Shown: one piece after another, positions 1 through 64,000 of the stretch
Layout of the letters: every line of letters starts with the position of its first letter
Position numbering within the stretch: the stretch's first letter is position 1
DNA from: Gemmatimonadaceae bacterium
Lineage (GTDB): Bacteria > Gemmatimonadota > Gemmatimonadetes > Gemmatimonadales > Gemmatimonadaceae
NCBI GenBank assembly: GCA_025931335.1
Contig: JAICNG010000001.1
Coordinates: forward strand, 20,676-84,675
Length of the DNA stretch: 64,000 bases
Direction: 5' to 3'
Notes under the pieces: model-generated
Told to the model about the DNA's origin: nothing
What the model saw: the letters and a program-made list of their open reading frames with translations, nothing else
The model's database searches: none
Position numbers and translations under genes: made by a program

Positions 1-1791
1 TCAAGGATGACGGGCGACCGGGGGTTCCCTCTCCGGCGAACAGGCGCACGAATCCGCTCCCACTCGGCCCGCCGAACCGCTTTGCCCACGCCGCGGCGAG
101 GCCCCACTCGTCTTCGGCGAGCACCTGGGTGACGTCTTCCGGGTTGGCTCCCCAGTTGTCGAGCCACCAGTCCGGAAGGCCGAGGTGCTTCGCCTGCGGC
201 GTCACTTTCGACACGCCGATCAGATCGAAGTTGCCGCGCTCGTGACGCACGCCGAGGAGGCGCGCGGTTGCGCCGCGATCCACGCCCTTCAGCGTGCGGC
301 GGCCTGAGTCGGGCTGCGGCCACAGCAATGGCGGCGTCCCGACCCACACGACCTTCCCGCGCGCCCCGAGGTAGCGGCGAAAGAGCACGGTGTCGGCGGC
401 GACCGGAGCCACGGATCGCGGCAGGTAGTCCATTGCGAACACCACCGCGCTTGGAGCGCGATCGCGAACGCGGTCATTCATGAATCGGGCGAGCGATGCG
501 GTGTCGAGCACTTCGTAGCCGCGCCGGGCGAGATACGCTCGCAATGGCTCACTGCTGACGATCGCCGAAGCGATGGCGGCGGAGTCGAAGAACACGGCGC
601 GCCGGAGCGGCTCCGCACGTGCCGCGTTGACCGCGTAGATGCCGCCGTCATCGCTACCGAAGTACAGGCGTCCGTCATCCACCAGCGGCGACGAGAAGAG
701 ACGATGCCCCACGCGATACCGCCACGCCTCCTGTCCTGTTCGCTTGTCCAGCGCGTACATCGTTCCGTCGCCTTCGCCGACGTAGAGAAGCGCATTGTCG
801 ACGGCTGGAGACGCCCACACAGTGCTCTGCGCTTTTGCACGCCACCGCTCCTGGCCCGTGGCCGTATCGACCGCGTGGACGAAACGCCCGTCCGAGCTGC
901 CCGCGTACACCAGCCCCTCGCTCACCGCGGGGGAGCTGTTCACCCACGACACCTTGTGGTCGTTGCGCCAGCGCTCTGCGCCCGTGGCGCGATCGATCGC
1001 GTACAGAAACCCGTCGCGCGCGCCGACGTATACCGCGCCTCCCACGACCGCCGGCGAGGACTGGACCGTCGTTCGATCGAATCCCCAATCCGCCGACTTG
1101 AGCCGAGTGCCCTCGGTGTCGAAGCGCCAGATCTGCCGGCCGCTCGTTAGGGAGAGCGCGAAGACGCTCCCGGCCTGATCGGCGGCAAAGACGGTTCCGG
1201 CGGCGATCGCGGGCGACGCATAGACGCGGCCCCCAGCTCGAAAGCGCCACCGCTGTCGACCGGTGCGGGTGTCGAGGGCGTACACGTGACCATCCTGCGA
1301 GCCGAAGACGACCGTGGTGCCATCGAGTGCGGGTGACGACGTGTAGATCTCGCCGCTCTCGTACCCCCACGTGAGCGGAATCGCGGCATCAGTGGCCACC
1401 GACCATGCCAGGCTCCCATCGGCCGCCCTCAGCGCCCGAAACCGTCCGTCGTTCCCATTGACGAAGACCAGGCCATCGCCGACCGCTGGAGTCGACGCGA
1501 CCGCGCTACCTGTCGCGTGGCGCCACCGTATCGTACCGGTCGTGGCGTCGATCGCGTACACGTGGCCGTCCCGCTGCCAATGTAGATCGTCGACTCGGAG
1601 AGGACTGGAGAGGACCGCACCGGTCCGCCCGTTTGCACCCGCCACTGCAACCCGCCGAACGCGGCGACTCCGCGCGTGCGGTACTCGCCGGCGTGGCTCG
1701 GGCCGCCGCGAAACATCGCGCCCTGCGCGCGGCCGACGGATGCGGACACGGCAGACGACGCCGCGATCGTTAGGGCGAGCGTGAGGCGCAC
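1..1791 (-). CDS. PQQ-like beta-propeller secreted protein, 3'-partial, with a probable frameshift
   Basis: The GTG start at 1791 opens a hydrophobic signal peptide ending in GRAQG, so the product is probably exported. Propeller blades of the form DGxxYAxDxxTGxxxW recur (DGHVYALDTRTG, DGFLYAIDRATG, DGTMYALDKRTG). The first frame holds only to about position 1577; from about 1570 onward the blade pattern continues in the next frame (DGHVYAIDATTG), so one base is missing in the codons after IYIGSG. Downstream of that point the frame stays open to the window edge. The part below about 640 is not blade-like, contains AVVFAMDYLP, and is not recognised. The protein may be a periplasmic PQQ-type or BamB-like scaffold; no catalytic residue is visible. 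The frameshift is either a sequence error or a disabling mutation. Confidence 0.8.
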
Positions 1792-1918
1792 GCGGAATTC
1801 CCGTGAGTGAGGTCGCGAAAAGATACGCCCACCGCTCTCGGACGGGAGCGAGCTCGAGGTACGCGCGGTGTAAGGAACCTGTGCGACCTCTGTCCGTGTC
1901 GCACTCCCCGGCGAGTGC

Positions 1919-2425
1919 CTACCCCTTCCCAAGCGGCCGGAGGTGTTTCGGCCCCATCGACCAGATGAGGGTGCCCGAGCCCGCGCCTGGCTTGCCCTCG
2001 ACCTCGAGAAGGCACGCCCCCGCCTTCTTCAGCTGAAGGACCGTCCGCTTTCCACCCGCGATCAGCCAGCTCACGAGCCCGCTCAGGTGCGGTTCGTGGC
2101 CAACGATCACGACCACCTTCTTCTCGCGGTGCGCTCGGGCCCACTGCGCGAACTCTTCGTACTCCGCCTCCGGCCGCAGCCATTCGACGAGTGCTGGCTC
2201 GCGACCATAGGCGCTGCCGAGAATCTCCGCCGTTTGCACCGCACGGACGAGTGGGCTCGTCGCCAGCGCGTGGATCTCGGGTACCAGCTCGTGAAGAGCC
2301 CGGGTGACCTCTCGCATCTCCCGCTGCCCGCCGGGCGTGAGCGGTCGCAGGTCGTCATCCTCCCCCGTGCGGGCGAACGCGTCCTTGTCTTCGGCGGTGG
2401 CGTGACGCACGACGAGCAGTTCCAT
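1919..2425 (-). CDS. sixA: Phosphohistidine phosphatase SixA family protein
   Basis: The 168-residue product is a single histidine-phosphatase-superfamily domain. LVVRHATAED at residues 4-13 carries the RHx catalytic motif, and VGHEPHLSGLVSWL near residue 107 carries the second catalytic histidine. ALATSPLVRAVQTAEI is the conserved core helix region. The family removes phosphate from phosphohistidine, in E. coli acting on HPr or ArcB phosphotransfer proteins; the substrate here is unknown. The ATG at 2425 is chosen because it starts the first beta strand and the upstream frame is unstructured. The DUF6265-like gene ends 11 bases upstream on the same strand, so the two may be co-transcribed. 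Confidence 0.88.
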   Translation of the reverse strand: MELLVVRHATAEDKDAFARTGEDDDLRPLTPGGQREMREVTRALHELVPEIHALATSPLVRAVQTAEILGSAYGREPALVEWLRPEAEYEEFAQWARAHREKKVVVIVGHEPHLSGLVSWLIAGGKRTVLQLKKAGACLLEVEGKPGAGSGTLIWSMGPKHLRPLGKG

Positions 2426-2435
2426 GCTGGAGCCG

Positions 2436-2957
2436 TCAGCCTCGCGCGGAATCGCAGGCGACGCGTGCGTACGGAAAGTCGCTGCCACGCGTCCGCCCGC
2501 TCTGCGTGCCCTCGACGCGCGCTCGCAGCGAGTCGCTGCGTACGCGGCGGTAGATGATGCGTTGCGGAAAGTCGTGCGCCGGGTTGGCGAACACCACTTC
2601 CGCATCACTCACCTTCTCCGACACGAACTCGGCCGACGGCTGGTTATGCGGCTGTGCGGCGTACACGAGGTCGGTGCCGCGCGCATAGACGCGGATGAAC
2701 TCCCACGCGATGGTGCTGTCGCCGCCAGGATTACGCCGCAGCGTGCGGCTCAGTCCGAGCATCGAGCCGCCCGCGGGACTCGTCCAGTGTTCCTCGATGA
2801 TCACGCGCGGGCTCGTGTAGGCCCAGCACCCGGTGAACCATCCGAGTTGATCGAGCGCGGACCCTTGCCCTCCCTGACGATGAGCGATGGGCCACGCCAG
2901 CGCGGTGGCCGCACCGAGCGTGACACCGAGAATGACGAACGTCGACGATAAACGCAC
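2436..2957 (-). CDS. DUF6265-like exported protein
   Basis: GTG at 2957 is preceded by a strong GGAGGAGAG ribosome binding site. The first 27 residues form a signal peptide. The mature part begins LDQLGWFTGCWA and continues with IEEHWTSPAGGSMLGLSRT, the hallmark segments of DUF6265-type small lipocalin-like proteins that follow a WLxGxW pattern, and ends FPYARVACDSARG. Length (173 residues) fits such proteins. A role in the envelope, possibly ligand binding, is inferred from fold only. It is followed closely by the SixA gene. Confidence 0.72.
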   Translation of the reverse strand: MRLSSTFVILGVTLGAATALAWPIAHRQGGQGSALDQLGWFTGCWAYTSPRVIIEEHWTSPAGGSMLGLSRTLRRNPGGDSTIAWEFIRVYARGTDLVYAAQPHNQPSAEFVSEKVSDAEVVFANPAHDFPQRIIYRRVRSDSLRARVEGTQSGRTRGSDFPYARVACDSARG

Positions 2958-3045
2958 ACTCTCCTCCCGAGGGGATGGTCGCGCCCGCCGCGGGCGCGAC
3001 CACACGATATGACGTCGCTGCGCGCGTGGCCAGTAGAGGCGCGCG

Positions 3046-3969
3046 TTACCACTCGGGCGTACGCTGGGTTCCCGCCGTCGTCCATCGCGGATACGTGCCG
3101 AGCAAGCGGAATTCATCCGTTGCGCGGCGGATTGCGGCGAGCGCGGTGTGAACGGCCGGGTCACCCGACGCGTGCTCGAACTCGAGAAAGAACTGGTAGC
3201 GCCAGGGCTCGCGCGTCGGTCGCGAAGCCAGGTGAGAGATGTTGAACTTCGCCTCGGCCATGGGGCCAAGCGCGGACACGAGCGCGCCGGCCTCGTGCGG
3301 AAAGACGGCAAGGAGTGCGGTTCGCGCCGGCGTGTTCTCCGGAATCGTCGCGGCGTCGCGCGCGACGGCGAGAAACCGCATTTGGCTATCGGGCCGGTCC
3401 TCGATGTGGTCCATCAGCACCGCGAGATCGAATCGCTCGGCCGCGCGTCTCGTGCTGGCCGCCGCCCGAGTGCGATCGCCCGCGTCGCGCACCTCGCGCG
3501 CTGCGCCCGCCGTGTCCCACGCCGGCTGCGGGGTGATGTGCTTGTAGCGACCGAGGAAATGCGTGCACTGCTCGAGCATCACCGGGTGGCTCGAGAGCGT
3601 GCGAAGCGATTTGATGGTCGCGCCAGGCACGGCCAGCAGGCACAAGTGGACCGGCACGATGACCTCGGCCACGATCTTGAGACCGTCGTGGAGGCTGAGC
3701 AGATCGTACGCGACGTCCAGCCCGCCCGCGAGCGTGCTCTCGATCGGGAGCATGCCATACTCGACATCCCGCGATTCGGCGGCGGACATGACGTCCTCGA
3801 ACGTCGCTTTGGGAACGGGGTGCGCCTCCCCTCGCCAGAGGAGATGAATGGCCTCCTCTCCGAACGCCCCGAACTCTCCCTGAAACGCGACGCGCAGTCG
3901 GTCGAGCGTGCGCTGCGCGGAGGGACTGGGCTCGGTAAGGGTGTCGGGTGGCATCGCGGGAATGTGCAC
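3046..3969 (-). CDS. pheA: Prephenate dehydratase with C-terminal ACT domain
   Basis: The enzyme converts prephenate to phenylpyruvate in phenylalanine synthesis. Residues about 28-210 are the two-lobed catalytic domain: VAFQGEFGAFGEEA, then YGMLPIESTLAGG, then SSHPVMLEQC. The ACT domain begins near 225 with GALVSALGPMAEAKFNISHL and contains ASRPTR, the counterpart of the phenylalanine-binding ESRP motif. The normally invariant TRF motif of the active site reads MRF here (DSQMRFLAVAR), replacing the catalytic threonine. There is no fused chorismate mutase. The gene diverges from the small gene at 4074. ATG at 3969 is used, but the ATG at 3954 is also possible. Confidence 0.9.
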   Translation of the reverse strand: MHIPAMPPDTLTEPSPSAQRTLDRLRVAFQGEFGAFGEEAIHLLWRGEAHPVPKATFEDVMSAAESRDVEYGMLPIESTLAGGLDVAYDLLSLHDGLKIVAEVIVPVHLCLLAVPGATIKSLRTLSSHPVMLEQCTHFLGRYKHITPQPAWDTAGAAREVRDAGDRTRAAASTRRAAERFDLAVLMDHIEDRPDSQMRFLAVARDAATIPENTPARTALLAVFPHEAGALVSALGPMAEAKFNISHLASRPTREPWRYQFFLEFEHASGDPAVHTALAAIRRATDEFRLLGTYPRWTTAGTQRTPEW

Positions 3970-4073
3970 CGCTCGGTGACGGGGTCAACACCCGGATGTG
4001 CCCGGGGAGGTGAGCCACCAGTGGCTGCGCGGCCCTGGATATGCGGAATCAGTTGGCAACCACGGACACTCAC

Positions 4074-4280
4074 ATGACCACACCTCTCGATCGTCCCATC
4101 AAGCGCGAGCTCGAGCTCGACGGAACGCGGTACACCCTCACGATCTCGCCGGAAGGCATCAAAGTCACCGAGAAAGGCAAGCGCAAAGGACAGGAGCTCA
4201 CCTGGCGCGACATCATCTCCGGCGACGCGGCCCTGCGACGTGACCTGAGCCTCTCCGTCGGCGCGTTGGCCGCCGAGTAA
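4074..4280 (+). CDS. Small conserved hypothetical protein
   Basis: The ATG at 4074 gives a 68-residue charged, soluble protein (RELELDGTRYTLTISPEG then KGKRKGQELTWRDIISGD). An ATG at 4041 in the same frame would add 11 residues; neither has a good ribosome binding site. No family was recognised. It is divergent from pheA and ends 12 bases before the SDR gene, so it is probably the first gene of a short operon. Confidence 0.6.
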   Translation: MTTPLDRPIKRELELDGTRYTLTISPEGIKVTEKGKRKGQELTWRDIISGDAALRRDLSLSVGALAAE

Positions 4281-4292
4281 AGCGCACGGTCA

Positions 4293-4916
4293 GTGGCATC
4301 CGCGTTGATCCTCGGCGCCACCGGGTTGGTGGGAGGGGAATGTGTGCGGCAGTTCGGCGAGAGCGCGCATTTCACGCGCGTGATCGCGCTGACGCGGAGA
4401 CCGCTCGCGCCGGCGGCGCCCGCTCGCGTCGAGTCGCACGTCGTCGATTTCGAGCGGCTCGACGACGCGGCCGAATACTTCCGCGTCACCCACATCACGT
4501 GCGCGCTCGGCACGACGATCAAGCAGGCCGGAACACAGGAACGCTTTCGCCGAGTGGACCACGACTACCCGCTGGCCGCCGCACGACTGGGCCTTCGCGA
4601 GGGCGCGCAGCATTTTCTCCTTGTCAGCGCAGTGGGCGCCACGGCGCGCTCACGCATCTTCTATAGCCGGGTGAAGGGTGAAGTGGAGGACGCCATTCGT
4701 TCGCTGCCCTATCGAAGCGTGACGATCGTGCGCCCCTCGTTGATCCTTGGTGAGCGCGCCGAGTTCCGCCTTGGCGAATCGATCGGCAAGGTATTCGCGA
4801 GAGTGATTCCAGGCCGTTACCGACCGGTGCACGCCCGCGACGTGGCCGCGGCGTTGCTCGAGGCCGCGGTCGAGGATCGTGCCGGCGTCAGGATCATCGA
4901 ATCCCGTGAGATGTAA
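4293..4916 (+). CDS. NAD(P)-binding SDR-type oxidoreductase (TIP30/HTATIP2-like)
   Basis: A GTG start gives 207 residues. ILGATGLVGGECVRQF is the GxxGxxG Rossmann dinucleotide-binding loop. HFLLVSAVGATARSRIFYSRVKGEVE carries the serine and the YxxxK pair typical of atypical SDRs, and SVTIVRPSLILGER is the conserved RPxxxxG strand. The short C-terminus matches HTATIP2-like proteins rather than full epimerases. The substrate cannot be told. It follows the 68-residue gene by 12 bases. An array of GAGCACCTG words starts 14 bases after its stop codon. Confidence 0.82.
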   Translation: MASALILGATGLVGGECVRQFGESAHFTRVIALTRRPLAPAAPARVESHVVDFERLDDAAEYFRVTHITCALGTTIKQAGTQERFRRVDHDYPLAAARLGLREGAQHFLLVSAVGATARSRIFYSRVKGEVEDAIRSLPYRSVTIVRPSLILGERAEFRLGESIGKVFARVIPGRYRPVHARDVAAALLEAAVEDRAGVRIIESREM

Positions 4917-4918
4917 CG

Positions 4919-4976
4919 TCGAGGTGCTCGAGCACCTGGAGCACCTGGAGCACCTGGAGCACCTGGAGCACCTCGT
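4919..4976. repeat. Tandem array of a 9-nt word (AGCACCTGG)
   Basis: Five 9-nt units at 4931-4975 follow a 16-bp perfect palindrome (AGGTGCTCGAGCACCT). The array lies between the stop codon of the SDR gene and the putative GTG at 4978. The same word recurs as an inverted repeat at 31525-31618 and as a variant at 59727-59772. Confidence 0.85.
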
Positions 4977-4977
4977 A

Positions 4978-5247
4978 GTGTCCCGAGCGTTCGTCAACGA
5001 AGACGCCGGCGGCGGGCCGCGTCGCCGCTTCTCGCTTCCGCCGCGTGACCACCCAGAGTTCGACGCCGCCGCCGCGGCCGCGCTCCTCGAGGGCGCGCGC
5101 GAGGGTGCCACGGGGGACGCCGAGGAGGCCACCGGGTATCGCTGGGGCGAGCCGGGCCTCCATCCGCACGTCGCGCGCATCCTCGCGCGAGCGCGCGATG
5201 GAGGCGACGAGCGCCTCGCGCAGCTCGCGGAGCGCTTCCTCCGCTGA
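4978..5247 (+). CDS. Possible small hypothetical protein
   Basis: From GTG at 4978 the frame encodes 89 residues with balanced, protein-like composition (VSRAFVNEDAGG, then LPPRDHPEFDAA, then EEATGYRWGEPGLHPHVARIL), ending LAERFLR. The antisense frame is also open, and no family can be assigned with certainty, so this is a cautious call. The tandem word array lies immediately upstream and supplies the only GGAG-like ribosome binding site. Confidence 0.5.
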   Translation: MSRAFVNEDAGGGPRRRFSLPPRDHPEFDAAAAAALLEGAREGATGDAEEATGYRWGEPGLHPHVARILARARDGGDERLAQLAERFLR

Positions 5248-5305
5248 CGTGGCGTTGCGGGCAGGTCTCGCCCGCACTAAGGTAGGCGAGTCTCCGGGAG
5301 GACTC

Positions 5306-5662
5306 GTGCCCTACCAGAACTCGCCCATCACTGCGACGATGCCGTGCCGCTCGTGCGACACGGAGATTTCCGCCATTGCGCGCGAGTGCCCGTATTGCGG
5401 CGCGGAGCAGTTCGATACGCGAAGCAGCGCGCTGGCGATGCGCGACATGCCGAGCGAGCGGCGCGGCCTAACGGCTGGGCTGCTCTGCCTCCTGGTCGGC
5501 GTGTTCGGCGCCCACCGCTTCTACGTCGGCAAGCACGCCACCGGCTTCCTCATGCTCGTCACGCTGGGCGGGGTGGGCATCTGGTGGCTGGCCGACCTCA
5601 TCATGCTCATCACCGGGCAGTTCCGCGACAAGGATGGGCGTCGCGTGACTGAATGGATCTAA
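5306..5662 (+). CDS. Zinc-ribbon and TM2-domain membrane protein
   Basis: A GTG start sits 4 bases after GGGAGG. The 118-residue product begins with a CRSC...CPYC zinc ribbon (residues about 14-33), then a TM2 domain: hydrophobic helix GLLCLLVGVFGAHRFYVGK, a short turn, and GVGIWWLADLIMLITGQF. TM2 proteins are small two-helix membrane proteins of unknown function with the DxF/HRFY signature. The stop codon overlaps the start of the OsmC gene, so both are probably translated together. Confidence 0.85.
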   Translation: MPYQNSPITATMPCRSCDTEISAIARECPYCGAEQFDTRSSALAMRDMPSERRGLTAGLLCLLVGVFGAHRFYVGKHATGFLMLVTLGGVGIWWLADLIMLITGQFRDKDGRRVTEWI

Positions 5663-6108
5663 GCCCTCCGGCGCCGGCGCCTCGCGAATACGCGGTCGAC
5701 GCGCGCTCCACGGCGACGTTCGGCCGCGTGCTGTGCAGCGCGCGCATACATCATTTCATCATCGATGGGCCGGTGGCGAACGGATGTCCCGGCGAGGAGC
5801 TCACACCGCCGGAAGCGTTCCTCGCCGGCGTCGCGAGCTGCGGCGTCGAGCTGGTGCAGGTGATCGCGCGTGAGCAGTCGGTGCCGGTGGGCGACGTCAC
5901 GGTGAGGATTCAGGCCATCGTCGACCGAAGCAAACCGGTGCGACCCGACGTCACCCTGTTCAACTCCGTACGCATGCGGTTCACGCTTGCCGGCGTTCCC
6001 AGGGATCGCGCGGGGGGATTGATCGCGCAGTTCCAAAAGCGGTGACCGCTCTACGGCACGGTCGCGGTCGCGACCCCGGACGTAGCGGTAGAGTATGACG
6101 TGGTTTAG
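5653..6108 (+). CDS. OsmC family peroxiredoxin-like protein, candidate selenoprotein (in-frame TGA at 6043)
   Basis: OsmC/Ohr-family proteins reduce organic hydroperoxides with two cysteines. The first is visible in PPEAFLAGVASCGVELVQ (residue about 64). The frame meets TGA at 6043-6045, exactly where the second cysteine of the family's C-terminal RCPLYGT-like motif belongs, then continues PLYGTVAVATPDVAVEYDVV to a TAG at 6106. Truncation at the TGA would remove the last strand and the second active residue. A hairpin follows the TGA: CTACG (6051-6055) pairs with CGTAG (6081-6085) and GGTCGC (6060-6065) with GCGACC (6070-6075), leaving apical loop GGTC. This suits a bacterial SECIS, so residue 131 is probably selenocysteine. 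A nonsense mutation or read error is the alternative. Confidence 0.75.
6046..6093 (+). promoter_or_regulatory. Putative bacterial SECIS hairpin after the OsmC TGA
   Basis: A two-stage stem begins just after the TGA. The lower stem is CTACG/CGTAG (or the wider CTCTAC at 6049 with GTAGAG at 6088), then an internal loop, then a 6-bp GC stem with a 4-nt apical loop GGTC. The apical loop lies 20 nt after the TGA and begins with G, as required of bSECIS elements read by SelB. GC-rich DNA folds readily, so the structure alone is not proof. Confidence 0.5.
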
Positions 6109-6117
6109 CCTTCGAGC

Positions 6118-6663
6118 ATGACCGAGAATCGACACGAGGTCGCGACGCTTGCCGGCGGATGCTTCTGGTGTCTCGACGCCGCGTTTCGTCTCCTCAAGGG
6201 CGTGACGAAGGTGGAGTCGGGGTACGCGGGTGGCATCCGGCCGAACCCGACCTACGAGCAGGTGTGCACCGGGGCGACCGGGCATGCCGAAGTCGCGCAG
6301 GTGACGTTCGACCCGTCCGTCATCACGTACCGCGACCTTCTCGACGTGTTCTTCACGATTCACGATCCCACGCAGCTCAACCGCCAGGGCGCCGACGTCG
6401 GTACGCAGTATCGCTCCGCGGTCTTTCCTCACAACGAGGAGCAGCGCGCGGAGGCCGAGCGTGCGATCAAGGAGCTCGAAGCGACGCGGGCGTGGGACGC
6501 GCCGATCGTGACCACCATCGAGCCGATGAAGGCGTTCTATCCCGCTGAGACGTATCACCAGGATTACTACGCGCGAAACCCGCGGCAGTCGTACTGTCAG
6601 GCCGTGATCGCGCCGAAGATCGCGAAGCTGCGCAAGATGCACTTCGAGCGCCTGGCGGTCTGA
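6118..6663 (+). CDS. msrA: Peptide-methionine (S)-S-oxide reductase
   Basis: MsrA repairs oxidised methionine in proteins. [12 protein letters not shown] at residues 12-23 holds the catalytic cysteine, encoded here by ordinary [16 protein letters not shown] and DVGTQYRS are substrate-binding signatures, and the resolving cysteine lies in RQSYCQAVI. The 181 residues are full length, with no fused MsrB. It follows the OsmC gene by 9 bases after the second stop, so the two oxidative-stress enzymes may share a transcript. Confidence 0.95.
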
Positions 6664-6676
6664 CCAAGGCACGCGC

Positions 6677-7096
6677 ATGACGGCGACGCTCGAGGAATCA
6701 GCCGACCGTCACCGGTGGACGTTCGACGCGCACCACGTCACGCGGCTCTGCGTCGAGCCCTCGGCGATGCGCATCGAGACGTGGACGCTCGAGGCGTCGG
6801 CGGAGGTGCGCATCGCGGCACCCTTCCGCTACCGAGAGCCGGACGGCTCCGAGCGCGCGATCGATCCCGGGGAGCCGGAGCGACTGGCGCCACTGCTCGG
6901 CCTCCTCCAGTGCCGGCTCGAGTGGTTCGAGGTGGTACGCGCCGGCGAGATCACGCTCCGCTTCGGCGACGGGTCGGAGCTGCGGTGCGCCCCGCGCGGC
7001 CGCGGCGCCACGTGGGAGGTGCGAGGTGGCGGCGCCCTCGAGGGAATCGAGTACCGCGGCGCGAGCGGTGAGCCCCCGTGGACGACACGAGCATAG
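6677..7096 (+). CDS. Hypothetical protein
   Basis: The 139-residue soluble protein begins MTATLEESADRHRWTFDAHH and is rich in beta-strand-like segments (MRIETWTLEASAEVRI, then GEITLRFGDGSELRCAP). The layout recalls small DUF6188-like proteins, but I cannot assign it firmly. It lies 13 bases after msrA on the same strand and converges with the VOC gene at 7103. Confidence 0.65.
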   Translation: MTATLEESADRHRWTFDAHHVTRLCVEPSAMRIETWTLEASAEVRIAAPFRYREPDGSERAIDPGEPERLAPLLGLLQCRLEWFEVVRAGEITLRFGDGSELRCAPRGRGATWEVRGGGALEGIEYRGASGEPPWTTRA

Positions 7097-7102
7097 GCGC
7101 TG

Positions 7103-7465
7103 CTACTTCGTCCCAACGACGAAGCGGTTCCCGTCCGGATCCTCGAAGATCGCGAACGTTCCCCACGGCTCCTTCTTTGGCTGCCCGGTGAACGTCACCC
7201 CTTTCGCCGACAGCGTCTTCCACGTCTTCTCGACATCGTCCGTCCAGAAGACCACATTCTGGTCGGTACCGATGCGATTCTCGTGGCCGTCAGGCGTGAA
7301 CAGAACAAGACGCGTATCGGCGCCCGGGATGCGGAGCTCGATCCAGCGCTGCGTTCCCATGGGCTGGTCCGTGGCGACCGCGAGGCCGACCTGGTCGCGC
7401 CAGAAGGCAAGAGCGCGGTCCTGATCCCGGACGGGGATGCTGGCGAACTTGATACCCTTGATCAT
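7103..7465 (-). CDS. VOC-family (glyoxalase/dioxygenase superfamily) protein
   Basis: The 120-residue single VOC module starts MIKGIKFASIPVRDQDRALA and ends AIFEDPDGNRFVVGTK, the typical closing strand with the metal-ligand glutamate region. The ATG at 7465 has GAGGAG six bases upstream; the ATG at 7471 would leave no spacing and is rejected. Proteins of this size are often uncharacterised bleomycin-resistance or glyoxalase-like enzymes. The substrate is unknown. Confidence 0.85.
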   Translation of the reverse strand: MIKGIKFASIPVRDQDRALAFWRDQVGLAVATDQPMGTQRWIELRIPGADTRLVLFTPDGHENRIGTDQNVVFWTDDVEKTWKTLSAKGVTFTGQPKKEPWGTFAIFEDPDGNRFVVGTK

Positions 7466-7545
7466 TTCCATCTCCTCGCGCGCATGATGGGTCGCGGGAA
7501 ATCTTGGCGGGTCCGCTACCCGCGTCCAGCCGTGCATGCGGTGCC

Positions 7546-7860
7546 ATGGCAATGGATGCCATAGCACGGCCGATGCTCGACCCGTACGTCGTCGACACGT
7601 TGATGCCCGATTTGGTCGGCCACGACCGTCGGCCGTCCGCCTTCCTCGTCTACCTGTATCTGTGGCGGCACACGAACGGCGGCCGCTCACGTAGCGGTGA
7701 GATTCCGCTGCGCATGATCGCCGAAGGAACGGGGGTCTCCAAGCGTGCGGTGCAGAACGCGCTGCGCACGCTCGCTCGCCGGCGACTCATCACCGTCGCG
7801 CACGCGACGGCGACGTCAGCACAAACATTTCTCGTGCACCGCCCATGGGCGCGTCGGTGA
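7546..7860 (+). CDS. Helix-turn-helix transcriptional regulator
   Basis: The domain reads PSAFLVYLYLWRHTNGGRS, then IPLRMIAEGTGVSKRAVQNALRTLARRRLI: a winged helix-turn-helix of the HTH_36/replication-initiator type. The recognition helix is SKRAVQNAL. The C-terminal overlap with the ABC ATPase start at 7845 implies coupled translation, so it probably regulates its own export operon. The start is uncertain; ATG codons at 7504, 7546 and 7552 are all in frame and none has a clear ribosome binding site. Confidence 0.78.
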   Translation: MAMDAIARPMLDPYVVDTLMPDLVGHDRRPSAFLVYLYLWRHTNGGRSRSGEIPLRMIAEGTGVSKRAVQNALRTLARRRLITVAHATATSAQTFLVHRPWARR

Positions 7861-8795
7861 TCACCGCCGCGCCAGCGCTCGCCGTGCGCGCGCTGCACAA
7901 GCGCTACAGTGACGTGGTGGCTGTCGGCGGGCTCGATCTCGAGGTCCACCCCGGGGAGTGCTTCGGCCTCCTCGGCCCCAACGGCGCGGGGAAGACGACG
8001 ACGATCGAGATTTGCGAAGGGTTGCTCACGCCCGACTCGGGCGATGTGGAGGTGCTGGGGCGCCGCTGGTCCACCGATGAGCGTGAGCTCCGCCAGCTGC
8101 TCGGCATCCAGCTTCAGGAGACGCAGCTCGCCGAGAAGCTGACCGTGCGCGAGACCATGGGGCTGTTTCGGAGCTTTTACGATCGTGGCCGTGAGCCCGA
8201 AGACGTCATTGCGCTCGTGCAGCTGGAGGAGAAGTCGCGCGCACGCGTCGGCTCGCTGTCCGGCGGGCAGAAGCAACGGCTCGCGCTCGCCTGTGCGCTC
8301 GTCGGCGATCCGCGGCTGCTGTTCCTCGACGAGCCGACGACGGGACTCGATCCGCAAGCGCGCCGCCAACTGTGGGAGCTGATTGGTGAGCTGCGCGCGG
8401 GAGGGCGCACGATCGTTCTCACGACGCACTACATGGAAGAGGCGGAGCGGCTGTGCGATCGCGTCGCGATCATCGACCACGGCCGCGCCATCGCTCTTGG
8501 AACACCCCGCGAGCTAGTGGAAACCCTCGGCGCCGATCACGTCGTGGAGTTTGCGTTAGGCGAGGTCTCGTCGCTTTCCACCGACGTGCTGGCCGCGCTC
8601 GCAGGCGTTCGGAGCGTTCGGGGCAGCGACGGTTCCTGGGCGCTGACTGTCGGCGAGCTTCACGTCGCCCTACCGGCGATTCTCGCCGAAGTGGAGCGGC
8701 GCGGTGCGACGCTGGCGGAGCTTCGCACCCACTCGGCGACGCTCGAGGACGTGTTCGTGTCGCTCACCGGCCGTCACTTGCGCGAGGGAGGATGA
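7845..8795 (+). CDS. ABC transporter ATP-binding protein (DrrA/ABC-2 type)
   Basis: The 316-residue ATPase has Walker A GPNGAGKTTT, a Q-loop around IQLQET, signature LSGGQKQRL, Walker B LLFLDEPTTGLD and the H-loop TTHYMEE. The C-terminal 80 residues resemble the DrrA accessory domain that ends TLEDVFVSLTGR. It powers the permease encoded immediately downstream, whose ATG overlaps this stop codon (ATGA). The exported substrate is not predictable, but drug, lipid or polysaccharide export is usual for this group. Confidence 0.92.
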   Translation: MGASVITAAPALAVRALHKRYSDVVAVGGLDLEVHPGECFGLLGPNGAGKTTTIEICEGLLTPDSGDVEVLGRRWSTDERELRQLLGIQLQETQLAEKLTVRETMGLFRSFYDRGREPEDVIALVQLEEKSRARVGSLSGGQKQRLALACALVGDPRLLFLDEPTTGLDPQARRQLWELIGELRAGGRTIVLTTHYMEEAERLCDRVAIIDHGRAIALGTPRELVETLGADHVVEFALGEVSSLSTDVLAALAGVRSVRGSDGSWALTVGELHVALPAILAEVERRGATLAELRTHSATLEDVFVSLTGRHLREGG

Positions 8796-9880
8796 CCGCG
8801 AGCGTGTCCCCTCCCTCCGTGAGCCGGCCGCGTCGCGGCCTGCGGGAGCATCCCCTCACACAGCTCGTGAAGGTGCGCTTCCTCGAGTTCTGGCGAGAGC
8901 CCGAGGCGGTGTTCTGGGTTTTCATCTTTCCCATCCTCCTGGCGGCGGGGCTCGGCATCGCGTTTCGCCAGCGGGCTCCCGATGTCGTGAAGGTGGGCGT
9001 GCTCGTCTCGGAGCCGCACGCGGGCGCGCTCAGCGATGCGATCGCGCGCGATTCCCGCCTCGATGTCCTCCCGCTCGATGACAGCGCGGGGATGCACGCG
9101 TTGCGCACTGGACGCATCGCGCTGTTCGTCGTGCCGCGCGCCGAGCGAACCGTCGAGTATCGCTATGATGACACGCGCCCGGACGCGCGGAACGCACGCC
9201 TGCTGGTGGACGACGCCATCCAGCGCGCCGCGGGACGGAGCGACGTCGCGACCGTGCGCGAGCGGCACGTGCGGGAGCCCGGAGCGCGCTACATCGACTT
9301 CGTCGTTCCCGGTCTCCTGGCGATGAACCTGATGGGAAGCGGGATCTGGGGTGTGGGATTCACGATCGTCGAATCGCGCCGGAAGAAGCTGCTGAAGCGG
9401 CTCATCGCGACACCGATGTCGCGCGCCCAGTTCCTCGCATCGTTCATCCTGTCGCGCCTGGCGATGCTCGTGCTGGAGGTGGGCGCGTTCCTCGGATTCG
9501 GCATCCTGGTGTTCGGTGTACCCGCCCGCGGCTCGCTGGGAACGCTGGTCCTGGTCGCGCTGACCTCCGCACTGGCGTTCAGCGCGCTCGGACTGCTCGT
9601 CGCCTCACGGGTCCGCACGATGGAGGGTGCGTCGGGCCTGATGAACCTCGTGATGCTCCCGATGTGGATCTTCTCGGGCGTGTTCTTTTCGGCGTCGCGA
9701 TTCCCCGATGCCGCGCAGCCGGTCATTCAAGCGCTTCCGCTCACCGCGGCGGCGGACGCGCTCCGCGCCACGCTGCTCGAGGGCGCGTCGCTTTCGGCGC
9801 TGGCGGGCGAGCTGGGTATTCTCGCCGCGTGGCTGGTGGGGGGCTTCACAGCCGCGCTGGCGCTGTTCCGCTGGCGGTGA
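8792..9880 (+). CDS. ABC-2 type transporter permease
   Basis: ATG at 8792 overlaps the ATPase stop and follows GAGGGAGG. The 362-residue protein has an N-terminal membrane helix (VFWVFIFPILLAAGLGIAF), a soluble extracytoplasmic region of about 150 residues, then a five-helix ABC-2 membrane block from VPGLLAMNLMGSGIWGVGF to AAWLVGGFTAALALF. RRKKLLKRLIATPMSR is the conserved coupling segment. It pairs with the preceding ATPase. Confidence 0.9.
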   Translation: MTASVSPPSVSRPRRGLREHPLTQLVKVRFLEFWREPEAVFWVFIFPILLAAGLGIAFRQRAPDVVKVGVLVSEPHAGALSDAIARDSRLDVLPLDDSAGMHALRTGRIALFVVPRAERTVEYRYDDTRPDARNARLLVDDAIQRAAGRSDVATVRERHVREPGARYIDFVVPGLLAMNLMGSGIWGVGFTIVESRRKKLLKRLIATPMSRAQFLASFILSRLAMLVLEVGAFLGFGILVFGVPARGSLGTLVLVALTSALAFSALGLLVASRVRTMEGASGLMNLVMLPMWIFSGVFFSASRFPDAAQPVIQALPLTAAADALRATLLEGASLSALAGELGILAAWLVGGFTAALALFRWR

Positions 9881-9925
9881 CGCGACCAACGGTTCGCGCA
9901 CGATCGTTGCACGATCGAGGTCTCG

Positions 9926-10162
9926 ATGGCCACCGAGCCGCTTCGTCCCGAGGACGTAGACGCCCTCCTTGCGCCCAACATGCGCACGACGGTCGCCGAC
10001 CTGTTGTCGGCGCGCGACTCGCTGTTGCGAGCGCGCGTCGCCTTCGAGCGTCTGGCGGTGGCGGTCGAGAACCTCCGCCAGGCCAGCGTTCGCGCCCAGA
10101 ACGCCGCGCGCACGCTCGAGGCCGAGGTGACCCGGCACACCCGTCCGCCGCGCGCCGACTAG
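9926..10162 (+). CDS. Small coiled-coil hypothetical protein
   Basis: The 78 residues are mainly one long helix (TVADLLSARDSLLRARVAFE, then AVENLRQASVRAQNAARTLE) with heptad-like leucine and alanine spacing. There is no membrane segment and no family was recognised. It lies 45 bases after the ABC permease on the same strand. The left arm of the GxxExxY element starts 67 bases after its stop. Confidence 0.55.
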   Translation: MATEPLRPEDVDALLAPNMRTTVADLLSARDSLLRARVAFERLAVAVENLRQASVRAQNAARTLEAEVTRHTRPPRAD

Positions 10163-10229
10163 CTTTGGGGATTCTGCGGGGCGAGGGGTGAGATGGCTGG
10201 CATCATCTCGCCACGAGCCGTCCCAGCCT

Positions 10230-10804
10230 GGCATCCAAGTTCAAAGGGGGGACGCGGATGCCGCGGATGCAGCGGATCAGGCGGATTTGCTGCCTTTGTT
10301 ACTGCAGAACACCCGGTGGAAGCGAGGCTCCAATCCGAAATGCAGCAGGAGCCCAACTTCAAGACTGGTTGCACGGAGATAGTTGAAGAGTTGCCGCTGG
10401 GCCGCACCGGGGAGCTCGGCGCCCGCCTTCGTTTCGACGACGACTTTTTCATCCACGATCATGTCGATTCGCTGCACGGCGAGAACGTGATCCTTATAGG
10501 CCACGTGGACGCTGACTTCTCTTGCCACGCGATGGCCGCGATCGATCAGCTCACGCTCCAGCGCCATCACGTACACGTGCTCGAGGAAGCCGAACCCAAG
10601 GGTGTTGTACACCTCGAAGAACGCGCCAATGATCGAGCGTGTCGGCCGCTCCTCCGGCAAGGGAATTCTGGTCATGCGAGAGGATACTTCCACGGCGCAC
10701 GACAAAGTCATCAGACCTATGCGCCAATGATCACGATTTACCGGTCACTATCCGCCTGATCCGCTGCATCGGCCGCATCCGCATGTCCTTTGAACTTGGA
10801 TGCC
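10230..10804. mobile_element. Candidate GxxExxY element: single gene bounded by about 56-bp inverted repeats
   Basis: The left arm (10230-10286) and right arm (10750-10804) are inverted copies with only a few mismatches. Both carry GGCATCCAAGTTCAAAGG at the outer end and GCAGCGGATCAGGCGGAT at the inner end, with GCGGATGC words between. The only gene inside is the GxxExxY protein, whose 3' end lies in the left arm. No transposase is present. A lone copy of one outer end is found at 46265-46304, showing that this terminus is dispersed. No target-site duplication could be identified by eye. Confidence 0.65.
10277..10675 (-). CDS. GxxExxY family protein (PD-(D/E)XK-like fold suspected)
   Basis: The 132-residue protein contains GFLEHVY, the family-defining GxxExxY motif, near residue 27, then RIDMIVDEKVVVETKAGAEL, whose D...ExK arrangement fits a PD-(D/E)XK nuclease-like core, then AAQRQLFNYLRAT and VGLLLHFG, the usual C-terminal helix and strand. 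Function of the family is not established. The last residues (SNKGSKSA) are encoded by the repeat arm. ATG at 10675 is chosen because homology starts nearby; no ribosome binding site is evident. Confidence 0.88.
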   Translation of the reverse strand: MTRIPLPEERPTRSIIGAFFEVYNTLGFGFLEHVYVMALERELIDRGHRVAREVSVHVAYKDHVLAVQRIDMIVDEKVVVETKAGAELPGAAQRQLFNYLRATSLEVGLLLHFGLEPRFHRVFCSNKGSKSA

Positions 10805-10845
10805 CGAGCCGCCCCAGGCAGTAGAGACAACTCGGTCCCGGCGAC

Positions 10846-12021
10846 ATGTTTCGACAAACGCCGAACGAGGGAGCAGTGGCAGAACGGGACCACGCGGTGG
10901 TCGCTGAAGATCCCGCGACTGTCGTCCGCACAAGGTACTGGCATCGACTGGACGACGGGCGCGTTCAGTGCGACATCTGTCCGCGCGCGTGCAAGCTGCG
11001 CGACGGGCAACGCGGCCTCTGCTTCGTCCGCGCCTGTCAGGACGGCGAGATCGTCCTCACGACGTACGGGCGATCGAGCGGTTTTTGCGTCGATCCGATC
11101 GAGAAGAAACCGCTGAATCACTTCCTGCCCGGAACGCCCGTCCTGTCATTCGGAACGGCCGGGTGCAACCTGGCCTGCAAGTTCTGCCAGAACTGGGACA
11201 TTTCGAAGTCCCGCGAGATGGACACGCTCGCCGACGCGGCCTCTCCCGACGAGATCGCGGGCACCGCGCTGCGGCTCGGCTGCCAAAGCGTGGCGTTTAC
11301 CTACAACGATCCGGTGATCTTCCACGAGTACGCGATCGACGTGGCCCGGGCGTGCCGAGCGCGCGGGATCAAGAGTGTCGCCGTCACGGCGGGATACCAG
11401 AACGCCGACGCGCGCGCGGAGTTCTACCAGTACATGGACGCGGCGAACGTCGACCTCAAGGCATTCACCGACACGTTCTATCGCGAGATCTGCGCCGGCC
11501 ATCTCCAGCCGGTCCTCGACACGCTCGTCTATCTGAAACACGAGACCAGCGTCTGGTTCGAGATCACCAACCTGGTGATTCCCGGCCTCAACGACTGTGA
11601 CGACGAATTCGACGCGATGACGCGGTGGGTGGTCGGCGAGCTTGGCCCCGACGTGCCGATCCACTTCACCGCCTTTCACCCCGACTGGAGAATGCGCGAC
11701 CGGCCGCACACGCCACCGGCGACGCTCGCGCGTGCGCGCCAGATCGCGCTCCGGAACGGCGTACGATACGCGTATACCGGGAACGTCCACGACAGGGCCG
11801 GCGGGACGACCACCTGCCACGGGTGCGGTACGCCGCTGATCGTGCGCGACTGGTACGAGCTCCTCGAGTGGAATCTCACGACCGATGGCCGCTGTCGTTG
11901 CTGCAACGCCGAATGCGCCGGAGAGTTTGTCGGTCCGCCGGGTGACTGGGGAGCGCACCGGCAGGCGGTGCGCCTAACGGCGCGCGGACGCCCACCTCGA
12001 TCGCCGAGAGGAACGACGTGA
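10846..12021 (+). CDS. amrS: AmmeMemoRadiSam system radical SAM enzyme
   Basis: The 391-residue enzyme has the radical SAM cluster motif CNLACKFCQNWDIS (residues about 107-120), an upstream cysteine-rich region CDICPRACKLRDGQRGLC, and a C-terminal cysteine pair region (CHGCGTPL, then CRCCNAEC) likely to bind another metal. YNDPVIFHEYAIDVA and NVDLKAFTDTFYREIC are AmrS signatures. The usual partner genes (AMMECR1 and Memo) are not in the window. Its natural modification target is not established. The stop overlaps the GTG of the BNR gene. Confidence 0.92.
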   Translation: MFRQTPNEGAVAERDHAVVAEDPATVVRTRYWHRLDDGRVQCDICPRACKLRDGQRGLCFVRACQDGEIVLTTYGRSSGFCVDPIEKKPLNHFLPGTPVLSFGTAGCNLACKFCQNWDISKSREMDTLADAASPDEIAGTALRLGCQSVAFTYNDPVIFHEYAIDVARACRARGIKSVAVTAGYQNADARAEFYQYMDAANVDLKAFTDTFYREICAGHLQPVLDTLVYLKHETSVWFEITNLVIPGLNDCDDEFDAMTRWVVGELGPDVPIHFTAFHPDWRMRDRPHTPPATLARARQIALRNGVRYAYTGNVHDRAGGTTTCHGCGTPLIVRDWYELLEWNLTTDGRCRCCNAECAGEFVGPPGDWGAHRQAVRLTARGRPPRSPRGTT

Positions 12022-13088
12022 GCATACCCCTTCGTCCCGTCGCGTCGCTGTGTCTGCTCGCGGGGTGTCTTCACTCCGGGACATCCGAGCTCGAGCGCGC
12101 CCCCGCATCACCGCCCGTGCTCGCCGCGCAGCGGAGCGGCACCACCGCCCTGCTCCAGGCGGTGAGCGCGCCAAGCGCGCGGGTGGCCTGGGTGAGCGGG
12201 CATCGCGGCACCTATGCGGTGACGACCGATGGAGGCGCGAGCTGGCGCGCGGCGGTCGTCCCCGAGGGGGATTCCCTCCAGTTTCGTGACGTCTACGCCG
12301 TCGACGAGCGGACGGCCTGGCTGCTCGCCGCCGGCGACGGCGATCGCTCACGCATCTATCACACGACGAATGGCGGGCAGACGTGGACGCTCCAGTTTCG
12401 GAATACGGACCCCCGCGCGTTTTACGACTGTCTCGACTTCTGGGATGCGCGGCGCGGGCTCGCCTTCAGCGACGCGGTCGATGGACGCTTTGGCATCCTC
12501 ACGACGAGCGATGGTGGCCGCACGTGGGCGCGCGTCCCTGACGAGGCGTTGCCGGCGGCGCGGGCGGGAGAAGGGGCGTTCGCGGCGAGCGGCACCTGCG
12601 TGATCACGGGCACCGGCGGCCGCGCATGGATCTCCACTGGCAATGCCCCGCCGGAATCACGCATCCTCTATACGGCCGACTACGGACGCAGCTGGAGCGT
12701 CTTTCTCACGCCGCTCTCGGCGGGCGAAGCCGCCGGTGCCGCGACGCTCACCTTCCGCGATACTCTGCACGGGGTGGCGTTAGGCGGCCCGCTCGGCCGC
12801 CCGACCGAGCGTGGCGATCGGACCGCCGTGACCGGGGATGGCGGACGCACGTGGACGCTCGGTGGCCGCCCGGCGATGGCGGGCGCGGTGTACGGGTCCG
12901 CGTACCTCCCTCGCACCCCGGCGCTCGTCGCCGTCGGCCCCGGCGGAATGGACTGGTCGGCCGATGACGCGCGCTCCTGGAGCCGGCTCGACACGCTTGC
13001 ATACTGGAGCGTCGGATTCGCCCGAACGGGGCGTGCAGGTTGGGCGGTCGGGCCGAATGGCCGCATCACCAAACTCGTCATCGAATAG
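12018..13088 (+). CDS. BNR/YCF48-like propeller lipoprotein
   Basis: The GTG start overlaps the amrS stop. LCLLAGCLHSG is a lipobox, so the protein is probably lipid-anchored. Asp-box repeats recur: TTDGGASWRA, TTNGGQTWTL, TSDGGRTWAR, TADYGRSWSV, TGDGGRTWTL. The five or more visible repeats fit a six- or seven-bladed sialidase-like or HCF136-like propeller. No sialidase catalytic residues are apparent, so a binding or assembly role is more likely than hydrolysis. Confidence 0.85.
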   Translation: MSIPLRPVASLCLLAGCLHSGTSELERAPASPPVLAAQRSGTTALLQAVSAPSARVAWVSGHRGTYAVTTDGGASWRAAVVPEGDSLQFRDVYAVDERTAWLLAAGDGDRSRIYHTTNGGQTWTLQFRNTDPRAFYDCLDFWDARRGLAFSDAVDGRFGILTTSDGGRTWARVPDEALPAARAGEGAFAASGTCVITGTGGRAWISTGNAPPESRILYTADYGRSWSVFLTPLSAGEAAGAATLTFRDTLHGVALGGPLGRPTERGDRTAVTGDGGRTWTLGGRPAMAGAVYGSAYLPRTPALVAVGPGGMDWSADDARSWSRLDTLAYWSVGFARTGRAGWAVGPNGRITKLVIE

Positions 13089-13091
13089 GCC

Positions 13092-14726
13092 ATGCGCTTT
13101 CGCGTCCTCCTTCTCGCCCTCGCGCTCACCAGTCACGTCGCGCACGCGCAGGCAGCGCAGCGACAAGACACCGTCGGCCGGGTCGACAGCCTGTTTTCCC
13201 GGTTGACCACGAGCACTCCCGGATGCGCCGTCGGCGTCTCGCGCCACGGACGAACCGCGCTCGCCAGGGCGTACGGCATGGCGAACCTCGAGTACGACGC
13301 GCCGCTCACGACGGAATCGATCATCGAAGCGGGCTCCGTGGCCAAGCAGTTCACCGCCGCCGCCGTCCTGTTGCTCGCGCAGCAGGGGAAGCTTTCCATC
13401 GACGATCCGGTGCGGAAGCACATCCCGGAACTTCCCGACTACGGTGCGCCGCTCACGATCCGGCACATGCTCAATCACACGAGCGGGCTGCGGGACTGGG
13501 GCACGGTGGCGGCCGTGGAGGGGTGGCCGCGTGGCTCTCGTGTGCACACGCACGATCACGTCCTCGACATCGTCACCCGGCAACGCTCGCTCAACTTCCC
13601 ACCGGGGAGCGAGTACCTCTACAGCAACACCGGATACAACCTGCTCGCGATCATCGTGCAGCGGGTGAGTGGCCGCGCCTTCGCCGACTTCACGCGCACC
13701 GAGATCTTCGAGCCGCTCGGGATGGCGCGCACGTCCTGGCGTGATGACTACACGCGCGTCGTGAAGGGGCGCGCGACCGCCTATTCACCCACCCGCACCG
13801 GATTCCGTCTCAACATGCCGTTCGAGAACGTGCATGGAAACGGCGGGCTGCTCACCACGGTGGAGGACCTGCTGCGGTGGAGCGCCAATTTCGACGCCGG
13901 GCACGTCGGCGGGCCGGCGCTGCTGCGCGAGCAGGTGCGCCCCGGCCGCCTTACGAGCGGGCGCGAGATCGAGTACGCCGCGGGTCTCGGCGTGTCACGA
14001 TACCGCGGCGTGCCCCAGGTGAGTCACAGCGGTGCCACCGCTGGCTATCGCGCCTTCCTCGCCCGGTATCCCGATCAGGGGCTCGCCGTCGCCGTGTTGT
14101 GCAACCACGCCGGCGCGCCCGCCGTCACCCTCGGCCACCGCGTCGCCGATCTGTTCCTCGGTGCGGCCGCCACCGATCCCGCGCCGCCGAAGACAATCGC
14201 GCTCGCGCCGGACGTGCTCGCCGCGCGCGCCGGCCTCTACCGCAACACCGTCACCTGGGAGCCGCTGCGGATCTCCGTGCGTGACGGGAAGCTCATCGAC
14301 AACCGAGGCACCGAGGCGGTTGCCCTCTCGCCCAACCTGTTCCACGCATCGAACGGTGGGCGCGCGCTGTTCGACGTTGCGCCCGATGGGCGAACGCGCG
14401 CATTGCGACTCCTGCAGGAGGATGGAGACACGCTCCTCTTTCTGCCCGTCGAGCCGTGGACGCCAGCGCCCGGCGATCTCGCGCCCTTCGCCGGAACGTA
14501 CACGAGCGATGAGGCGGCGGCGACGTTCACCCTCGTGCAGCAGGCAGGTAAACTCCTTCTGCGCCAGCGCCCGACCCTTTCCCTCGAGCTGCAGCCGCGA
14601 TATCGCGACGTCTTCGAGGTCCCCACCGGCGACATCATCCGCTTCGTTCGCGATGACAGCGGGAAGGTCATCGAGATGAGCATCTTTCTGGGGCGGGTGA
14701 GGGATTTACGCTTCAAAAGACAATGA
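13092..14726 (+). CDS. Beta-lactamase-family serine hydrolase, secreted
   Basis: A signal peptide ends at HVAHAQ. The 544-residue protein has the class C/penicillin-binding fold: nucleophile motif SVAK (GSVAKQFTAAAV, residue about 81), YSNTGYN as the YxN motif, and SHSGATAGY as the KTG-equivalent HSG. A C-terminal domain of about 170 residues (from LYRNTVTWEPL) resembles the lipocalin-like extensions of DUF3471-type esterases. It probably hydrolyses esters or D-amino peptides in the periplasm. The stop codon is the first TGA of an inverted repeat (14722-14811). Confidence 0.9.
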   Translation: MRFRVLLLALALTSHVAHAQAAQRQDTVGRVDSLFSRLTTSTPGCAVGVSRHGRTALARAYGMANLEYDAPLTTESIIEAGSVAKQFTAAAVLLLAQQGKLSIDDPVRKHIPELPDYGAPLTIRHMLNHTSGLRDWGTVAAVEGWPRGSRVHTHDHVLDIVTRQRSLNFPPGSEYLYSNTGYNLLAIIVQRVSGRAFADFTRTEIFEPLGMARTSWRDDYTRVVKGRATAYSPTRTGFRLNMPFENVHGNGGLLTTVEDLLRWSANFDAGHVGGPALLREQVRPGRLTSGREIEYAAGLGVSRYRGVPQVSHSGATAGYRAFLARYPDQGLAVAVLCNHAGAPAVTLGHRVADLFLGAAATDPAPPKTIALAPDVLAARAGLYRNTVTWEPLRISVRDGKLIDNRGTEAVALSPNLFHASNGGRALFDVAPDGRTRALRLLQEDGDTLLFLPVEPWTPAPGDLAPFAGTYTSDEAAATFTLVQQAGKLLLRQRPTLSLELQPRYRDVFEVPTGDIIRFVRDDSGKVIEMSIFLGRVRDLRFKRQ

Positions 14727-14811
14727 GGAATGAGGACTGAGGAGTGAGGAATACGATTGGCCAAGAGTCCACTCAATCGAATTGCTCACTCCTCGGTCCT
14801 CATTCCTCATT
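14722..14811. repeat. TGAGGAATGAGGA inverted repeat, copy 1 (probable bidirectional terminator)
   Basis: Two 38-bp arms (14722-14759 and 14774-14811) match at about 34 positions around a 14-nt loop. The arms are made of the word TGAGGA with small variations. The element begins in the last codon of the hydrolase gene and lies between two convergent genes, so it could stop transcription from both sides. Related copies are at 30910 and 35452. Confidence 0.85.
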
Positions 14812-14823
14812 CTCCGGGCGGCC

Positions 14824-17800
14824 TCAATCCCCAGCGGGCTCCGGGATCGGCATTTCCGCCGTCCTCTGCTTCGGCGTGAAGCCGAAGATCCGCGCGAGCC
14901 CGTGGCGCCACTCGTCGAGAATCTCGTAGAAGGTCGGGATCGCGATCAGCGTCAGCAATGTCGACGTGATCACGCCGCCGATCACCGCCATCCCCAGCGG
15001 CGCGCGAAACTGCGCTCCCTCCCCCCGGCCCAACGCCACCGGGATCATGCCGGCGATGAGCGCGAACGTCGTCATGAGGATCGGACGCAACCGTATCGCG
15101 CCCGCCTCGATGAGCGCCTCGCGCAACGGCAGCCCGCGTCGCTCACGCGCCCATTTCGCGAAATCGATGAGCAGAATCGCGTTCTTCGCGACGATGCCGG
15201 CGAGCAGAATGACGCCGATGAGACTCATGATGTTGATCGTGCCGCCTGACAACGCCAGCGCCAGCATCACGCCGATGAGCGACAGCGGCAGCGACAGCAT
15301 GATCGCCAGCGGGTCGAGGAACGACCCGAACTGCATCACCAGGATCAGGTACATCAGCAGCAGCGCGACGCCGAGGGCGAAGAAGATGTCCCCGAAGACC
15401 TCGGCCTGCTGTTGGGCGTCGCCGCCCTGGGTGACGCGAACTCCCGGCGGCAGCTGGAGGGTCGATATGCGGTCGGTGATGTCGGCAATGACCTCGCCGG
15501 TCGAGCGCCCGGACACGTTCGCCTCGACGTTGACGACGAGATCGCGGTCGAGGTGATTGATCACCGCGGGCCCGACACTCTCCTCGATCTTCGCGACCTG
15601 CCCGAGCGGCACCGTCGACGGCAGGCCGTTGGGCCCTGCCACCACGAGGGGAAGCTGGCGCAGATCGGTCGCGCGACGCCGGGCCTCCGGTGCCAGGCGC
15701 ACGACGACGTCGCGCACCTCACCGCTCGGATCCTCCCAGTCGCCGGCATCGATGCCCGCGAACGCCGGCCGCAGTGCCTGCGCCACGTGCCCGGCGGTGA
15801 TACCTAACGAGCCGGCCACACCGCGATGCAGCTCGACGTTGAGCTCGGGCTTCTGCCCCTTGCTCGACAGACTGATGTCGACGGCATTCGGCACCTGCTT
15901 CACTTCGGCGAGCACCATCTCGGCCGCGGCGTTCACGGCCTCGGGGTCGGTGCCGCGCACTTCGATCTGCAGCTGCTTCAACCCGCCCGCCCAATCGGTG
16001 GCGAAGACGGCGAGGGTCGCCCCAGACACCCGCTGCGTCTCCGCGCGCAGCATCGCGGCGAACTTCTCGGCGCTCACGTCACGATCCGACTTCGACACCA
16101 TCTTGATGTAGATGTTGCCAATGTCGACCGCTCCCGAGGTGTTGTCTCCGAGCGTCGTGTACGTATACCGCACCTCGGGGTGGGCGCGCGCGATGCGCGC
16201 CGCCTCCTCCGCTTTGAGCCGGGTGTACTCGAGGCTCGACCCCGGCGGCGTCTCGATCTTGATGTTCAGCTCGGCGTTGTCGTCCTCCGGAAAGAACGCG
16301 ACACCGACGATCCCCTTGGCCGGCACGATCGGCAGCAGGATCATCGCGACGGCAACCGCCGCGACGATCGCGCCAATCCGCAGATACCACCGGCGCAAGT
16401 GCGAGAGCCCGAACAGCGCGACCGCGATCGCGAGCAGCACGACGAGCAGCCCCGTGACTCCCTTGACCGGCAGCGTGAACGACCCGAGGAACGTCCCGAC
16501 CGCGATCACGACGATCGGCAGGCGGTGGTCGAGCGCCCAGGCGATCACTTTCTTGTAGTCCTGCGACCGCCGGTTGAACCAGGCGTTGAACCGGTCGAGC
16601 TTCTTCGTGATCCACGCCTTCTCGTGCTCCGCCTTGTGCGGGTCCTTCCAGTAGGCCGAGAGCATTGGGTCGAGCGAGAACGACACGAAGAGCGACACGA
16701 ACACCGACGCGGCAATCGTCAGGGCGAACGGCTTGAACCACTGCCCACCCACGCCCGGCATGAACGCGATCGGCACGAACACGGCCAGAATCGAGAACGT
16801 CGTCGCGGCGACCGCGAGCCCGATCTCATCGGTCCCTTCGCGCGCTGCCGTGTAATGGTCTTTCCCCATCTCCACGTGACGGACGATGTTCTCGCGCACC
16901 ACGATCGCGTCGTCGATCAGAATCCCGATCGCCAGCGACAGGCCGAGGAGCGACATCGTCTCGAGGCGGAACCCGAATGCCCACACCGCGATGAATGAGG
17001 CGAGCACGGAGATCGGCAGCGCGATGCCGGTGATGACCGTCGAGCGCCAGGAGTTGAGGAAGAGGAAGACGACGAGCACCGTCAGCAATGCGCCCTCGAT
17101 GAGCGCCTCCTGCACGTTGCGCACGGAGTTGCGGACTTCGACGCCGCTGTTCTTGACGGCGTCGATCGTCGTCCCGGCGGGCAGTGTGGTCCTCAAGCTG
17201 TCGATCCGCTCGAGGATCTTGTCGCTGACGCTCGTCGTGCTGTACCCCTTCGACTTCTTGACGTCGATACCGACGGCTTCGCGTCCGTTGTAGGCCGCTG
17301 CCGTGCGTTGCTCCTCGACGCCGTCGAACACGTCGGCGACCTGGCCCAGACGGATGAGCTGGCCATTGCGCTCGGCGACGACGAGCTGAGCGAATTCGGC
17401 CGGCGACTCCAGCCGTCCCTTGAGGCGGATCGATCGTTCCTCGAGCGCGCTGGTCACGCGACCGACGGGCGCCGCGAGGTTCTGGAGCGCAAGCGCCTGC
17501 ACGACATCCGAGACACCCACCCCGGCCGACTGAAGCGCCTCGGGCCTGATCTGCACCGTCAGCTCGCGCTCCACATTGCCCGACACCTGCACTTCCGCGA
17601 CACCGGGAATCGAGCGAAGCAGACGCGTGATCCCGGGATCCGCGAGTCGCGTCAGCTCGGCGGGCGTGAGCGATGTCGACGATAGCGCGAGCGAGACGAT
17701 CGGGAGATCCGTGTCGTTGAACTTGCGGATGATCGGCTCTTCCAGCTCCGACGGCAGATCGGCGCGTATCCCCGAGATGGCGTCACGGACATCCTGCGTC

Positions 17801-18111
17801 GCCTCCGACAGTGGCTTCGCGAACTCGAACTCGATCATGATGGTGCCGAAGCCGTCCTCGGCCTTCCCCCACACCTTCTTCACGCCGGAGATGGAGGAGA
17901 TCGCCTCCTCGACCGGATCGAGCACCTCGCGCTCGACGCCGTCCGGCGACGCACCAGGATACAGGAGCCCGACGGTGACGACCGGTGGCGCGACATCGGG
18001 GAACTCATCCGTCTGAAGCCGCATGAGCGCGAAGATCCCGAAGATCACCAGCGCCAGCATGCTGACGACGGTGATGATCGGTCGCTTGATGGCGAAATCT
18101 GAAATGACCAT
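14824..18111 (-). CDS. RND efflux pump permease (HAE1-type)
   Basis: The 1095-residue inner-membrane proton/drug antiporter starts MVISDFAIKRPIITVVSML. GILIDDAIVVRENIVRHVE is the conserved TM4 segment with the paired aspartates used for proton relay, and LAGIVAKNAILLIDFA is its C-terminal-half counterpart. Both large periplasmic porter domains are present. Between residues about 527 and 607 there are three hydrophobic stretches where most pumps have one, which accounts for the extra length. It is the last gene of the TolC, adaptor, pump operon. Confidence 0.93.
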   Translation of the reverse strand: MVISDFAIKRPIITVVSMLALVIFGIFALMRLQTDEFPDVAPPVVTVGLLYPGASPDGVEREVLDPVEEAISSISGVKKVWGKAEDGFGTIMIEFEFAKPLSEATQDVRDAISGIRADLPSELEEPIIRKFNDTDLPIVSLALSSTSLTPAELTRLADPGITRLLRSIPGVAEVQVSGNVERELTVQIRPEALQSAGVGVSDVVQALALQNLAAPVGRVTSALEERSIRLKGRLESPAEFAQLVVAERNGQLIRLGQVADVFDGVEEQRTAAAYNGREAVGIDVKKSKGYSTTSVSDKILERIDSLRTTLPAGTTIDAVKNSGVEVRNSVRNVQEALIEGALLTVLVVFLFLNSWRSTVITGIALPISVLASFIAVWAFGFRLETMSLLGLSLAIGILIDDAIVVRENIVRHVEMGKDHYTAAREGTDEIGLAVAATTFSILAVFVPIAFMPGVGGQWFKPFALTIAASVFVSLFVSFSLDPMLSAYWKDPHKAEHEKAWITKKLDRFNAWFNRRSQDYKKVIAWALDHRLPIVVIAVGTFLGSFTLPVKGVTGLLVVLLAIAVALFGLSHLRRWYLRIGAIVAAVAVAMILLPIVPAKGIVGVAFFPEDDNAELNIKIETPPGSSLEYTRLKAEEAARIARAHPEVRYTYTTLGDNTSGAVDIGNIYIKMVSKSDRDVSAEKFAAMLRAETQRVSGATLAVFATDWAGGLKQLQIEVRGTDPEAVNAAAEMVLAEVKQVPNAVDISLSSKGQKPELNVELHRGVAGSLGITAGHVAQALRPAFAGIDAGDWEDPSGEVRDVVVRLAPEARRRATDLRQLPLVVAGPNGLPSTVPLGQVAKIEESVGPAVINHLDRDLVVNVEANVSGRSTGEVIADITDRISTLQLPPGVRVTQGGDAQQQAEVFGDIFFALGVALLLMYLILVMQFGSFLDPLAIMLSLPLSLIGVMLALALSGGTINIMSLIGVILLAGIVAKNAILLIDFAKWARERRGLPLREALIEAGAIRLRPILMTTFALIAGMIPVALGRGEGAQFRAPLGMAVIGGVITSTLLTLIAIPTFYEILDEWRHGLARIFGFTPKQRTAEMPIPEPAGD

Positions 18112-18124
18112 GGAAAGCTCTCGC

Positions 18125-19240
18125 TTACTTGTCGTCGACGCGCTTTACGCGAACCTGGGAGCCCGGCGTCACACCTAGCGCCGCTCCGATGAGCACCGTG
18201 TCGCCGGCGGCCAGTCCGCTGCGGATCTCCACCCGCTCCGTGGCCTCATCCTCCAGGCCGAGCTCGACCTCTACCCGCTCGGCGCGGCCGCTTTTCACAC
18301 GCAACACCGTCGGCCGGATCCCGCGAACATCGACCGCATTCTGGGGCACCACGGCCGCGCTCCGCGCATCGGTGGCGACGCGCCCCTCGGCGAACAGTCC
18401 GGCGACGAGGCGGCCGCCGACATTCGGAATCGCGACGTAGATGCGCACCTGACGGGTCGCCGGGTCGGCCGAGGGGTTGATCCGCTCGACACGGCCGCTG
18501 AACGTGCGGTCCGGATACGCGTTGACGGTGAACTCCACCGGATCGCCGACGCGCAACGCCGACAGTGCCTCCGCCGGCACCGACGCCTCGAGACGCATGC
18601 TCGAGGGATCCACGATCGTGAACATCTCCGATCCCGGCTGCATGACGTCCCCCGCGCTCGCGGAGCGCTCGCTCACCATCCCCGCGAACGGCGCACGAAT
18701 CTGGGTGTTGTCGAGCTGGCGCTGCGCCAGCGAAAGGCGCGCGCGCGCGTCCTCCAGCTGCGCCTCGGCCGCGATGCGCGCCTGACGGGCCGCGTCGAGG
18801 TCCCGATCCGCCACCGCGCCTGCCTCGGCGAGACGCTGCGTGCGCTCCTCATCACGACGCGCGACGTTGGCGGCGTTCTGCGCCGACGTCACCAGCGATC
18901 GCGCCGACAGCCACTGATCGCGGATCGCCGTGTCGTCGATGCGGGCCAGCAACTGTCCCTTCTGGACCGTCTGGCCGTTGTCCGCCAGCGACTGGACGAC
19001 CGTGCCGGTGATCTCGGCGCGGACATCCGCCTCGCGCGACGCCTGAAGCGAGCCGGACAAGAGCGGTCCCACGCGGAGCATCGTCTGCTCGACGACCGCG
19101 ATGTTCTCCACGCCCACGTCGACGACGGGGGTGGTGTTCTCCTCGGCGCTCGCCTCGTTGTCGCTGCGGCAGCCCGTCACCGCGGCGAGCGTGACGGCGA
19201 TCAGGAGAGTTCCGCGAATGAATGGACGGTGGGGACTCAT
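18125..19240 (-). CDS. RND efflux periplasmic adaptor subunit
   Basis: ATG at 19240 overlaps the stop of the TolC gene. AAVTGCRSD is a lipobox, so the 371-residue adaptor is probably lipid-anchored in the inner membrane. The order is a first lipoyl half (VRAEITGTVVQSLADNGQTV), an alpha-hairpin coiled coil (SLVTSAQNAANVARRDEERT onward), the second lipoyl half (NTQIRAPFAGMVSERSASAG), then beta-barrel and membrane-proximal domains. It bridges the pump and the TolC channel. Confidence 0.93.
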   Translation of the reverse strand: MSPHRPFIRGTLLIAVTLAAVTGCRSDNEASAEENTTPVVDVGVENIAVVEQTMLRVGPLLSGSLQASREADVRAEITGTVVQSLADNGQTVQKGQLLARIDDTAIRDQWLSARSLVTSAQNAANVARRDEERTQRLAEAGAVADRDLDAARQARIAAEAQLEDARARLSLAQRQLDNTQIRAPFAGMVSERSASAGDVMQPGSEMFTIVDPSSMRLEASVPAEALSALRVGDPVEFTVNAYPDRTFSGRVERINPSADPATRQVRIYVAIPNVGGRLVAGLFAEGRVATDARSAAVVPQNAVDVRGIRPTVLRVKSGRAERVEVELGLEDEATERVEIRSGLAAGDTVLIGAALGVTPGSQVRVKRVDDK

Positions 19241-20868
19241 GGTGCGAATGCTCCGGTCTGGCCTGCGGTGAATGCTGTCGCCTGCTGTGAGCGTTGAGGA
19301 ACGGCCGGTTGCTGCTGCTGCGCTTGCTGCTGCGAAACGCCTGACGAGGGAGCGCCGATCGCGCCGAACGGCAGATCGCGCAGGAGCGCGACGCGTGCTC
19401 GCGCGACGGCGAGATCGCGAGCGGCCAGCGCGCGGTTCGCGGATGCCTGCTCCAGGAGAATACGCGAGTCGGACAGCTCGACCTGGGTCGAAATCCCCTC
19501 GCGGTACCGGATCTCGGCGATCTGATACGCGCGCGCGGCCTGCTGCGCCGTTCCCGCGCTCGCGGCGAACGATGCCGCGGCCGCCTCGAGTCTCGCCTGG
19601 GCCGCGTACGAGTCGAGCTCGGCGAGCTCGCGCGCCTGCGTCAGCCGGTAGCGCGCCTCCTCGAGATCGGCCTGCGCGACTCGCACGTCGCCGGTGATGC
19701 GCCCGCCCGTGAACAATGGCACCTGGAGCGCGACGCCCACCGTCCAGTTCGTGTTGAAGTCGGTCCACCCCGGCACGCCGGTGGGCGGATACGCCACGCG
19801 ACCGTACTTCATGTTGACATTGAGCTGCGGGAGCCGCTGTGCCTGGGCGACTCGCAACGCGTTCGCGCTGACCTCCACGGCGTCGGCCGCCTGGCGGACG
19901 GGCGCGCGCTCGGCCGGCATCACCGAATCGATGCTCGGCGACAGCCCACTCGTGAGGCGCGCCGGCACCACGGCGGTCGTGTCGTCGAGCGGCGTCGTCA
20001 GCACCAGCGGCTCATTCGCCGGGAGATTCAGCAGCTGCTTGAGGCGCATCAGCGCGATGTCGCGATCGGACTGCCGCTGGATCAGGATCGGGCGTTGATT
20101 GTCCCGGGCAACCGTCGCACGGAGAAGCTCGAACTCCGGCTGGTTGCCAACCTGCCGCGCGAGCTGGGTGTGCCGAAGGGTCGTTTCCGCCTGGTCCAGC
20201 GTCGAGACGGCGATCGCGAGGAGCCGATCGGCCAACGCCGCGTCGTAATACGCCTCGATGATGTTGAGGACGAGCTGCGCCCGCGTAGAGGTCAGCGATG
20301 TCTCCGCGATGCGGCGACCCGCCCCAGCCATCCGCGTCTGCGCGGTCACGCGTCCGCCCGCGAACAGCGTTTGCTGGACGTCGAGCCCGAGCGTCCAGTT
20401 GTTGCGCTGGCCGAATGGCAACGCGCTGAAGTCGAAGCCGGCGCTGGTGCACCGAGCGGCATTCTCGAGGCCGGTCAACCGGTCGGTGGTCGTCCCGCTC
20501 GGATTCAGGTAGTTGAAGCAGGTCGCGGGGAAAGCGTCGTTCGGATTGTCATCGATCGGATCGAGCGCCTGTGGGTTCCGCGGTGGTGCGTTGTCGGCGA
20601 TGTCCTCGAACTCCGAAGCGAGCGTCCGCGTGTAGCCGAGCGATGCGAAGATCTGCGGGAAGCGCTCGCTGCGCGCCCGAAGCTGTTCCCCGTGCGCGCG
20701 GTCGGCCGCGGCCCGAGCGATTCCCACCTCCTCACTGGCCGTCTCCGCGATGCGGAGCGCGTCGGCGAGAGAGAGAGGACGTCCCGTGGCGGGCTGCTGA
20801 GCGTCGAGCCGCGCACCGGCCAGCGCAGCCAGCACGGCGAACGTTGCGAGTGATGTTCTGAGCTTCAT
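19237..20868 (-). CDS. TolC family outer membrane channel
   Basis: MKLRTSLATFAVLAALAGARLDAQ is the signal peptide (ATG at 20868). The 543-residue protein shows two outer-membrane-efflux-protein repeats with long helices (IAETASEEVGIARAAADRAH near the start, ARAYQIAEIRYREGISTQVE in the second repeat). The C-terminus carries a glutamine-rich tail (QQQAQQQQ), which is a low-complexity extension. It is the first gene of the efflux operon and lies downstream of the TetR gene on the same strand. Confidence 0.93.
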   Translation of the reverse strand: MKLRTSLATFAVLAALAGARLDAQQPATGRPLSLADALRIAETASEEVGIARAAADRAHGEQLRARSERFPQIFASLGYTRTLASEFEDIADNAPPRNPQALDPIDDNPNDAFPATCFNYLNPSGTTTDRLTGLENAARCTSAGFDFSALPFGQRNNWTLGLDVQQTLFAGGRVTAQTRMAGAGRRIAETSLTSTRAQLVLNIIEAYYDAALADRLLAIAVSTLDQAETTLRHTQLARQVGNQPEFELLRATVARDNQRPILIQRQSDRDIALMRLKQLLNLPANEPLVLTTPLDDTTAVVPARLTSGLSPSIDSVMPAERAPVRQAADAVEVSANALRVAQAQRLPQLNVNMKYGRVAYPPTGVPGWTDFNTNWTVGVALQVPLFTGGRITGDVRVAQADLEEARYRLTQARELAELDSYAAQARLEAAAASFAASAGTAQQAARAYQIAEIRYREGISTQVELSDSRILLEQASANRALAARDLAVARARVALLRDLPFGAIGAPSSGVSQQQAQQQQPAVPQRSQQATAFTAGQTGAFAP

Positions 20869-20892
20869 GTTCGGATTCTCGAAAGCGTAGAG

Positions 20893-21001
20893 TGGGTCAG
20901 GAGCCAAGGGCCAAGGACCACCAGCGAGGTTCAGGGATTGGCGAGTGACGGCTCACCCCTCGCCCGCCCCTTGGCCCTGGGCGCTTGGCCCCTGACCCCA
21001 T
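20893..21001. repeat. GGGCCAAGG-word inverted repeat, simple form
   Basis: The left side (from about 20893, GGGTCAGGAGCCAAGGGCC) and right side (to about 21001, ending GGCCCCTGACCCC on the plus strand) are imperfect inverted copies. The TetR stop codon at 20931 lies inside the element. It lacks the inner cloverleaf core of the related copies at 22296, 23770 and 48866. Confidence 0.7.
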
Positions 21002-21584
21002 TTCCGGCATTCTCCGCCACACCGATGGCACGCAGAAACAGCGTCGCGTAGTGATCGGCCGAGTCCTCGAGGGATTCGTGATAGAGCTCCGGCATCACGT
21101 CGCGGCCCATCGCGTCGGCGAAGAGCGCTCCGAAGAAGGTGAGCGCCGCGCTGCGGGCATCGATGTCCGGATCCGCCCTCCCCTCCCGCTGGAGCTGCTC
21201 GACGTAGGCCCGGAGGCCGAGGATCACCTCGCGGGGTTTCTCGCCGATCAGCGGAATGATCTCTGGGCGCTCCTCGACCTCGCCAAGGCTGGTCCGGATG
21301 ATCGACCGGAGCTGGGTGAGGTGTGCGAGCTCTTCGCCCACCCACGTTCTGATCTCGGGGGCCACCTCGCTGGGGGTCAGCGGGACCTCCGGGCAGTCGC
21401 TGCGCAGGTTGGCCTGGCGGACGGCCTCGATGATCAGCGTAGTCTTCGAGCCGAAGTGCCTGAAGAGGGTGATCTCGTTGACGCCGGCCTCCTGCGCGAT
21501 GCGCCGGGTGGTGGCGCCCCGGTAGCCGGTTTCGGCGTAGACACGTGCGGCTGCGTCGAGAAGGCGTTCGCGAATGGAGCTCAT
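20931..21584 (-). CDS. TetR/AcrR family transcriptional regulator
   Basis: The N-terminal HTH reads IRERLLDAAARVYAETGYRG, then TTRRIAQEAGVNEITLFRHF, a classic TetR DNA-binding domain. The rest is an all-helical ligand domain. The last residues (after RAIGVAENAG: GQAPRAKGRARGEPSLANP) are encoded inside the GGGCCAAGG repeat and look acquired rather than ancestral. It lies directly upstream of the TolC, adaptor, RND genes and most likely represses them in response to a pump substrate. Confidence 0.92.
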   Translation of the reverse strand: MSSIRERLLDAAARVYAETGYRGATTRRIAQEAGVNEITLFRHFGSKTTLIIEAVRQANLRSDCPEVPLTPSEVAPEIRTWVGEELAHLTQLRSIIRTSLGEVEERPEIIPLIGEKPREVILGLRAYVEQLQREGRADPDIDARSAALTFFGALFADAMGRDVMPELYHESLEDSADHYATLFLRAIGVAENAGNGVRGQAPRAKGRARGEPSLANP

Positions 21585-21720
21585 GTGACGAATCTGCCCG
21601 GAAACATGTGTGGTAAGCAAGTGAGTACTTGCGCGTAAATGGGTGAACGGCCGCGGCCCGGAAAAGTTTCCGGTGGTTTCGCTGAATCCAAATCGGCGGC
21701 CCACCGCCAGCCGGGACTTC

Positions 21721-21942
21721 CGGGGACGATCGCGGTGACGGGGCCACGGACCGCCGGAACTGACGAATCACCCGAATGACGCGAAGAGCGCACTGCGCCG
21801 CAGCACGCTCCAGACGCGGATGAAGTTCCGGAAGGCTCCTTCGGTTAACACCTCGCGGAGCCGGCTCGCGCGCTCGATCATTCGCGTGATACGGGTCATT
21901 CGGCAGTTTCGGCTGTCCGTGGCCGCTGTCGGGCAGTGCCCA
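21721..21942. repeat. CCGAATGACCC inverted repeat, copy 1
   Basis: Outer arms of about 60 bp match in inverted order: the left carries GGGGCCACGGACCGCCGGAA and ACCCGAATGACGCGAA, the right carries the reverse complement of CGGCCACGGACAGCCGAAAC and TGACCCGTATCACGCGAA. About 90 bp of weaker inner symmetry lies between. It sits upstream of the TetR start and downstream of the small membrane gene. Copies 2 and 3 are at 42560 and 53074. Confidence 0.75.
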
Positions 21943-21974
21943 GCGTCAGCCATCCCGCAAATCCCGGAAGAACC

Positions 21975-22004
21975 AAAAAAAAACCCGGCCTCGTCGCGGC
22001 CGGG
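21975..22004 (-). terminator. Rho-independent terminator
   Basis: On the minus strand a perfect 7-bp GC stem (CCCGGCC/GGCCGGG) with a 7-nt loop is followed by nine T residues. It lies 32 bases after the stop codon of the small membrane protein at 22036 and would end that transcript. Confidence 0.9.
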
Positions 22005-22035
22005 GATCGGTCTCAATCACGCAACAACAGCAGCG

Positions 22036-22263
22036 TCATTTCTTTCGCCATTCGTTCAACACGCCGTAGGTAAGGCCGATCATCGGGATGGCGAGGAAGA
22101 ACCACCAGGTGATCGCGCCGTAGAGCGGCATGTGCGGGAACCCCGTCAGCCGGTGGGGCTGCGAGAGTCGGGTTCCGCCGTAGAAGACGAAGGCGCCGAC
22201 GAGAAGGCCGATGACGATCAGCCAGCCGACGAGAAGTCCGAGGAGTCGCGCGCGAGAAGCCAT
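22036..22263 (-). CDS. Small two-helix membrane protein
   Basis: ATG at 22263 gives 75 residues: MASRARLLGLLVGWLIVIGL forms the first membrane helix and GAITWWFFLAIPMIGLTYGV the second, joined by about 20 polar residues. No family was recognised. It diverges from the P450 gene, with a cloverleaf repeat in the shared upstream region, and is followed by a clear terminator. Confidence 0.75.
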   Translation of the reverse strand: MASRARLLGLLVGWLIVIGLLVGAFVFYGGTRLSQPHRLTGFPHMPLYGAITWWFFLAIPMIGLTYGVLNEWRKK

Positions 22264-22295
22264 GGGGTTGGTCGGGGTTGGTACCCCGATTCTAG

Positions 22296-22437
22296 CGGGC
22301 CACGGGTCGGGGGCCAAGGGCCGAGGGGATGGTAAGGCGAGCGGCCTGCGGCCGCTCGCTTCATCTGATGAGGCGGCAGCGGCGGAGCCGCGCCGCCTTT
22401 CCACCCCCTTGGCCCCTGGCCCCTGGCCCGCGACCCT
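22296..22437. repeat. Cloverleaf repeat, copy 1 (reverse orientation)
   Basis: Outer arms are GGGCCAAGG-type words. Inside, a core (22330-22403) bounded by TGGTAA...TTTCCA holds two strong hairpins, GCGAGCGGCC/GGCCGCTCGC and GGCGGC/GCCGCC, joined by TTCATCTGATGA. The core is the reverse complement of the cores at 23813-23886 and 48906-48989. It occupies the region between the divergent membrane-protein and P450 genes and so overlaps their likely promoters. Confidence 0.85.
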
Positions 22438-22450
22438 GCATCATCCCCGG

Positions 22451-23902
22451 ATGAGCTTTCTCGCCCCCCTCGCCAACATCCTCCGCGCGCGGCGCGATCT
22501 CGCCGGGTTCCTCCTCGGGCTCCAGCGTGAGCAGGGAGATGTCGCGCGCGCGACGGTGGGGAATCTCCGCGTTCACCTGCTCGCGCATCCCGATCAGGTG
22601 CGCGACGTCCTCGTGACCCATCAGCGCGCGTTCACGAAGGGGCACGTACTCCAGCGCGCGAAGATCTTGCTTGGCGAAGGCCTCCTCACCAGCGAAGGGG
22701 AGTTCCACCTCCGCCAGCGTCGTCTCGTTCAGCCGGCGTTTCACCGGCAGCGGATTGCCGCGTACGCGCAGGACATGGTGGATCGCGCGTGGATCACCGC
22801 CGACCGATGGTGGGATGGCGAGACGGTCGACATGGATCACGAGATGATGCAGCTCACCCTCGCCATCGTCGCCCGCACGTTGTTCGACGCCGACGTCGAC
22901 GCGGAGGCGGACGAGATCGGCGTCGCACTCACCGAAGCGCTGCACCTCTTTCAGACCGTGTTCATCCCGGGGATGCATCTGCTCGATCGCCTCCCACTGC
23001 CGCACACACGGCGGTTCGCCCGCGCTCGCGGGCGGCTGGACGCGACCATCTACCGCCTCATCGCCGAGCGACGCGCCGAGCGCGCGCGGGGGAAGGAGCG
23101 AGGTGACCTGTTGTCGATGATGCTGTCCGCGCAGGATGCCGAAGGGGACGGCGGGAGCATGACGGACGAGCAGCTGCGCGACGAGGCGATGACGCTCTTC
23201 CTCGCCGGTCACGAAACGACCGCCAACGCGCTTACGTGGACCTGGTACCTGCTTTCCCAACACGCGGACGTCGCGGGGCGATTGCACGACGAGGTCGATC
23301 GCATCCTCGGGCAGCGACGCGCCACGGCCGACGATCTCGCGAGCCTCTCCTATACGCGCATGGTGCTGTCAGAATCGATGCGACTGTACCCGCCAGCGTA
23401 TGCGATTGGGCGGCGGGCGCTCGAGGACTACCCGGTGCCGGGGATCGTAATTCCTCGCGGGGCACTCGTCGTCGTGAGTCCACTCGTCACGCAGCGCGAC
23501 GCGCGCTGGTTTCCCGACCCGGCGCGGTTCGATCCCGAGCGATGGACCCCCGAGGCGCAGGCGGCACGACCGAAGTTCTCCTATTTCCCTTTCGGCGGCG
23601 GCACGCGTATGTGCATCGGGGATCAGTTCGCGTGGACCGAGGGGATGCTCGTGCTCGCGACGCTCGCGCAGCGCTGGCGCGCGGAGCTGGCGGCGGGGCA
23701 GCGCGTGGCGATGCGGCCGATGATCACGCTGAGGGCCCGATATGGGATGAGGTTGGTGCTACGTGAGAGGCGGCAGGGGTCAAGGGGTCAAGGGATCGAG
23801 GGATCGGAGGGATGGAGAGGCGGCGCGGTTTCGTCGCTGCCGCCTCCTTCAGATGAGCAGGCGGCCGCGGGCCGCCTGCCGTTCCATCCCCCGATCTCCT
23901 GA
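22451..23902 (+). CDS. Cytochrome P450
   Basis: ATG at 22451 starts a soluble P450 of about 440 residues plus a tail. Motifs in order: AGHETTANAL (I-helix oxygen-activation threonine), ESMR (ExxR), FDPERWTPE (PERW) and FPFGGGTRMCIGDQF (heme-binding FxxGxxxCxG). No reductase domain is fused and no ferredoxin gene is nearby, so the redox partner is elsewhere. The substrate is unknown. The last 40-odd residues (from RRQGSRGQGIEG) are encoded by a repeat element and are unlikely to belong to the fold. Confidence 0.95.
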   Translation: MSFLAPLANILRARRDLAGFLLGLQREQGDVARATVGNLRVHLLAHPDQVRDVLVTHQRAFTKGHVLQRAKILLGEGLLTSEGEFHLRQRRLVQPAFHRQRIAAYAQDMVDRAWITADRWWDGETVDMDHEMMQLTLAIVARTLFDADVDAEADEIGVALTEALHLFQTVFIPGMHLLDRLPLPHTRRFARARGRLDATIYRLIAERRAERARGKERGDLLSMMLSAQDAEGDGGSMTDEQLRDEAMTLFLAGHETTANALTWTWYLLSQHADVAGRLHDEVDRILGQRRATADDLASLSYTRMVLSESMRLYPPAYAIGRRALEDYPVPGIVIPRGALVVVSPLVTQRDARWFPDPARFDPERWTPEAQAARPKFSYFPFGGGTRMCIGDQFAWTEGMLVLATLAQRWRAELAAGQRVAMRPMITLRARYGMRLVLRERRQGSRGQGIEGSEGWRGGAVSSLPPPSDEQAAAGRLPFHPPIS

Positions 23903-23930
23903 CCCCTGGACCCCTCGACCCTCGTCCTCA
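23770..23930. repeat. Cloverleaf repeat, copy 2
   Basis: Outer arms are iterated GGGGTCAAGG and GGGATCGAGG words, with inverted GACCCCTGGACCCC on the right. The core (23813-23886) has hairpins GGCGGC...GCCGCC and GCAGGCGGCC/GGCCGCCTGC joined by TTCAGATGAG. It lies between convergent genes, and the P450 reading frame ends inside it. Confidence 0.85.
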
Positions 23931-24698
23931 CATCGACTTCTCGATGAACTCCCGCACGCGCTCCCGGTAGCTCCGTCCCGTCGTCACGCGTGTTCCGTCG
24001 ACGAGAATCAGCACGAAGTCCCCCTGGAACCAGGGCTGCATCTCGCGAATGCGGTCGACGTTCACGATCGAGGAGCGGTGCACGCGCAGGAATTTGTGGG
24101 GCGGCAACCGCTGCTCGAGACGAGCGAGGGTGTCGCGCTGCCGATAGAGCTCGCGGCCCACGTGCACGACGACGTGATCATCGGACGCTTCCACCCAGTC
24201 GATGTCCTCCACGCGAACGAAGAGCAGACGCCCATCGCGCTTGAGCGCGATGCGCCGCGGGACCGCCGTGCCTTCGCTCCGCAGCTGATCGAGGAGTGCG
24301 GCGAGGGGGGGCCGCGCCGCGGGGGCCGGATCGCGCAGCTGCGATTTCGCGCGCGCGATCGCCTGATGGAACCGCGTGCGACTGACCGGCTTCATCACGT
24401 AGTCGAGGGCGTGCGCATCGAATGCCTTGACCGCGTACTCATCGAACGCGGTGACGAAGATCGTCGTCGGCATCGACTCGGCGCCCACCTCGTCGACCAC
24501 CGCGAGCCCGTTGAGCTCGGGCATCTGGATGTCGAGGAGCACGAGCGACGGCTGTTGAGAGCGAATCGCCTCCACGGCGTCGCGGCCGTTCCCACACTCT
24601 CCGATGACCGCGATCTCGGGATCGTCGGCGAGCAGGCCGCGGAGATGCTGGCGCGCCAGCGGCTCATCATCGACGATCAACGTGCGGATTTGCTCCAT
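23928..24698 (-). CDS. LytTR-family response regulator
   Basis: The 256-residue protein has a receiver domain (LIVDDEPLARQHL, phospho-acceptor aspartate in VLLDIQMPELNG, conserved lysine in YVMKPVS) and a C-terminal LytTR DNA-binding domain (DIDWVEASDDHVVVHV, then FLRVHRSSIVNVDRIREM). It is encoded 14 bases after its cognate histidine kinase. LytTR regulators often control envelope or virulence-like genes; targets here are unknown. Confidence 0.93.
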   Translation of the reverse strand: MEQIRTLIVDDEPLARQHLRGLLADDPEIAVIGECGNGRDAVEAIRSQQPSLVLLDIQMPELNGLAVVDEVGAESMPTTIFVTAFDEYAVKAFDAHALDYVMKPVSRTRFHQAIARAKSQLRDPAPAARPPLAALLDQLRSEGTAVPRRIALKRDGRLLFVRVEDIDWVEASDDHVVVHVGRELYRQRDTLARLEQRLPPHKFLRVHRSSIVNVDRIREMQPWFQGDFVLILVDGTRVTTGRSYRERVREFIEKSM

Positions 24699-24712
24699 CG
24701 GAACTCCGGTCG

Positions 24713-25993
24713 TTAGGTGCCCGCGGACTCGTCACGCGGGCGGAAGGGGATGACGATATCGACGACGAACCCGCCGTCGCGGCCACCCTGGGCGTTGAAC
24801 CCGTGCTCAGCGCCGTACAGGTGCTCCAGCCGCGCCTTCGTGTTGCCCAGCCCAATGCCTTCGCCGGACGACTCCGAGCGCCGGGCGCGCGCACCAACGC
24901 CGTTGTCGGCGACCCGCAGGTGCAAGGACCCGTTCTCGCGATAGGCACGCACATCGACGTGGCCGGGCGCGGCCCGCGGCCCGATCCCGTGACGGATCGC
25001 GTTCTCCACCAGCGGCTGGAGAATGAAGTTCGGCACCAGCGCCTGCATCGTCTCGGGGGCGACGTCGACCGTCACGGTCAGCCGGTCGCGAAACCGGATT
25101 TGCTGGATCTCGACGTAGTGCTCGAGCAGCTCCAGCTCCCGCGACAGCGGCACCTCCTGCTCGCCCGCATTCCGCAACGACAACCGCAGCAGCTCGCTCA
25201 GCCCGGAGACCATGCGCTCCGCCACACGCGGATCGACGCCGATGAGCGCGGTGATCGTGTTGAGCGTATTGAAGAGAAAATGCGGCTGCAGCTGGAGCTT
25301 GAGCGTCTGCAGCTGTGCCCGGGCGAGACGCGCCTCGAGGTGCTCGCGGTCCCGCGCCTGACGGAAATAGCTGATCGCGAGCCGCTCGTGCCACGCCGTC
25401 GCATAGGTCGCCACCGCTCCGGCAAGCGCGAGCAGCAGGACCTTCGCGCTCTCGTCGAGGAGCGAGACGCCCGAGACGCCCGGCGCGGCCAGCGGGGACG
25501 TGGTCACGATACGCCCCGACATCACGAAATAGTGCACGAGGAGCGCGTACTGGGTGACGGCGAGCGCGGCGACGAGCGCTGCCCGCGCGGTCGATGACGC
25601 GATCGGACGCGCCGCGAGGATGACGAAATACGAAAGGAAGATCGGCGTCTTGAGCGCGAGCGCCGCGGACTGCGCGAGCGCATAGCCGAGGATGATCGCG
25701 CTCACCGCGGTGATGTCGACGAGCGGATTGGCGATGGAGAGCCAGCCCGGGAGGCGCTCGCGCCGGTAGAAGATCAGGTACTGCGCGACCGTCCATGCGA
25801 GCGTCGGCGCGAGGACGAGTACGTTCACCCGATTGAGTGCCGGCGTCAGGCTCGGTGCGTAGGCCAGAGCCGCAACCGCCAGCGCCGCCAGCACGCCAGC
25901 GCGCACACCATTGAGCAGCCGCTCGGCTCGCTCGCGCTGTGTGTCGAGGAGATGCCGCGCTGACTCAGCGCTCTTGGCGGGTTGATCGCTCAT
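24713..25993 (-). CDS. LytS-type sensor histidine kinase
   Basis: The 426-residue membrane kinase has about six N-terminal hydrophobic segments (residues 30-210), then a His_kinase domain with LQPHFLFNTLNTITAL, whose histidine is the phosphorylation site. The HATPase region includes LVPNFILQPLVENAIRHGIG, VADNGVGAR and GIGLGNTKARLEHLYG. ATG at 25993 directly follows the YceI stop codon. It signals to the LytTR regulator downstream. Confidence 0.93.
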   Translation of the reverse strand: MSDQPAKSAESARHLLDTQRERAERLLNGVRAGVLAALAVAALAYAPSLTPALNRVNVLVLAPTLAWTVAQYLIFYRRERLPGWLSIANPLVDITAVSAIILGYALAQSAALALKTPIFLSYFVILAARPIASSTARAALVAALAVTQYALLVHYFVMSGRIVTTSPLAAPGVSGVSLLDESAKVLLLALAGAVATYATAWHERLAISYFRQARDREHLEARLARAQLQTLKLQLQPHFLFNTLNTITALIGVDPRVAERMVSGLSELLRLSLRNAGEQEVPLSRELELLEHYVEIQQIRFRDRLTVTVDVAPETMQALVPNFILQPLVENAIRHGIGPRAAPGHVDVRAYRENGSLHLRVADNGVGARARRSESSGEGIGLGNTKARLEHLYGAEHGFNAQGGRDGGFVVDIVIPFRPRDESAGT

Positions 25994-26563
25994 CTACGCC
26001 TCGGAGCGCTCGACCGCTTCGACGTGGAGGACCAGCCGAACCGCATCATCGATCAGATACCGCCGCACGTCCCACCAGGGCGCGCGCCGAGACGGGCCCA
26101 CACCGAAATCCGACCGGTGCAGGGTCACGTGGGCCCGCGCATGCATCCGACGCTGCGCGGCGTCGAACCGGCATTCGTCGACGTGGATCACCACCTCGCG
26201 CGCGGCCCCGCGCACCGTGAGGACGCCGATCACGCGCGCACCCGCGCGCCCGTCGGGGACGATGCGCTCACTTTGAAAGGTCGCTTCCGGACATCGGCGC
26301 GCGGCCAGGTAGCCGGCGCTGCTGAGATGCCAGTCGCGGAACCGGATACCGGTCGCGAGACCGACGATCGGGACGATCGCCGTCACCGACGAGGCCGAGA
26401 GGGCGCGCGGGTCCATTCCGAAGATCTCTCCCCGCACATCACGGAACTCGCCGTGCACACGAAGGAACCCGAAATAGCGCACGTCGAAAGCGAGGCGCGA
26501 GCGACCCGAGTCGATCGACAGCGATCCCGTGGGAGCGACCGCGCGGTCGCGCGCCTCCAGCAT
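25994..26563 (-). CDS. YceI family protein
   Basis: The product, 189 residues from ATG at 26563, fits the lipocalin-like YceI fold: GSLSIDSGRSRLAFDVRYFG, then VHGEFRDVRGEIFGMDP, then LTVRGAAREVVIHV, then VTLHRSDFGVG. Family members bind isoprenoid or amide lipids. No convincing signal peptide is present, unlike most YceI proteins, so it may be cytoplasmic or have a different start. It abuts the histidine kinase gene and may be part of its operon. Confidence 0.82.
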   Translation of the reverse strand: MLEARDRAVAPTGSLSIDSGRSRLAFDVRYFGFLRVHGEFRDVRGEIFGMDPRALSASSVTAIVPIVGLATGIRFRDWHLSSAGYLAARRCPEATFQSERIVPDGRAGARVIGVLTVRGAAREVVIHVDECRFDAAQRRMHARAHVTLHRSDFGVGPSRRAPWWDVRRYLIDDAVRLVLHVEAVERSEA

Positions 26564-26690
26564 GCGAACGAATCCTCCGAGGTTCGACGACGCTGCAAGG
26601 TAGCGTCGCCTGCCGCGAGGGCCGCGCGCCGTGCGGTGAGGGCGTCGCTCCGCGAGGCGAACCGCTTCGCGCGCCGCGCGAAAGCCGCGA

Positions 26691-28244
26691 TCATGGCGCC
26701 GTCGACGCCGGCGCGCGGGACGGAAGACGCACACGCACCACCCGGCTCTCGTTGCCCACGCGGTCCACGCCGCTGACGAGCACCTCCTCCGGCCGAGGCG
26801 CAACGCCGTCGAGCGTCAGAGCGTGTGCCCGCTGCCACCCAGGAAGCACGTGGGTCGCCCACGCACCGCCGGTGCGTGTTCGCACGATCCACCGCCAGAT
26901 CGCCTCCTTGCCGCCCGGGAGCATGCGCACTCCCAGCCCGCCCGTCACCGTGTCGATGCGCGCGGAGACGATGGGGCGACGCGGCGGGACGCTGTCGAGC
27001 CAAGGTGTGGGGGGAACGAGGGCGGGCTCGGCGTACACGCCGCGCCCGAGCTGCGTCCCGATGCTGTCACGGTTCTCGAGAAAAACCTTCATGCTGAAGT
27101 GGATGTTGCCGGTGGCACCCGGCACCTCTCTCGTCAGGCGCACCTGGTCGAGAATCTCGCCCGCCATCCACCGCCGCACGGAGTCGGCGGCGCCGACGCG
27201 GCTGGTGAAGTTCCCAGGCCAGAGATGCCGCCGCTTCACGTTTTCCTGGACCCACCATGCAAGCAGGGTTGGATAGCTCTGCGCCGGTGGCTGAATCGGC
27301 CAGTAGAGTTGCGGTGCGAAGTAATCCACCCACCCCTCGACCAGCCACTTCCGGGCGTCGGCGTAGATCTGCTCGTACGGATCGAACCCCTGAATCGTCG
27401 GCGGATGCCCGGGGCGCCAGATCCCGAACGGGCTCACACCGAACTTCACGCGCGGCTTGGTGCGCTTGATGGCGCGATAGAGCTCCCGCACGAAGGCATC
27501 GACGTTGCCACGCCGCCAGTCATCGCGCGACAGCTCGCCCGCGCCGCCAACGTAGCGCGCCCAGCTCACGCTGTCCGGAAACTCCAGCAGCGTGCCTGAC
27601 GAGTCGCGCTCCTTGTAGGGATAGAAGTAGTCGTCGATCTGGACACCATCGATGTCGTACCGGCGGACGACGTCGGCGATGACGCGAACCGAGTACGCGC
27701 GCGCCGCCGGCAGACCGGGATCGAGCCAGAGGTGGCTGCCGTAGCGGAGCACGAGGTCGGGTTGCCGCCGCGAGACGTGGGTCGCGGCCGGCTCCGAGGT
27801 GGCGGACGGGTGACGCGCACGGAACGGATTGAACCACGCATGCAGCTCGAGCCCGCGGCGATGCGCCTCGTCCACGGCGAACGCCAGCGGATCCCATTCG
27901 GGCTCCGGCGCCACGCCCTGCCGGCCGCTGAGATACTCGGACCATGGCTCGTGAGGCGAGGGGTAAAATGCATCGGCCGCCGGGCGAACCTGGAGGACGA
28001 TCGCGTTGAGCCCGAGCGCGACGCTCCGATTGAGCACGTGGAGGAGCTCCTCCTGCTGCTCCCACGTCGAGAGTCCGGGTCGCGACGGCCAGTCGATGTT
28101 GGCCACCGAGGCGACCCACACCCCGCGGAACTCGCGGCGAACGGGGGGAGCCGAGTCCGGCGTCGAGGCGAGCTGCGCGCCGAGCGGAGGGACCGAGACG
28201 AGGATGGCGGCCGCGATGAGCGTGGCCGCGTTGGAGATCTTCAT
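26691..28244 (-). CDS. Family 10-like glycoside hydrolase (DUF187/GHL10), secreted
   Basis: A signal peptide is encoded from ATG at 28244. The body starts REFRGVWVASVANIDWPSR, the GHL10 signature, followed by NAIVLQVRPAADAFYPS, LELHAWFNPFRA, DIDGVQIDDYFYPY and VKFGVSPFGIWRP, all strands of a TIM barrel. A C-terminal fibronectin-like region ends about residue 510. The family includes putative peptidoglycan or polysaccharide glycosidases such as YngK. It heads the YceI, kinase, regulator gene run and diverges from the DUF885 gene. Confidence 0.92.
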   Translation of the reverse strand: MKISNAATLIAAAILVSVPPLGAQLASTPDSAPPVRREFRGVWVASVANIDWPSRPGLSTWEQQEELLHVLNRSVALGLNAIVLQVRPAADAFYPSPHEPWSEYLSGRQGVAPEPEWDPLAFAVDEAHRRGLELHAWFNPFRARHPSATSEPAATHVSRRQPDLVLRYGSHLWLDPGLPAARAYSVRVIADVVRRYDIDGVQIDDYFYPYKERDSSGTLLEFPDSVSWARYVGGAGELSRDDWRRGNVDAFVRELYRAIKRTKPRVKFGVSPFGIWRPGHPPTIQGFDPYEQIYADARKWLVEGWVDYFAPQLYWPIQPPAQSYPTLLAWWVQENVKRRHLWPGNFTSRVGAADSVRRWMAGEILDQVRLTREVPGATGNIHFSMKVFLENRDSIGTQLGRGVYAEPALVPPTPWLDSVPPRRPIVSARIDTVTGGLGVRMLPGGKEAIWRWIVRTRTGGAWATHVLPGWQRAHALTLDGVAPRPEEVLVSGVDRVGNESRVVRVRLPSRAPASTAP

Positions 28245-28310
28245 GCGGTAGAGGTTGTGGCGACAGCGTCGCTGGTGGCAAGGGCGTTTCGGGAGCCGTC
28301 CGGGCTCTTT

Positions 28311-28485
28311 TGCGCCACGAGCCGTAACGGCGGTATCACAGAGGGCACCGAGACGCACACAGGGACTCACAGAGGACCCCAACCGCAAGAGCTTTTTCCA
28401 AAAGCTTCGCGGTTGCAGTCCCTCCGTGAGTCCCTGTGGATGTCTCTGTGGCCTCTGTGATAACGCTGTGACGGCTCGTGGCGCA
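28311..28485. repeat. CACAGAGGACACC-word inverted repeat, copy 1
   Basis: Two arms of about 87 bp match at roughly 85 percent in inverted order, centred on CTTTTTCCAAAAG. Both ends read TGCGCCACGAGCCGT. The arms contain words such as TATCACAGAGG and ACAGGGACTCAC. The element fills most of the divergent promoter region between the GHL10 and DUF885 genes. A second copy is at 34325. Confidence 0.85.
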
Positions 28486-28536
28486 ACGAACGGAGGACCC
28501 TTGCGCGATCCCCCTCCCCGCCGCAGCCTTTTCCGA

Positions 28537-30372
28537 ATGCGCCCTGCCCTCCTCGCGTTCGCGGCCCTCGTCGCCATCCAGACTGCGGCGACCGCGCAGC
28601 AACATCGCCCGCCCTCGCTCGCCGAGCTCGACCGACGGTTCCGCGACCTCGCACGCCCGGATCGTCCGCGCACGTCGAGCGACTCGGCGCGCCTCCGACA
28701 GCTTGCCGAGCTGTACCTCGAGTGGCAGGTCACCGAGTCCCCTGAGTTCGCGACGTTGATCGGGCACGCGGGGCACGACCACGCGTGGACGGACCTGTCC
28801 GCGAGCGCGATCGCACGGCGCAAGCGGGAAGCGGGGCGGACGCTCGCCGTCCTCAAGGTGGTCGATCGCCAACGGCTCTCGCCGGCTGACCGTCTCACCT
28901 ACGATCTCCTCGAGCACGAGGGACGAAACGCCGTCGACCAGGCAAGGTTTCCGAGCGAGCTCATCCAGGTGACCGCGCTGAGCGGGATCCAGCGGGACAT
29001 TCCCGACCTCGTCTCGCTCATGAAGGTCGCTCGCAGCGAGGACGCGATGGCGCTCTTCGCGCGGCTCCAGTCCTTTCCGCGACTCGTGAGGCAGGTGATC
29101 GCCCTGCTCGATACGGGACTCGCGCGCGGCATCACGCCGCCCCGCATCACGCTGCACGGCGTCGCCGACGCGGTGGGACGGCAGATCGTGGACGACCCCG
29201 CGATGAGCGTCATGCTCTCGCCCCTCGCGCACCTGCCACCGGCGATGCCGGAGGCCGAGCGCGCTCGACTGCGCGAGCGTGGCGCGGTGATCGTGCGGGA
29301 CTCGGTGCTCCCCGCCTGGCGCCAGCTCCATCGCTTTCTCACCGAACGCTACGTTCCGGGCGCGCGCGAGAGCATCGGCCTGTCCGCGGTTCCCGATGGC
29401 GAGGCGTGGTACGCGTTCGCCGTCCGCCAATACACCACCACCGACATGACCGCGAGCGAGATTCACGCGCTCGGCCTGCGGGAAGTGGAGCGCATCCGTC
29501 GCGCGATGGACAGCGTCATCACGGCCACCGGGTTCACCGGTGGGTTCGGCGATTTCATTCAGTTCCTGCGCACCGATCCGCGCTTCTACTTCACCGATAC
29601 GGCGAGCCTCTTGCGCGAGTATCGCGACATCGCGAAGCGCATCGACCCCGGCTTGATTCGCCTGTTCGGCCGCTTGCCGCGAGTGCCGTACGGCGTGATC
29701 GCGGTGCCCGCCTACGCCGAGCGCGATGTCACGACGGCGTACTACATGCCCGGGTCGCCGGAGGCCGGCCGGCCCGGGTACTTCTACGCGAACACGTACG
29801 ATCTCAAGGCACGACCCAAATGGGAGATGGAAGCGCTCACGGTGCACGAGGCGGTGCCCGGACATCACCTTCAGATCGCGCTCGCGCAGGAGCTCGAGAA
29901 CGTTCCCGAGTTCCGCAAGCACCTCGGCTTCACCGCTTTCGTCGAGGGGTGGGGGCTCTACGCCGAATCGCTCGGCTCGGATCTCGGGTTGTACACCGAT
30001 CCCTATTCGCGATTCGGCGCGCTCACCTACGACATGTGGCGCGCCGTGCGTCTCGTCGTCGACACCGGCCTGCATTCGATGGGATGGTCGCGCCAGCAGG
30101 CGATCGACTTTTTCGCCGCCAACAGCAGCAAGCCGCTGCACGACATCACTGTCGAGGTCGATCGGTACATCTCCTGGCCGGGGCAGGCCCTCGCGTACAA
30201 GATCGGCCAGCTGAAGATCCTCGAGCTACGCGAGCATGCCACGCGCGAGCTCGGCGACGCGTTCGACGTACGCGCGTTCCACGATCAGGTGCTGGGTGCG
30301 GGCGCCGTGCCCCTCGGGATTCTCGACGCGCGCATCCGCGAGTGGGTGACGCGCGAGAAGCAGCGCGTGTGA
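28537..30372 (+). CDS. DUF885 family exported metallopeptidase-like protein
   Basis: ATG at 28537 opens a signal peptide (LLAFAALVAIQTAATAQ). The 611-residue protein has HEAVPGHHLQ, an HExxH-type zinc motif with an extra histidine, near residue 450, and GWGLYAESLGSDLGLY supplying the third ligand glutamate. GMTASEIHALGLREV-like and YYMPGSPEAGRPGYF segments are family hallmarks. DUF885 proteins are distant relatives of gluzincin peptidases; the substrate is unknown. Confidence 0.92.
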   Translation: MRPALLAFAALVAIQTAATAQQHRPPSLAELDRRFRDLARPDRPRTSSDSARLRQLAELYLEWQVTESPEFATLIGHAGHDHAWTDLSASAIARRKREAGRTLAVLKVVDRQRLSPADRLTYDLLEHEGRNAVDQARFPSELIQVTALSGIQRDIPDLVSLMKVARSEDAMALFARLQSFPRLVRQVIALLDTGLARGITPPRITLHGVADAVGRQIVDDPAMSVMLSPLAHLPPAMPEAERARLRERGAVIVRDSVLPAWRQLHRFLTERYVPGARESIGLSAVPDGEAWYAFAVRQYTTTDMTASEIHALGLREVERIRRAMDSVITATGFTGGFGDFIQFLRTDPRFYFTDTASLLREYRDIAKRIDPGLIRLFGRLPRVPYGVIAVPAYAERDVTTAYYMPGSPEAGRPGYFYANTYDLKARPKWEMEALTVHEAVPGHHLQIALAQELENVPEFRKHLGFTAFVEGWGLYAESLGSDLGLYTDPYSRFGALTYDMWRAVRLVVDTGLHSMGWSRQQAIDFFAANSSKPLHDITVEVDRYISWPGQALAYKIGQLKILELREHATRELGDAFDVRAFHDQVLGAGAVPLGILDARIREWVTREKQRV

Positions 30373-30379
30373 GGCCGGC

Positions 30380-30913
30380 ATGCCGCACGTGATGCTCGAG
30401 CGGCCCCCGGCCGACGAATACGCTCCCTACCAGGCGGGATACGTCGCCAGCGTGCCCGACGGCGACATCTTCGAGATCCTGTCGCGCCAGGGCACCGAGT
30501 TCCCAGGGTTCCTCCAGTCGCTGGGCGAGACGCGCGGAAATTATCGTTACGCGCCGGACAAGTGGTCGATCAAGGAGATGATCGGCCACGTCAACGACAC
30601 CGAGCGCGTCTTCGCCTATCGTGCACTTCGCTTCGCCCGCGGCGACACCACCCCGCTCGCCTCGTTCGAGCAGGATGAGTACGTCCCGACGGGGAACTTC
30701 GGCGTGCGCACCCTCTCGAGCCTCGCCGACGAATTCGCCCACCTGCGCGCCGCGACACTCGACCTCTACTATCACCTCGACGCGGACGCCCTTGCTCGGC
30801 GCGGCACCGCCAGCGGCTTCGTCGTCTCCGTGCGCGCGATGGCGTACGTGATCGCCGGTCACGTCGCGCATCATGAGCGGATTCTCATGGAGAGGTACGT
30901 GGAGGAGGCATGA
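30380..30913 (+). CDS. DinB family protein
   Basis: The 177-residue four-helix DinB/YfiT-type protein carries the metal-binding histidines in KEMIGHVNDTERVFAYR and AGHVAHHERILMERY. KWSIKEMIGH is the usual lead-in. Members act as metal-dependent thiol transferases or are uncharacterised. It follows the DUF885 gene by 7 bases. Its stop codon is the first TGA of the downstream TGAGGAA repeat. Confidence 0.88.
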   Translation: MPHVMLERPPADEYAPYQAGYVASVPDGDIFEILSRQGTEFPGFLQSLGETRGNYRYAPDKWSIKEMIGHVNDTERVFAYRALRFARGDTTPLASFEQDEYVPTGNFGVRTLSSLADEFAHLRAATLDLYYHLDADALARRGTASGFVVSVRAMAYVIAGHVAHHERILMERYVEEA

Positions 30914-31000
30914 GGAATGAGAATCGAGGAATGCGGAAGCCGTTGAGCGGGCTGCTGCTGACATCGATTTCCTCACCGCTTGGTCCTCATTCCCCTCATT
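30910..31000. repeat. TGAGGAATGAGGA inverted repeat, copy 2
   Basis: The left arm starts in the DinB stop codon (TGAGGAATGAGAATCGAGGA) and the right arm carries TTTCCTCACCGC and GGTCCTCATTCCCCTCATTT. Arms are less perfect than in copies 1 and 3. It separates the DinB gene from the DUF1761 gene on the same strand. Confidence 0.75.
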
Positions 31001-31099
31001 TCATCGACGCCCGATCTCGCGCAAAACCCCCGGAAGCGGTATTCTCACCCGCGCCCGGCGCGACGGCGCGCCGGCTCACCCCTGACGCGGGAGGTCTCA

Positions 31100-31516
31100 G
31101 TGCCCCAGATCGACGTGAACTGGCTCGCCATCATCGTCGCCGCCGTTGCCGCCTTCGCGCTCGGCGCGCTGTGGTATTCGCCCCCGCTGTTCGGTCGCCA
31201 GTGGATGACCGCTCACGGACACACTCCGGAGAAGCTGGCGGCCATGCAGTCGAGCATGGGCAAGACGTACACGTTCTCGTTCATCACGTACGTGATCATG
31301 GCGATGGTGATCGCCCTGCTCATGGGTCTCACCGGCGCCACGACGGCCATTCAGGGAATCGTGCTGGCGGTCCTCGCATGGCTCGGCTTCGGCTTCACGA
31401 TCGGCCTCAACACCAATCTCTACTCCGACAAGCCGGCGGCCGCGTTCATGATCGACGCCGGATACCAGCTCGTGCACGTCATCCTGATGGGAGCGATCAT
31501 CGGCGCCTGGCGCTAG
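31100..31516 (+). CDS. DUF1761 family membrane protein
   Basis: A GTG start lies a few bases after GGGAGG. The 138-residue protein has four predicted helices, beginning NWLAIIVAAVAAFALGALWY, the DUF1761 signature (residues 6-25), followed by SPPLFGRQWM and later YVIMAMVIALLMGLTGA. Function is unknown. It converges on the ornithine-cyclodeaminase-like gene with an inverted repeat between the two. Confidence 0.88.
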   Translation: MPQIDVNWLAIIVAAVAAFALGALWYSPPLFGRQWMTAHGHTPEKLAAMQSSMGKTYTFSFITYVIMAMVIALLMGLTGATTAIQGIVLAVLAWLGFGFTIGLNTNLYSDKPAAAFMIDAGYQLVHVILMGAIIGAWR

Positions 31517-31524
31517 GACCCAGC

Positions 31525-31618
31525 GAGGTGCTCGAGGTGCTCGACGTGCTCGAGGTGCTCGAGGGCGCCGCGGTTCCCCCTCGAGCACCTGGAGCACCTC
31601 GAGCACGTCGAGCACCTC
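31525..31618. repeat. GAGGTGCTC inverted repeat between convergent genes
   Basis: The left arm (31525-31564) is four units of GAGGTGCTC or GACGTGCTC; the right arm (31580-31618) is the inverted series of GAGCACCTC. The spacer is 15 nt. It lies 9 bases after one stop codon and 5 bases before the stop codon of the opposing gene, so a bidirectional terminator role is plausible. Confidence 0.85.
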
Positions 31619-31622
31619 GATT

Positions 31623-32585
31623 TCAGTCCCGCCCCGGCTCCGCGAGCGCCTTCTCGTACACGGCCACCGCGGCCGCGACATCCTGAAGCGCCGTCCCCGT
31701 GCTGTCGAACACGACGACCTCGTCGTCGTTCAGCCGGCCCCGTTTCTTCCCCGCGACCACTTCGCCCAGCTCGGCGCGCACGTCATCACGCGTCATCACC
31801 CCCGCGGCGATCGCGTGGTGAAGGTCGCCTGACGTCACGGCCTGATCGAGGATGTCGACGATCACCGCCGATCGCGCGAGGAGCGCGGGATCGAGCTCCT
31901 GCTTGTCGGCGTTGTCCGCCCCCACGGCGGCCACGAACGCCCCACGACTGATGTCTCCCGCGCCAAGGATTGCCTCGCGCGATGGCGTGCACGTGACACA
32001 GATGTCGCTGGCGCGCGCGGCGGTCGCGAGATCCGGCGCGACGGTCACTTCGATTCCCAGATCGTTCGACATCTCGCGCGCGAAGCGGACGGCGGTCTCT
32101 CGATTGCGGTCCACGGCGTACACGCGCGCGAGCTTCCGAACCGCGTGCACCGCGGCCAACTGCACGCGTCCCTGCACACCACACCCGCAGATCGTCACGA
32201 CCGACGCATCCGCCCGCGCGAGGTACTTCGCGGCGACGGCCGTCGCGGCCCCGGTGCGCAGACTGGTGATCTCGCGCGAATCGAGAATCGCCAGCGGAGT
32301 TCCACGCTCGGCGTCGAAGAGCGCAATGACTCCCTGAATCGTGGGAAGCCCGTAGCGCTCGACGTTCCCGGGAAAGTTGGCGTTCGTCTTCGCCGCAAAA
32401 TACGGCCGGCTGAGCTCGAGCACGCCCGCCTTGATGTGAAAGGTGCCGTGCGCCGCGTGGATCGCGAGCACGCCGGGTTGCGGCGCCTTCCCTTCACCGT
32501 ACAGTCGAAACGCGTGCTCTACCGCGGTGATGCACTCCTCGACGGAGAGAAGATCCCGCACCGCGGCGGCGTCGAGAAAGAGCAT
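31623..32585 (-). CDS. Ornithine cyclodeaminase/mu-crystallin family protein
   Basis: The 320-residue NAD(P)-dependent enzyme has a Rossmann region VVTICGCGVQGRVQLAAVHA (GxGxxG-like) and the catalytic-domain segments FHIKAGVLELSRPYFAAKTN and SREITSLRTGAATAVAAKYL. DILDQAVTSGDLHHA fits the conserved aspartate region. The family covers ornithine cyclodeaminase, alanine dehydrogenase and ketimine reductases. The neighbouring D-aminoacylase hints at amino-acid catabolism, but the substrate is not certain. Confidence 0.88.
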   Translation of the reverse strand: MLFLDAAAVRDLLSVEECITAVEHAFRLYGEGKAPQPGVLAIHAAHGTFHIKAGVLELSRPYFAAKTNANFPGNVERYGLPTIQGVIALFDAERGTPLAILDSREITSLRTGAATAVAAKYLARADASVVTICGCGVQGRVQLAAVHAVRKLARVYAVDRNRETAVRFAREMSNDLGIEVTVAPDLATAARASDICVTCTPSREAILGAGDISRGAFVAAVGADNADKQELDPALLARSAVIVDILDQAVTSGDLHHAIAAGVMTRDDVRAELGEVVAGKKRGRLNDDEVVVFDSTGTALQDVAAAVAVYEKALAEPGRD

Positions 32586-32588
32586 ACG

Positions 32589-34283
32589 TCAGCGTCCTCT
32601 GCGCACGGCACGTCCGGGCGTTGCCCCGGTGTGGCGTCCGTCGCTCACGACCGCCACGCCATTCACCAGGAGGTGCCGCACGCCATCCGAAAGTTGATGC
32701 GGGCGCTCGTAGGTCGCGCGGTCAAGGATCGTCGCCGGGTCGAACACGACGATGTCCGCGAACATGCCCGGACGCAGCATACCGCGGTCATAGAGCGACA
32801 GACGCGTCGCGACCGCGGACGTCATCTTGCGCACCGCTTCCTCGAGCGACATCACGCCCTGCTCGCGTACGTACCGCCCGAGCGCCCGGGTGTAATTCCC
32901 GTAGGCGCGTGGATGCGTCATCCCACGCGCGCGCTCGGGGTCCTGTCCCCCCGCGTCGGTACCGAACTTCATCCATGGTTGTCGCATCTGCAACGTGAGG
33001 TTGTCCTCCGACGCGATGAAGAAGATGCCGCCGAGCTTGTCCTCCTCTTCGAGTGTGAGATCGATGACCGCACTCACCCAGTCGGTGCCGCGCCGCGTGG
33101 CAATCTCCGACAGGCGCATTCCCTCGAGCGCCTTGTTCTCTTCCCTGGCGAAGGACACGACCATCACGCCTTCGGGAGTCGCGAGGCGGCACAGACTCTC
33201 CCACTCCGTGTACTCGCGCGACGCGTCGGCGTGAATGCGCGCGCGCATCGCCGAATCACGCAGATTGTCGAGCAGCTTCCCATCGGCGGAGGCCCAGGGG
33301 GGCAGGCACGACGAAAGATCGGTCGCGCCGGCGACGTACGCGTACATGTCGGCGGCGACATCCTGACCCGCGCGCCGCGCGGAATCGATCTTCGCGATGG
33401 CGAGTGGCGCCTTGTGCCAGTTCCGCTTTCCCGCCGCTTTCAGGTGATAGATCTCTACCGGCACACCCGCTCGGCGGCCGATCGCGAGCGCCTCATCGAT
33501 CGCTTCGAGCAGCTGGTCCGCTTCGGAGCGCATGTGCGTGATGTAGACGCCACCGAACGGCGCCATGACCCTGGCCACTTCAACCAGCTCGTCGGTGGAG
33601 GCGAAGACGCCGGGCGGGTAGATGAGCGCGGACGCGAGCCCGAACGCCCCGTCCTCCATCGCCCGGGTCATCGCCGCGCGCATGGTGTCGAGCTCGGCCG
33701 GTGACGCGGGGCCTTCGGACATTCCCTTTGCGTACATCCGGATGGTGGAGGCACCGACGAACGAGCCGACGTTGGTTGACGTGCCTCGCGTCTCCAGCGC
33801 GCGGAGCCAGGCATCGAACCCCCGGGGGCCGCGGAAGGGCGCGTGAAGGCGCAGCAAGGTGCTGTCGGCGCCAAGGAGCGTGAGGTCGTTCGCTGGCGCG
33901 TTCGTCGATCCTTCGCCGAGGATTTCGGTCGTGATGCCTTGTGTCACCTTGCTGACGACGCGGCCGTCGCCAGTGAGAAACGCGCTACGCGAATGACTCT
34001 GGATGTCGATGAACCCGGGTGCGACGACGAGCCCCGCCGCATCGATGCGGATTCGCGCGTTCGCGGTCGCGAGCCCGCCACGCGGTGCGATGCGAGCGAC
34101 GCGGTCACCACGAATGGCGACGTCGCCGTAGTACCAGGGATTTCCGGTGCCATCGACGATGCGGCCGCCCGTGATGATGACGTCATACGCTCCCGCGTCG
34201 GGGGCTGAGCGCGGGCGAGCGGAAGCGCAGGCGGAGAGGAGTACGAAGGTCGCGACAAAAGCTGTCGAGAAGCTGATTCGCAT
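32589..34283 (-). CDS. N-acyl-D-amino-acid deacylase (amidohydrolase), lipoprotein
   Basis: ATG at 34283 opens a lipobox peptide (FVLLSACASA). The 564-residue amidohydrolase begins YDVIITGGRIVDGTGNPWYY and continues VAPGFIDIQSHSRSAFL, where most relatives have DxHTHxD: the first metal histidine is glutamine here. Later signatures include VTQGITTEILGEGS, GGVYITHMRSEADQ, EIYHLKAAGKRN, and the C-terminal GMLRPGMFADIVVFDP. It would release D-amino acids from N-acyl forms in the periplasm. It ends 3 bases before the cyclodeaminase-like gene start, so the two are probably an operon. Confidence 0.88.
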   Translation of the reverse strand: MRISFSTAFVATFVLLSACASARPRSAPDAGAYDVIITGGRIVDGTGNPWYYGDVAIRGDRVARIAPRGGLATANARIRIDAAGLVVAPGFIDIQSHSRSAFLTGDGRVVSKVTQGITTEILGEGSTNAPANDLTLLGADSTLLRLHAPFRGPRGFDAWLRALETRGTSTNVGSFVGASTIRMYAKGMSEGPASPAELDTMRAAMTRAMEDGAFGLASALIYPPGVFASTDELVEVARVMAPFGGVYITHMRSEADQLLEAIDEALAIGRRAGVPVEIYHLKAAGKRNWHKAPLAIAKIDSARRAGQDVAADMYAYVAGATDLSSCLPPWASADGKLLDNLRDSAMRARIHADASREYTEWESLCRLATPEGVMVVSFAREENKALEGMRLSEIATRRGTDWVSAVIDLTLEEEDKLGGIFFIASEDNLTLQMRQPWMKFGTDAGGQDPERARGMTHPRAYGNYTRALGRYVREQGVMSLEEAVRKMTSAVATRLSLYDRGMLRPGMFADIVVFDPATILDRATYERPHQLSDGVRHLLVNGVAVVSDGRHTGATPGRAVRRGR

Positions 34284-34324
34284 CGTTTCGGTGGAGGTTA
34301 TGCGGAGCTGCGTGTCCTGGTCAT

Positions 34325-34500
34325 CGCGCAACGAGCCCTGACAGCATGATCACAGAGGACACCGAGACATTCACCGAGACTCACAGAGAACACCAACGGC
34401 AAGGGCTTTTTCCAAAGGCTTGCGCAGTTGCGGCTCCTCGGTGAGTCCCTGTGGATGTCTCGGTGTCCTCTGTGATAACGCTGTTACGGCTCGTTGCGCA
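34325..34500. repeat. CACAGAGGACACC-word inverted repeat, copy 2
   Basis: Arms of about 87 bp, inverted and about 85 percent alike, are bounded by GCGCAACGAGCC and its inverse, with the same GGGCTTTTTCCAAAGG centre as copy 1. Words include ATCACAGAGGACACCGAGAC. Like copy 1 it fills a divergent promoter region, here between the D-aminoacylase and the EamA transporter. Confidence 0.85.
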
Positions 34501-34515
34501 TTGCACCAGGAACCG

Positions 34516-35463
34516 TTGTTCAAACGCGCGGACTTAAATAGACTCCCGGCCCACAGCCCCACAAGAGAGAACGCCACGCCCGCACGACCGCCTTCCACTG
34601 CTCGCGCCACGCTCTTCATCGTGCTTGGCGCGCTGTGCTTCGGCGCCATCGCGATCTTCGTCGTGCTCGCGCGCCGCGCCGGCGCCCCGCTCACCTCGAT
34701 TCTTTCGTGGCGCTTTCTCCTGGCGGCCCTTTTCCTCACCATCGCCGCCGGCGGTCTTCGAGCGCTGCGCCTGCCGCGCGCGCTGGCCGCGCGCGTGCTG
34801 CTCATCGGTGGCGGCGGGCAAGCGCTCATCTCGTTCCTCGCCCTGCGCGCACTCGATCATCTCCCGGCGGGGACGAACGCGTTCCTCTTCTACACGTATC
34901 CGGCGTGGGTCGCGCTTTTTGCGTTCATCCGCGGCACCGAGCGCGTGGATGCGCGGAGGCTCGTCGCGCTGGCGATCTCATTCGCCGGCATCGCGACGAT
35001 GGTGGGAACGCCGTGGTCCGACACCACCGATGTCCCGCTGGTCGGGGTGCTGCTGTCGTTGTCGGCCGCGGCGTGCTACGGGCTCTACATCCCCGCGATC
35101 GGGCGGTTACAGGAGGGCATTCGTCCCACGGTCGTGTCGGCGTACGTGTCGATTGGCGCTGGGATCGTTCACGTCGCGATTGGACTCGCGACCGGTGGTC
35201 TGACGGCGCGGCTCGCGCCGGAGGCCTGGGCGAGCATCCTCGGCTTCGCGCTCATCGGTACCACGCTCGCCTTCCTGCTATTTCTCCGCGGCCTGGCCGT
35301 GCTCGGCTCAGTGCGGACGGCGATCGTCTCGACCATCGAGCCGTTCTTCACCACCCTGCTCGGCGCGCTCGTCCTCGCGGAGCCGCTTCCTCCCTCGACA
35401 CTCCTTGGCGGCGTGCTGATCGCCATCGCGGTGGGGCTTCTCCAGAAGAAGAATGAGGAATGA
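34516..35463 (+). CDS. EamA/DMT family transporter
   Basis: The protein has about ten hydrophobic helices in two EamA repeats: ATLFIVLGALCFGAIAIFVV starts the first and GVLLSLSAAACYGLYIPAIG the second; FLALRALDHLPAGTNAFLFY is typical EamA sequence. Substrates of such drug/metabolite exporters are varied. The start is uncertain because a repeat runs up to 34500. TTG at 34516 with AGGAA before it is the best candidate, TTG at 34501 is another, and ATG codons further up lie inside the repeat. The stop codon is part of the next repeat. Confidence 0.85.
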   Translation: MFKRADLNRLPAHSPTRENATPARPPSTARATLFIVLGALCFGAIAIFVVLARRAGAPLTSILSWRFLLAALFLTIAAGGLRALRLPRALAARVLLIGGGGQALISFLALRALDHLPAGTNAFLFYTYPAWVALFAFIRGTERVDARRLVALAISFAGIATMVGTPWSDTTDVPLVGVLLSLSAAACYGLYIPAIGRLQEGIRPTVVSAYVSIGAGIVHVAIGLATGGLTARLAPEAWASILGFALIGTTLAFLLFLRGLAVLGSVRTAIVSTIEPFFTTLLGALVLAEPLPPSTLLGGVLIAIAVGLLQKKNEE

Positions 35464-35524
35464 GGAGTGAGGAAATCGATTGAGCTCGGTTGTCAATTCC
35501 TCACTGCTCGGTCCTCATTCCTCA
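35452..35524. repeat. TGAGGAATGAGGA inverted repeat, copy 3
   Basis: The left arm (35452-35482) starts AATGAGGAATGAGGAGTGAG and includes the transporter's last two codons and stop; the right arm (35491-35524) ends CGGTCCTCATTCCTCA. The loop is 8 nt. It could terminate the transporter transcript. Confidence 0.85.
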
Positions 35525-35861
35525 CGTCGTTAAAACTGCCGATTTGACTTGAAAAATCGGAGGGCAAATCGGTGTCCCTTCGCTCCGGTTCGGGCCATTT
35601 CCGGGGGTGCATTTTTCATGCGCCAACGCAAGTCGCCGGCCACCGTTTCCTACGGTTCGGGCGCGGGCACGAACGCCAGCGGCGTCAACGAGTTATGCGT
35701 GCAAATCGCCCGAAGCTTCGGGAGGCGGTGAAGCCTAACGACTAGGCGCCGTTCCTAATGATTACGAGCGCCGCTGGATGTCCGTCATCTCTTTGGATAC
35801 CTCCGCCTGCCTGGCAGAGGGATCGCGCGCAGTACCACGGACATCAACCTCGAGCTCAACC
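35525..35861 (+). other. Long leader region upstream of the PKD lipoprotein, possibly structured RNA
   Basis: About 340 bases hold no convincing gene. Visible structure includes the hairpin GGTGCAT/ATGCGCC around TTTTC (35607-35625), a hairpin ACCGT/ACGGT (about 35641-35655), and two segments, GGGCAAA (about 35572) and AACGCAAGTC (about 35625), that recall conserved pieces of GEMM-I c-di-GMP riboswitches. The spacing between them is unusual, so this is a weak suggestion. A 37-codon frame at 35618 is probably fortuitous. Confidence 0.3.
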
Positions 35862-37706
35862 ATGTTCCCGACCCGCAACGCCGCGGTGGCGCTCCTCGTG
35901 ATGACGCTGTCCACGAGCGCCTGTGAGTTCTTCACCACGAAGCCGTTCGCGCCGAACGTCGACGAGATGTCGTACGTCGAGGTGCCGGACGCGCTGGCCA
36001 AGTACGCGCCCGGCCTCCCGCCAAACATGTACGCCCGCGCGAATGCGTTCGGCGTCGCGCTGTCGACGGGAAGCATCGCCGGTGACGCGATGGCCGGGCT
36101 TCGTCTGTCGGCGAATCCGCTGTCGCCGATGGCCGTCGATCTTGCGTCGGTGACGCCTGCGGCATGGGTCCCCGAGCTCGGGACCGGACTTCAGTACATC
36201 GATGACGACACGACGCCGCAGGCGCTGCCATTCGCCTTTTCCTTTTACGGACAGTCCTACTCGTCCGTCTACGTGAGCGCGAACGGCCACATCAGCTTCG
36301 GCAGTCCGATTCAGTTCAAGCGCACGTGGAACCTTCCTGACGGCGCGTTCATCCTCGCGGCGCCGGCGTACGCCGACTGGATGCCTGCGTCGCGGTTCAG
36401 CTTCCCGAACCTCCAGAACAGCCGCGTCTTCGTGAACACGGTCGGCGACCCGGGCGACCGGCGCTTCGTCGTCACGTGGAACGACATGCGGCCCTGCTGC
36501 AGCCTCTCGTATCCGGGCAGCAGCTTCCAGGTGCAGCTGCTCGAGCGCACGGGCGAGGTGGTGTTTGCCTATCGCGAGATGCAGATGGTCGTGTCGAACG
36601 TCAGCGCCGGTATCGCGGCGGCGGCGAATCACGTGCGTACGGCCGCCGGGGCGGCCGTGCTCGGGCTGCAGGGATGCTCCATCACCTATATGCCCGGCGG
36701 TGAAGGATATCGCGAAGCGAACAGCTGCGCGCCCGAGCCCGTCAACGTCCCGCCTGTGGTCGAGGTCGGTGGGCCCTATGCATCGATGGAAGGCGAGACC
36801 GTGGAGCTCAGTGGCTCGGCGACCGACGAGAACGGGGACGCGCTCACGTACTCGTGGACGATCGGCGACGGGACGAACGTGAACGGCAACCCCGTCGCGC
36901 ATAGCTTTGCCGACAACGGTGAGTATGCCGCGACGCTGGCCGTCAGCGACGGCGAGCTCGTGACACTCGTGACGACCCGAGTGGATGTGTCAAACGGGCT
37001 TCCGTCATTGAGCGCGCTGAACGGGGCGACCCGGTTCATCGGCGAGCCGCATGACGTCTCGGTTGAGCTCAGCGACCCCGGCGTACTCGATGCGCCCTGG
37101 CGCTATTCCATCGAGTGGGGCGACGGCGCCGTCGATGAAGGTGACGCGACGAGCCTCGCCGTGCCGATTCGTGGCTCGCACGCCTACGCGGACGCGGGTA
37201 CGTACACGGTTCGTGTGAGCGTGCGCGACAAGGATGGCGGCGCAGCGTCGGCCGTCGAGGCACAAGTCCTCGTCAAGGTCGACGAGATCGACATCGACAT
37301 CAAGCCATGGCACCGCAGCAACCGCATTTACATGAAGGGTCCGTTCGACAGGCTGATCCCTGTGGCGGTCCTCACCTCGGAGACGCTCGACGCGAGCACG
37401 GTCAACGTCTCGAGCCTCAGGCTCGGCGGTGTGCCGGTGGTGCAGCTCAGGCATGGCTCGCACTTCTCGGCCCCGTCGGACATGGGGAACTGGGGGGACA
37501 ACAAGTTCCTCTTCGACGACGGCAGCCTCGCGGTGCTGGTCGACGTTGACCGCGACGGCGATAGAGACTTGCTGGTGGTGTTCGATCGCGACGACCTGAT
37601 CCGCGGCGGCGACCTCAGCCGCGCGACCAACTCGTTGACACTGAATGGTCTGACGATCGATGGCCGAAAGGTGGTTGGTACCGACGCAGTGCAGATCGTG
37701 AGGTAA
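35862..37706 (+). CDS. PKD-domain surface lipoprotein
   Basis: ATG at 35862 opens a lipobox peptide (TLSTSACEFF). Residues about 80-270 form a beta-rich domain (FAFSFYGQSYSSVYVSANGH, then RRFVVTWNDMRPCCSL) similar to nidogen-like or T9SS-type extracellular modules. Two PKD domains follow (VEVGGPYASMEGETVELSG with YSWTIGDGT, then WSIEWGDGA-like YSIEWGDGAVDEGD). A C-terminal domain begins IDIDIKPWHRSNRIYMKG, the IKPG-type module that ends DRDGDRDLLVVFD. It is probably a surface adhesin or matrix protein. An unusually long leader precedes it and a strong terminator follows. Confidence 0.85.
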   Translation: MFPTRNAAVALLVMTLSTSACEFFTTKPFAPNVDEMSYVEVPDALAKYAPGLPPNMYARANAFGVALSTGSIAGDAMAGLRLSANPLSPMAVDLASVTPAAWVPELGTGLQYIDDDTTPQALPFAFSFYGQSYSSVYVSANGHISFGSPIQFKRTWNLPDGAFILAAPAYADWMPASRFSFPNLQNSRVFVNTVGDPGDRRFVVTWNDMRPCCSLSYPGSSFQVQLLERTGEVVFAYREMQMVVSNVSAGIAAAANHVRTAAGAAVLGLQGCSITYMPGGEGYREANSCAPEPVNVPPVVEVGGPYASMEGETVELSGSATDENGDALTYSWTIGDGTNVNGNPVAHSFADNGEYAATLAVSDGELVTLVTTRVDVSNGLPSLSALNGATRFIGEPHDVSVELSDPGVLDAPWRYSIEWGDGAVDEGDATSLAVPIRGSHAYADAGTYTVRVSVRDKDGGAASAVEAQVLVKVDEIDIDIKPWHRSNRIYMKGPFDRLIPVAVLTSETLDASTVNVSSLRLGGVPVVQLRHGSHFSAPSDMGNWGDNKFLFDDGSLAVLVDVDRDGDRDLLVVFDRDDLIRGGDLSRATNSLTLNGLTIDGRKVVGTDAVQIVR

Positions 37707-37724
37707 CCGCGCCACTTACGGAAA

Positions 37725-37760
37725 CAAAGCGGGCGGAGTCGAAAGGCTCCGCCCGCTTTG
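37725..37760. terminator. Bidirectional terminator hairpin
   Basis: A perfect 14-bp inverted repeat (CAAAGCGGGCGGAG at 37725 and its complement ending at 37760) encloses an 8-nt loop. It lies between the convergent PKD and Tag genes, 19 bases after one stop codon and 3 bases before the other. Confidence 0.9.
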
Positions 37761-37763
37761 CGT

Positions 37764-38330
37764 TCACACCTCGCCCGTTCGCCGAAAACACCCGACCACG
37801 TGGTCGTCGACGAGCCCGCACGCCTGCATGTACGCGTAGCAGATTGTCGAGCCCACGAACTTGAAGCCTCGCCGCAGCAGCTCCTTGCTCAATGCATCCG
37901 ACTCGGCGGTCGTCGCGGGAATGTCGCGGAGCGATCGGCGCAGCCCGCGCTTCGGGGTTCCGTCCACGAAGCGCCAGACAAAGCCGTCGAATGAGCCGAA
38001 CTCGTCGCGCACATCCAGAAAACTACGGGCGTTAGGCACCAGCGAGGCCACCTTGAGCCGGTTGCGCACGATGCCGGGGTCTCGCAGCAGCGCGTCGAGC
38101 TTGCGCTTCGTGTAGCGAGCGATGCGCTCAGGATCGAATCCATCGAGCACCTCGCGATAGCGCTCGCGCTTCTTGAGGATCGTCGACCAGCTCAGCCCCG
38201 CCTGCGCCCCTTCGAGGGTGATGAACTCGAAGTGCGTCCGGTCATCGTGCACCGCCACGCCCCACTCGGTGTCGTGATACGCGATGTCGAGGGGTGACCG
38301 CGCCCACTCGCAGCGCTGACGCTCGCTCAC
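37764..38330 (-). CDS. tag: DNA-3-methyladenine glycosylase I
   Basis: Tag excises 3-methyladenine from alkylated DNA. The 188-residue protein starts RQRCEWARSPLDIAYHDTEW, matching the C-W-x-YHDxEWG family start, and includes LEGAQAGLSWSTILKKRERY with the conserved glutamate and tryptophan. The zinc ligands are the N-terminal cysteine, and at the C-terminus histidine and cysteine in GLVDDHVVGCFR. GTG at 38330 overlaps the stop of the upstream M19 gene (GTGA), suggesting translational coupling. Confidence 0.92.
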   Translation of the reverse strand: MSERQRCEWARSPLDIAYHDTEWGVAVHDDRTHFEFITLEGAQAGLSWSTILKKRERYREVLDGFDPERIARYTKRKLDALLRDPGIVRNRLKVASLVPNARSFLDVRDEFGSFDGFVWRFVDGTPKRGLRRSLRDIPATTAESDALSKELLRRGFKFVGSTICYAYMQACGLVDDHVVGCFRRTGEV

Positions 38331-39592
38331 GTTCGCGTGCCGTCCAGCTCCTGAATAGTCTTCGTCGATGCCGCTCGCTGCTGCCTGAGCCGCGCCGAGA
38401 CGGCCTCCGCCCGCTTGAGCACTCGCAGGAGATTCTCGCCGGCGAGCTTCCGCAGATCCGCCTCGGACCATCCGCGGCGCGACAGCTCCGCGAACAGTGC
38501 CGGGTACGTCGAAACGTCCTCGAGCCCCACCACCGTCTCGCTGATTCCGTCGAAGTCGCCACCAATGCCGACGTGATCCGGCCCGGCGACGCGCCGGATG
38601 TGATCGATGTGATCCGCGACGTCCTTGAGCGTCGCCTTCGGAGCCGGGTGAGCCGCGCGCCACGCGGCAAGCTCGCGACGACGAGCGGAGTCATCGCCGG
38701 CGAACCGCTGGCGAAGCTCGCCGTTCACCCGCTGCATCTCGCTTCCGTATTGCGCCACCTGCTGCGACACGAACCCGGGGACGAACGTCACCATGACGAC
38801 CCCTCCGTTTTGCGGCAATCGCTTCAGGATCGAGTCGGGAACGTTGCGCGGCACATCCGTGACCGCCCGCGCCGATGAATGCGAGAAGATCACCGGCGCC
38901 TCGCTGACGGTGAGCGCGTCGCTCATCGTGCCCGGCGACACGTGCGACAGATCCACCAGCATGCCGAGCCGGTTCATCTCGCGGACGACCTCCTCGCCGA
39001 ACTTCGTGAGGCCCCCGTGTCGCGCCGTATCGGTTCCCGAATCCGCCCAGTCGATGGTCGCCGAGTGCGTGAGCGTCATGTACCGCGCCCCGAGATCGTA
39101 GTAGGCGCGGAGCGCACCGAGTGAGTTCTCGATCGCGTGTCCCCCCTCGACGCCGAGGAGCGAGCCAATGCGTCCACGCCCGTGGCTCGCGCGAAGGGCA
39201 TCGGCGGTGAGCGCCCACTCGATCTCCGGATATTTGGCGATCACCTGGCGCGCGATGTCGATCTGCTCGAGCTGCACGCGCGCATACCCGGAGTCGCCGA
39301 CGCCAGCGGGGATGTACACCGACCAGAACTGTCCACCCACCATGCCCGCCTTGAGCCGCGCGAGATCCGTATGTCCCGGCGTGCGCTTCCGTAGGTCGTA
39401 TTTCTCGACGTCGTGTCGTGCGACCGAATCGGTGCGGATCGCCCAGGGCAAATCGTTGTGCCCATCGATGAGTGGCGTGGAGCGAAGCACGCGCCGCGCG
39501 CGGGCGAGGTGCGGATCGGAGGCCTGCGCGCGCAACGGCTCGAGCGTCAGGGCGGCAAGCAGTACGAGAATCGTGAGTCGCATGAGGATCAT
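38327..39592 (-). CDS. Membrane dipeptidase (peptidase family M19), exported
   Basis: A signal peptide (RLTILVLLAALTLEPLRAQA) precedes the M19 barrel. STPLIDGHNDLPWAIR holds the HxD metal ligands, LGVEGGHAIENSLGALR the bridging glutamate, MLVDLSHVSPGTM and VIFSHSSARAV the two further histidines, and HVGIGGDFDG the conserved aspartate. M19 enzymes hydrolyse dipeptides and accept D-residues at the C-terminus. ATG at 39592 and 39583 are equally plausible starts. It follows the DSD1-type gene and precedes tag on the same strand. Confidence 0.92.
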   Translation of the reverse strand: MILMRLTILVLLAALTLEPLRAQASDPHLARARRVLRSTPLIDGHNDLPWAIRTDSVARHDVEKYDLRKRTPGHTDLARLKAGMVGGQFWSVYIPAGVGDSGYARVQLEQIDIARQVIAKYPEIEWALTADALRASHGRGRIGSLLGVEGGHAIENSLGALRAYYDLGARYMTLTHSATIDWADSGTDTARHGGLTKFGEEVVREMNRLGMLVDLSHVSPGTMSDALTVSEAPVIFSHSSARAVTDVPRNVPDSILKRLPQNGGVVMVTFVPGFVSQQVAQYGSEMQRVNGELRQRFAGDDSARRRELAAWRAAHPAPKATLKDVADHIDHIRRVAGPDHVGIGGDFDGISETVVGLEDVSTYPALFAELSRRGWSEADLRKLAGENLLRVLKRAEAVSARLRQQRAASTKTIQELDGTRT

Positions 39593-39647
39593 CGTCGAGG
39601 AGTGTTTACAGTTGCCGCGGCCTTCTGCGGTTCCGCCGTCGATCAGT

Positions 39648-40757
39648 TCACCCGAGAACGTCAACTTGCGCCGCGCGCCCGCGCGCCGCCACCGCCCAGC
39701 TCGTTTCGACCGCATTCCCTCGGAAGCCGTGCACCGTGTCGAAGAGGTGCACCACGATGCACACGTGATTCGGGATCACACGCACGCGGTCGCCGACGGC
39801 TGGGCGCCAGTCGCTCCTCGAGAGATCGAGCAGGCCGTGCTCCTCGGACATCGCGCGCACCACCACGTCGTCGCGCCCGTAGATCACGCCGAACCCCTCC
39901 CCCTCGGCGCCCCGCATCGGCTCGCGTCCCAGCGATTTGGTGCCGGCGTCGATCACCGCCTGGCCCGGCACTGCCGTGCTCACCACGGTCGCCAGCACAG
40001 TGAGCGCGCAGTCGTCGAAGGTGCACGCGCCGATCGCGGCCGTCGTGCGGTCATTGTAGATGTAGGTGCCCGGGCGCATCTCGGTCACGCCGGGGATCTC
40101 GTGCGTGCGCACGGCGGTCGGTGTCGAGCCGCCACTGACGACGCGCGGGTCGAGACGCGCACGCTTCAAGGCGTCCAGGGTGCGCCCCAGGCGCTCGCCC
40201 AGCGCGCTCAATGCCTCGTCCTGCCGGTCGAGCGGCTCGCGCACATGCCCGGGGTAGAAGGCGATGCCGACGTACTCCAGCTCGCGGCGACCCCAAACAT
40301 GCCTCACGAGCGTCACCGCATCCTCGGCGGACTGGACGCCGACGCGCCGCATCCCCATGTCGCACTCGACGAGCACGCCTATGCGCCGCCCTGCCTCGTG
40401 CGCCGCATCCGCGAGATCGTCGGCCGCGCGCGCCGAGTCGAGCGCCACCGTCAGCCGTACGGCGGTGGGGAGCGCGACCACACGTCGTGCCTTCACCGAC
40501 CCGACCATCGGGTACGCGATGAGGATGTCATCCGCGACCTCGCTCATCACCTCGGCCTCCCGCGGGGTCGCGCACGTCACGCCCACCGCGCCCCGGCGCA
40601 GCTGCTCGGCGGCCAGCCAGGGAGTCTTATGGGTCTTGATGTGAGGGCGGAGGGCCAGGCCGTGGGCCGTCGAGTAGGCGGCCATGCGGTCGAGGTTGCG
40701 CTCCATGCGCGCGAGGTCGACCACGGGGGCGGGCGTTTCGAGCTCGTCGAGCGTCAT
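39648..40757 (-). CDS. DSD1 family PLP enzyme (D-threonine aldolase-like)
   Basis: The 369-residue fold-type III PLP enzyme begins LDELETPAPVVDLARMERNL; the PLP lysine is in LRPHIKTHKT (residue about 44). GVLVECDMGMRRVGV and VVSGGSTPTA are phosphate-binding and substrate-loop segments. The C-terminal beta domain has the metal-binding H...D/C region PNHVCIVVHLFDTVHG, as in D-threonine aldolase and D-serine dehydratase. A GGAG site precedes ATG at 40757. It likely splits a D-beta-hydroxy amino acid, in keeping with the nearby M19 and D-aminoacylase genes. Confidence 0.9.
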   Translation of the reverse strand: MTLDELETPAPVVDLARMERNLDRMAAYSTAHGLALRPHIKTHKTPWLAAEQLRRGAVGVTCATPREAEVMSEVADDILIAYPMVGSVKARRVVALPTAVRLTVALDSARAADDLADAAHEAGRRIGVLVECDMGMRRVGVQSAEDAVTLVRHVWGRRELEYVGIAFYPGHVREPLDRQDEALSALGERLGRTLDALKRARLDPRVVSGGSTPTAVRTHEIPGVTEMRPGTYIYNDRTTAAIGACTFDDCALTVLATVVSTAVPGQAVIDAGTKSLGREPMRGAEGEGFGVIYGRDDVVVRAMSEEHGLLDLSRSDWRPAVGDRVRVIPNHVCIVVHLFDTVHGFRGNAVETSWAVAARGRAAQVDVLG

Positions 40758-40808
40758 GCGGCTCTCCTCGAGAGGGGCGAGAGGCTGGAGGAGGGAGAAA
40801 CTTATATC

Positions 40809-41972
40809 GTGCGCGCCGGTCACGGGACGTGGCTTCGCGATCCCGCGGCCAATCAGGTGACGGTGAACGGCGGTAGCACCATGATCACCGTGTTGGGGCT
40901 GAACGCGTCTGATGTCACGCTCGACGGCCTCATCCTGAGGACGCCGGTGGAGGCGCTCGCGACTGGATTGAGCGTCCACACGGTGCTCCTGCGGCAAACG
41001 CAGAACATCAGGATCACGAACAACCAGATCATCGCGGGTGATGCCGGCCCCGGATCGGGCGGCCAGTTCGGATTCAACGGCGTGCAGGGTCTGCCCGGCG
41101 CGCCAGGGACGAGTGCGGTGTGCCCGGCTTTGACCGGAGGAGCGGGTGGCGCCGCGGGACAGCCTGGTCCGCCGGACGCTGGCTCGCAGGTGGGTGTCGC
41201 CGGGGGCAGGGGTGGTAACGGCGGGAACGGGAACGTCAGTGGGGAAAACGGTACGAAGGGTAACGACGCCGGAGCACTCGTCGGTGGAACCGGAGGCCTG
41301 GGCGGCACGCTCGTATCAGTCGCTGGCGGCGCTGGAACCAACGGCGCAGCCGGAGCGGCGGGCCAGAACGGAACGGGCGGCGCGCAGCTCGGAACGCTCT
41401 CGACCGCCGGCTACGTGCCGGCTGATGGAACCAACGGCACGTCCGGTACGTCCGGAAGCGGTGGCGGTGGTGGTGGCGGCGGGAGCGGAACGGTGACGGG
41501 TGCCGGCGGTGGTGCTGGCGGCGGCGGCAGCGGCGGTGGTGGCAACGTTGGCCAGGGCGGAAAGGGCGGCGCCGGATCGTTCGCCGTGGTCGTGATGTCG
41601 TCGACCGGCGTCGTGATCGAGGGCAACACGATCATCACCGGCGACGGCGGGATCGGTGGTCCTGGTGGCGTCGGCGGGAACGGGCGGCCGGGTGGTCTGG
41701 GCGCTTTCGGCGGCGGTGGATGCGCCGGCGGCGGCAGTGGCGGCCGCGGCGGGAACGGCGGCGCCGGCGGCAACGGCGGCAACGGCGGCAACGGCGGGCA
41801 CGGTGGTGGCGGTGGCGGTGGTCCCTCCATAGGCATTCTGAAGGACGCCGCGAGCACGGTGACGATCGGCGGGAACAACACCTTCCAGATCGGCTCCCCG
41901 GGCGCGGGCGGGTTCAGCCAGGGCGCTCAGGGCGCTGGCGGAGTGTCGGGGAACACGCACACCATGCCGTAA
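40809..41972 (+). CDS. Glycine-rich repeat protein, probable N-terminally truncated remnant
   Basis: The frame encodes a beta-helix-like start (GGSTMITVLGLNASDVTLDG, then NIRITNNQIIAGDAGPG) followed by about 280 residues of GGxGGNGGxGG repeats resembling PE-PGRS or collagen-like sequence, and a last beta segment STVTIGGNNTFQIGSPGAGG. No signal peptide or start domain precedes it: the 5' end runs into the divergent DSD1 gene 51 bases away. The GTG at 40809 with GGAGGAGGGAG upstream is the best start if it is expressed. It may be a decayed surface protein. Confidence 0.55.
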   Translation: MRAGHGTWLRDPAANQVTVNGGSTMITVLGLNASDVTLDGLILRTPVEALATGLSVHTVLLRQTQNIRITNNQIIAGDAGPGSGGQFGFNGVQGLPGAPGTSAVCPALTGGAGGAAGQPGPPDAGSQVGVAGGRGGNGGNGNVSGENGTKGNDAGALVGGTGGLGGTLVSVAGGAGTNGAAGAAGQNGTGGAQLGTLSTAGYVPADGTNGTSGTSGSGGGGGGGGSGTVTGAGGGAGGGGSGGGGNVGQGGKGGAGSFAVVVMSSTGVVIEGNTIITGDGGIGGPGGVGGNGRPGGLGAFGGGGCAGGGSGGRGGNGGAGGNGGNGGNGGHGGGGGGGPSIGILKDAASTVTIGGNNTFQIGSPGAGGFSQGAQGAGGVSGNTHTMP

Positions 41973-41997
41973 GCCCGTTAGGCGCCTGTCCAAGCGA

Positions 41998-42060
41998 CAG
42001 CGGAGTGCGCAGTGCGGAGTGCGGACGGTGCCTGTGGGCAATCCGCACTCCGCAATCGCC
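41998..42060. repeat. AGTGCGGA-word inverted repeat
   Basis: The left side has three AGTGCGGA or AGTGCGCA words; the right side is the inverse (AATCCGCACTCCGCAATCGC). It ends on the base next to the stop codon of the Nudix gene (42061) and lies between convergent genes. The word AATCCGC also occurs in tandem inside the coding sequence near 59545. Confidence 0.75.
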
Positions 42061-42492
42061 TTAGTTGGCCTGTCGCGCTCGACTGCGCCTCGCCTGAGCC
42101 TCGATCTTTCTCCGAAACGAGCGCAGCAGCCGCCGCGTGCCCTCGAAGGTCAGTGCCTCGAGCGCGTCATCGATGGTTCGCCAGGTCACGACGCGGCCGT
42201 CCCCTTCCCCCACCCGCTTGTTGAGCTCGAGCAGGAAGTACGTCACGCGCAGGTGACGCCCTTCGTGCGCGAATTCCAGGTCGCCCGCCGGGGCCACCAC
42301 ACGGCTGTCGACGCCCGCTTCCTCGCGCACCTCGCGCTCGGCCGCCTCGGCGGGCGATTCGCCCGCTTCGACGTCCCCTTTGGGAAAGATCCAGTGCGAG
42401 CGCTCGTGCTTCGCGCTCACGACGAGCACCTCGGCGCCGTCGTCCGCGGCGCGCCACACGATCCCGCCCGCTTGCTGCACCAGCGTCACCAC
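42061..42492 (-). CDS. Nudix hydrolase
   Basis: The 143-residue protein has the complete Nudix box (GDVEAGESPAEAAEREVREE then AGV, residues about 43-65), preceded by HWIFPKG. QQAGGIVWRAADDGAEVLVV is the usual first strand pair. Proteins of this size include Ap4A- or diphosphoinositol-type hydrolases; the substrate cannot be told. The C-terminus (RRSRARQAN) is arginine-rich and ends against a repeat. Confidence 0.92.
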   Translation of the reverse strand: MVTLVQQAGGIVWRAADDGAEVLVVSAKHERSHWIFPKGDVEAGESPAEAAEREVREEAGVDSRVVAPAGDLEFAHEGRHLRVTYFLLELNKRVGEGDGRVVTWRTIDDALEALTFEGTRRLLRSFRRKIEAQARRSRARQAN

Positions 42493-42559
42493 GCCTCCTC
42501 ATTAGTACACATCACACGATACATCGAGTGCACGTCGTTTTCGATGGGCAACCATCACA

Positions 42560-42705
42560 AAGATCCCGGTGGCGGGGCCACGCACGGTCTGAGGAACGAA
42601 TGACCCGAAGGGCGCGAATGAAATTCGAATCGATTCGAATTTCATTCGCGCCCTTCGGGTCATTCGTTTTGTCAGGCAGTACGTGGCCCTGCGATCGGAA
42701 CCTCG
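42560..42705. repeat. CCGAATGACCC inverted repeat, copy 2, with a perfect 74-bp palindrome
   Basis: Positions 42595-42668 are a perfect palindrome with no loop (axis between 42631 and 42632; arms AACGAATGACCCGAAGGGCG...). Imperfect symmetry extends outward through GGGCCACG on both sides to about 42560 and 42705. It lies between the Nudix start and the end of the amidohydrolase gene. Perfect symmetry suggests recent formation or active correction. Confidence 0.9.
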
Positions 42706-42711
42706 AACGAG

Positions 42712-45700
42712 CTACGGAGAGCCCCCGACTTCCGCCAGCGGACGCTCCGGCTCCCACCACCACGGCCGCTCGATGGCGCGCTGGCGCGGCCAGATCTCCG
42801 TGAGTGACTCCGCCTCGTACAGCCGCCCGTTCTTCATCACGTACCGGATGGTGTTCGTGTTGCGGATGTTCTCGAGCGGGTTGGCGTCGAGCACCTGCAG
42901 GTCCGCGAGCTTGCCGCCCTCGAGCGTTCCCAGCTCCTTGCCGAACCCGATCGCTTCGGCGCCGAACACCGTGCCGACGCGCAGGACGTCGTGATTCTTC
43001 ATGCCCCCCGACGCGATCGACCACAGCTCCCAGTGGACGCCGAGTCCCTGGAGTTGGCCGTGGCCGCCGACGCCGACGCGACCGCCCGCCTCCACGATCT
43101 TCTTCGCCTGCTCGGCGAGCAGCTCGAACGAGTACTGGCTCTCGTGCCACCATCCCTGCCGCCGGAGCCCACGACGCAGGAGCTCCGTCTTCGGAACCCA
43201 GCGACCGAGCTTGGCATCCTTCAGGATGTCGTGATGCTGATACCAGTAGTTCTCGGCCCACGGGCCGCCGTACTGCACGAGCAGCGTGGGCGTGTAGGTG
43301 ACACCGCTCTGCGCCAGCACCGTCACCACGTCGTTGTAGAGCGGGGCGATCGGCAGCGAGTGCTCGATCCCGGCATAGCCATCGATCGCCTCGGTGAGGT
43401 TCTTCTTGAAGTCGAGCCCGCCCTCGAGCGTCGGCGTGAGGCCCAGCTCCCTGGCGGCCATGATGACCCACTGCCGCACTTTCCGGTCGCCCACCATGTA
43501 CTGCTTGATCGTCTTGATGCCGTAGAACTCGGTGTAGCGCCGCAGCACGTCGCGCGCATCATCGAGGCTCTTGATGTCGTCCGACCAGAAGACGCCCGGT
43601 CCGGTCGAGAACACGCGCGGGCCGATCATGTCGCCCGTCTCGACGAGGTCGCCGTACGAGAGCACGTCGGTGGTCGACGTCTGCGGATCGCGCGTGGTCG
43701 TGACGCCGTAGGCGAGGTTCGCGTAGTACTCCCACGGCTGGATGGGGTGGATGCCGAAGCCCGGCCACATGTGCGCGTGCACGTCCACCCATCCCGGCAT
43801 GATCGTCTTGCCGGCGACGTCGATGACGCGCGCGCCCGCCGGCACCGACACCGTGCCGCGCGCGCCGACGGCGGCGATACGGTTGTCCGTCACGACGATG
43901 TCGGCGTTCTCGATGACCTCGTCACCCTTCATCGTCATCGCGCGCGCGCCGCGCAAGACGACGGTACCCTTGGGCCGATCGCGCTGCACGGTAATGAGCA
44001 CGTCGACGCGCTCGGGCTCGTACGCGGGCTTGCTCTTCTTGCCGGTGTCGGCCTGGGCGACCTTCACCGAGTCCGCTGGCGTGCGGGCGACGTTCTCCGC
44101 CGGGGCACCGCCCGCCCGGGCCGTGTCGACGCGAGCGGAATCGCGCGGCGCCGCCGCCGTCACGCGCTTGAGTGAATCAGCGCGCGCGACAGAGTCGCGC
44201 TGGAGCGAGTCGGCGCGCGGAAGGTCGAAGGTGAAGTACGAGTGACCGATCGAGTAGTGCACCCGCTGCGCGTCGCGGTACCATCCGACGAAGTCACCCC
44301 CAATGCGGGTGAGCCGCCGCGCCGGTACCTGGGCGTTCGCCGGATTGGCGACGTTGACGGTCGGCGTCGTGCCGCCGATGACGGGAATCGACAGTACGTA
44401 GACGTTTCCGTCGACCTGCGCGAGCACGCGATCCCCGTCGGGTGAGACGAGGATCTCATCGGCGGGATTGGGCAGTGGCGGGTTGCGGCGCGCGTCCATG
44501 TTGCCGGTCACCTTGATGTGCGCCTTCCGATCGGTTCCGTCGTAACGCATCGACACGAGCCCGTCGCGCGGGTCATACAGGTACACGCGCTCGGCATCGC
44601 GGGAAAAATGCGGATAGCCGTAGAACGTCATCGGGGTGATCACGCGCGCCTCACCGCCGGTGGCGGGAAGCCACACGAGCTCGATGCCGGCGGCGAACGG
44701 GTTGCGCGTGAACTCCTCGTGCTCCACTCGCTGCTGACGCGGCCCGCGCGCCACCACGAGGCGCTGTCCGTCGGGCGAGTAGTTGAGCTGCTCGTAGAAT
44801 GCCTGCTGTCTCGTGAGGCGCTCGGGCTGGCCGCGCCCCTCGGCGCGAATGCGCATGACGTCGCCGCCCTGATCCGTCCACGTGACGTAGGCGACGTACC
44901 GCCCGTCGGGCGACCACACCGGCGAGTGCTCGCCGATGCCGCGCGTGGTGGTAGTGAGCCGCCGGGGCGTGCCGCGCGGCAGGTCCATCACCCACACCTT
45001 GTCGAGCGCGGTGAAGGCGAGCCGCCTGCCATCGGGCGACGGCCGCGCTCCTCGCACCTGCTGCACCGTGAGCGTGGAGTCGTTCAGCTGATACTCGAAC
45101 TTCGACAGTGGCCCGAGTCCGATGTCGATGGCCGCGGTGAAGGGGATCTGGACGGAGCGGCCGGAGCCGACATCCACGCGCCAGAGCTTGCCGCCATACG
45201 ACGTGACGACAGCCTGCCCATCCGGAGTGAACGCGGATCCTGGGAGCAGGTCGCGAGTGAACCGGGACTCCTGGTCGTCGCGCTGTACGTTCTGCACGAG
45301 CCAGCGCTCGTCGCCGCTGGTGAGGTCGCGCAGGCGAAGTGAGGTGACGCTGTCGGCGCGCGTCCCATAGACCATCCATCGCCCGTCGGGGCTGATGACC
45401 GGCCGCATGGCGCCACCCAGCGCATCGGTGCGCCGAAAGATCTGGCCCGTCTCGCGGTCGTAGACGGCGATCTGCCATCCGAACGACGTCTGGTTGTATC
45501 CGCCCGTCCCCTGCCGGGCCGCCACGTAGACGTAGCGTCCGTCCTTTCCGAAGGCCGCACCCACGTAGTTGTTAGGCAGCTGCGGCGCGAACGGAGCGGG
45601 CGGACCGCTCGGCGCCGGAGCCGTCCCGGTCATCTTCAGGCCGGCGCCGCCATCCTTGTGATAGAGATAGAGATCGTATTGCGGCGTGAACTGCGACGCG

Positions 45701-46149
45701 TTCCGCGAGACGACGAGAAAGCGCCCATCGGGCGTCCACTCCGGCGAGACGTACTGCGTCTTCTCCCCTTTCGTGATCGCCTTCGCGTTCTTCCCGTCGG
45801 CGTCCATGACCCAGAGGTTGTCGGAGCCGGAGCGGTCGCTCACGAACGCGATCTGCTTGCCATCGGGCGAATACCGCGGCTGAACGTCGAAGGCAGGCCC
45901 TTCGGTGATACGCGTCGCCTGGCCGCCGGTGATGGGAAGGGTGTAGATGTCGCCCACCATCTCGAAGACGATCGTCCGGCCGTCCGGCGAGACGTCGAGC
46001 GACAGCCAGGTGCCCTCGTCGGTGGTCAGCTTGACCGTCCGCTCGGTCTTGAGCGGGAGATCTTTCTTCGTGGAGTCGGCTTTCTGTTCCTGCGCGTCGG
46101 CGGGAAGACCGAGACCGGCCGCGAGGGCGACGAGGAGTATGGAGCGCAT
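42712..46149 (-). CDS. Exported amidohydrolase with N-terminal TolB-like propeller
   Basis: The 1145-residue fusion starts with a signal peptide (LLVALAAGLGLPADAQ). Residues about 40-630 hold TolB/WD40-like blades (LDVSPDGRTIVFEMVGDIYT, YSPDGKQIAFVSDRSGSDN, WSPDGRYVAYVTW). The amidohydrolase follows: GARAMTMKGDEVIENADIVV, then IMPGWVDVHAHMWPG with the HxH metal site, then GVGGHGQLQGLGVHWE and a closing GGKLADLQVLDANPL. Such proteins are usually assigned to peptide or imidazolonepropionase-like hydrolysis; the substrate is not predictable. Residues 660-720 form a serine/alanine-rich linker. Confidence 0.92.
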   Translation of the reverse strand: MRSILLVALAAGLGLPADAQEQKADSTKKDLPLKTERTVKLTTDEGTWLSLDVSPDGRTIVFEMVGDIYTLPITGGQATRITEGPAFDVQPRYSPDGKQIAFVSDRSGSDNLWVMDADGKNAKAITKGEKTQYVSPEWTPDGRFLVVSRNASQFTPQYDLYLYHKDGGAGLKMTGTAPAPSGPPAPFAPQLPNNYVGAAFGKDGRYVYVAARQGTGGYNQTSFGWQIAVYDRETGQIFRRTDALGGAMRPVISPDGRWMVYGTRADSVTSLRLRDLTSGDERWLVQNVQRDDQESRFTRDLLPGSAFTPDGQAVVTSYGGKLWRVDVGSGRSVQIPFTAAIDIGLGPLSKFEYQLNDSTLTVQQVRGARPSPDGRRLAFTALDKVWVMDLPRGTPRRLTTTTRGIGEHSPVWSPDGRYVAYVTWTDQGGDVMRIRAEGRGQPERLTRQQAFYEQLNYSPDGQRLVVARGPRQQRVEHEEFTRNPFAAGIELVWLPATGGEARVITPMTFYGYPHFSRDAERVYLYDPRDGLVSMRYDGTDRKAHIKVTGNMDARRNPPLPNPADEILVSPDGDRVLAQVDGNVYVLSIPVIGGTTPTVNVANPANAQVPARRLTRIGGDFVGWYRDAQRVHYSIGHSYFTFDLPRADSLQRDSVARADSLKRVTAAAPRDSARVDTARAGGAPAENVARTPADSVKVAQADTGKKSKPAYEPERVDVLITVQRDRPKGTVVLRGARAMTMKGDEVIENADIVVTDNRIAAVGARGTVSVPAGARVIDVAGKTIMPGWVDVHAHMWPGFGIHPIQPWEYYANLAYGVTTTRDPQTSTTDVLSYGDLVETGDMIGPRVFSTGPGVFWSDDIKSLDDARDVLRRYTEFYGIKTIKQYMVGDRKVRQWVIMAARELGLTPTLEGGLDFKKNLTEAIDGYAGIEHSLPIAPLYNDVVTVLAQSGVTYTPTLLVQYGGPWAENYWYQHHDILKDAKLGRWVPKTELLRRGLRRQGWWHESQYSFELLAEQAKKIVEAGGRVGVGGHGQLQGLGVHWELWSIASGGMKNHDVLRVGTVFGAEAIGFGKELGTLEGGKLADLQVLDANPLENIRNTNTIRYVMKNGRLYEAESLTEIWPRQRAIERPWWWEPERPLAEVGGSP

Positions 46150-46264
46150 GAGCTCGTATCCGGGGAAGTGAAGGTGGACCGCGGGCCTCTTGTCTAAGCC
46201 TTTTGGATGCGAGTCCGCAAGTCGGCTCGTGACGGTCTTACCGCAGGTTAACGAGCCATGGCCC

Positions 46265-46304
46265 GGGACGTCGGGCTGGCATCCAAGTTAAAAGGGGGGA
46301 CGCG
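46265..46304 (+). repeat. Solo terminus of the GxxExxY element
   Basis: CGGGCTGGCATCCAAGTT followed by AAAAGGGGGGACGCGGATGC matches the outer left end of the element at 10230 with very few changes. There is no inverted partner and no gene. It lies in the divergent region between the amidohydrolase and S9 peptidase genes. Confidence 0.75.
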
Positions 46305-46422
46305 GATGCTTGAATGCATTGAACCCGAGTCGCCATATCGAGCCCCAGCAGAACGGACTCGTGACGCGTACTCACCCGTGGTACATTGGACGCCCGTCCC
46401 TGTCTCTCAACCGCGAGGGCCC

Positions 46423-48858
46423 ATGACTCGCTCGCTGCGTCTCGCCGCCGCTGTCTTCCTCGGCGCGTTCCCATCGCTGCTCCCGGCACAACAAGGATAC
46501 CGTCAGCCGCCGGCGCCCATTGCCGACATTCTCGACGCGCCGCAAACGCCGGCGGTCTACGTCAGTCCCGACCGCACGTGGCTCCTGCTGGCCGAGCGCG
46601 CGTCGCTCCCGTCGATCGCCGAGCTGTCGGAGCCGGAGCTTCGGCTGGCGGGGCTTCGCATCAATCCTCGGACTGGCGGCCGATCACGTGACGTGAGCGG
46701 CACCGGCCTGCGGTTGCGCGCGATCGTGGAGACGAAGAACGCACCGCGCGAGCGGCGGATCGAAACACCTCCGGGAGCGCGCATCGGCGTCCCTCTGTGG
46801 GCCGAGGATTCGAAGCACGTCGCGTTCACGGTGACCTCGGATAGCATGATTCGGCTGTGGGTCGCTGACGTGGCGACGGGCGCCGCACGCCCGGTCGACG
46901 CCCCGCCGCTCAACGCGACGATTGGAACGCCCTGTCGCTGGATCGACAACGCGCGGTTGGCGTGCAAGGTCATTCCGCCCGACCGCGGGGCCGAGCCCGC
47001 GCGGTCGATCACGCCCACCGGGCCGGTCGTGCAGGAGGCGGCGGGTCGCGCCGCCCCGAACCGTACGTATCAGGACCTCCTCGAGACCCCAGCTGACGAA
47101 CGGCTCTTCGAGCACTATGCGACGAGTCGCGTCGCCATCGTGTCCGCCGACGGTCCGGCGCGTCTCGTCGGCGACGCGGGAATTCATCTCGCGGTCGCGC
47201 CGTCTCCCGACGGACGCTACCTCCTCGTGACGACCGCTCACCGCCCCTTCTCGTACGTCGTCCCACTCGGCCGCTTTCCCCAGCGCATCGAGGTGTGGGA
47301 GCTCGATGGCGGGCTGGTGAAGCGCGTGACCGATCGCCCGTTGATCGAGGAGATGTCGATCGCGTTCGACGCGACGGTTCCCGGCCCGCGTGACGCCACC
47401 TGGCGGGAAGATGCTCCGGCGACGCTGGTGTGGACGGAAGCGCTCGACAACGGCGACCCTGCCCGCGCGGCGGAGCGCCGGGATCGCCTCGTTGCCCTCG
47501 CGGCCCCATTCACCGGAGAGCCGCGGACGCTGTTCGAGGCAGGGTATCGGATCAACGACATCGTGTGGGCGGGCGATGCCCTCGCGCTGACGTTCGAGGG
47601 GTGGTGGAAGTCGCGTCGCGAGCGGGTCTGGGCGATCACGCCCGGGCCGGCCACAGCGCGTCCACGGCAGCTCTTCGATCTCTCCTCCGAGGATCGGTAC
47701 GGCGATCCGGGACGCTTCGTGACGGTGCCCGGACCGTTAGGCACGCCGGTCCTCCTCACGACACGTGACGGGAAGTTCGCCTATCTCACCGGTGACGGCG
47801 CGTCGCCGGAGGGGGACCGTCCCTTCCTCGATCGCATCGAGCTCGCGACCGGGAAGACGACGAGGCTGTGGCGATCGCAGGCCCCGCATTACGAGTTCGT
47901 GGTGACGGTGCTCGATCCCGATGCGCGCCGGGTGATCACGCGACGCGAGGGAGTGAACGAGGCGCCCAATTACTTCCTGCGCGACCTGCGCTCGGGACGC
48001 AGCACGGCGCTCACCGAGTTCAAGGACCCGGCGCCGCAGTTCGCCGGCATGACGCGGGAGCTCATCAAGTACAAGCGCGCTGATGGCGTGGACCTGTCCG
48101 CGACCCTGTACCTGCCGGCGGGTTACGATCGCGCTCGCGGGCCCCTGCCCTTCCTGTTCTGGGCGTATCCTCAGGAGTTCAAGACCGCCGCCGCGGCCGC
48201 CCAGGTGCGGGGATCGCCGTATCGCTTCGTCCGCCCACAGGGGGCATCGCACCTGTTCCTGCTGACGCAGGGCTACGGCGTGCTCGACGACCCCGCCATG
48301 CCGATCGTCGGTGAAGGCTCCGCCGAGCCGAACGACAGCTACATCGAGCAGCTCGTGGCGGGTGCGCAGGCGGCGGTCGATGAGGTCGTGCGCCGCGGCG
48401 TGGCCGACCGTGAGCGCATCGCCGTCGGGGGCCACTCGTACGGCGCGTTCATGACGGCGAACCTGCTCGCGCACTCCGATCTGTTCCGCACCGGCATCGC
48501 GCGCAGCGGCGCCTACAACCGAACCTTGACGCCCTTTGGGTTCCAGGCCGAGGAGCGCGACTTCTGGAAAGCGCAGGACACGTACATGAAGATGTCTCCC
48601 TTCACCTTCGCTCATCGCATCAACGAGCCGGTGCTGATGATCCACGGTGAGGCGGACAACAACTCCGGCACCTTCCCGGTTCAGTCCGAGCGCATGTTCG
48701 CGGCGATCAAGGGGAATGGGGGTGTGGTGCGGTACGTGCTACTGCCGTCGGAAGCCCACGGCTACCGGGCCCGCGAATCCGTCGGTCACGTGCTGTGGGA
48801 AATGGTCGAGTGGCTTGATCGTTATGTGAAGGAGGGGAAGAAGACGGCAACGCGCTAA
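46423..48858 (+). CDS. S9 family prolyl oligopeptidase-type peptidase, exported
   Basis: ATG at 46423 opens a signal peptide (RLAAAVFLGAFPSLLPAQ). Residues about 40-540 are a propeller domain, with spaced blades such as APSPDGRYLLVTTAHRPFSY. The alpha/beta-hydrolase domain has nucleophile GGHSYGAFM (residue about 725 of the full frame), the aspartate region MIHGEADNNSGTFP, and histidine in LLPSEAHGYR. The arrangement resembles the S9D glutamyl-endopeptidase-like group. It probably degrades peptides in the periplasm. Confidence 0.93.
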   Translation: MTRSLRLAAAVFLGAFPSLLPAQQGYRQPPAPIADILDAPQTPAVYVSPDRTWLLLAERASLPSIAELSEPELRLAGLRINPRTGGRSRDVSGTGLRLRAIVETKNAPRERRIETPPGARIGVPLWAEDSKHVAFTVTSDSMIRLWVADVATGAARPVDAPPLNATIGTPCRWIDNARLACKVIPPDRGAEPARSITPTGPVVQEAAGRAAPNRTYQDLLETPADERLFEHYATSRVAIVSADGPARLVGDAGIHLAVAPSPDGRYLLVTTAHRPFSYVVPLGRFPQRIEVWELDGGLVKRVTDRPLIEEMSIAFDATVPGPRDATWREDAPATLVWTEALDNGDPARAAERRDRLVALAAPFTGEPRTLFEAGYRINDIVWAGDALALTFEGWWKSRRERVWAITPGPATARPRQLFDLSSEDRYGDPGRFVTVPGPLGTPVLLTTRDGKFAYLTGDGASPEGDRPFLDRIELATGKTTRLWRSQAPHYEFVVTVLDPDARRVITRREGVNEAPNYFLRDLRSGRSTALTEFKDPAPQFAGMTRELIKYKRADGVDLSATLYLPAGYDRARGPLPFLFWAYPQEFKTAAAAAQVRGSPYRFVRPQGASHLFLLTQGYGVLDDPAMPIVGEGSAEPNDSYIEQLVAGAQAAVDEVVRRGVADRERIAVGGHSYGAFMTANLLAHSDLFRTGIARSGAYNRTLTPFGFQAEERDFWKAQDTYMKMSPFTFAHRINEPVLMIHGEADNNSGTFPVQSERMFAAIKGNGGVVRYVLLPSEAHGYRARESVGHVLWEMVEWLDRYVKEGKKTATR

Positions 48859-48865
48859 CGCCCCG

Positions 48866-49023
48866 GCGATCGAAGGGATCGAAGGGATCGAAGGGGTCAA
48901 CGGGGTGGAAAGGCTGCGCGGCTTCGCCGCCGCCGCCATCATCAGATGAGCAAACGGCTGCGCGAAAGCGCAGCCGTTTTGCCTTTCCACACCCTTGGCC
49001 CTTGGCCCCAGGCCCCTGACCCT
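48866..49023. repeat. Cloverleaf repeat, copy 3
   Basis: The left outer arm is three units of GGGATCGAA and the right is GGCCCTTGGCCCC-type, so the outer arms no longer pair well. The core (48906-48989), bounded by TGGAAA and TTTCCA, has an imperfect GC hairpin, the linker ATCATCAGATGAG, and the perfect hairpin AACGGCTGCGC/GCGCAGCCGTT. It lies between convergent genes. Confidence 0.85.
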
Positions 49024-49028
49024 GCCTC

Positions 49029-49610
49029 TCAGACCTTCTTGTCCAGTTGCTCCGCGCGCTTCAGGTGCCCGTCCACCGCGCCGCGCGCCTTCTGCAACAG
49101 CGCCTTGAACTCGGCGTTCTGGGTCTTCTCGATCGCGTCATCGATCTTCTCGAGCGCGTCCTTGTGCGCCTCGACCTGCTCATCGATGTACTTGTCGTCG
49201 AAATCGTTGCCCGCCTGCGCCTCGTTCAGCTCCCGCATGTCCTCCTGATGGTCCTCGAGGACATCCTCGTCGGTCGCCGTCGTCGACAGGCCGAGCCGCT
49301 GCGCCGCTTCCGCGACCTCGTTCTTCATCGCGGTATGATCCATCTCCATCTGGCGCGCGAACGCCTTGATCTCCGGGTCGGTTGCCTTCGTCTTCGCGAG
49401 CGTGGCCGCTTCGACCTCACCCGTGTTCACCGTTTGAATGAACGCGACCGCGTTCGCATCGCTGTAGGCCTCGACGTTGCCACCAACCGCGGTGGTGTCC
49501 GTCACGACCGCGGCGGTATCACGATCGGAATACTCGGCACCACGGCACGCCGAGAAGCCGAGCAGAGTGACCGCCATCACACTCCCCAACAGCCTGTACT
49601 GGATCCGCAT
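49029..49610 (-). CDS. DUF4142 family lipoprotein
   Basis: GGAGGAGAT precedes ATG at 49610. TLLGFSACRGA is a lipobox. The 193-residue protein is the ferritin-like DUF4142 domain: AFIQTVNTGEVEAATLAKTK, then FARQMEMDHTAMKNEV, then YIDEQVEAHKDALEKIDDAI. Metal-ligand-like E and H residues are present, but function in this family is not established. It may be linked to stress resistance of the envelope. Confidence 0.9.
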   Translation of the reverse strand: MRIQYRLLGSVMAVTLLGFSACRGAEYSDRDTAAVVTDTTAVGGNVEAYSDANAVAFIQTVNTGEVEAATLAKTKATDPEIKAFARQMEMDHTAMKNEVAEAAQRLGLSTTATDEDVLEDHQEDMRELNEAQAGNDFDDKYIDEQVEAHKDALEKIDDAIEKTQNAEFKALLQKARGAVDGHLKRAEQLDKKV

Positions 49611-49734
49611 GATCTCCTCCGAATGATCTGGCCCCCGGATTCGGTTCTCGTATCCGGACTGAGGCGGCGTTTGCAAGAACCGTGGAACTGCCGTCGGAAG
49701 GAGCGGAACGGCGGCGGCCCAGGGGGCGCTTTAA

Positions 49735-50592
49735 TCAGGCTGGCCGCGTCGATCGGAGCACGAACGAGAACACGCTGCCTCTCCCCGGCTCGCTCTCGAC
49801 GGCCAGCGCCGAGCCGTGAGCCTCTACGACTCCGCGTGCGATCGCGAGACCCAACCCGGCCCCGCCGCGCCGGTAGCGCCGCGCCTGCCAGAAGCGCTCG
49901 AAGAGGTGCGGGAGCTCTTCGGGAGCAATGCCGAAACCAGTGTCCGCTACCGCGCACAGGACGTCGGCGCCCTGCCGCGCGACGCGGACGGTGATCGCGC
50001 CCCCCGCAGGGGTGAACTTCAGTGCGTTGCTGACGAGGTTCTGGAGCACTTGCGACATCCGGCCCCGATCGGCGGGGACGAGGGGCAGATCCCGCTCGAC
50101 AGTACAGTCGAGCAGCCGCCCGGCTTCCGTCGCCTGAGGGCGGAACTGCTCGCACACTTCGCTGGCAAGCACGGCGAGGTCGACCCGCTGGAGGTCGACG
50201 GTGAACGCACCGCTTTCCATCCGCGCGACATCGAGCAGCTCGTCGATGAGGCGACTCATCCCGGAGGCGGCACGGCGAATGACATCGAGCAGCCGCCTCC
50301 GGTCCACCTCGGCCAGATCGGCGTCCATCAAGAACGCGGCGCTCGTCAGCACGGCATTGAGGGGGGCGCGCAAATCGTGCGCGACGATCGCGAGCACCTC
50401 ATCGCGCATCCCCAGCGCCGACTCCGCCCGGGATAGCGCCTCGGCCAGGCGCAGGTGCTCGGATTCGAGCTCGCGCTGGGCCGCGGCCAGATCGGGGTGA
50501 ACGGCCCCCCCTGCGCGTTGATCCGCGGGGGAATACGCGGCCGGCGTCATGGAATCGTGGACCACTCGCTCACCGTGCGGCTCGGTGCTCAC
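49735..50592 (-). CDS. Cytosolic sensor histidine kinase
   Basis: The 285-residue kinase lacks membrane helices. A short coiled coil (DLAAAQRELESEHLRLAEAL) leads into the HisKA domain (IVAHDLRAPLNAVLTSAAF, phospho-histidine in VAHD). The ATPase domain has NLVSNALKFTPAGG, ADTGFGIAPEELPHLFERFW and GAGLGLAIARGVVEAHGS. No sensor domain or response regulator is adjacent, so it is an orphan. GTG at 50592 is the start. Confidence 0.9.
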   Translation of the reverse strand: MSTEPHGERVVHDSMTPAAYSPADQRAGGAVHPDLAAAQRELESEHLRLAEALSRAESALGMRDEVLAIVAHDLRAPLNAVLTSAAFLMDADLAEVDRRRLLDVIRRAASGMSRLIDELLDVARMESGAFTVDLQRVDLAVLASEVCEQFRPQATEAGRLLDCTVERDLPLVPADRGRMSQVLQNLVSNALKFTPAGGAITVRVARQGADVLCAVADTGFGIAPEELPHLFERFWQARRYRRGGAGLGLAIARGVVEAHGSALAVESEPGRGSVFSFVLRSTRPA

Positions 50593-50865
50593 GCGAGCCG
50601 CCGATTCTCGAAGGGCATCGTCACCGATGGTGGTGCCAGGGGCATGAAGGCATCACCTCGACCGGCGAGACGGGCCGGAACAATGCCGGCGACTGCGTCG
50701 TCGCCGAATGACGCCCCTCGGCCGTGGGTAAGGGCGCGGTAGGAATGCCTTACGTTGCAAACGCGCGTACGCCAGCGCAAGCGGCGTTACGAGATCGAAA
50801 TGTTGCGCGCCGCGGTAAGCGAACGGCCAGCACTGGGCTGGCCGGTTCGCCACAGGCTCGTCGCG
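50593..50865. other. Intergenic region without recognised features
   Basis: About 270 bases between the histidine kinase start and the end of rpsU. Short open frames here have no protein-like features, and no strong hairpin or repeat was seen. It must contain the promoter of the kinase gene. Confidence 0.5.
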
Positions 50866-51048
50866 TCAACCGCGGGAACGCTTGCGCCGGCGCGCCGCCG
50901 CCGCTTTCTGCTGGCGCGCTTCACTCGGCTTCACGTAGTGCCGCTTGCGCCGCAGGTCCTGCAGCACGCCCGCGCGCTGGACCTTCTTCTTGAAGGTCTT
51001 GAGCGCCCACTCGATACGATCGACGTCGTCCAACTTCACTTCGACCAC
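50866..51048 (-). CDS. rpsU: 30S ribosomal protein S21
   Basis: GTG at 51048 is preceded by GAGGAGGAGG at good spacing. The 60-residue product reads VEVKLDDVDRIEWALKTFKK, then VQRAGVLQDLRRKRHYVKPS, then a strongly basic tail RRRKRSRG, as expected for S21 of the small subunit. S21 takes part in initiation near the anti-Shine-Dalgarno region. It is transcribed alone. Confidence 0.95.
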   Translation of the reverse strand: MVEVKLDDVDRIEWALKTFKKKVQRAGVLQDLRRKRHYVKPSEARQQKAAAARRRKRSRG

Positions 51049-51210
51049 GCTGGATCCTCCTCCTCTCGCGGTATGCCGCTCGGGACAGAACACGATAGGG
51101 GGTCGCGCGAAACCGCGAGCCCCCGATTCCCACGGATGACGCGTGTCTGGCACCCGCGGTAATCGGGCCAAAATATGGTATTTCCTCGGGGCCGCAAGAA
51201 ACCAAGGGGG

Positions 51211-51326
51211 CAGGAGTCGGGAGTCAGGGATCAGGGGGTGTCAGGGTCGAGGAGGGCAGGGCCCGCGCGAGTCGTTCTCCTCGCACCTTCCCCTGACACC
51301 CCCTGATTCCTGACTCCTAACTCCTA
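51211..51326. repeat. GGAGTCAGG-word inverted repeat at the helicase stop codon
   Basis: Arms of about 40 bp (51211-51250 and 51288-51326) match closely in inverted order, sharing ATCAGGGGGTGTCAGGG. On the minus strand the element begins with the helicase's own TAG stop (TAGGAGTTAGGAGTCAGGAA), the same arrangement as the TGAGGAA family. It may terminate the helicase transcript. Confidence 0.85.
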
Positions 51327-53036
51327 GTTCTTGTCCCGCCGCACCACCACGCGCTTCCCGCGAATCGTCGTGTGACGCAGCGCACCGATGATCTCGTCGA
51401 CCGCCTCGTCCGGCACCTCCACCAGCGAGAACCGATCGGCGATATCCACTGCCCCGATCGCGCGCGCGTCGATGCCAGCCTCGTTGGCGATCGCGCCCAC
51501 CAGGTCGGCCGGGCGCATTCCCGCCTTCCGCCCCAATCCGATATAGATGCGCGTCACATCCGCGTCAGCGGTCGCGCGATCCCGGCGCGGGCGCCCGGGC
51601 CTGGACTTCCGCCCATCGCGTGATTCCCGCGAGCGCGAGTCCGGCGGCGGTGATACCGATGGCACCTCCTCCGCGGCCTCGTCATCGCGCGCGCCGCCCG
51701 CGGTCGCCTCATGCGCGAGCTTCACCGCGGCGGCGGCGACGTCCAGCACGTCGAACTCTTCGGCCAGCGATTCCACCACCACGCGATGCTGCTCGAGGTC
51801 GCCGCCGAGCAACGTCTCGTGCAGCGATCCCCGGAGCACCTCCAGCCGGCGCGCCCGGAGATCGACGATCGTGGGCACCGTCTGCACCTGGATCTTCTGT
51901 CTCGTGACGCGCTCGAAGTTTCGCAGCTGCCGGTGCTCGCGCGGTTCGGCCAGCGTGATCGCGACGCCTTCACGACCGGCCCGCCCCGTTCGCCCGATGC
52001 GGTGCACGTACCCGTCCGGGGCGGACGGGACGTCGAAGTTCACGACGTGCGACACCGACTCGACGTCGAGCCCCCGCGCGGCCACATCCGTCGCGATGAG
52101 CAGCTCGGTCACCCCATCCCGAAAGCGCCGCATGACGCGATCACGCTGCTCCTGCGACAACCCTCCATGCAGCGCTTCCGCGCTGTAGCCGCGCCCACTC
52201 AGTGTCTCAGTGAGCTCATCGACCTCGGTCCGCGTGCGACAGAAGACGATCGCCGATGTCGGGTTCTCCATGTCCAGCACGCGGCCGAGCGCGACGACCT
52301 TGTGACGGCGCTGCACGATGTACGCGACCTGGCGCACTCGCGGCAGCTGCCCGGGGTCCGCGCGGTGTCGGTCGATGGCGATGCGGACCGGATCGCGCAG
52401 GTGACGCTCCGCGATCGACGCAACCCGCCCCGCCATCGTCGCCGAGAAGAGCGCGGTCTGACGCTCGGCCGGGAGCGCGTCGAGGACGGCTTCGAGATCC
52501 TCGGCGAATCCCATGTCGAGCATCTCGTCGGCTTCGTCGAGCACTACGAAGCGCACGCTGTCGAGACGGATCGACCCTCGGCGCAGGTGGTCGACAATGC
52601 GACCCGGGGTCGCGACGATGACATCGACACCGGCGCGGAGCGCCTTCAGCTGCATGCCGATCGCCTGCCCGCCGTACACCGGAAGCACGCGCGCCCCATA
52701 CGACTTTCCGTAGCGGTGCACCGCCTCCGAGACCTGCATCGCGAGCTCGCGCGTGGGGACGAGGATGAGCGCGCGGACCGCCCGGGCGCGACCGGCCTCG
52801 GGCACGTCACCGAAGATGCGCTCGAGCATCGGCAGCGCGAAGGCGGCGGTCTTGCCGGTGCCGGTCGCGGCCTGCCCGAGGACGTCGCGCCCTTCGAGGA
52901 GCAACGGCACCGCCTCGCGTTGAATCGGCGTCGGCTCTTCGTACCCGAGCGATGCCAGCGTCGCGATGACCGCCGGGCGAAGGCCGAGAGCGGTAAAGCC
53001 TTCAGGGAGGTCGGTGGTGCTGTCCGGCGATGTCAT
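51324..53036 (-). CDS. DEAD-box RNA helicase with DbpA-type RNA-binding domain
   Basis: The 570-residue ATP-dependent helicase has all core motifs: GYEEPTPIQREAVPLL (Q motif), ATGTGKTAAF (motif I), PTRELAMQV, ATPGR, VLDEADEML (DEAD), FSATM (SAT), then in the second lobe IVFCRTR, ATDVAARGLDVE and HRIGRTGRAG. After a charged linker (SPPPDSRSRESRDGRKSRPG) comes a DbpA/CsdA-type RNA-binding domain, TRIYIGLGRKAGMRPADLVG to SLVEVPDEAVDEIIGAL. It likely acts in ribosome assembly or RNA decay, as DeaD/CsdA does. Confidence 0.95.
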   Translation of the reverse strand: MTSPDSTTDLPEGFTALGLRPAVIATLASLGYEEPTPIQREAVPLLLEGRDVLGQAATGTGKTAAFALPMLERIFGDVPEAGRARAVRALILVPTRELAMQVSEAVHRYGKSYGARVLPVYGGQAIGMQLKALRAGVDVIVATPGRIVDHLRRGSIRLDSVRFVVLDEADEMLDMGFAEDLEAVLDALPAERQTALFSATMAGRVASIAERHLRDPVRIAIDRHRADPGQLPRVRQVAYIVQRRHKVVALGRVLDMENPTSAIVFCRTRTEVDELTETLSGRGYSAEALHGGLSQEQRDRVMRRFRDGVTELLIATDVAARGLDVESVSHVVNFDVPSAPDGYVHRIGRTGRAGREGVAITLAEPREHRQLRNFERVTRQKIQVQTVPTIVDLRARRLEVLRGSLHETLLGGDLEQHRVVVESLAEEFDVLDVAAAAVKLAHEATAGGARDDEAAEEVPSVSPPPDSRSRESRDGRKSRPGRPRRDRATADADVTRIYIGLGRKAGMRPADLVGAIANEAGIDARAIGAVDIADRFSLVEVPDEAVDEIIGALRHTTIRGKRVVVRRDKN

Positions 53037-53073
53037 GGTGCTGGTCTCTTCCGCAAGCCGTATTCCCCGAATC

Positions 53074-53272
53074 GTGCGCCACGAAGGCCACAAAAGCGGA
53101 ACACCCGAATGACCCGAATCTGACGGCAAAAGGGCCGAATACGGCAACGGCAAATCGTTACTCGAGACGGTCTTGCCCCCGACTCGTGCAGTTGCCGTTG
53201 CCGTATTCGGCCGTTTGCGGTTCAGATTCGCGCGATTCGGCTGTTCGAGCGTTCCGTGGCCGTTGCGCCCGA
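53074..53272. repeat. CCGAATGACCC inverted repeat, copy 3
   Basis: Arms of about 85 bp (left from GTGCGCCACGAAGGCCACAA; right ending CGTTCCGTGGCCGTTGCGCC) share GGCCGAATACGGCAACGGCA and CGAATCTGA in inverted order. The centre contains CTCGAGACGG. It lies between the helicase start and the end of the TonB receptor gene. It shares GGCCACGGA and ACCCGAATGACCCGAAT with copies 1 and 2. Confidence 0.8.
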
Positions 53273-53277
53273 AAGCT

Positions 53278-55653
53278 TCACGGCGTCACCGCGAGCGAGA
53301 AACGCAGCGTCCGCGGCGCGCCGGGCGCGATGTTGTTGTTGCCGTGGGATGTGGGATAGTAGCGCTCATCGAGCACGTTCTCGACGTTGAGCTGGGCGCG
53401 GAGCGACTCGGTGATCGTCACGAACGCAGCGGCATCGACGCGGGTGAATCCGGGAAGCGTCACGCTGTTGTCGATCGCCGCGAACATACGCGTCTGATGC
53501 ACGATCCCGAGCCCCACGCCTGCACGCCGGATGATCTGATAGCGGTTCCACAGCGAGAGGGTCTGCCGCGGAACGAGCGGGACGATCGCGCCCGCCGCCG
53601 CCTCCGCAGTGCGGCTTGTGATGCGCGCCTCCTGCGCGGCGAACCCGGCCGCGACTTGCCACGCATTCGTCACATTGCCCGTGACCGCAATCTCGAATCC
53701 GGTGCTGCGCTGCCGCCCCGTCTGCACGATGCGTGTCGCATCGTCAGGATCGGGCGCCGACGTGTTGGTGCGATCGAGCCGGTACCACGCGCCTGTCAGG
53801 GAGAGATCGGGACGAATGTCCCACTTCACTCCCAGCTCGCGGTTCGTGAAGCCCTCCGGCTCGAGCGCGCGCGTGGTCGGCGTGAGCGACGCGAACTGAT
53901 CGCCCGCGCTCGGGAGATGCGACACGCTGTACGTGCCGTACAGCGACATCGACTCGGCCGGCTTGAACACGAGGCCAGCGCGCGGAGAGATCATCTCGTC
54001 GACCCGGGCGAGATCACTGCCGGTGCGGTTGTCGTGCACGCCGAGATCGAAGTGATCGTACCGCACGCCGAGGATGGCATGCCAGCGCGAGCCGAGCGCG
54101 ATCTGGTCCTGGAGATAGATGGCGGCGACATTCGCGTCGACGCGGTTGTTCGCCTCCGTGCCACCCTGACGGTATTCGACGATCGGCGAGACGGTCGGGG
54201 ATTCGAATGGCACCGAGATCGACGTCATTGTGCCGTCGAAATAGCCGGTGTTGCGATAGTTGTCCGAGCGCTGGCGGCTCAGCTCGACACCGGCGAGCAC
54301 GGTATTTCGTATCCGGCCGGCCCCGAGCGTGTAGGTCGCATCGGTCTGGTTGAAGAGGCTTCGGCGGTCGGTCGCGTTGTTGTACGCGCGTAGAGTGACG
54401 TCGGTACCAGCGCTGCTCATGCCATCGGGAAAGACGTTCTGATAGAACTTGTCGTACCGGACGAGGCGCGTGCGGTTGCGCACCGATACGCCGCCCCATG
54501 TCCGATCGATCGTCGCGCTCCCCGCGTGCATTACGAGTCGCGAGCGACTCGCGGCGGGGTCGCCGAAGAAGGTGCGGATGTCGGTGGGCGCGGGCGCGCC
54601 CTCGAACGACGGGATGCCGCGGTTCACCGTGCGACGGTCGGCGAAATACTCGTAGCCGACGTGCACCAGCATGTCGCGGCTCAGGATCGTCGCCGTGGGA
54701 GTGACACCGTGGCGCTCGAGGTCCGTGGCATCGCGGAACTGGCGCGAGTCCTCCGCCATGGCGTTCAACCGCGCCGCGAGGCTCGGACCGAACCCGTCCC
54801 CCACATCGAGCGTCGCGCGGCGATGCTCGAACGATCCGCCCTCCACTGTGAGCGACCGCGTGGGCAGCCATTGCGCTTCCTTCATCACACGGTTGATGAC
54901 GCCACCACCCCCGCCACGCCCGAAGACCATCGCGTTCGGGCCCTTCAAGGCTTCCACGCGCTCCACGTTGTACAAATCACGCAGGTATTGCGCATCATCG
55001 CGAACGCCATCGGCGAAGAAGTCAGCCGTGGAGCTGATGCCGCGAATCGTCGGTGCGTCCCGGTGACCCTCGCCCTGCCCCATCGACACACCGGGCACAT
55101 AGCGGGCGACGTCAGCCATGGACTGCATCGCCTGGTCGGCAATGAGCTCACGACTGACGGCGCTGATGGCCTGGGGAACGTCGCGGAGCTGGGCGTCGGT
55201 GCGGGTCGCGCTCGTTGTGCGGCGCGCCGTGTAGCGGGCGCGGCGGGCCGAGTTGGCGGTCACGACCACTGGCGCGAGTGCCTGCGTGGCGGCGTCGCTC
55301 GACGCAGCACTGATGACCACCGTCTCCGCATCGACGAATCGAGCCTCGAAACCGGTGCCGACTAATAGCGCTCTCAGCGCCGCCGGGGCGGTGAGGTAGC
55401 CGCTGACGGCGGTGGCGTTTCGCGGGACAGCGCCCCCGTCGGCGAGCTCCACGCGCAGACCGGTGAGGCGCCCGAAGTGTGCGAGGGCGTCGAGCAGCGG
55501 CTGGGCCGTGATGTCGAAGCGATACACGCGGGTCGTGTCGCCACGAGTGGTGGAGAGGGCGATCGGTCGGAGACCAATGGGAGCGCTGCTCTGCGCGGCG
55601 GCGGCGGACGCGCCCAGGGCACCGGCCAGGGCGACAAGGAGAAGGTGGCGCAT
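53278..55653 (-). CDS. TonB-dependent siderophore receptor with STN domain
   Basis: After a signal peptide (LLLVALAGALGASAAAAQ), an STN domain (FDITAQPLLDALAHFGRLTG to LRALLVGTGFEARFVDAETV) signals through an anti-sigma factor in related FecA-like systems. The plug follows (ATRTDAQLRDVPQAISAVSR, RDAPTIRGISSTADFFADGV, NVERVEALKGPNAMVFGRGG) and then a 22-strand barrel ending RTLRFSLAVTP. It imports a ferric siderophore. No FecI/FecR pair is adjacent. A hairpin with an adjacent T run lies 51 bases upstream. Confidence 0.93.
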   Translation of the reverse strand: MRHLLLVALAGALGASAAAAQSSAPIGLRPIALSTTRGDTTRVYRFDITAQPLLDALAHFGRLTGLRVELADGGAVPRNATAVSGYLTAPAALRALLVGTGFEARFVDAETVVISAASSDAATQALAPVVVTANSARRARYTARRTTSATRTDAQLRDVPQAISAVSRELIADQAMQSMADVARYVPGVSMGQGEGHRDAPTIRGISSTADFFADGVRDDAQYLRDLYNVERVEALKGPNAMVFGRGGGGGVINRVMKEAQWLPTRSLTVEGGSFEHRRATLDVGDGFGPSLAARLNAMAEDSRQFRDATDLERHGVTPTATILSRDMLVHVGYEYFADRRTVNRGIPSFEGAPAPTDIRTFFGDPAASRSRLVMHAGSATIDRTWGGVSVRNRTRLVRYDKFYQNVFPDGMSSAGTDVTLRAYNNATDRRSLFNQTDATYTLGAGRIRNTVLAGVELSRQRSDNYRNTGYFDGTMTSISVPFESPTVSPIVEYRQGGTEANNRVDANVAAIYLQDQIALGSRWHAILGVRYDHFDLGVHDNRTGSDLARVDEMISPRAGLVFKPAESMSLYGTYSVSHLPSAGDQFASLTPTTRALEPEGFTNRELGVKWDIRPDLSLTGAWYRLDRTNTSAPDPDDATRIVQTGRQRSTGFEIAVTGNVTNAWQVAAGFAAQEARITSRTAEAAAGAIVPLVPRQTLSLWNRYQIIRRAGVGLGIVHQTRMFAAIDNSVTLPGFTRVDAAAFVTITESLRAQLNVENVLDERYYPTSHGNNNIAPGAPRTLRFSLAVTP

Positions 55654-55699
55654 TCGGATCGCGGTGGAATCGTCGATTGGCGGACGCCGGGGATGCTAG

Positions 55700-55730
55700 A
55701 AAACAATCCCGACAATGTCAATCGGGATTG
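55700..55730 (-). terminator. Hairpin with T tract between fusion gene and receptor gene
   Basis: On the minus strand a perfect 9-bp stem (CAATCCCGA/TCGGGATTG, 55704-55712 and 55722-55730) with a 9-nt loop is followed by TTTT. It lies 20 bases after the second stop codon of the antiporter-rhodanese gene, supporting that stop as the true gene end. An operator role for the receptor gene is the alternative. Confidence 0.7.
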
Positions 55731-55750
55731 ATCGCATCGTGTCGCCACCG

Positions 55751-57355
55751 TTACCTCCTGACGGTGGGGAGGCCCGCGTCGACCCACGCGCGCCATCCGC
55801 CCACGAGGGGGCGCACGTCGGTCCATCCAGCCGCTCTCAGCTCGCGCGCCACCCGGGCGCTCGTGGCTTCGTCGACTCACGCACAGTACACGACGAGCGA
55901 GCCATGCTGGTCGAGTCCCAGCTCCTTCGCCGCTCGGACCGCGTCATTCGGTGGCAGCCGGATGGCGTCGCGCGCCATGCGGTCGTCCTGCTCCCAGGTG
56001 CGCTCCGACCGCGCGTCGACAATGGTCAGCCGCTCACCGCGATCGAGGCGGGCGCGCATCTCGTCGATGGTGATCGGCGTCGCGTCGGCCTCCGGCGATG
56101 GAGGCTGAGCGGCGAGGGACTCTTTGGGGTGAGCGTGCTCACGCCTCGCTCTTCCTTCCTCGTTCGACGCTCGTGCATCCCGCCGCAACCAGATCGCGAT
56201 CCCGCTTCCGTGCAGCACCACCGACAGCAGCACGACGAGGCAGGTGATCGCGAACAGGGGGGCCGCGCCCGGCATGCCCGCGAACACGGGCAGCAGCACG
56301 AGGAGGAGCGAGCTGAGTCCCCGGGGGCCGAGCCATGCGATGAGCCGGCGATCCCGTTGGTCGAGTCCCGCGCGCGCAAGGACGGGGTACAGCGTCGCGG
56401 TTCGAACGATCAGCGCGAACGCGGTAAAGATGAGGGTGCGCCCATCGGCGACGTCGAACCCCGTCCACAGCAGCGCCGCGCCGAAGGCGACGAACGTCAG
56501 CAGCAGGAACATCTCGGCCGTCGCCTCGCCGAACTCGAGGAAGCAGTCGCACAGCTCGAGGTCCTGCACGGCGATGACGAGCCCAGCCGCGAACGCGGCG
56601 AGGAAACCGCTTCCCCCCACACTCTCCGCCAGCGCGAACGCGGTGAACGCAATGCCGAGCGCGTAGAGGGACTCGTAGTCTCGCCGAACCCCGACGCGGT
56701 CGCGCACGCGCACCAGCGCGATGATGCCGATCCACCCGACGAGGGCGCCGATGAGCGGGCCGAGCAGGAACATCCCGACGATGCTGCGCGAGAGTCTCAG
56801 CGCGATGTCGCCCTCGCCGGGCATCGCGAGCAGCATCGCGACGATGACGATCGGGAGCAGGACCGCATCGTTCATCCCGCTTTCCATGCGCAGCGCCACG
56901 CGGGTGGTCGCCGGCAATCGTCGGTGGCGAAGCACGGTGCGCAGCAACACCGGATCGGTCGACGCGAGCGCTGCCCCGAGAATCGCCGCATGCGGAAGGC
57001 TCACCGACAAGAGTAGATGCGCCGCGCCCGCGATGAGCGCCGCGACAATGACCGTTCCGGGGCCGAGGATGAGCAGCGCGAGCCTCCGCTGCTCTCGCAG
57101 CGCGCGCGTATCGACGGAGATCGCGTCGCTGAACAGCACGAGCACGAGCGCCAGCGTGGCGATGACGCGGAGCGCCGGCGAGTCGAGACCGACATCGACC
57201 AGCCCGAGACCCCACGGCCCCAGCGCGGCACCCAGGGCGAGGAAGATCGCCACCTGTGGAATGCCGCTCCGCTCGACTGCCCCGGAGAGCAGCGACGAAA
57301 CGACGATGACGATCCCGATGAGCGCGAGGAGAGACGCGAACTCGTGCACGGACAC
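55751..57355 (-). CDS. Cation/proton antiporter fused to a rhodanese domain, candidate selenoprotein (in-frame TGA at 55879-55877)
   Basis: Residues about 1-390 are an NhaP/CPA1-type antiporter (RMESGMNDAVLLPIVIVAML with the ion-binding ND pair; SGFLAAFAAGLVIAVQDLE). A linker leads to a rhodanese domain: ITIDEMRARLDRGERLTIVD, ARSERTWEQDDRM, then GSLVVYCA followed by TGA. The frame continues VDEATSARVARELRAAGWTD and VRPLVGGWRAWVDAGLP to TAA at 55753-55751. The TGA falls where relatives read YCxC, so it replaces the second cysteine. The hairpin GCGCC/GGCGC with loop CGGGT lies 16 nt after the TGA. Without readthrough the rhodanese lacks about half its fold. GTG at 57355 is the start. Confidence 0.75.
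55846..55876 (-). promoter_or_regulatory. Putative bacterial SECIS hairpin after the rhodanese TGA
   Basis: Reading the minus strand, the 16 bases after the TGA lead into GCGCC (55860-55856), loop CGGGT, and GGCGC (55850-55846); outer AGC/GCT pairing can extend it. The loop is 21 nt from the TGA and has G at its second position, within bSECIS limits. Chance GC-rich folding cannot be excluded. Confidence 0.4.
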
Positions 57356-57389
57356 AATGTAGCGCGTGACGTCGTCCGGCGTTGCGCGG

Positions 57390-57450
57390 GCGCCGTTGGG
57401 TGCCGTGGCGGCCGCTACAACGGCGCCACGGCTGCCCTAACGCCGTTGGC
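57390..57450. repeat. GCCGTTGG / GCCGTGGCG inverted repeat
   Basis: GCCGTGGCG at about 57402 and CGCCACGGC at about 57424 form a perfect 9-bp inverted repeat, flanked by weaker inverted GCGCCGTTGG and CTAACGCCGTTGGC. It ends 3 bases before the stop codon of the S9 peptidase gene at 57453, again at a gene border. Confidence 0.6.
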
Positions 57451-57452
57451 TG

Positions 57453-59624
57453 CTATCGGCTCGAGCCCTCCGCACGGACCGCCGCATCTCGCAACTTTCG
57501 ATCGAAGAAGTCCGCGGTCGCCGCGTTCACGGCCAGGGCGTTCGCGTGGCGCATCCAGTGGTGGGTGTCATCGGGGATCACGATCTCCTCGAACGGCACT
57601 CCCGCTCGCTCGAGGCGCTGAACCAGATCGACGGTTTGAGAGAACCGCACGTTGCGGTCGTCGTCGCCGTGGATGAGCAGCACCGGGGACCTCCACGTGG
57701 CGATCGAGGACACCGGTGAGGAGCGCCAGGCGGTCTCGAGCGCGCGCTGGAGATCGGGTGGCTCCTCGAAGCGGTCGCGATTCATGAGCCCGCGGGCGCG
57801 CTCCGTCGTCCAGTCGTGCACGCCGTGGATGTCGACGCCGGCGGCGAACAGATCGGAGTCGCGCGCGAGGGCGAGCGCGGTGAGGAATCCGCCGTACGAT
57901 CCGCCGTAGATCCCGATCCGGCGCGGATCGACGTTGGGCAGCGTGCGCAGATACTCGCCCGCCGCCTTTACATCCAGATACTCCGAGGCTCCCTGCGCAC
58001 CGGCATGCGGCGGTCGATGAAATTCGTATCCATAGCCGATCCCCAGCCGGTAGTTAATCGCGAGCACGATGTAGCCCCGACTCGCCAGATACTGGTTGAG
58101 CGCATACGCGTTCGCGTAGTAATCGGAGTAGTGCCAGCCGAGAAGCATTTGACGGGGCGGGCCGCCGTGCACGTAGACCACGGCGGGGCGGCGCCCGCCG
58201 GCGTTAGGCTGCGCATCGAACAGCTGGGCGTGTACCTCCACGCCATCGGGGGCGCGATAGGTCACGGGCCGAGGCACGACCAGACGCGCCGTCGGGAAGT
58301 CGCGCGGAATCCGGTCCTCTCCGATGAGTCGAAGCGCGCCACCTTCGAGGGGCATCACCGCGGGCACCGGTGGTCGCTGCGCCGTGGCACTGATGAAGGC
58401 GACCGTTTTCCCATCGCCGGTGACGGCCGGGGTCCATTCGAGGCCCACGCCCGTCGTCATCACCACCGGGGCGGCACGGTCCACCGGGACCTTCACGACG
58501 TGGCGGCGATCGATGTCATCCGGCCGCGGTCCGGTGTTCGCCGTGAATACGACGGTGCGCCCGTCGGGGCTGAGCGAGATGTACTCAGCCATGTACGGGC
58601 CGGGCGTCAGCAGCAGCGGCGCGCCGCCGCGCGACGCGATCGAGTACAAGTGCGGCTGCCCGTCCATGTACGACAGAAACACGATGCGATCATTGGCGGC
58701 CCAATGCAGGTTCGTGCCTCCCTGCGTGCTCGGCAGCGAGCCGCGAAGTGTCGCGGGGCTCGACCAGAGGCGGCGCGCTTCGCCGGTCGCCACGGTGGCG
58801 GTCCAGATGCTCCACGGGACGTGCCGGCGGGCGAGGACGGAGTCGGATGGCCCGCCACTCCCGGGTCGTCGCACGAACACGATCTCCCGGCTGTTCGGCG
58901 CCCACCGCGGGCTGCCGTCGCGCGCGGTCGCCGGCGCGATCCATCGGATAGGTGTGGAGTCGTTGGTGAAGATCCCGATGAACGAGTGATCGCCTCGATT
59001 CGAGACGAACGCGAGTTTGGTCCCGTCGGGCGACCACAGCGCGCCACCATTCGACCCCCGCGCCGTGAACAGTCTGCGCGCTGGCGCCGATCCGTCGATC
59101 GGCACGATCCAGAGCTGGCGGTCCTTCTCGAATGCCACGGCGTCGCTGGACGATGAGATCACCGGGCTCTCGCCCTCGCCAAGCGAGGATGGCTCCCCGC
59201 CCCCGAACGGCACCGACCAGATCTGGACTTTCGGCAGCGTCGGCATCCCGGCGGGATTCACCGGCATCGCATCGTCGAAGTTCGAGCCGAAGTCGCCGCC
59301 GCGGAGATAGACGACGTACTTGCCATCGGGCGAGATCGACACGCTCGTCACATCCTGCCCGTCATCGTCCTCGTAGCTCGTGAGGCGCCGCGGAACGAAA
59401 CCCGGCCCTTCGGCCACCCAGATGTTGCGCCGCCCCTGCTCGTTGAGCACCCACACGATGTGAGCGCCCGTCCGCGCGGCGGTGAGCCCTGTTGGGAAGG
59501 GGTAGCTCTTGACGTCGGAGATCGAGAACGATTGCGGATTGCGGATTGCTGATTGCGGATGAACGGCATCCGGAATGGCGATGGCCGCCGCCACAAACAG
59601 CGCGAGGGTCGAGATCGGGCGCAT
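57453..59624 (-). CDS. S9 family prolyl oligopeptidase-type peptidase, exported
   Basis: ATG at 59624 has GGAG upstream. The signal peptide (LALFVAAAIAIPDAVHPQ) is followed by an odd iterated segment SAIRNPQS encoded by AATCCGC words. The propeller spans about residues 35-450 (VSISPDGKYVVYLRGGDFGS; ALWSPDGTKLAFVSNRGDHS). The hydrolase domain has GIYGGSYGGFL (nucleophile serine), LLIHGDDDRNVRFS (aspartate) and IPDDTHHWMRH (histidine), as in S9C acylaminoacyl peptidases. It probably trims peptides in the periplasm. Confidence 0.93.
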   Translation of the reverse strand: MRPISTLALFVAAAIAIPDAVHPQSAIRNPQSFSISDVKSYPFPTGLTAARTGAHIVWVLNEQGRRNIWVAEGPGFVPRRLTSYEDDDGQDVTSVSISPDGKYVVYLRGGDFGSNFDDAMPVNPAGMPTLPKVQIWSVPFGGGEPSSLGEGESPVISSSSDAVAFEKDRQLWIVPIDGSAPARRLFTARGSNGGALWSPDGTKLAFVSNRGDHSFIGIFTNDSTPIRWIAPATARDGSPRWAPNSREIVFVRRPGSGGPSDSVLARRHVPWSIWTATVATGEARRLWSSPATLRGSLPSTQGGTNLHWAANDRIVFLSYMDGQPHLYSIASRGGAPLLLTPGPYMAEYISLSPDGRTVVFTANTGPRPDDIDRRHVVKVPVDRAAPVVMTTGVGLEWTPAVTGDGKTVAFISATAQRPPVPAVMPLEGGALRLIGEDRIPRDFPTARLVVPRPVTYRAPDGVEVHAQLFDAQPNAGGRRPAVVYVHGGPPRQMLLGWHYSDYYANAYALNQYLASRGYIVLAINYRLGIGYGYEFHRPPHAGAQGASEYLDVKAAGEYLRTLPNVDPRRIGIYGGSYGGFLTALALARDSDLFAAGVDIHGVHDWTTERARGLMNRDRFEEPPDLQRALETAWRSSPVSSIATWRSPVLLIHGDDDRNVRFSQTVDLVQRLERAGVPFEEIVIPDDTHHWMRHANALAVNAATADFFDRKLRDAAVRAEGSSR

Positions 59625-59726
59625 GCGGTGCTCCAAGTGAATTGCGAGACGCAGCTATCGTCGGCTCCGCGCACCGCGGAGGCAAGGGCTTCCGCGCGAG
59701 GAGTTCCGGGGCCATAAAGGGGTCGC

Positions 59727-59772
59727 CCCTGAGCACCCTGAGCACCCTGAGCACTCCGAGCACCTTGAGCAC
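59727..59772. repeat. Tandem CTGAGCACC words at a gene start
   Basis: Five units of CTGAGCACC and close variants end beside the start of the symporter gene. The word is related to GAGCACCTG at 4919 and 31525. The array is not itself palindromic. It lies in the divergent region between the S9 peptidase and symporter genes and covers every plausible start codon of the latter. Confidence 0.8.
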
Positions 59773-61000
59773 CTCGACTTCACGCGTCCTCCTCGCCCTC
59801 CTCGCCGGTCTCCTCGCCGGCGCCGCGGTCGCCGCGCTCGACAACGCCGCGCTGCGCACCCTCGCCGCCGTCATCGAGCCTATCGGGACGATTTGGGTGC
59901 GCACGCTCCAGATGACGCTCATCCCGCTCGTCCTGTCGCTCCTCGTCACCGGCATCGTCGCCACCGTCGACACCGGCGCCACCGGCCGGCTCGGCGCCAC
60001 CGCCCTCGGCGTCTTCCTCGCGCTTCTCGTCGGAACCGCCATCGTGAGCCTGGTGGTGGCGACGCCGCTCGTCTCCCGGATTCCGATCGATCCCGAGACG
60101 ACCGCGCTAATGCGCGCCACCGCTGACAGCTCCGTGCTTGCCACCGCGCGGCAGCTACCGAAGATGTCCGATTTGCTGGTCACCATCATCCCCGCCAACC
60201 CCGTGCGCGCCGCCGCGGATGGCGCGATGCTGCCGCTCGTCACCTTCGCGATTCTGTTCGGGCTCGCGCTCTCTCGCGTCGCCGTCGATCGTCGGGAAGA
60301 CGTCGCGCGCGTCTTTCGCGCGATCGCCGACGCGATGACGGTCATCGTCGGATGGCTCATCGCCGTCGCGCCAGCGGGCGTGTTCGCGCTCGCGATGACG
60401 CTCGTCATACGCACGGGCCTCGGCGCAGTGCGGGCACTCGCGCTCTACATCGCGCTGATCAGCGGCGTGATCATTCTCGTGACGCTGCTGCTCTACGCCG
60501 TCGCCGTCATCGTGGGACGCCAGCCGCTGGCGCGCTTCGCGCGCGCGCTCGTTCCGCCGCAGGCGATCGCGTTCAGCGCGCGCTCCTCTCTCGCGGCGCT
60601 GCCGGCGATGGTGGAGTCGGCACGCACGCGGCTCGGGCTCCCCACGCCGGTGACGAGCTTCGTGCTCCCGCTGGCGGTCACGACCTTGCGCCTGTCGACA
60701 CCGATCATGTGGAGTGTGGCGATTCCCTTTCTCGCCCGCCTCTACGGGATCGATATTGGAGCCGAGCAGCTGTTCCTGCTCATCGGCGCTGGCATCCTGC
60801 TGAGCTTCAGCGTACCGGGCCTGCCGAGTGCGAGCATCTTTCTCATGGGGCCGTTTCTCACCGGCCTCGGGATTCCCATGGAAGCCCTCGGCCTGCTCAT
60901 CGCGGCGGATTCGATCCCCGATCTCTTCAAGGGCGTGCTGAATGTCACGGGGCACGTGACGTCGGCGGCCGTCGTCGCCAGACGAGTGACGACCCCGTGA
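59765..61000 (+). CDS. Dicarboxylate/amino acid:cation symporter (DAACS family)
   Basis: The 411-residue membrane protein has the DAACS segments MTLIPLVLSLLVTGIVATVD, LPKMSDLLVTIIPANPVRAA, APAGVFALAMTLVIRTGLGA and, in the transport core, FSARSSLAALPAMVESARTR (serine-rich hairpin) and TLRLSTPIMWS. It imports dicarboxylates or amino acids with sodium or protons. The start is hard to place: the only usual codon close to the first helix is TTG at 59765, inside the word array, and CTG codons recur upstream. A true N-terminus may have been altered by the repeat. Confidence 0.85.
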   Translation: MSTSTSRVLLALLAGLLAGAAVAALDNAALRTLAAVIEPIGTIWVRTLQMTLIPLVLSLLVTGIVATVDTGATGRLGATALGVFLALLVGTAIVSLVVATPLVSRIPIDPETTALMRATADSSVLATARQLPKMSDLLVTIIPANPVRAAADGAMLPLVTFAILFGLALSRVAVDRREDVARVFRAIADAMTVIVGWLIAVAPAGVFALAMTLVIRTGLGAVRALALYIALISGVIILVTLLLYAVAVIVGRQPLARFARALVPPQAIAFSARSSLAALPAMVESARTRLGLPTPVTSFVLPLAVTTLRLSTPIMWSVAIPFLARLYGIDIGAEQLFLLIGAGILLSFSVPGLPSASIFLMGPFLTGLGIPMEALGLLIAADSIPDLFKGVLNVTGHVTSAAVVARRVTTP

Positions 61001-61052
61001 CACATTCCGCCAGCGGCGAGGCGAAAGCGGTCAACAGCGGCCCGAGGCGTCG

Positions 61053-61520
61053 CTACTCCCACACGCGAGCCGTGAGCACGGCGTCTCCTCGCTCGATCAC
61101 GCGAAGCACTTCCAGCCCGTGCGTCGTTTGCCCGAACACCGTGTGTACCCCGTTCCACTCTCGCGCTCTGTCTTCGTCGAGGACGAAAAAGAACTGACTG
61201 CCGCCCGTGTCGCGCCCTTCGTGCGCCATCGAGAGTGTGCCGAGGTGATGCCGCCGTCGGTTGCCGACGGTCTCGCACGGGATCACGTAGCCCGGCCCGC
61301 CCGTCCCCACGCGCGGGTCGTCGACCGAAAGGTCGCGCGACAGCGGATCCCCGGTTTGCGCGAGCACATCCTCCACCACGCGGTGGAATTTCACCCCGTC
61401 GTAGAATCCGGAGTTCGCGAGCCGCTCGAGGTTCTCGATCGTGGCCGGGCAATCCCGGTCGAAGAGCTCGGCCACGATCGTGCCCCGGGTCGTCTCCAGC
61501 GTCAGGTGCTTCGTCGACAT
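61053..61520 (-). CDS. Cyclophilin-type peptidyl-prolyl cis-trans isomerase
   Basis: GGAGGG lies 8 bases before ATG at 61520. The 155-residue cytosolic cyclophilin has FYDGVKFHRVVEDVLAQTGD (catalytic arginine in FHRV), LGTLSMAHEGRDTGGSQFFF (the GSQFF core) and NGVHTVFGQTTHGLEVL. It speeds proline isomerisation during folding. No signal peptide is present. It lies 18 bases downstream of the DUF839 gene on the same strand. Confidence 0.95.
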   Translation of the reverse strand: MSTKHLTLETTRGTIVAELFDRDCPATIENLERLANSGFYDGVKFHRVVEDVLAQTGDPLSRDLSVDDPRVGTGGPGYVIPCETVGNRRRHHLGTLSMAHEGRDTGGSQFFFVLDEDRAREWNGVHTVFGQTTHGLEVLRVIERGDAVLTARVWE

Positions 61521-61538
61521 GTCGATTGCCCTCCGTGG

Positions 61539-62951
61539 CTAGAGGCACCCGGACTCCCACGGGCCCCAGATCGCGTACGTCGCGGCGAAGGTGTCGGAGG
61601 CCGCGTTGGTCGAGCCCTGGATGTTGACGAACATCGTTCGGCCCTGCGGGCTGAAGCAGGCCCCGGCCCATTCGGCGTCGTTGACGTTGTTGCGAATGAA
61701 GTCGAAGACACGACCGTCGGGCGTGATGCCGCGGACGAAGTTCGTACCGGCACCATCCTCACAGATCACGATGCCACCGCGCGGGCTCACGCAGATGTTG
61801 TCCGGACTATTCAGGACCTCGAACGACGGGGACTCGAACACGAGCACGAGCTCGCCGCCGTTGAGGCTCGTCGGTGTGTACTTCCAGACCTGCCCGGCAC
61901 CGGCGTTGCCGCCACTCGTGGCGTTGAAGTAGATCCCGCCGTCGCCGTACCAGCATCCCTCGAGCCGGGCGAACTGCGCGCCTCCGTTCGCGAAGCCCTG
62001 GTTGAAGCAATGGCCGGAGCTAATGGTCGGTGCGTCGGAGTCCGGGTTGTCGACCGGCACCCACTCCACCCCAAATACCTGCCCCACCGTCTGACCGGTC
62101 CGGGTGTCATGTTTCGGTCGCCCCAGCACGGCCAGCATCTGCAGTGTTCCCCCGTCCGCGAGTCGCGTCGGTACCCGCGGGATGAACCGGTAGAACCCGC
62201 TCGGGTTGCGGTCCTCGGTCTCGTACACGAAACCGGTTCCCGGATCGACGGCCACCGCTTCGTGCGCGAAACGTCCCATCGCGCCTAACGCGACCGGCAC
62301 CACCGGGCCGTCGGCTGCCGCCGGGATTTCGAAGTTGTAGCCGTGATTCTTCTTCCATCCGGCGCCAATGCCGGCCACCGTTTCCTCGGACGTGATCCAG
62401 CTCCCCCATGGAGTGATGCCGCCCGCGCAGTTCACGAACGTCCCACTGAGGCTGACGAACTGGCGCTTGAGCTCCGCGGAGCCGTCGGCGCGAACATCGA
62501 CCTCGAGCGTCGTGTTCCCCGACGGCGCCAGCTCATCGTAGCGGTTCACGTCGGAGAGCGGCCGCCGATTCGGATCGCTCGCGCCATTGCGGACCTCGTG
62601 GTTGCGGACGAGACGCACCGTGTTGCCACCCATCGCGAACGCGCCCATGCCGTCGAGTGCCTGCGCGACGCGGTTTCCGTCATCCATCATGTCGCCGCGC
62701 ACGCTCAGCCGCGCCGCGTGGAACCCCGGGGGCAGTGAAATCTCGGGGTAATGCTTGTCGGGCTTCAGCGCCCCGTAGCCACCCATCCCCGCGGGCGCTT
62801 GACGAAGTCGCACCCCGTTCGGATCGAACGGCGCCGTGGCGTCGGCGTCGGTGCACGCGACGAGGCCCGAGAGCGACGGCGCAATGATCGTTGCACCGGC
62901 GAGCCAGGACGACTTCCGAAGAAAACTCCGGCGGTCCACTGTAGTGGTCAT
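61539..62951 (-). CDS. PhoX/DUF839 family protein with Tat signal
   Basis: GGAGGAAG precedes ATG at 62951. VDRRSFLRKSSWLAGATIIA is a twin-arginine signal, and GLVACTD suggests a lipoprotein cysteine. The mature 430 residues follow the PhoX layout: VRLVRNHEVRNGA, NCAGGITPWGSWITSEETVA, VYETEDRNPSGFYRF, GGIYFNATSGGNAGAGQVWK, SPDNICVSPRGGIVICED and GRTMFVNIQGST. PhoX enzymes are calcium- and iron-dependent alkaline phosphatases folded in the cytoplasm before Tat export. Here a phosphatase or lactonase role is likely but not proven. Confidence 0.92.
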   Translation of the reverse strand: MTTTVDRRSFLRKSSWLAGATIIAPSLSGLVACTDADATAPFDPNGVRLRQAPAGMGGYGALKPDKHYPEISLPPGFHAARLSVRGDMMDDGNRVAQALDGMGAFAMGGNTVRLVRNHEVRNGASDPNRRPLSDVNRYDELAPSGNTTLEVDVRADGSAELKRQFVSLSGTFVNCAGGITPWGSWITSEETVAGIGAGWKKNHGYNFEIPAAADGPVVPVALGAMGRFAHEAVAVDPGTGFVYETEDRNPSGFYRFIPRVPTRLADGGTLQMLAVLGRPKHDTRTGQTVGQVFGVEWVPVDNPDSDAPTISSGHCFNQGFANGGAQFARLEGCWYGDGGIYFNATSGGNAGAGQVWKYTPTSLNGGELVLVFESPSFEVLNSPDNICVSPRGGIVICEDGAGTNFVRGITPDGRVFDFIRNNVNDAEWAGACFSPQGRTMFVNIQGSTNAASDTFAATYAIWGPWESGCL

Positions 62952-63158
62952 GCGATCTTCCTCCTGTGCCCGACGGCGACGCGAGACGAGCCGAACGGAT
63001 TGGGCGGCGCGAACGGCGGGGACTGGTACCCACCGGGCGGATGCCGCGACGCGCGAGAACAGGTACAGCGGCCGTGCGCAACGTGAAACCAGTTGCGGCC
63101 TAACGTTACGGCAGGGTTACCGTGCGGTGACGACCACAACGGAACCGTGACACAAGCC

Positions 63159-64000
63159 ATGCCCCAGCATCACACCACGATCGACGAGGAGCGTGCGGTG
63201 GAGACGTCGCGTTTCGATGCGCTGCTCCCCGCGGAAATGGCAGCGAAGGCCGAGGCGATCGGCGTCGCCAAGGCGGGGATGAACGCGGTCAGCACGGTGG
63301 CGCTCGCCATCCTGGCCGGCGCGTTCATCGCGCTCGGCGCGGTCTTCGCCACGACGGTCGCGTCAGGCGCCGCTGGCGTGCTCGCAGGCGGGGTCACGCG
63401 GCTGCTCTCCGGCCTCGTGTTTTCGCTCGGGCTCATCCTCGTCGTCGTTGGCGGAGCGGAGCTGTTCACCGGCAACAATCTCATCGTCATGGCGTGGGCA
63501 AGTCGCAAGCTCAGCCATGCCGCGCTGCTCCGGAACTGGGCGCTCGTGTACACCGGCAACTTCATCGGCGCGTTCGGTACCGTGCTGCTCGTCTTCCTCG
63601 CTCGTCAGTACACGTTCGACGGAGGCGCCATCGGCGCCGCGGCGCTCGCGACGGCGACGCACAAGGTGGGGCTCGGATTCATGCAGGCGGTCGTGCTCGG
63701 CATCCTCGCCAACGGCCTCGTGTGCCTCGCCGTGTGGCTATCGTTCAGCGCCCGCACGACGACGGATCGCATTCTCGCCGTCATCTTTCCGGTCACGGCG
63801 TTCGTCGCCGCGGGATTCGAGCACAGCATCGCGAACATGTACTTCGTGCCGCTGGGAATCCTGATCCGGACATGGGCGCCCGCGTCGTTCTGGCTCGCGA
63901 TCGGCGCCGCACCCACACAGCACGATGCGCTGACCTGGTCGAACTTTCTCGTTGCCAACCTGCGGCCCGTCACCATCGGCAACATCATCGGCGGCGTCGC
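63159..64000 (+). CDS. Formate/nitrite transporter family protein, 3'-partial
   Basis: The frame runs off the right edge after about 280 residues. AEAIGVAKAGMNAVSTVALA, GGAELFTGNNLIVMAWASRK, NWALVYTGNFIGAFGTVLLV, VLGILANGLVCLAVWLSFSA, FPVTAFVAAGFEHSIANMYF and NLRPVTIGNIIGG are the six-helix FNT signatures, including the conserved GFEHSIANM loop. It moves formate, nitrite or a similar monovalent anion across the inner membrane. GTG at 63147 is an alternative start. Confidence 0.95.
   Translation, partial: MPQHHTTIDEERAVETSRFDALLPAEMAAKAEAIGVAKAGMNAVSTVALAILAGAFIALGAVFATTVASGAAGVLAGGVTRLLSGLVFSLGLILVVVGGAELFTGNNLIVMAWASRKLSHAALLRNWALVYTGNFIGAFGTVLLVFLARQYTFDGGAIGAAALATATHKVGLGFMQAVVLGILANGLVCLAVWLSFSARTTTDRILAVIFPVTAFVAAGFEHSIANMYFVPLGILIRTWAPASFWLAIGAAPTQHDALTWSNFLVANLRPVTIGNIIGGV

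Follow-up and report, generated by a model that had tools for sequence, protein, structure and literature searches.

In the peroxidases proper of the Ohr/OsmC family, organic hydroperoxides are reduced with a lipoylated reductant; both cysteines are needed, and the intramolecular disulfide is reduced by lipoylated proteins, as described in the covered parts of the source (PMC8945050). OsmC-like selenoproteins are characterized by the motif UxxT, according to the covered parts of reports from 2005, 2008, 2022 and 2026 (PMC1088965, PMC2398784, PMC9312934, PMC13188914). NF041052 (OsmC_like_Se) was the only OsmC (seleno)protein model matched in NCBIfam 20.0, and from the motif we infer that it corresponds to the published UxxT family (Sargasso Sea 2005). 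Its members above the cut-off (L118, L119 and L145) contain one TGA each, located at the first cysteine (FULLT, FUMFS and FULLT, respectively), while the second stays Cys (GCY/GCH/GCF). Two of the three fit UxxT exactly and the third has S for T. Another OsmC lineage, from the same phylum as the locus described here, comprises 13 loci (L105–L117; four aligned) with AUTSMT, AUMSMT or near variants at the first cysteine; these scored 38.9–53.8 bits on NF041052, below the cut-off. A second TGA in L105–L107 looks like an ordinary stop.

The window analysed here, a 64,000-nucleotide stretch of DNA from a soil-type Gemmatimonadaceae bacterium, harbors an OsmC-family gene with an in-frame TGA. The window family resembles UxxT/NF041052 in its OsmC fold (PF02566), the UGA for one conserved cysteine and the predicted redox role. 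In contrast to that family, which combines Sec at the first with Cys at the second position, it has Cys first and predicted Sec second (UPLY). Likewise, it shares with the AUTSMT lineage the OsmC family, the in-frame TGA for Cys and, judged by eye, a hairpin-like sequence past the TGA, but differs from it since Sec of that lineage lies at the first cysteine and the second Cys is kept as CPVH. Thus, Sec at the first cysteine is found in two OsmC lineages and predicted Sec at the second in the window family. The window protein reached 25.2 bits on NF041052, below the cut-off of 95. The initial annotation had listed OsmC-like proteins among the predicted bacterial selenoproteins and could not place Sec at the second cysteine; this doubt is resolved by the first-cysteine Sec of the catalogued OsmC selenoprotein.

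A 2026 review assigns selenoproteins that differ in Sec position or motif to separate subfamilies and contains, in the parts covered, a single OsmC row (PMC13188914). Because subfamilies are split in this way, the window family appears to be a new OsmC selenoprotein subfamily. It is absent from the covered parts of the family table of the 2026 prokaryotic inventory, and a second-cysteine OsmC selenoprotein was not found in the titles, opening lines of abstracts and text passages covered for OsmC/Ohr or Gemmatimonadetes selenoproteins. The window family would add a Sec-containing OsmC subfamily, distributed across six phyla and scoring below the NF041052 cut-off.

The osmC gene, its fold and the putative redox pair

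The predicted selenoprotein gene (5653..6108, plus strand) starts with ATG at 5653, reaches the TGA at 6043–6045, continues with PLYGTVAVATPDVAVEYDVV and terminates at TAG 6106–6108, 20 further codons downstream of the TGA, in agreement with the coordinates proposed initially. Its product would comprise 151 residues with Sec at position 131; standard annotation would probably truncate it at the TGA. Assignment to the OsmC family is based on a match to Pfam PF02566 (39.8 bits; gathering score 27.5) and on 46 distinct homologous loci. Within its own genome, the only osmC match at E <= 0.01 was the gene itself.

An AlphaFold2 model calculated from a 34-row alignment, which contained 34 of the 45 usable sequences, had a pLDDT of 88.7, and the Foldseek matches listed (50 of 58 with E <= 0.001) were OsmC/Ohr-type or unnamed structural-genomics entries. 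In sequence profiles both redox positions of the window protein aligned with both cysteines of solved Ohr chains: the TGC codon at 5839..5841 (plus strand) encodes Cys63, aligned with the first active-site Cys, and the TGA at 6043..6045 (plus strand) occupies residue 131, the second cysteine of the pair. Both residues, Cys63 and C/U131, were invariant across the 34 aligned homologues, as was the U/C-P-L motif at positions 131–133. Fold, two-cysteine layout and the CP motif at the second Cys are thus common to the window protein and the Ohr/OsmC thiol peroxidases, which differ from it in having a second Cys in place of the predicted Sec and a Glu ten rather than nine residues before the first Cys. 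The Ohr-type Glu, compared with alignment rows 9jx6 and 6mjn, is absent, and an invariant Glu54 sits nine residues before Cys63; the same spacing of nine occurs in another OsmC-like row (L120). In its layout the window protein is closer to COG1765/YhfA-like proteins than to Ohr/OsmC.

We are highly confident that the gene encodes an OsmC-family redox protein in which UGA131 specifies Sec by means of SelB, tRNA-Sec and a downstream hairpin, and in which Sec131 pairs with Cys63. The product would be a small, antioxidant-type thiol/selenol redox protein of the COG1765/YhfA-like type, whose UGA codon 131 would be decoded by SelB and tRNA-Sec under guidance of a GU-tipped hairpin of 7 bp, situated 14 nt downstream inside the coding sequence. 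Sec131 and Cys63 would form the redox pair that consists of two cysteines in OsmC/Ohr proteins. Most likely, one of the two residues would reduce a peroxide or another oxidised substrate, a Cys63–Sec131 S-Se bridge (selenenylsulfide) would then form, and a cellular dithiol would reopen it. With the Ohr-type Glu missing and the invariant Glu nine residues before the first Cys, a peroxide is no more than a plausible substrate. The analysis directly shows the conserved exchange of TGA and Cys, the covarying hairpin, the Sec machinery and the fold; that Sec is inserted and bridged to Cys63, which of the two residues does what, and which substrate and reductant take part are steps that we infer.

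By homology, Cys63 would be the attacking and Sec131 the resolving residue, but the reverse is possible. Sec usually takes the attacking role in well-studied selenoenzymes, and a selenoprotein with inverted OsmC roles, in which Sec131 attacks the substrate and Cys63 resolves, would fit this rule as well as the lack of the Glu at its Ohr position and the strict conservation of U/C-P-L. However, Cys63 is equally invariant and located at the place of the Ohr/OsmC attacking Cys, and other OsmC lineages carry Sec at the first place. We regard the inverted roles as a serious, if rather doubtful, possibility. As for Cys63 as attacking residue, we tentatively propose, with confidence just short of even, that Sec can be placed on either partner of the redox pair of one fold and that the window family bears it on the resolving instead of the attacking residue. 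If true, the gain would lie in the S-Se bridge itself, which is fast, reversible and safe from over-oxidation, whichever side bears the selenium. The position swap between subfamilies offers a natural experiment on why one redox residue carries selenium while its partner does not.

Conservation of the TGA codon among homologues

A search of the phylum yielded 9 out of 249 genomes with a close homologue, and a scan of genome contigs reduced 63 candidate stretches to 42 loci. Among the 46 distinct close homologues that remained after removal of five duplicates, 39 displayed TGA at the codon in question and six a Cys codon, TGC or TGT (L006, L009, L035, L043, L049 and L050); the remaining one (L072) ends before this codon. 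Duplicates (L033, L034, L039, L054 and L069) and the truncated L072 were left out of the hairpin counts, and trees were calculated with a single copy per duplicate and without L072. A later family search of 179 genomes revealed 13 carriers; the single new one (L158) represents the 40th TGA locus and has the same hairpin. The column therefore holds either Cys or TGA, consistent with the proposal that the TGA replaces the second redox cysteine, and the suggested alignment of the TGA opposite Cys in homologues was obtained. Degradation of the frame in close relatives, named at the outset as evidence against Sec, was not observed in these sequences: both flanks of the TGA are intact and conserved.

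These data bear directly on the view that translation truly ends at the TGA, or that the TGA results from sequencing error or decay, leaving either a 130-residue protein without its last strand or a pseudogene. Such a view would be in line with standard annotation, which would end the gene at the TGA, and with the nature of the source genome, a MAG-like draft assembly (3.73 Mb, 189 contigs, 81% completeness). But the same TGA recurs in 39 of the 45 distinct loci in which the codon is covered, in separate assemblies from six phyla; residues past the TGA are conserved in the relatives, with a stop at a similar distance, and six loci have Cys. Moreover, the hairpin covaries at synonymous sites in the TGA forms only. 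A real stop, a sequencing error or decay is consequently very improbable.

Judged from the titles of public records, TGA forms are present in Gemmatimonadota, Pseudomonadota, Myxococcota, Acidobacteriota, Actinomycetota and Chloroflexota. Those from Pseudomonadota are betaproteobacterial MAGs, and the same-phylum relatives are recorded as Gemmatimonadaceae or Gemmatimonadetes. One carrier of the gene is a named strain, Anaeromyxobacter soli SG29 (L067). Two MAG contigs titled Bordetella parapertussis (L058 and L061) group with other betaproteobacterial MAGs in the tree, and their title is apparently a wrong label for environmental MAGs. The 45-row tree requires two Sec/Cys changes, both within the clade holding the Gemmatimonadota. 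Since the Cys forms are nested within the Sec forms (under midpoint rooting only and with some weak joins), the tree suggests two losses of Sec in the history of the family. The occurrence in many phyla without shared neighbour genes suggests that the gene may have been transferred.

The hairpin downstream of the TGA codon

The SECIS of E. coli fdhF is a short hairpin near the UGA with GU in its apical loop. A comparable hairpin is predicted at 6060..6075 (plus strand), 14 nt past the TGA of osmC, with arms at 6060–6066 and 6069–6075 and a GU tip at 6067–6068. Both are short hairpins within about 40 nt of the UGA; in contrast to the fdhF element, that of osmC is a clean 7-bp upper stem, and no conserved lower stem or bulge was seen. 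The initial annotation had described a two-stage hairpin with a GGTC loop. Such a structure is present in the window sequence and its upper stem is conserved, but conservation is limited to 6060–6075, and no covariation of the outer lower-stem pairs was found across homologues. A gathering-score search of the window against Rfam gave no match.

Folding of the single sequence gave no significance (z = -1.15; 26 of 200 shuffles equally stable) and was replaced by comparative tests. The weak score is partly explained by the peptide TVAVAT, which alone dictates four of the seven pairs. In all 39 TGA sequences the seven pairs form and the tip is GU; each of the 273 pair cells is standard and 270 are Watson-Crick. 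In the six Cys forms 23 of 42 pair cells are Watson-Crick, and the full 7-bp hairpin is kept in none. When codons were replaced by random synonymous ones, the full stem formed in 3.4 sequences on average and never in more than 9 of the 39, compared with 39 observed. The covariation score of 0.439, obtained from 34 distinct rows, was reached by none of 500 shuffles (0.165 ± 0.019) and fell to 0.116 or below when the partners were shifted by one to three columns.

In three of the pairs both partners are third codon bases, and these pairs exist as G-C or C-G, as C-G or U-A, and as G-C, A-U or C-G, respectively, while the peptide is nearly constant. On the tree of TGA forms the two-sided changes at these wobble pairs amount to approximately 1, 4 and 6, approximately 11 altogether. 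The complete set of three wobble pairs is found in all 39 TGA forms and in none of the six Cys forms (Fisher p = 1.2e-7, a value that ignores relatedness). The structured element proposed just past the TGA thus covaries, and does so in TGA forms only. That the stem is retained in TGA forms and not in Cys forms is the strongest evidence for the predicted Sec decoding.

It is very improbable that the hairpin is a mere by-product of the palindrome-like peptide and of GC-rich codon use with no role in decoding. The four pairs that follow from the amino acids and the single-sequence z value would be expected of a by-product. Yet the hairpin is missing from Cys forms whose peptide is identical or similar, random synonymous codons fall far behind the observed number of full stems, and the compensatory changes are found at wobble sites.

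Selenocysteine machinery and the gene neighbourhood

The search for selA, selB, selC and selD recommended in the initial annotation detected all four in the source genome, so that the absence of a Sec system, which would have spoken against the selenoprotein, does not apply. The tRNA-Sec scored 73 bits and was assigned the anticodon TCA by ARAGORN; selB was matched with 294 bits (316 including a second piece) and selD with 383 bits. The latter contains its own in-frame TGA (CAGU) and lies approximately 100 bp from the tRNA-Sec gene; selD loci with this TGA are L028 (G000:C74:8073-8990) and L016. The selA gene was recovered in two pieces at contig ends (G000:C165:3-875 and G000:C134:3-773), whose matches overlap mid-gene as at an assembly break. 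Matches to tRNA-Sec were restricted to those above the gathering score because at loose E-values every one of the 14 control genomes gave a match.

Among the genomes surveyed, selA was detected in 34 of 39 TGA-form genomes, in 4 of the 6 Cys-form genomes and in the genome of the truncated locus. Since selA is widespread in the phylum (189 of 249 genomes sampled), its presence in the source genome alone is weak evidence, and the co-occurrence of selA with the TGA form is consistent with Sec decoding but not strong proof. In the five TGA-form genomes in which selA was not found, tRNA-Sec was likewise not found in four (G307, G308, G324 and G334), which are MAGs according to their record titles, and was present in the fifth. 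G324 shares an identical 60-nt sequence with G672, a genome rated 72% complete, and corresponds to it. The two Cys-form genomes lacking selA were G302, with tRNA-Sec, and G224, without it.

Owing to the exchange of TGA and Cys, the retention of the hairpin in TGA forms and the Sec machinery in the genome, we conclude from sequence comparison that osmC is a predicted selenoprotein gene with a SECIS element, the internal TGA of which is very probably read as selenocysteine. A genome-wide reassignment of UGA or its decoding by another tRNA, for which no support was found, is scarcely credible, as TGA serves as stop in neighbouring genes, e.g. msrA at 6661–6663, relatives have Cys at this codon instead of Trp or Gly, and the Sec system is present.

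This msrA gene (peptide methionine sulfoxide reductase; 6118..6663, plus strand; PF01625, 228 bits) starts 9 nt past the osmC stop, and the two genes are probably co-transcribed in the source genome. The arrangement was found elsewhere only in a same-genus relative (L002), with the same downstream start. Upstream, a zinc-ribbon/TM2-domain gene (5045–5662, plus strand) overlaps the osmC start by 10 nt. Downstream of msrA lies a gene for a DUF6188 protein (6677–7096, plus strand), which is also located near osmC in L033 and L037. Large neighbour clusters in the comparison of 45 loci turned out to be osmC itself and shadow frames. No conserved neighbourhood was found across these loci; because real neighbours recur only within small clades, we do not claim a partner gene.

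Elsewhere in the window, an in-frame TGA at 9878 (plus strand) passed the coding and hairpin filter, but its sequence was judged to be an ordinary stop followed by a new ORF. The second TGA-for-Cys case mentioned for the window corresponds to a TGA on the minus strand at 55879, within SLVVYCA-U-VDEATSARVARELRAAGWTDVRPLVGGWRAW. It belongs to a rhodanese-like domain with a YCAU motif (55754–56329, minus strand), a candidate selenoprotein of the NF041203 type. The fragment, predicted to be a selenoprotein of known kind, reached 38.6 bits with Pfam Rhodanese and 91 bits with NF041203 rhodanese_LYCAU (cut-off 115). The upstream part of the 55754–56329 region displayed a weak likeness to the C-terminal end of a model for potassium/proton antiporters.

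Follow-up and report, generated by a model that had tools for sequence, protein, structure and literature searches.

RAYT proteins are thought to help copy the palindromes known as REPINs. The RAYT gene is low-copy, mostly vertically inherited and flanked by its own dispersed extragenic palindromes, and the type of palindrome goes with the type of protein (PMC3116915; PMC8266576). A related layout is known from the intervening sequences of 23S rRNA, in which an ORF of the S23/TIGR02436 family lies between inverted arms (PMC4990558). The GxxExxY proteins form a widespread family whose annotation has so far consisted of the motif only. A passage of one paper uses the name solely to annotate a neighbor of a reverse transcriptase (PMC8934634), and PF13366 is mentioned in work on Arctic microalgae. 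Neither a pairing of these genes with repeats nor the repeat sequences themselves were found described in the literature searched, which left preprints and most subscription papers outside its range.

The GxxExxY locus considered here lies in a 64-kb window (the whole stretch of DNA that was analyzed), and the features of the window are collected in Table 1. An original prediction, made from the bare sequence, held that near-identical inverted repeats of 56 bp enclose the gene. The repeats are real: the arms are 55-57 bp long and score 76 in 350-bp flanks under strict inverted-repeat scoring, far over the control positions in the same loci, of which 0/1317 reach 50 and 8/1317 reach 32. The word near-identical was slightly generous, as the alignment of the arms spans 57 columns at 88% and contains a single 2-base gap, while their cores (10254-10286 and 10750-10782) are 94% complementary. 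The arms enclose no gene other than GxxExxY, whose stop codon falls within the left arm, as had been noted. Membership in the GxxExxY family was likewise borne out, with scores above the curated cut-offs (108.7 bits versus 35 for TIGR04256; 114.1 bits versus 22 for PF13366), but the predicted length of 132 residues corresponds to an internal ATG, and the ORF counted from the first ATG encodes 144 aa. A lone outer end reported near 46265 was also recovered, slightly further on. A candidate target duplication beside the window element (CGAGCCGTCCCAGCC / CGAGCCGCCCCAGGC) was dropped because CGAGCC is part of the element's own outer end, and an Rfam search of the window gave no match.

Table 1. 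Positions of the GxxExxY element and of related palindromes in the window.
Feature	Position	Strand	Basis
GxxExxY gene	10277..10711	-	TIGR04256 2.1e-31, PF13366 6.1e-33; predicted PD-(D/E)XK fold, D83, E93-x-K95
Left arm, GGCATCCAAGTTCAAAGG end and GCGGAT tandem units	10230..10286	+	inverted-repeat alignment; 44 genome copies of end
Right arm, inverted copy of left arm	10750..10804	-	inverted-repeat alignment
Solo outer end, half element without partner arm	46279..46295	+	C11:66954-66970, one mismatch
Gene-less palindrome, CACAGAG units	28310..28486		80-82% identity to palindrome beside C171 GxxExxY gene
Second gene-less palindrome of CACAGAG family	34326..34499		relative of palindrome beside C171 GxxExxY gene
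Gene-less palindrome GGCCACGGACCGCCGGAACTGACGAATCACCCGAATGACGCGAA, C48-flank family	21742..21924		79-85% to C48 GxxExxY flanks
Perfect palindrome, GAAT units	42595..42668		weakly matches C48 flanks
Gene-less palindrome, CCGAAT units	53099..53246		weakly matches C48 flanks

The protein is predicted to adopt a PD-(D/E)XK nuclease fold. Its AlphaFold model (pLDDT 90.9) has this fold and best matches Cas4 SSO0001 among PDB structures (Foldseek E 3.8e-4; VIA Z 10.4), with Hjc (VIA Z 7.4) and MGME1 as lower matches; a PDB sequence search with query A1 gave no match. The nuclease-like D...ExK pattern that had been read from the sequence is intact, D83 and E93 being invariant and K95 nearly so in 41 homologues, and together with the model and the structure matches it upholds the earlier assignment to this class. 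Unlike Cas4, Hjc and MGME1, the protein stands alone, is only about 130 aa long and is partnered with a palindrome family. Six pairs of orthologs or close relatives gave dN/dS values of 0.13-0.24, rough figures because the distances are large, which suggest that GxxExxY genes are under purifying selection.

Flanking repeats proved to be a strong and general trait of GxxExxY genes. A match-1/mismatch-1 inverted-repeat score was discarded in favor of strict scoring because it was too noisy in GC-rich DNA. In the phylum of the window, inverted repeats scoring at least 32 flank 27/60 GxxExxY genes, compared with 1/313 other genes of the same loci and with the low rate at control positions given above, and about half of the GxxExxY genes are without an inverted repeat in the strict 350-bp flank test. 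Across some 20 other phyla, 58/76 loci picked by protein similarity alone are flanked versus 6/811 control positions. Most of the arm sequence consists of short tandem units of 6-9 bp, and a by-eye reading of the arm list from these phyla gives the common consensus TTCACCACRGAGRCACRGAGRRCACRGAG. A fixed GCATCCAAGTT end across loci, which the original prediction had envisaged, was not borne out: that end is specific to the family in this genome, and other ends are found elsewhere. A cognate pairing of the GxxExxY protein with palindromes is well supported, and a cognate DNA motif kept across phyla provides a testable function for the family.

The sequence of the units tracks the protein clade. 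For GLLE proteins the last base of the unit (...GAG) is G in 79 cases, T in 2 and A in 1, and for GFLE proteins (...GAT) it is T in 14, A in 3 and G in 1. Unit type changes label 8 times on the protein tree as against 22.7 times after shuffling (0/200 shuffles as low), and in nine genomes with more than one unit type the type follows the protein, one row with a GYSE motif having G. Because the tree is weakly supported (12 starred of 108 branches) and offers five independent pairs, too few for a formal test, linkage without recognition could still give rise to this covariation. Such linkage would suit an explanation in which an unrelated enzyme moves the palindromes and the GxxExxY genes ride between them, as would the MITE-like elements of genome G016 (described below), which have IS-type ends and target duplications. 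This explanation is nevertheless distinctly unlikely, given that the repeat design is kept in both arms over about 20 phyla and differs within one genome by protein clade, that the genes appear to be under purifying selection, and that several palindrome-rich genomes yielded no HUH transposase (no match to Y1/HUH family PF01797 in G000, G065, G004, G025, G016 and G019).

Repeats and genes are also tied together at the level of whole genomes. At least three copies of CACRGAGNCACRGAG are present in 19/49 genomes with GxxExxY versus 1/101 without (p 5e-10) and, within the family of the window, in 16/36 versus 0/18; inside the GxxExxY-positive set, H-type genes weakly predict the G-type motif (p 0.067). 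The p-values for co-occurrence overstate the case because genomes are not independent, and the reversed control pattern is also common in G004, G048 and G129. Nearly all genomes with CACRGAG repeats carry GxxExxY. An exception is G049, a 97% complete assembly with 54 CACRGAGNCACRGAG matches, many of them as palindromes, in which no GxxExxY gene was detected.

The genome of the window (G000) is rich in palindromes that lack a gene. The end GCATCCAAGTTCAAAGG occurs in 44 copies at two or fewer mismatches, while the reversed pattern has 0, and most copies are paired, face each other at a distance of 190-203 bp and enclose no gene. The arms of the window element also make about 12 gene-less palindromes of approximately 200 bp. 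This genome has four GxxExxY genes, each adjoining a different repeat, and gene-less palindromes match the flanks of three of the four. Directly beside the C171 gene (GLLE type) is a CACAGAG-unit palindrome with two relatives in the window, one of which (28310-28486) has a single-strand fold z of -6.9; the C48 gene (GFVE type) has CGAAT-like units in its arms and one closer and two weaker relatives there (Table 1); and CACGGAT arms flank the C129 gene (GFLE type). With C171- and C48-type palindromes in it, the window therefore matches two of the three other GxxExxY genes in addition to its own arms. The pairing offers a source for many intergenic palindromes.

While palindromes are dispersed, the gene mostly stays in place. 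The sister genome G048 has the window element at the corresponding position; the arms there are 80% identical and the gene carries a frameshift, so the element is old and vertically inherited. A DNA search for the neighboring gene in the genus of the window gave a 51-base match only, and locus comparison then found the ortholog with the element. The AmmeMemoRadiSam-like radical-SAM gene at window 10846-12021, next to the element, is absent from the orthologous site in G048 (L140, G048:C153), in which the homologue of window 12018-13088 comes next after the element. Many GxxExxY loci are orthologous between genera, genomes contain 1-11 matches, and a GLLE-type query found GxxExxY in only 7/72,556 plasmid records. 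At one locus of genus g11, the gene is accompanied by two palindromes in G065 and by one in G031, G201 and G206, has no clear palindromes in G205, and is missing along with the palindromes in G115; at an intergenic site nearby the palindromes differ among three species, and G115 has none. Gene-less copies of the gene-flanking palindrome number about 29 in G065 and about 30 in G031, and dispersed copies occur at about 10 loci in G019. No target duplications were found at the palindromes of G065 and G135. The dispersing entity is the gene-less palindrome. In a comparison of loci L113 and L114 (G055 and G079), a palindrome tandem array just downstream of the GxxExxY gene had about two extra copies in G055, and the gene core showed 0 codon differences.

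These observations bear on the original proposal of a one-gene mobile element, of which the dispersal of repeats stands, while the whole unit is mostly stationary. In its full form, arms and gene would move jointly with GxxExxY as its own transposase or homing nuclease, and the gene-less palindromes would be its MITEs or empty homing targets. The window gene does lie inside one palindrome frame, and G115 lacks gene and palindromes where its relatives have both. Further support comes from G016, which contains a series of elements of 174-387 bp at unrelated sites, with 8-10-bp target duplications in 6/8 (0/500 shuffles), the longer of which retain the two ends of a GxxExxY gene but have lost its middle (L146-L171). 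Movement of a gene-bearing unit is clear only here, and the copies that carry the gene and ends at different sites are truncated and sit inside an extra terminal repeat, a 15-bp sequence (GTAGTGGGTCAGTTT) outside the short units. The G016 duplications were abandoned as proof of self-mobility, and these elements are read as a GxxExxY unit captured by an ordinary MITE, because the palindromes of G065 and G135 lack duplications and the 15-bp repeat lies outside the units. Joint movement of gene and arms therefore seems unlikely, considering also the orthologous, stationary full genes, the copy shared with G048 and the scarcity on plasmids. Short inverted-repeat units, the internal-deletion series and the G016 duplications recall MITEs and insertion sequences; in contrast to these, no transposase was seen inside the paired-end elements examined, the G065 and G135 palindromes are without duplications, and full genes mostly stay put.

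The placement of palindromes raises the alternative of a host or regulatory role, in which palindromes at the ends of genes act as bidirectional terminators or operators, with the resident GxxExxY protein processing hairpins or regulating itself through the flanking units. Among 22 palindromes of G065, 12 lie between convergent, 8 between tandem and 2 between divergent genes, the stems are bordered by T and A runs, and vertical inheritance would also be expected of such a role. However, the units occur in both arms and not on the promoter side alone, presence is patchy, and palindromes turn over between species of one genus, making this alternative quite improbable.

On balance, a family of dispersed palindromic repeats probably has GxxExxY as its low-copy, vertically inherited partner: the gene lies between inverted unit arrays, the same arms recur in dispersed gene-less palindromes, and the units track the protein clade. 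Judged from sequence, the protein would recognize and bind the units directly. Its PD-(D/E)XK site may nick or cut the palindromes, as hairpin, cruciform or duplex, and break repair might then copy them to other intergenic sites, so that the protein could be responsible for their dispersal and the window copy would be an old resident example. Enzymes of the PD-(D/E)XK class cut DNA and do not join it, so an additional activity would be needed for dispersal. The closest analogue, by resemblance only, would be RAYT/REPIN, with hydrolysis in place of HUH chemistry. As in that system, the gene is flanked by palindromes dispersed in the genome (G000, G065, G031), and is low-copy with orthologous loci. 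In contrast, RAYT is an HUH Y1 protein, and the GTAG-tagged REP architecture differs from arms made of CRCRGAG/CRCRGAT arrays. If true, this would be a second palindrome-protein partnership beside RAYT/REPIN, evolved independently and built on a nuclease that cuts but does not join.

The layout of a gene between inverted unit arms recurs with another family in the same phylum. Genes for TIGR02436 four-helix-bundle (23S IVP-type) proteins are flanked by inverted repeats at 21/26 loci (L175-L204), with units that are mostly 7-nt tandem and unlike those of GxxExxY (GGAGTCA, GGGCGTC, AGAGTTG). The 23S intervening sequences likewise hold a single small ORF between inverted arms, but GxxExxY belongs to another family with other units, and the loci examined are intergenic. 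A broader and more tentative reading is that GxxExxY, which is not homologous to RAYTs, may be a PD-(D/E)XK mobilizer of its own palindromes in about 20 phyla or more. Together with TIGR02436 it may belong to a wider, undescribed class of systems that occupy the intergenic DNA of bacteria, each pairing a single small gene with its cognate palindromes.

Further palindromes were seen beside those compared above. The GCATCC palindromes of G000 (L028, L016, L017 and L022) have ends that are tandemly repeated in 22-35-bp units including flanking bases, as if the end had been duplicated repeatedly. The window contains additional intergenic palindromes with 7-9-nt tandem units (GAGGAAT, GGAGTCA, CCTTGGC and GAGCACCTG) at 22295-22431, 31524-31620, 14719-14814, 35448-35523 and 51212-51325; those at 14719-14814 and 51212-51325 are gene-less, and the units of the last three resemble the ones flanking TIGR02436 genes.

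Follow-up and report, generated by a model that had tools for sequence, protein, structure and literature searches.

The minus strand of the window (the whole stretch of 64,000 nucleotides analysed here) carries a frame that is interrupted by a TGA within a rhodanese domain, which raises the question whether this codon is a stop or is read as selenocysteine, and what a protein of such a build would do. The frame (57355..55751) has a GTG start codon and, after 492 codons, reaches the in-frame TGA (55879-55877), which is followed by 41 codons and a TAA (55753-55751). Around the TGA it reads GSLVVYCA-TGA-VDEATSARVARELRAAGWTDVRPLVGGWRAWVDAGLPTVRR-TAA, exactly as a first-pass annotation had described it. 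Read-through yields a product of 534 residues with Sec493, and the active-site loop GSLVVYCA-U-VDEATSARVARELRAAGW is split by the TGA. Residues 19-391 (56183..57301, minus strand as for all features of this gene) matched the Pfam family Na_H_Exchanger (PF00999, 2e-45, 155.7 bits, cut-off 26.2) and present a CPA1-type cation:proton antiporter domain with a predicted 13-TM NhaP/NHE/KefC fold. Residues 430-526 (55778..56068) matched Rhodanese (PF00581, 1.1e-8, 35.8 bits, cut-off 22.2) from position 2 to 101 of the 102 positions of the profile, thus read-through completes a full rhodanese domain as claimed at first pass. The terminator-like hairpin with a T run was likewise located downstream of the TAA (55704..55730); one such structure was found in the scanned stretch against 0.7 expected by chance. 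An Rfam scan of the fusion gene revealed nothing notable, and PADLOC gave zero matches. The neighbouring genes code for an S9 peptidase, a TonB-dependent receptor and a dicarboxylate symporter. Gene neighbourhoods of the fusion vary between groups, with ABC-2 exporter genes upstream in two actinomycetotal loci, thus the genomic context gave no hint of the function. In two loci of one genus (L109 and L110, genus g38), a further, ordinary antiporter gene (31-32 % identity) adjoins the fusion gene in head-to-head orientation.

Alignment with other antiporter-rhodanese fusions, a check proposed in the first-pass annotation, revealed TGA, never TAA or TAG, at the Sec codon of all 27 other intact fusions, hence in 28 of 28 genes including that of the window. 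In these 27 homologues, 41-54 intact codons follow the TGA. The homologues span the phylum of the window, Actinomycetota and Chloroflexi MAGs at 38-79 % identity. The within-phylum sample, comprising 149 relatives and later 395 genomes, provided full fusions of 49-79 % identity with one TGA each, while five further fusions (from Actinomycetota and one Chloroflexi MAG) had 38-40 % identity and the sequence YCT-TGA-PNEATSAR or close variants of it. The dN/dS ratio downstream of the TGA, also proposed for comparison across the codon, was 0.09-0.42 in ten pairs (NG86) and resembled that of the remainder of the gene, so purifying selection has been kept beyond the TGA. A single locus deviated: L046 in genome G062 has kept the antiporter with its Cys-Asp-Cys (CDC) motif and has lost the rhodanese half by a frame change.

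Within the gene, synonymous constraint peaked at codons +1 to +15 after the TGA, which contain the best nine-codon windows of 475. The codons for the S-A-R-V-A segment are nearly frozen (Ser AGC 27/27, Ala GCC 24/24, Val GTG 21/22, Ala GCG 23/23); elsewhere in the gene synonymous codons vary freely. The constrained bases pair as GCGCC-CGKGU-GGCGC in a hairpin that begins 16 nt downstream of the UGA. Standard pairs were present in 149 of the 150 cells of the hairpin alignment, with both sides altered in four cells, and the covariation score was reached by none of 500 shuffles. Compensatory stems occurred as GCACC/GGUGC in L036 and L037 and as GCGUC/GACGC in L041 and L076, where the protein differs. 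RNAalifold recovered the identical hairpin unprompted. A bacterial SECIS is described by a stem of 4-16 bp, a loop of 3-9 nt with a G in the first two positions, a distance of 16-37 nt from UGA to loop and an energy of -7.5 kcal/mol or below (PMC13188914). The window hairpin (GCGCC-CGGGU-GGCGC, 55846..55860) lies within these ranges: its stem has 5 bp and its loop 5 nt, the second of them a G; the UGA and the loop are 21 nt apart, and the energy is -11.2 kcal/mol in a 25-nt window. The SECIS prediction downstream of the TGA that had been suggested at first pass thus led to a conserved hairpin. Energies of single sequences were modestly below those of synonymous recodings (mean z -1.0), and the recoded sequences often gave hairpins almost as stable. 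Within the 80 nt from the TGA, the minimum-energy fold favours a longer-range pairing, and its stability does not exceed that of shuffles (z -0.5); L041, L043 and L076 adopt different minimum-energy folds in 45 nt. As the energy tests are weak, the case for the SECIS rests on conservation.

The sel genes, for which a search had been advised as well, were all found in the host, a Gemmatimonadaceae MAG of 3.73 Mb in 189 contigs with 81 % completeness, in which the window is part of contig 11: selA in two pieces at contig ends (374 and 341 bits), selB (316 bits), selD (383 bits) and a tRNA-Sec (73 bits, TCA anticodon) adjoining selD. DNA identical to the plasmid record NZ_CP007129 of Gemmatirosa kalamazoonensis was present in genome G017, a member of the host's family, which places the host in the same family as this organism. 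The host selD (G000:C74:8073-8990, in locus L105, G000:C74:7500-9600) has an in-frame TGA of its own, with Sec predicted in CAGUAAK; the tRNA-Sec gene (G000:C74:9088-9180) follows closely downstream. Among the 149 relatives, selB exceeded the threshold in 17 of the 18 with a fusion and in 85 of the 131 without (Fisher p = 0.007). The one Sec-bearing relative in which selB was not seen, G066, is represented by an 81 % complete genome. With selB over threshold in 102 of the 149 relatives, selenocysteine use is common in the group.

Two other readings of the codon have to be weighed against these observations. A true stop or a sequencing error with a decaying 3' part has in its favour only the stop codon that interrupts the frame. 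It is opposed by the TGA that 28 genes from three phyla share at this codon, by the purifying selection past the TGA, by the synonymous constraint right after it and by the Sec machinery of the host; this reading is refuted to a high degree and retains a very small probability. Error, pseudogene and recoded stop are rejected in view of the 28 TGA-bearing genes; as these are separate gene copies, they exclude a sequencing error of the kind that resequencing to a Cys codon, named at first pass as a refutation, would reveal. The other two refutations named there, a lack of Sec machinery and a loss of purifying selection past the TGA in relatives, were likewise contradicted by the data. For a decoding of the UGA as a different amino acid, through a suppressor or under an altered code, no supporting points were found; about half of the orthologues end on TGA as their normal terminator, and tRNA-Sec and SelB are present in the host, which renders this reading negligible. 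The gene thus almost certainly, as judged from its sequence, encodes a single membrane protein in which a CPA1-type (NhaP/KefC-like) antiporter is followed by a rhodanese at the cytoplasmic C terminus and UGA 493 (55877..55879) is decoded as selenocysteine via SelB, tRNA-Sec and the hairpin. The first-pass annotation had counted this gene as one of two independent TGA-for-Cys events in the window. Its interpretation as a selenoprotein stands for this gene, while a second, independent selenoprotein in the window is unsupported: four scans of the window for read-through TGAs that either are flanked by coding signal or have a Cys nearby left only the TGA at 55879. The only other candidate with coding-like scores on both sides, at 31048-31350 on the minus strand (TGA at 31215), was rejected; it is antisense to an open frame on the plus strand (30980-31516) and has no Pfam match.

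In the rhodanese half, every fusion has a CxU motif (YCAU, YCTU or FCTU). Its first residue, Cys491 (55883..55885), occupies the usual position of the active-site Cys of rhodaneses and was invariant. The loop of the window rhodanese reads C-x-U-x-x-E-A-T-S-A-R, and the six-residue CxxxxR loop of classical sulfurtransferases is absent; in the ordinary rhodaneses that the same Gemmatimonadota genomes encode, the loop has its usual, shorter form, YCxxxNRSA or similar. Sec493 and Cys491 probably constitute a Cys-x-Sec redox pair in the active-site loop, a chemistry suggested by the motif. The claim that related rhodaneses have cysteine in place of the TGA was borne out by DedA/VTT-rhodanese fusions encoded on plasmids of Burkholderiales, which show YC[ASDV]CP at this site (YCACPNE, YCSCPNE, YCDCPAE and YCVCPNE). 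A Cys form of the antiporter-rhodanese fusion was not found among the 395 genomes of the window's phylum. The best NCBIfam match of the window rhodanese was NF041203 (rhodanese_LYCAU) with 88.1 bits for the whole protein and 92.6 bits for the domain, both below the curated cut-off of 115, and none of the 149 relatives passed this cut-off. Other genomes of the order contain free-standing rhodaneses of 110-160 residues (L076, L078 and L079) that share YC[AT]-TGA and the SECIS hairpin with the fusions; they also score below the NF041203 cut-off, and the model may be too strict for the group. A single-sequence structure model of the rhodanese domain had a pLDDT of 51 and was set aside.

In the antiporter half, Asp163 (56867..56869) of the ND motif (ESGMND) was invariant and is presumed to be the ion-binding Asp of CPA transporters. 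The predicted structure of the antiporter (pLDDT 72, from a shallow alignment) matched SOS1, SLC9C1, PaNhaP, MjNhaP1, NHE1 and KefC. The equivalog model of PRK05326 (NhaP2/CvrA, NF003716) gave 164.9 bits, less than its curated cut-off of 355. A cysteine pair, Cys269-Asp-Cys271 in the sequence LCDCF (56543..56551), is located at the predicted cytoplasmic loop or helix start between TM9 and TM10. Every one of the 30 fusion loci (29 genes) has LCDCF. Of 15 non-fusion antiporters, one had a CxC (CSC) and none a CDC. The one with CSC at the same loop position, L048 of genome G125, is possibly a stand-alone thiol-gated relative. The C terminus of the 13-TM family lies inside; the rhodanese and the connection of TM9 and TM10 are thus expected to face the cytoplasm. 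When aligned by profile with KefC of E. coli, LCDCF adjoins the HALESDIEP motif. This motif is a cytoplasm-facing regulatory or gating element of the transporter domain (PMC2920069) and forms a short helix that faces the KTN domain (PMC10224563).

A redox gate is proposed because the CDC is found in every fusion and aligns beside the HALESDIEP gating motif of KefC, and because KefC is among the fold matches. The CxU loop would sense or handle an oxidant, an electrophile, a reactive sulfur species or a soft metal(loid), and could exchange electrons or make a mixed bond with Cys269-Asp-Cys271 in the cytoplasmic TM9-TM10 loop; the reaction at the CDC would switch the antiporter on or off. Such a gate would resemble the gating of KefC by glutathione adducts, with the selenol in place of the glutathione-binding KTN domain. 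Control of the antiporter by a redox relay from the CxU rhodanese is put forward tentatively, at slightly less than even odds, and with the odds somewhat further against it, an internal selenol-thiol relay between CxU and CDC may let cation:proton exchange respond to signals from oxidants, electrophiles or soft metals. Observations against gating are the CSC of L048 without a fusion and the CDC retained in G062 after the loss of the rhodanese. Moreover, the fusions may form one clade, therefore the link of CDC and CxU counts as a single evolutionary correlation. Taken as a whole, a Sec-bearing antiporter-rhodanese with redox gating by the CxU as the most likely role is the best explanation, with a probability of about 0.85.

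The main rival to gating is a tethered redox enzyme: the CxU rhodanese itself would be the enzyme, a reductase or a sulfur or selenium transferase, and the antiporter would serve, ungated, as membrane anchor or as ion and pH support. That the domain can act alone is indicated by the free-standing CxU rhodaneses with the same hairpin in the order, and CxC rhodaneses are also joined to another membrane family, DedA, in fusions that have been noted with unclear purpose (PMC10127716). A mere anchor, however, would not account for the CDC that all fusions keep invariant on their cytoplasmic side, and we consider this alternative rather unlikely. The UGA may also act as a selenium-dependent switch that reports the selenium status, with an antiporter of 492 residues and a broken rhodanese in the absence of selenium and the full protein in its presence. 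The very late position of the UGA, past the whole antiporter domain, would suit such a role, as termination would spare the transporter. However, Sec in the active-site loop of the rhodanese is the usual catalytic placing, regulatory features were not found, and the tail shows purifying selection of the ordinary kind. A switch is accordingly improbable, though it is compatible with the Sec-bearing, redox-gated antiporter and does not exclude it.

Rhodaneses with CxU are known selenoproteins, listed as form 3 in Table 1 of PMC13188914 and as COG0607 form 2 in PMC9312934. NF041203, the 'rhodanese-like domain-containing protein form 3', likewise has Sec as the U of C-x-U in the active-site loop; its model covers a protein about 126 residues long, whereas the window protein scores below the cut-off and is fused to an antiporter. 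The TsoB rhodanese/DsbD-like selenoprotein (NF045694) is also a Sec rhodanese fused to a membrane protein, but has two Sec residues and no antiporter, and the window protein matched it weakly (17.8 bits, cut-off 805). The DedA/VTT-rhodanese fusions of Burkholderia, Caballeronia, Comamonadaceae and Cupriavidus share with the window protein the order of a membrane protein and a C-terminal rhodanese with an aligned C-x-C, but belong to another membrane family, have Cys instead of Sec and show 31-36 % identity. NhaP-type Na+/H+ or K+/H+ antiporters (PaNhaP, MjNhaP1, NhaP2/CvrA PRK05326) have the domain family, fold and ND motif in common with the window protein, but lack the rhodanese, the Sec and the CDC loop. 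The glutathione-gated K+:H+ antiporters KefC and KefB also carry a cytoplasmic C-terminal regulatory domain, and their regulatory loop aligns beside the CDC of the window protein; they differ in having a KTN (RCK) domain, glutathione adducts and a loop without a Cys pair, and the sequence similarity is remote. A KTN (RCK) domain of the KefC type is absent from the window protein, whose C-terminal domain is the rhodanese, so the resemblance to KefC would be one of manner of working rather than of membership. A table of 119 selenoprotein families in a 2026 review includes rhodanese, DsbD-like and other transporter selenoproteins, but not an antiporter (PMC13188914), and no paper on an antiporter selenoprotein was found in the literature searched. 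What is new is the conserved architecture that holds the known Sec motif, and the Cys pair that accompanies it in the transporter.

The NCBI models gave no match above their cut-offs, therefore automatic annotation probably takes the UGA for the end of these proteins, and half of their rhodanese domain is lost. The pairing of CDC and CxU offers a concrete hypothesis for thiol/selenol gating of a transporter. If the redox gate holds true, this would be, within the literature searched, the first antiporter known as a selenoprotein. Most selenoproteins are redox enzymes in soluble form; a Sec in an antiporter across three phyla would link selenium to the control of membrane ion exchange, and the conservation of the arrangement in these phyla suggests an ion exchanger that is controlled by selenium-based redox chemistry.
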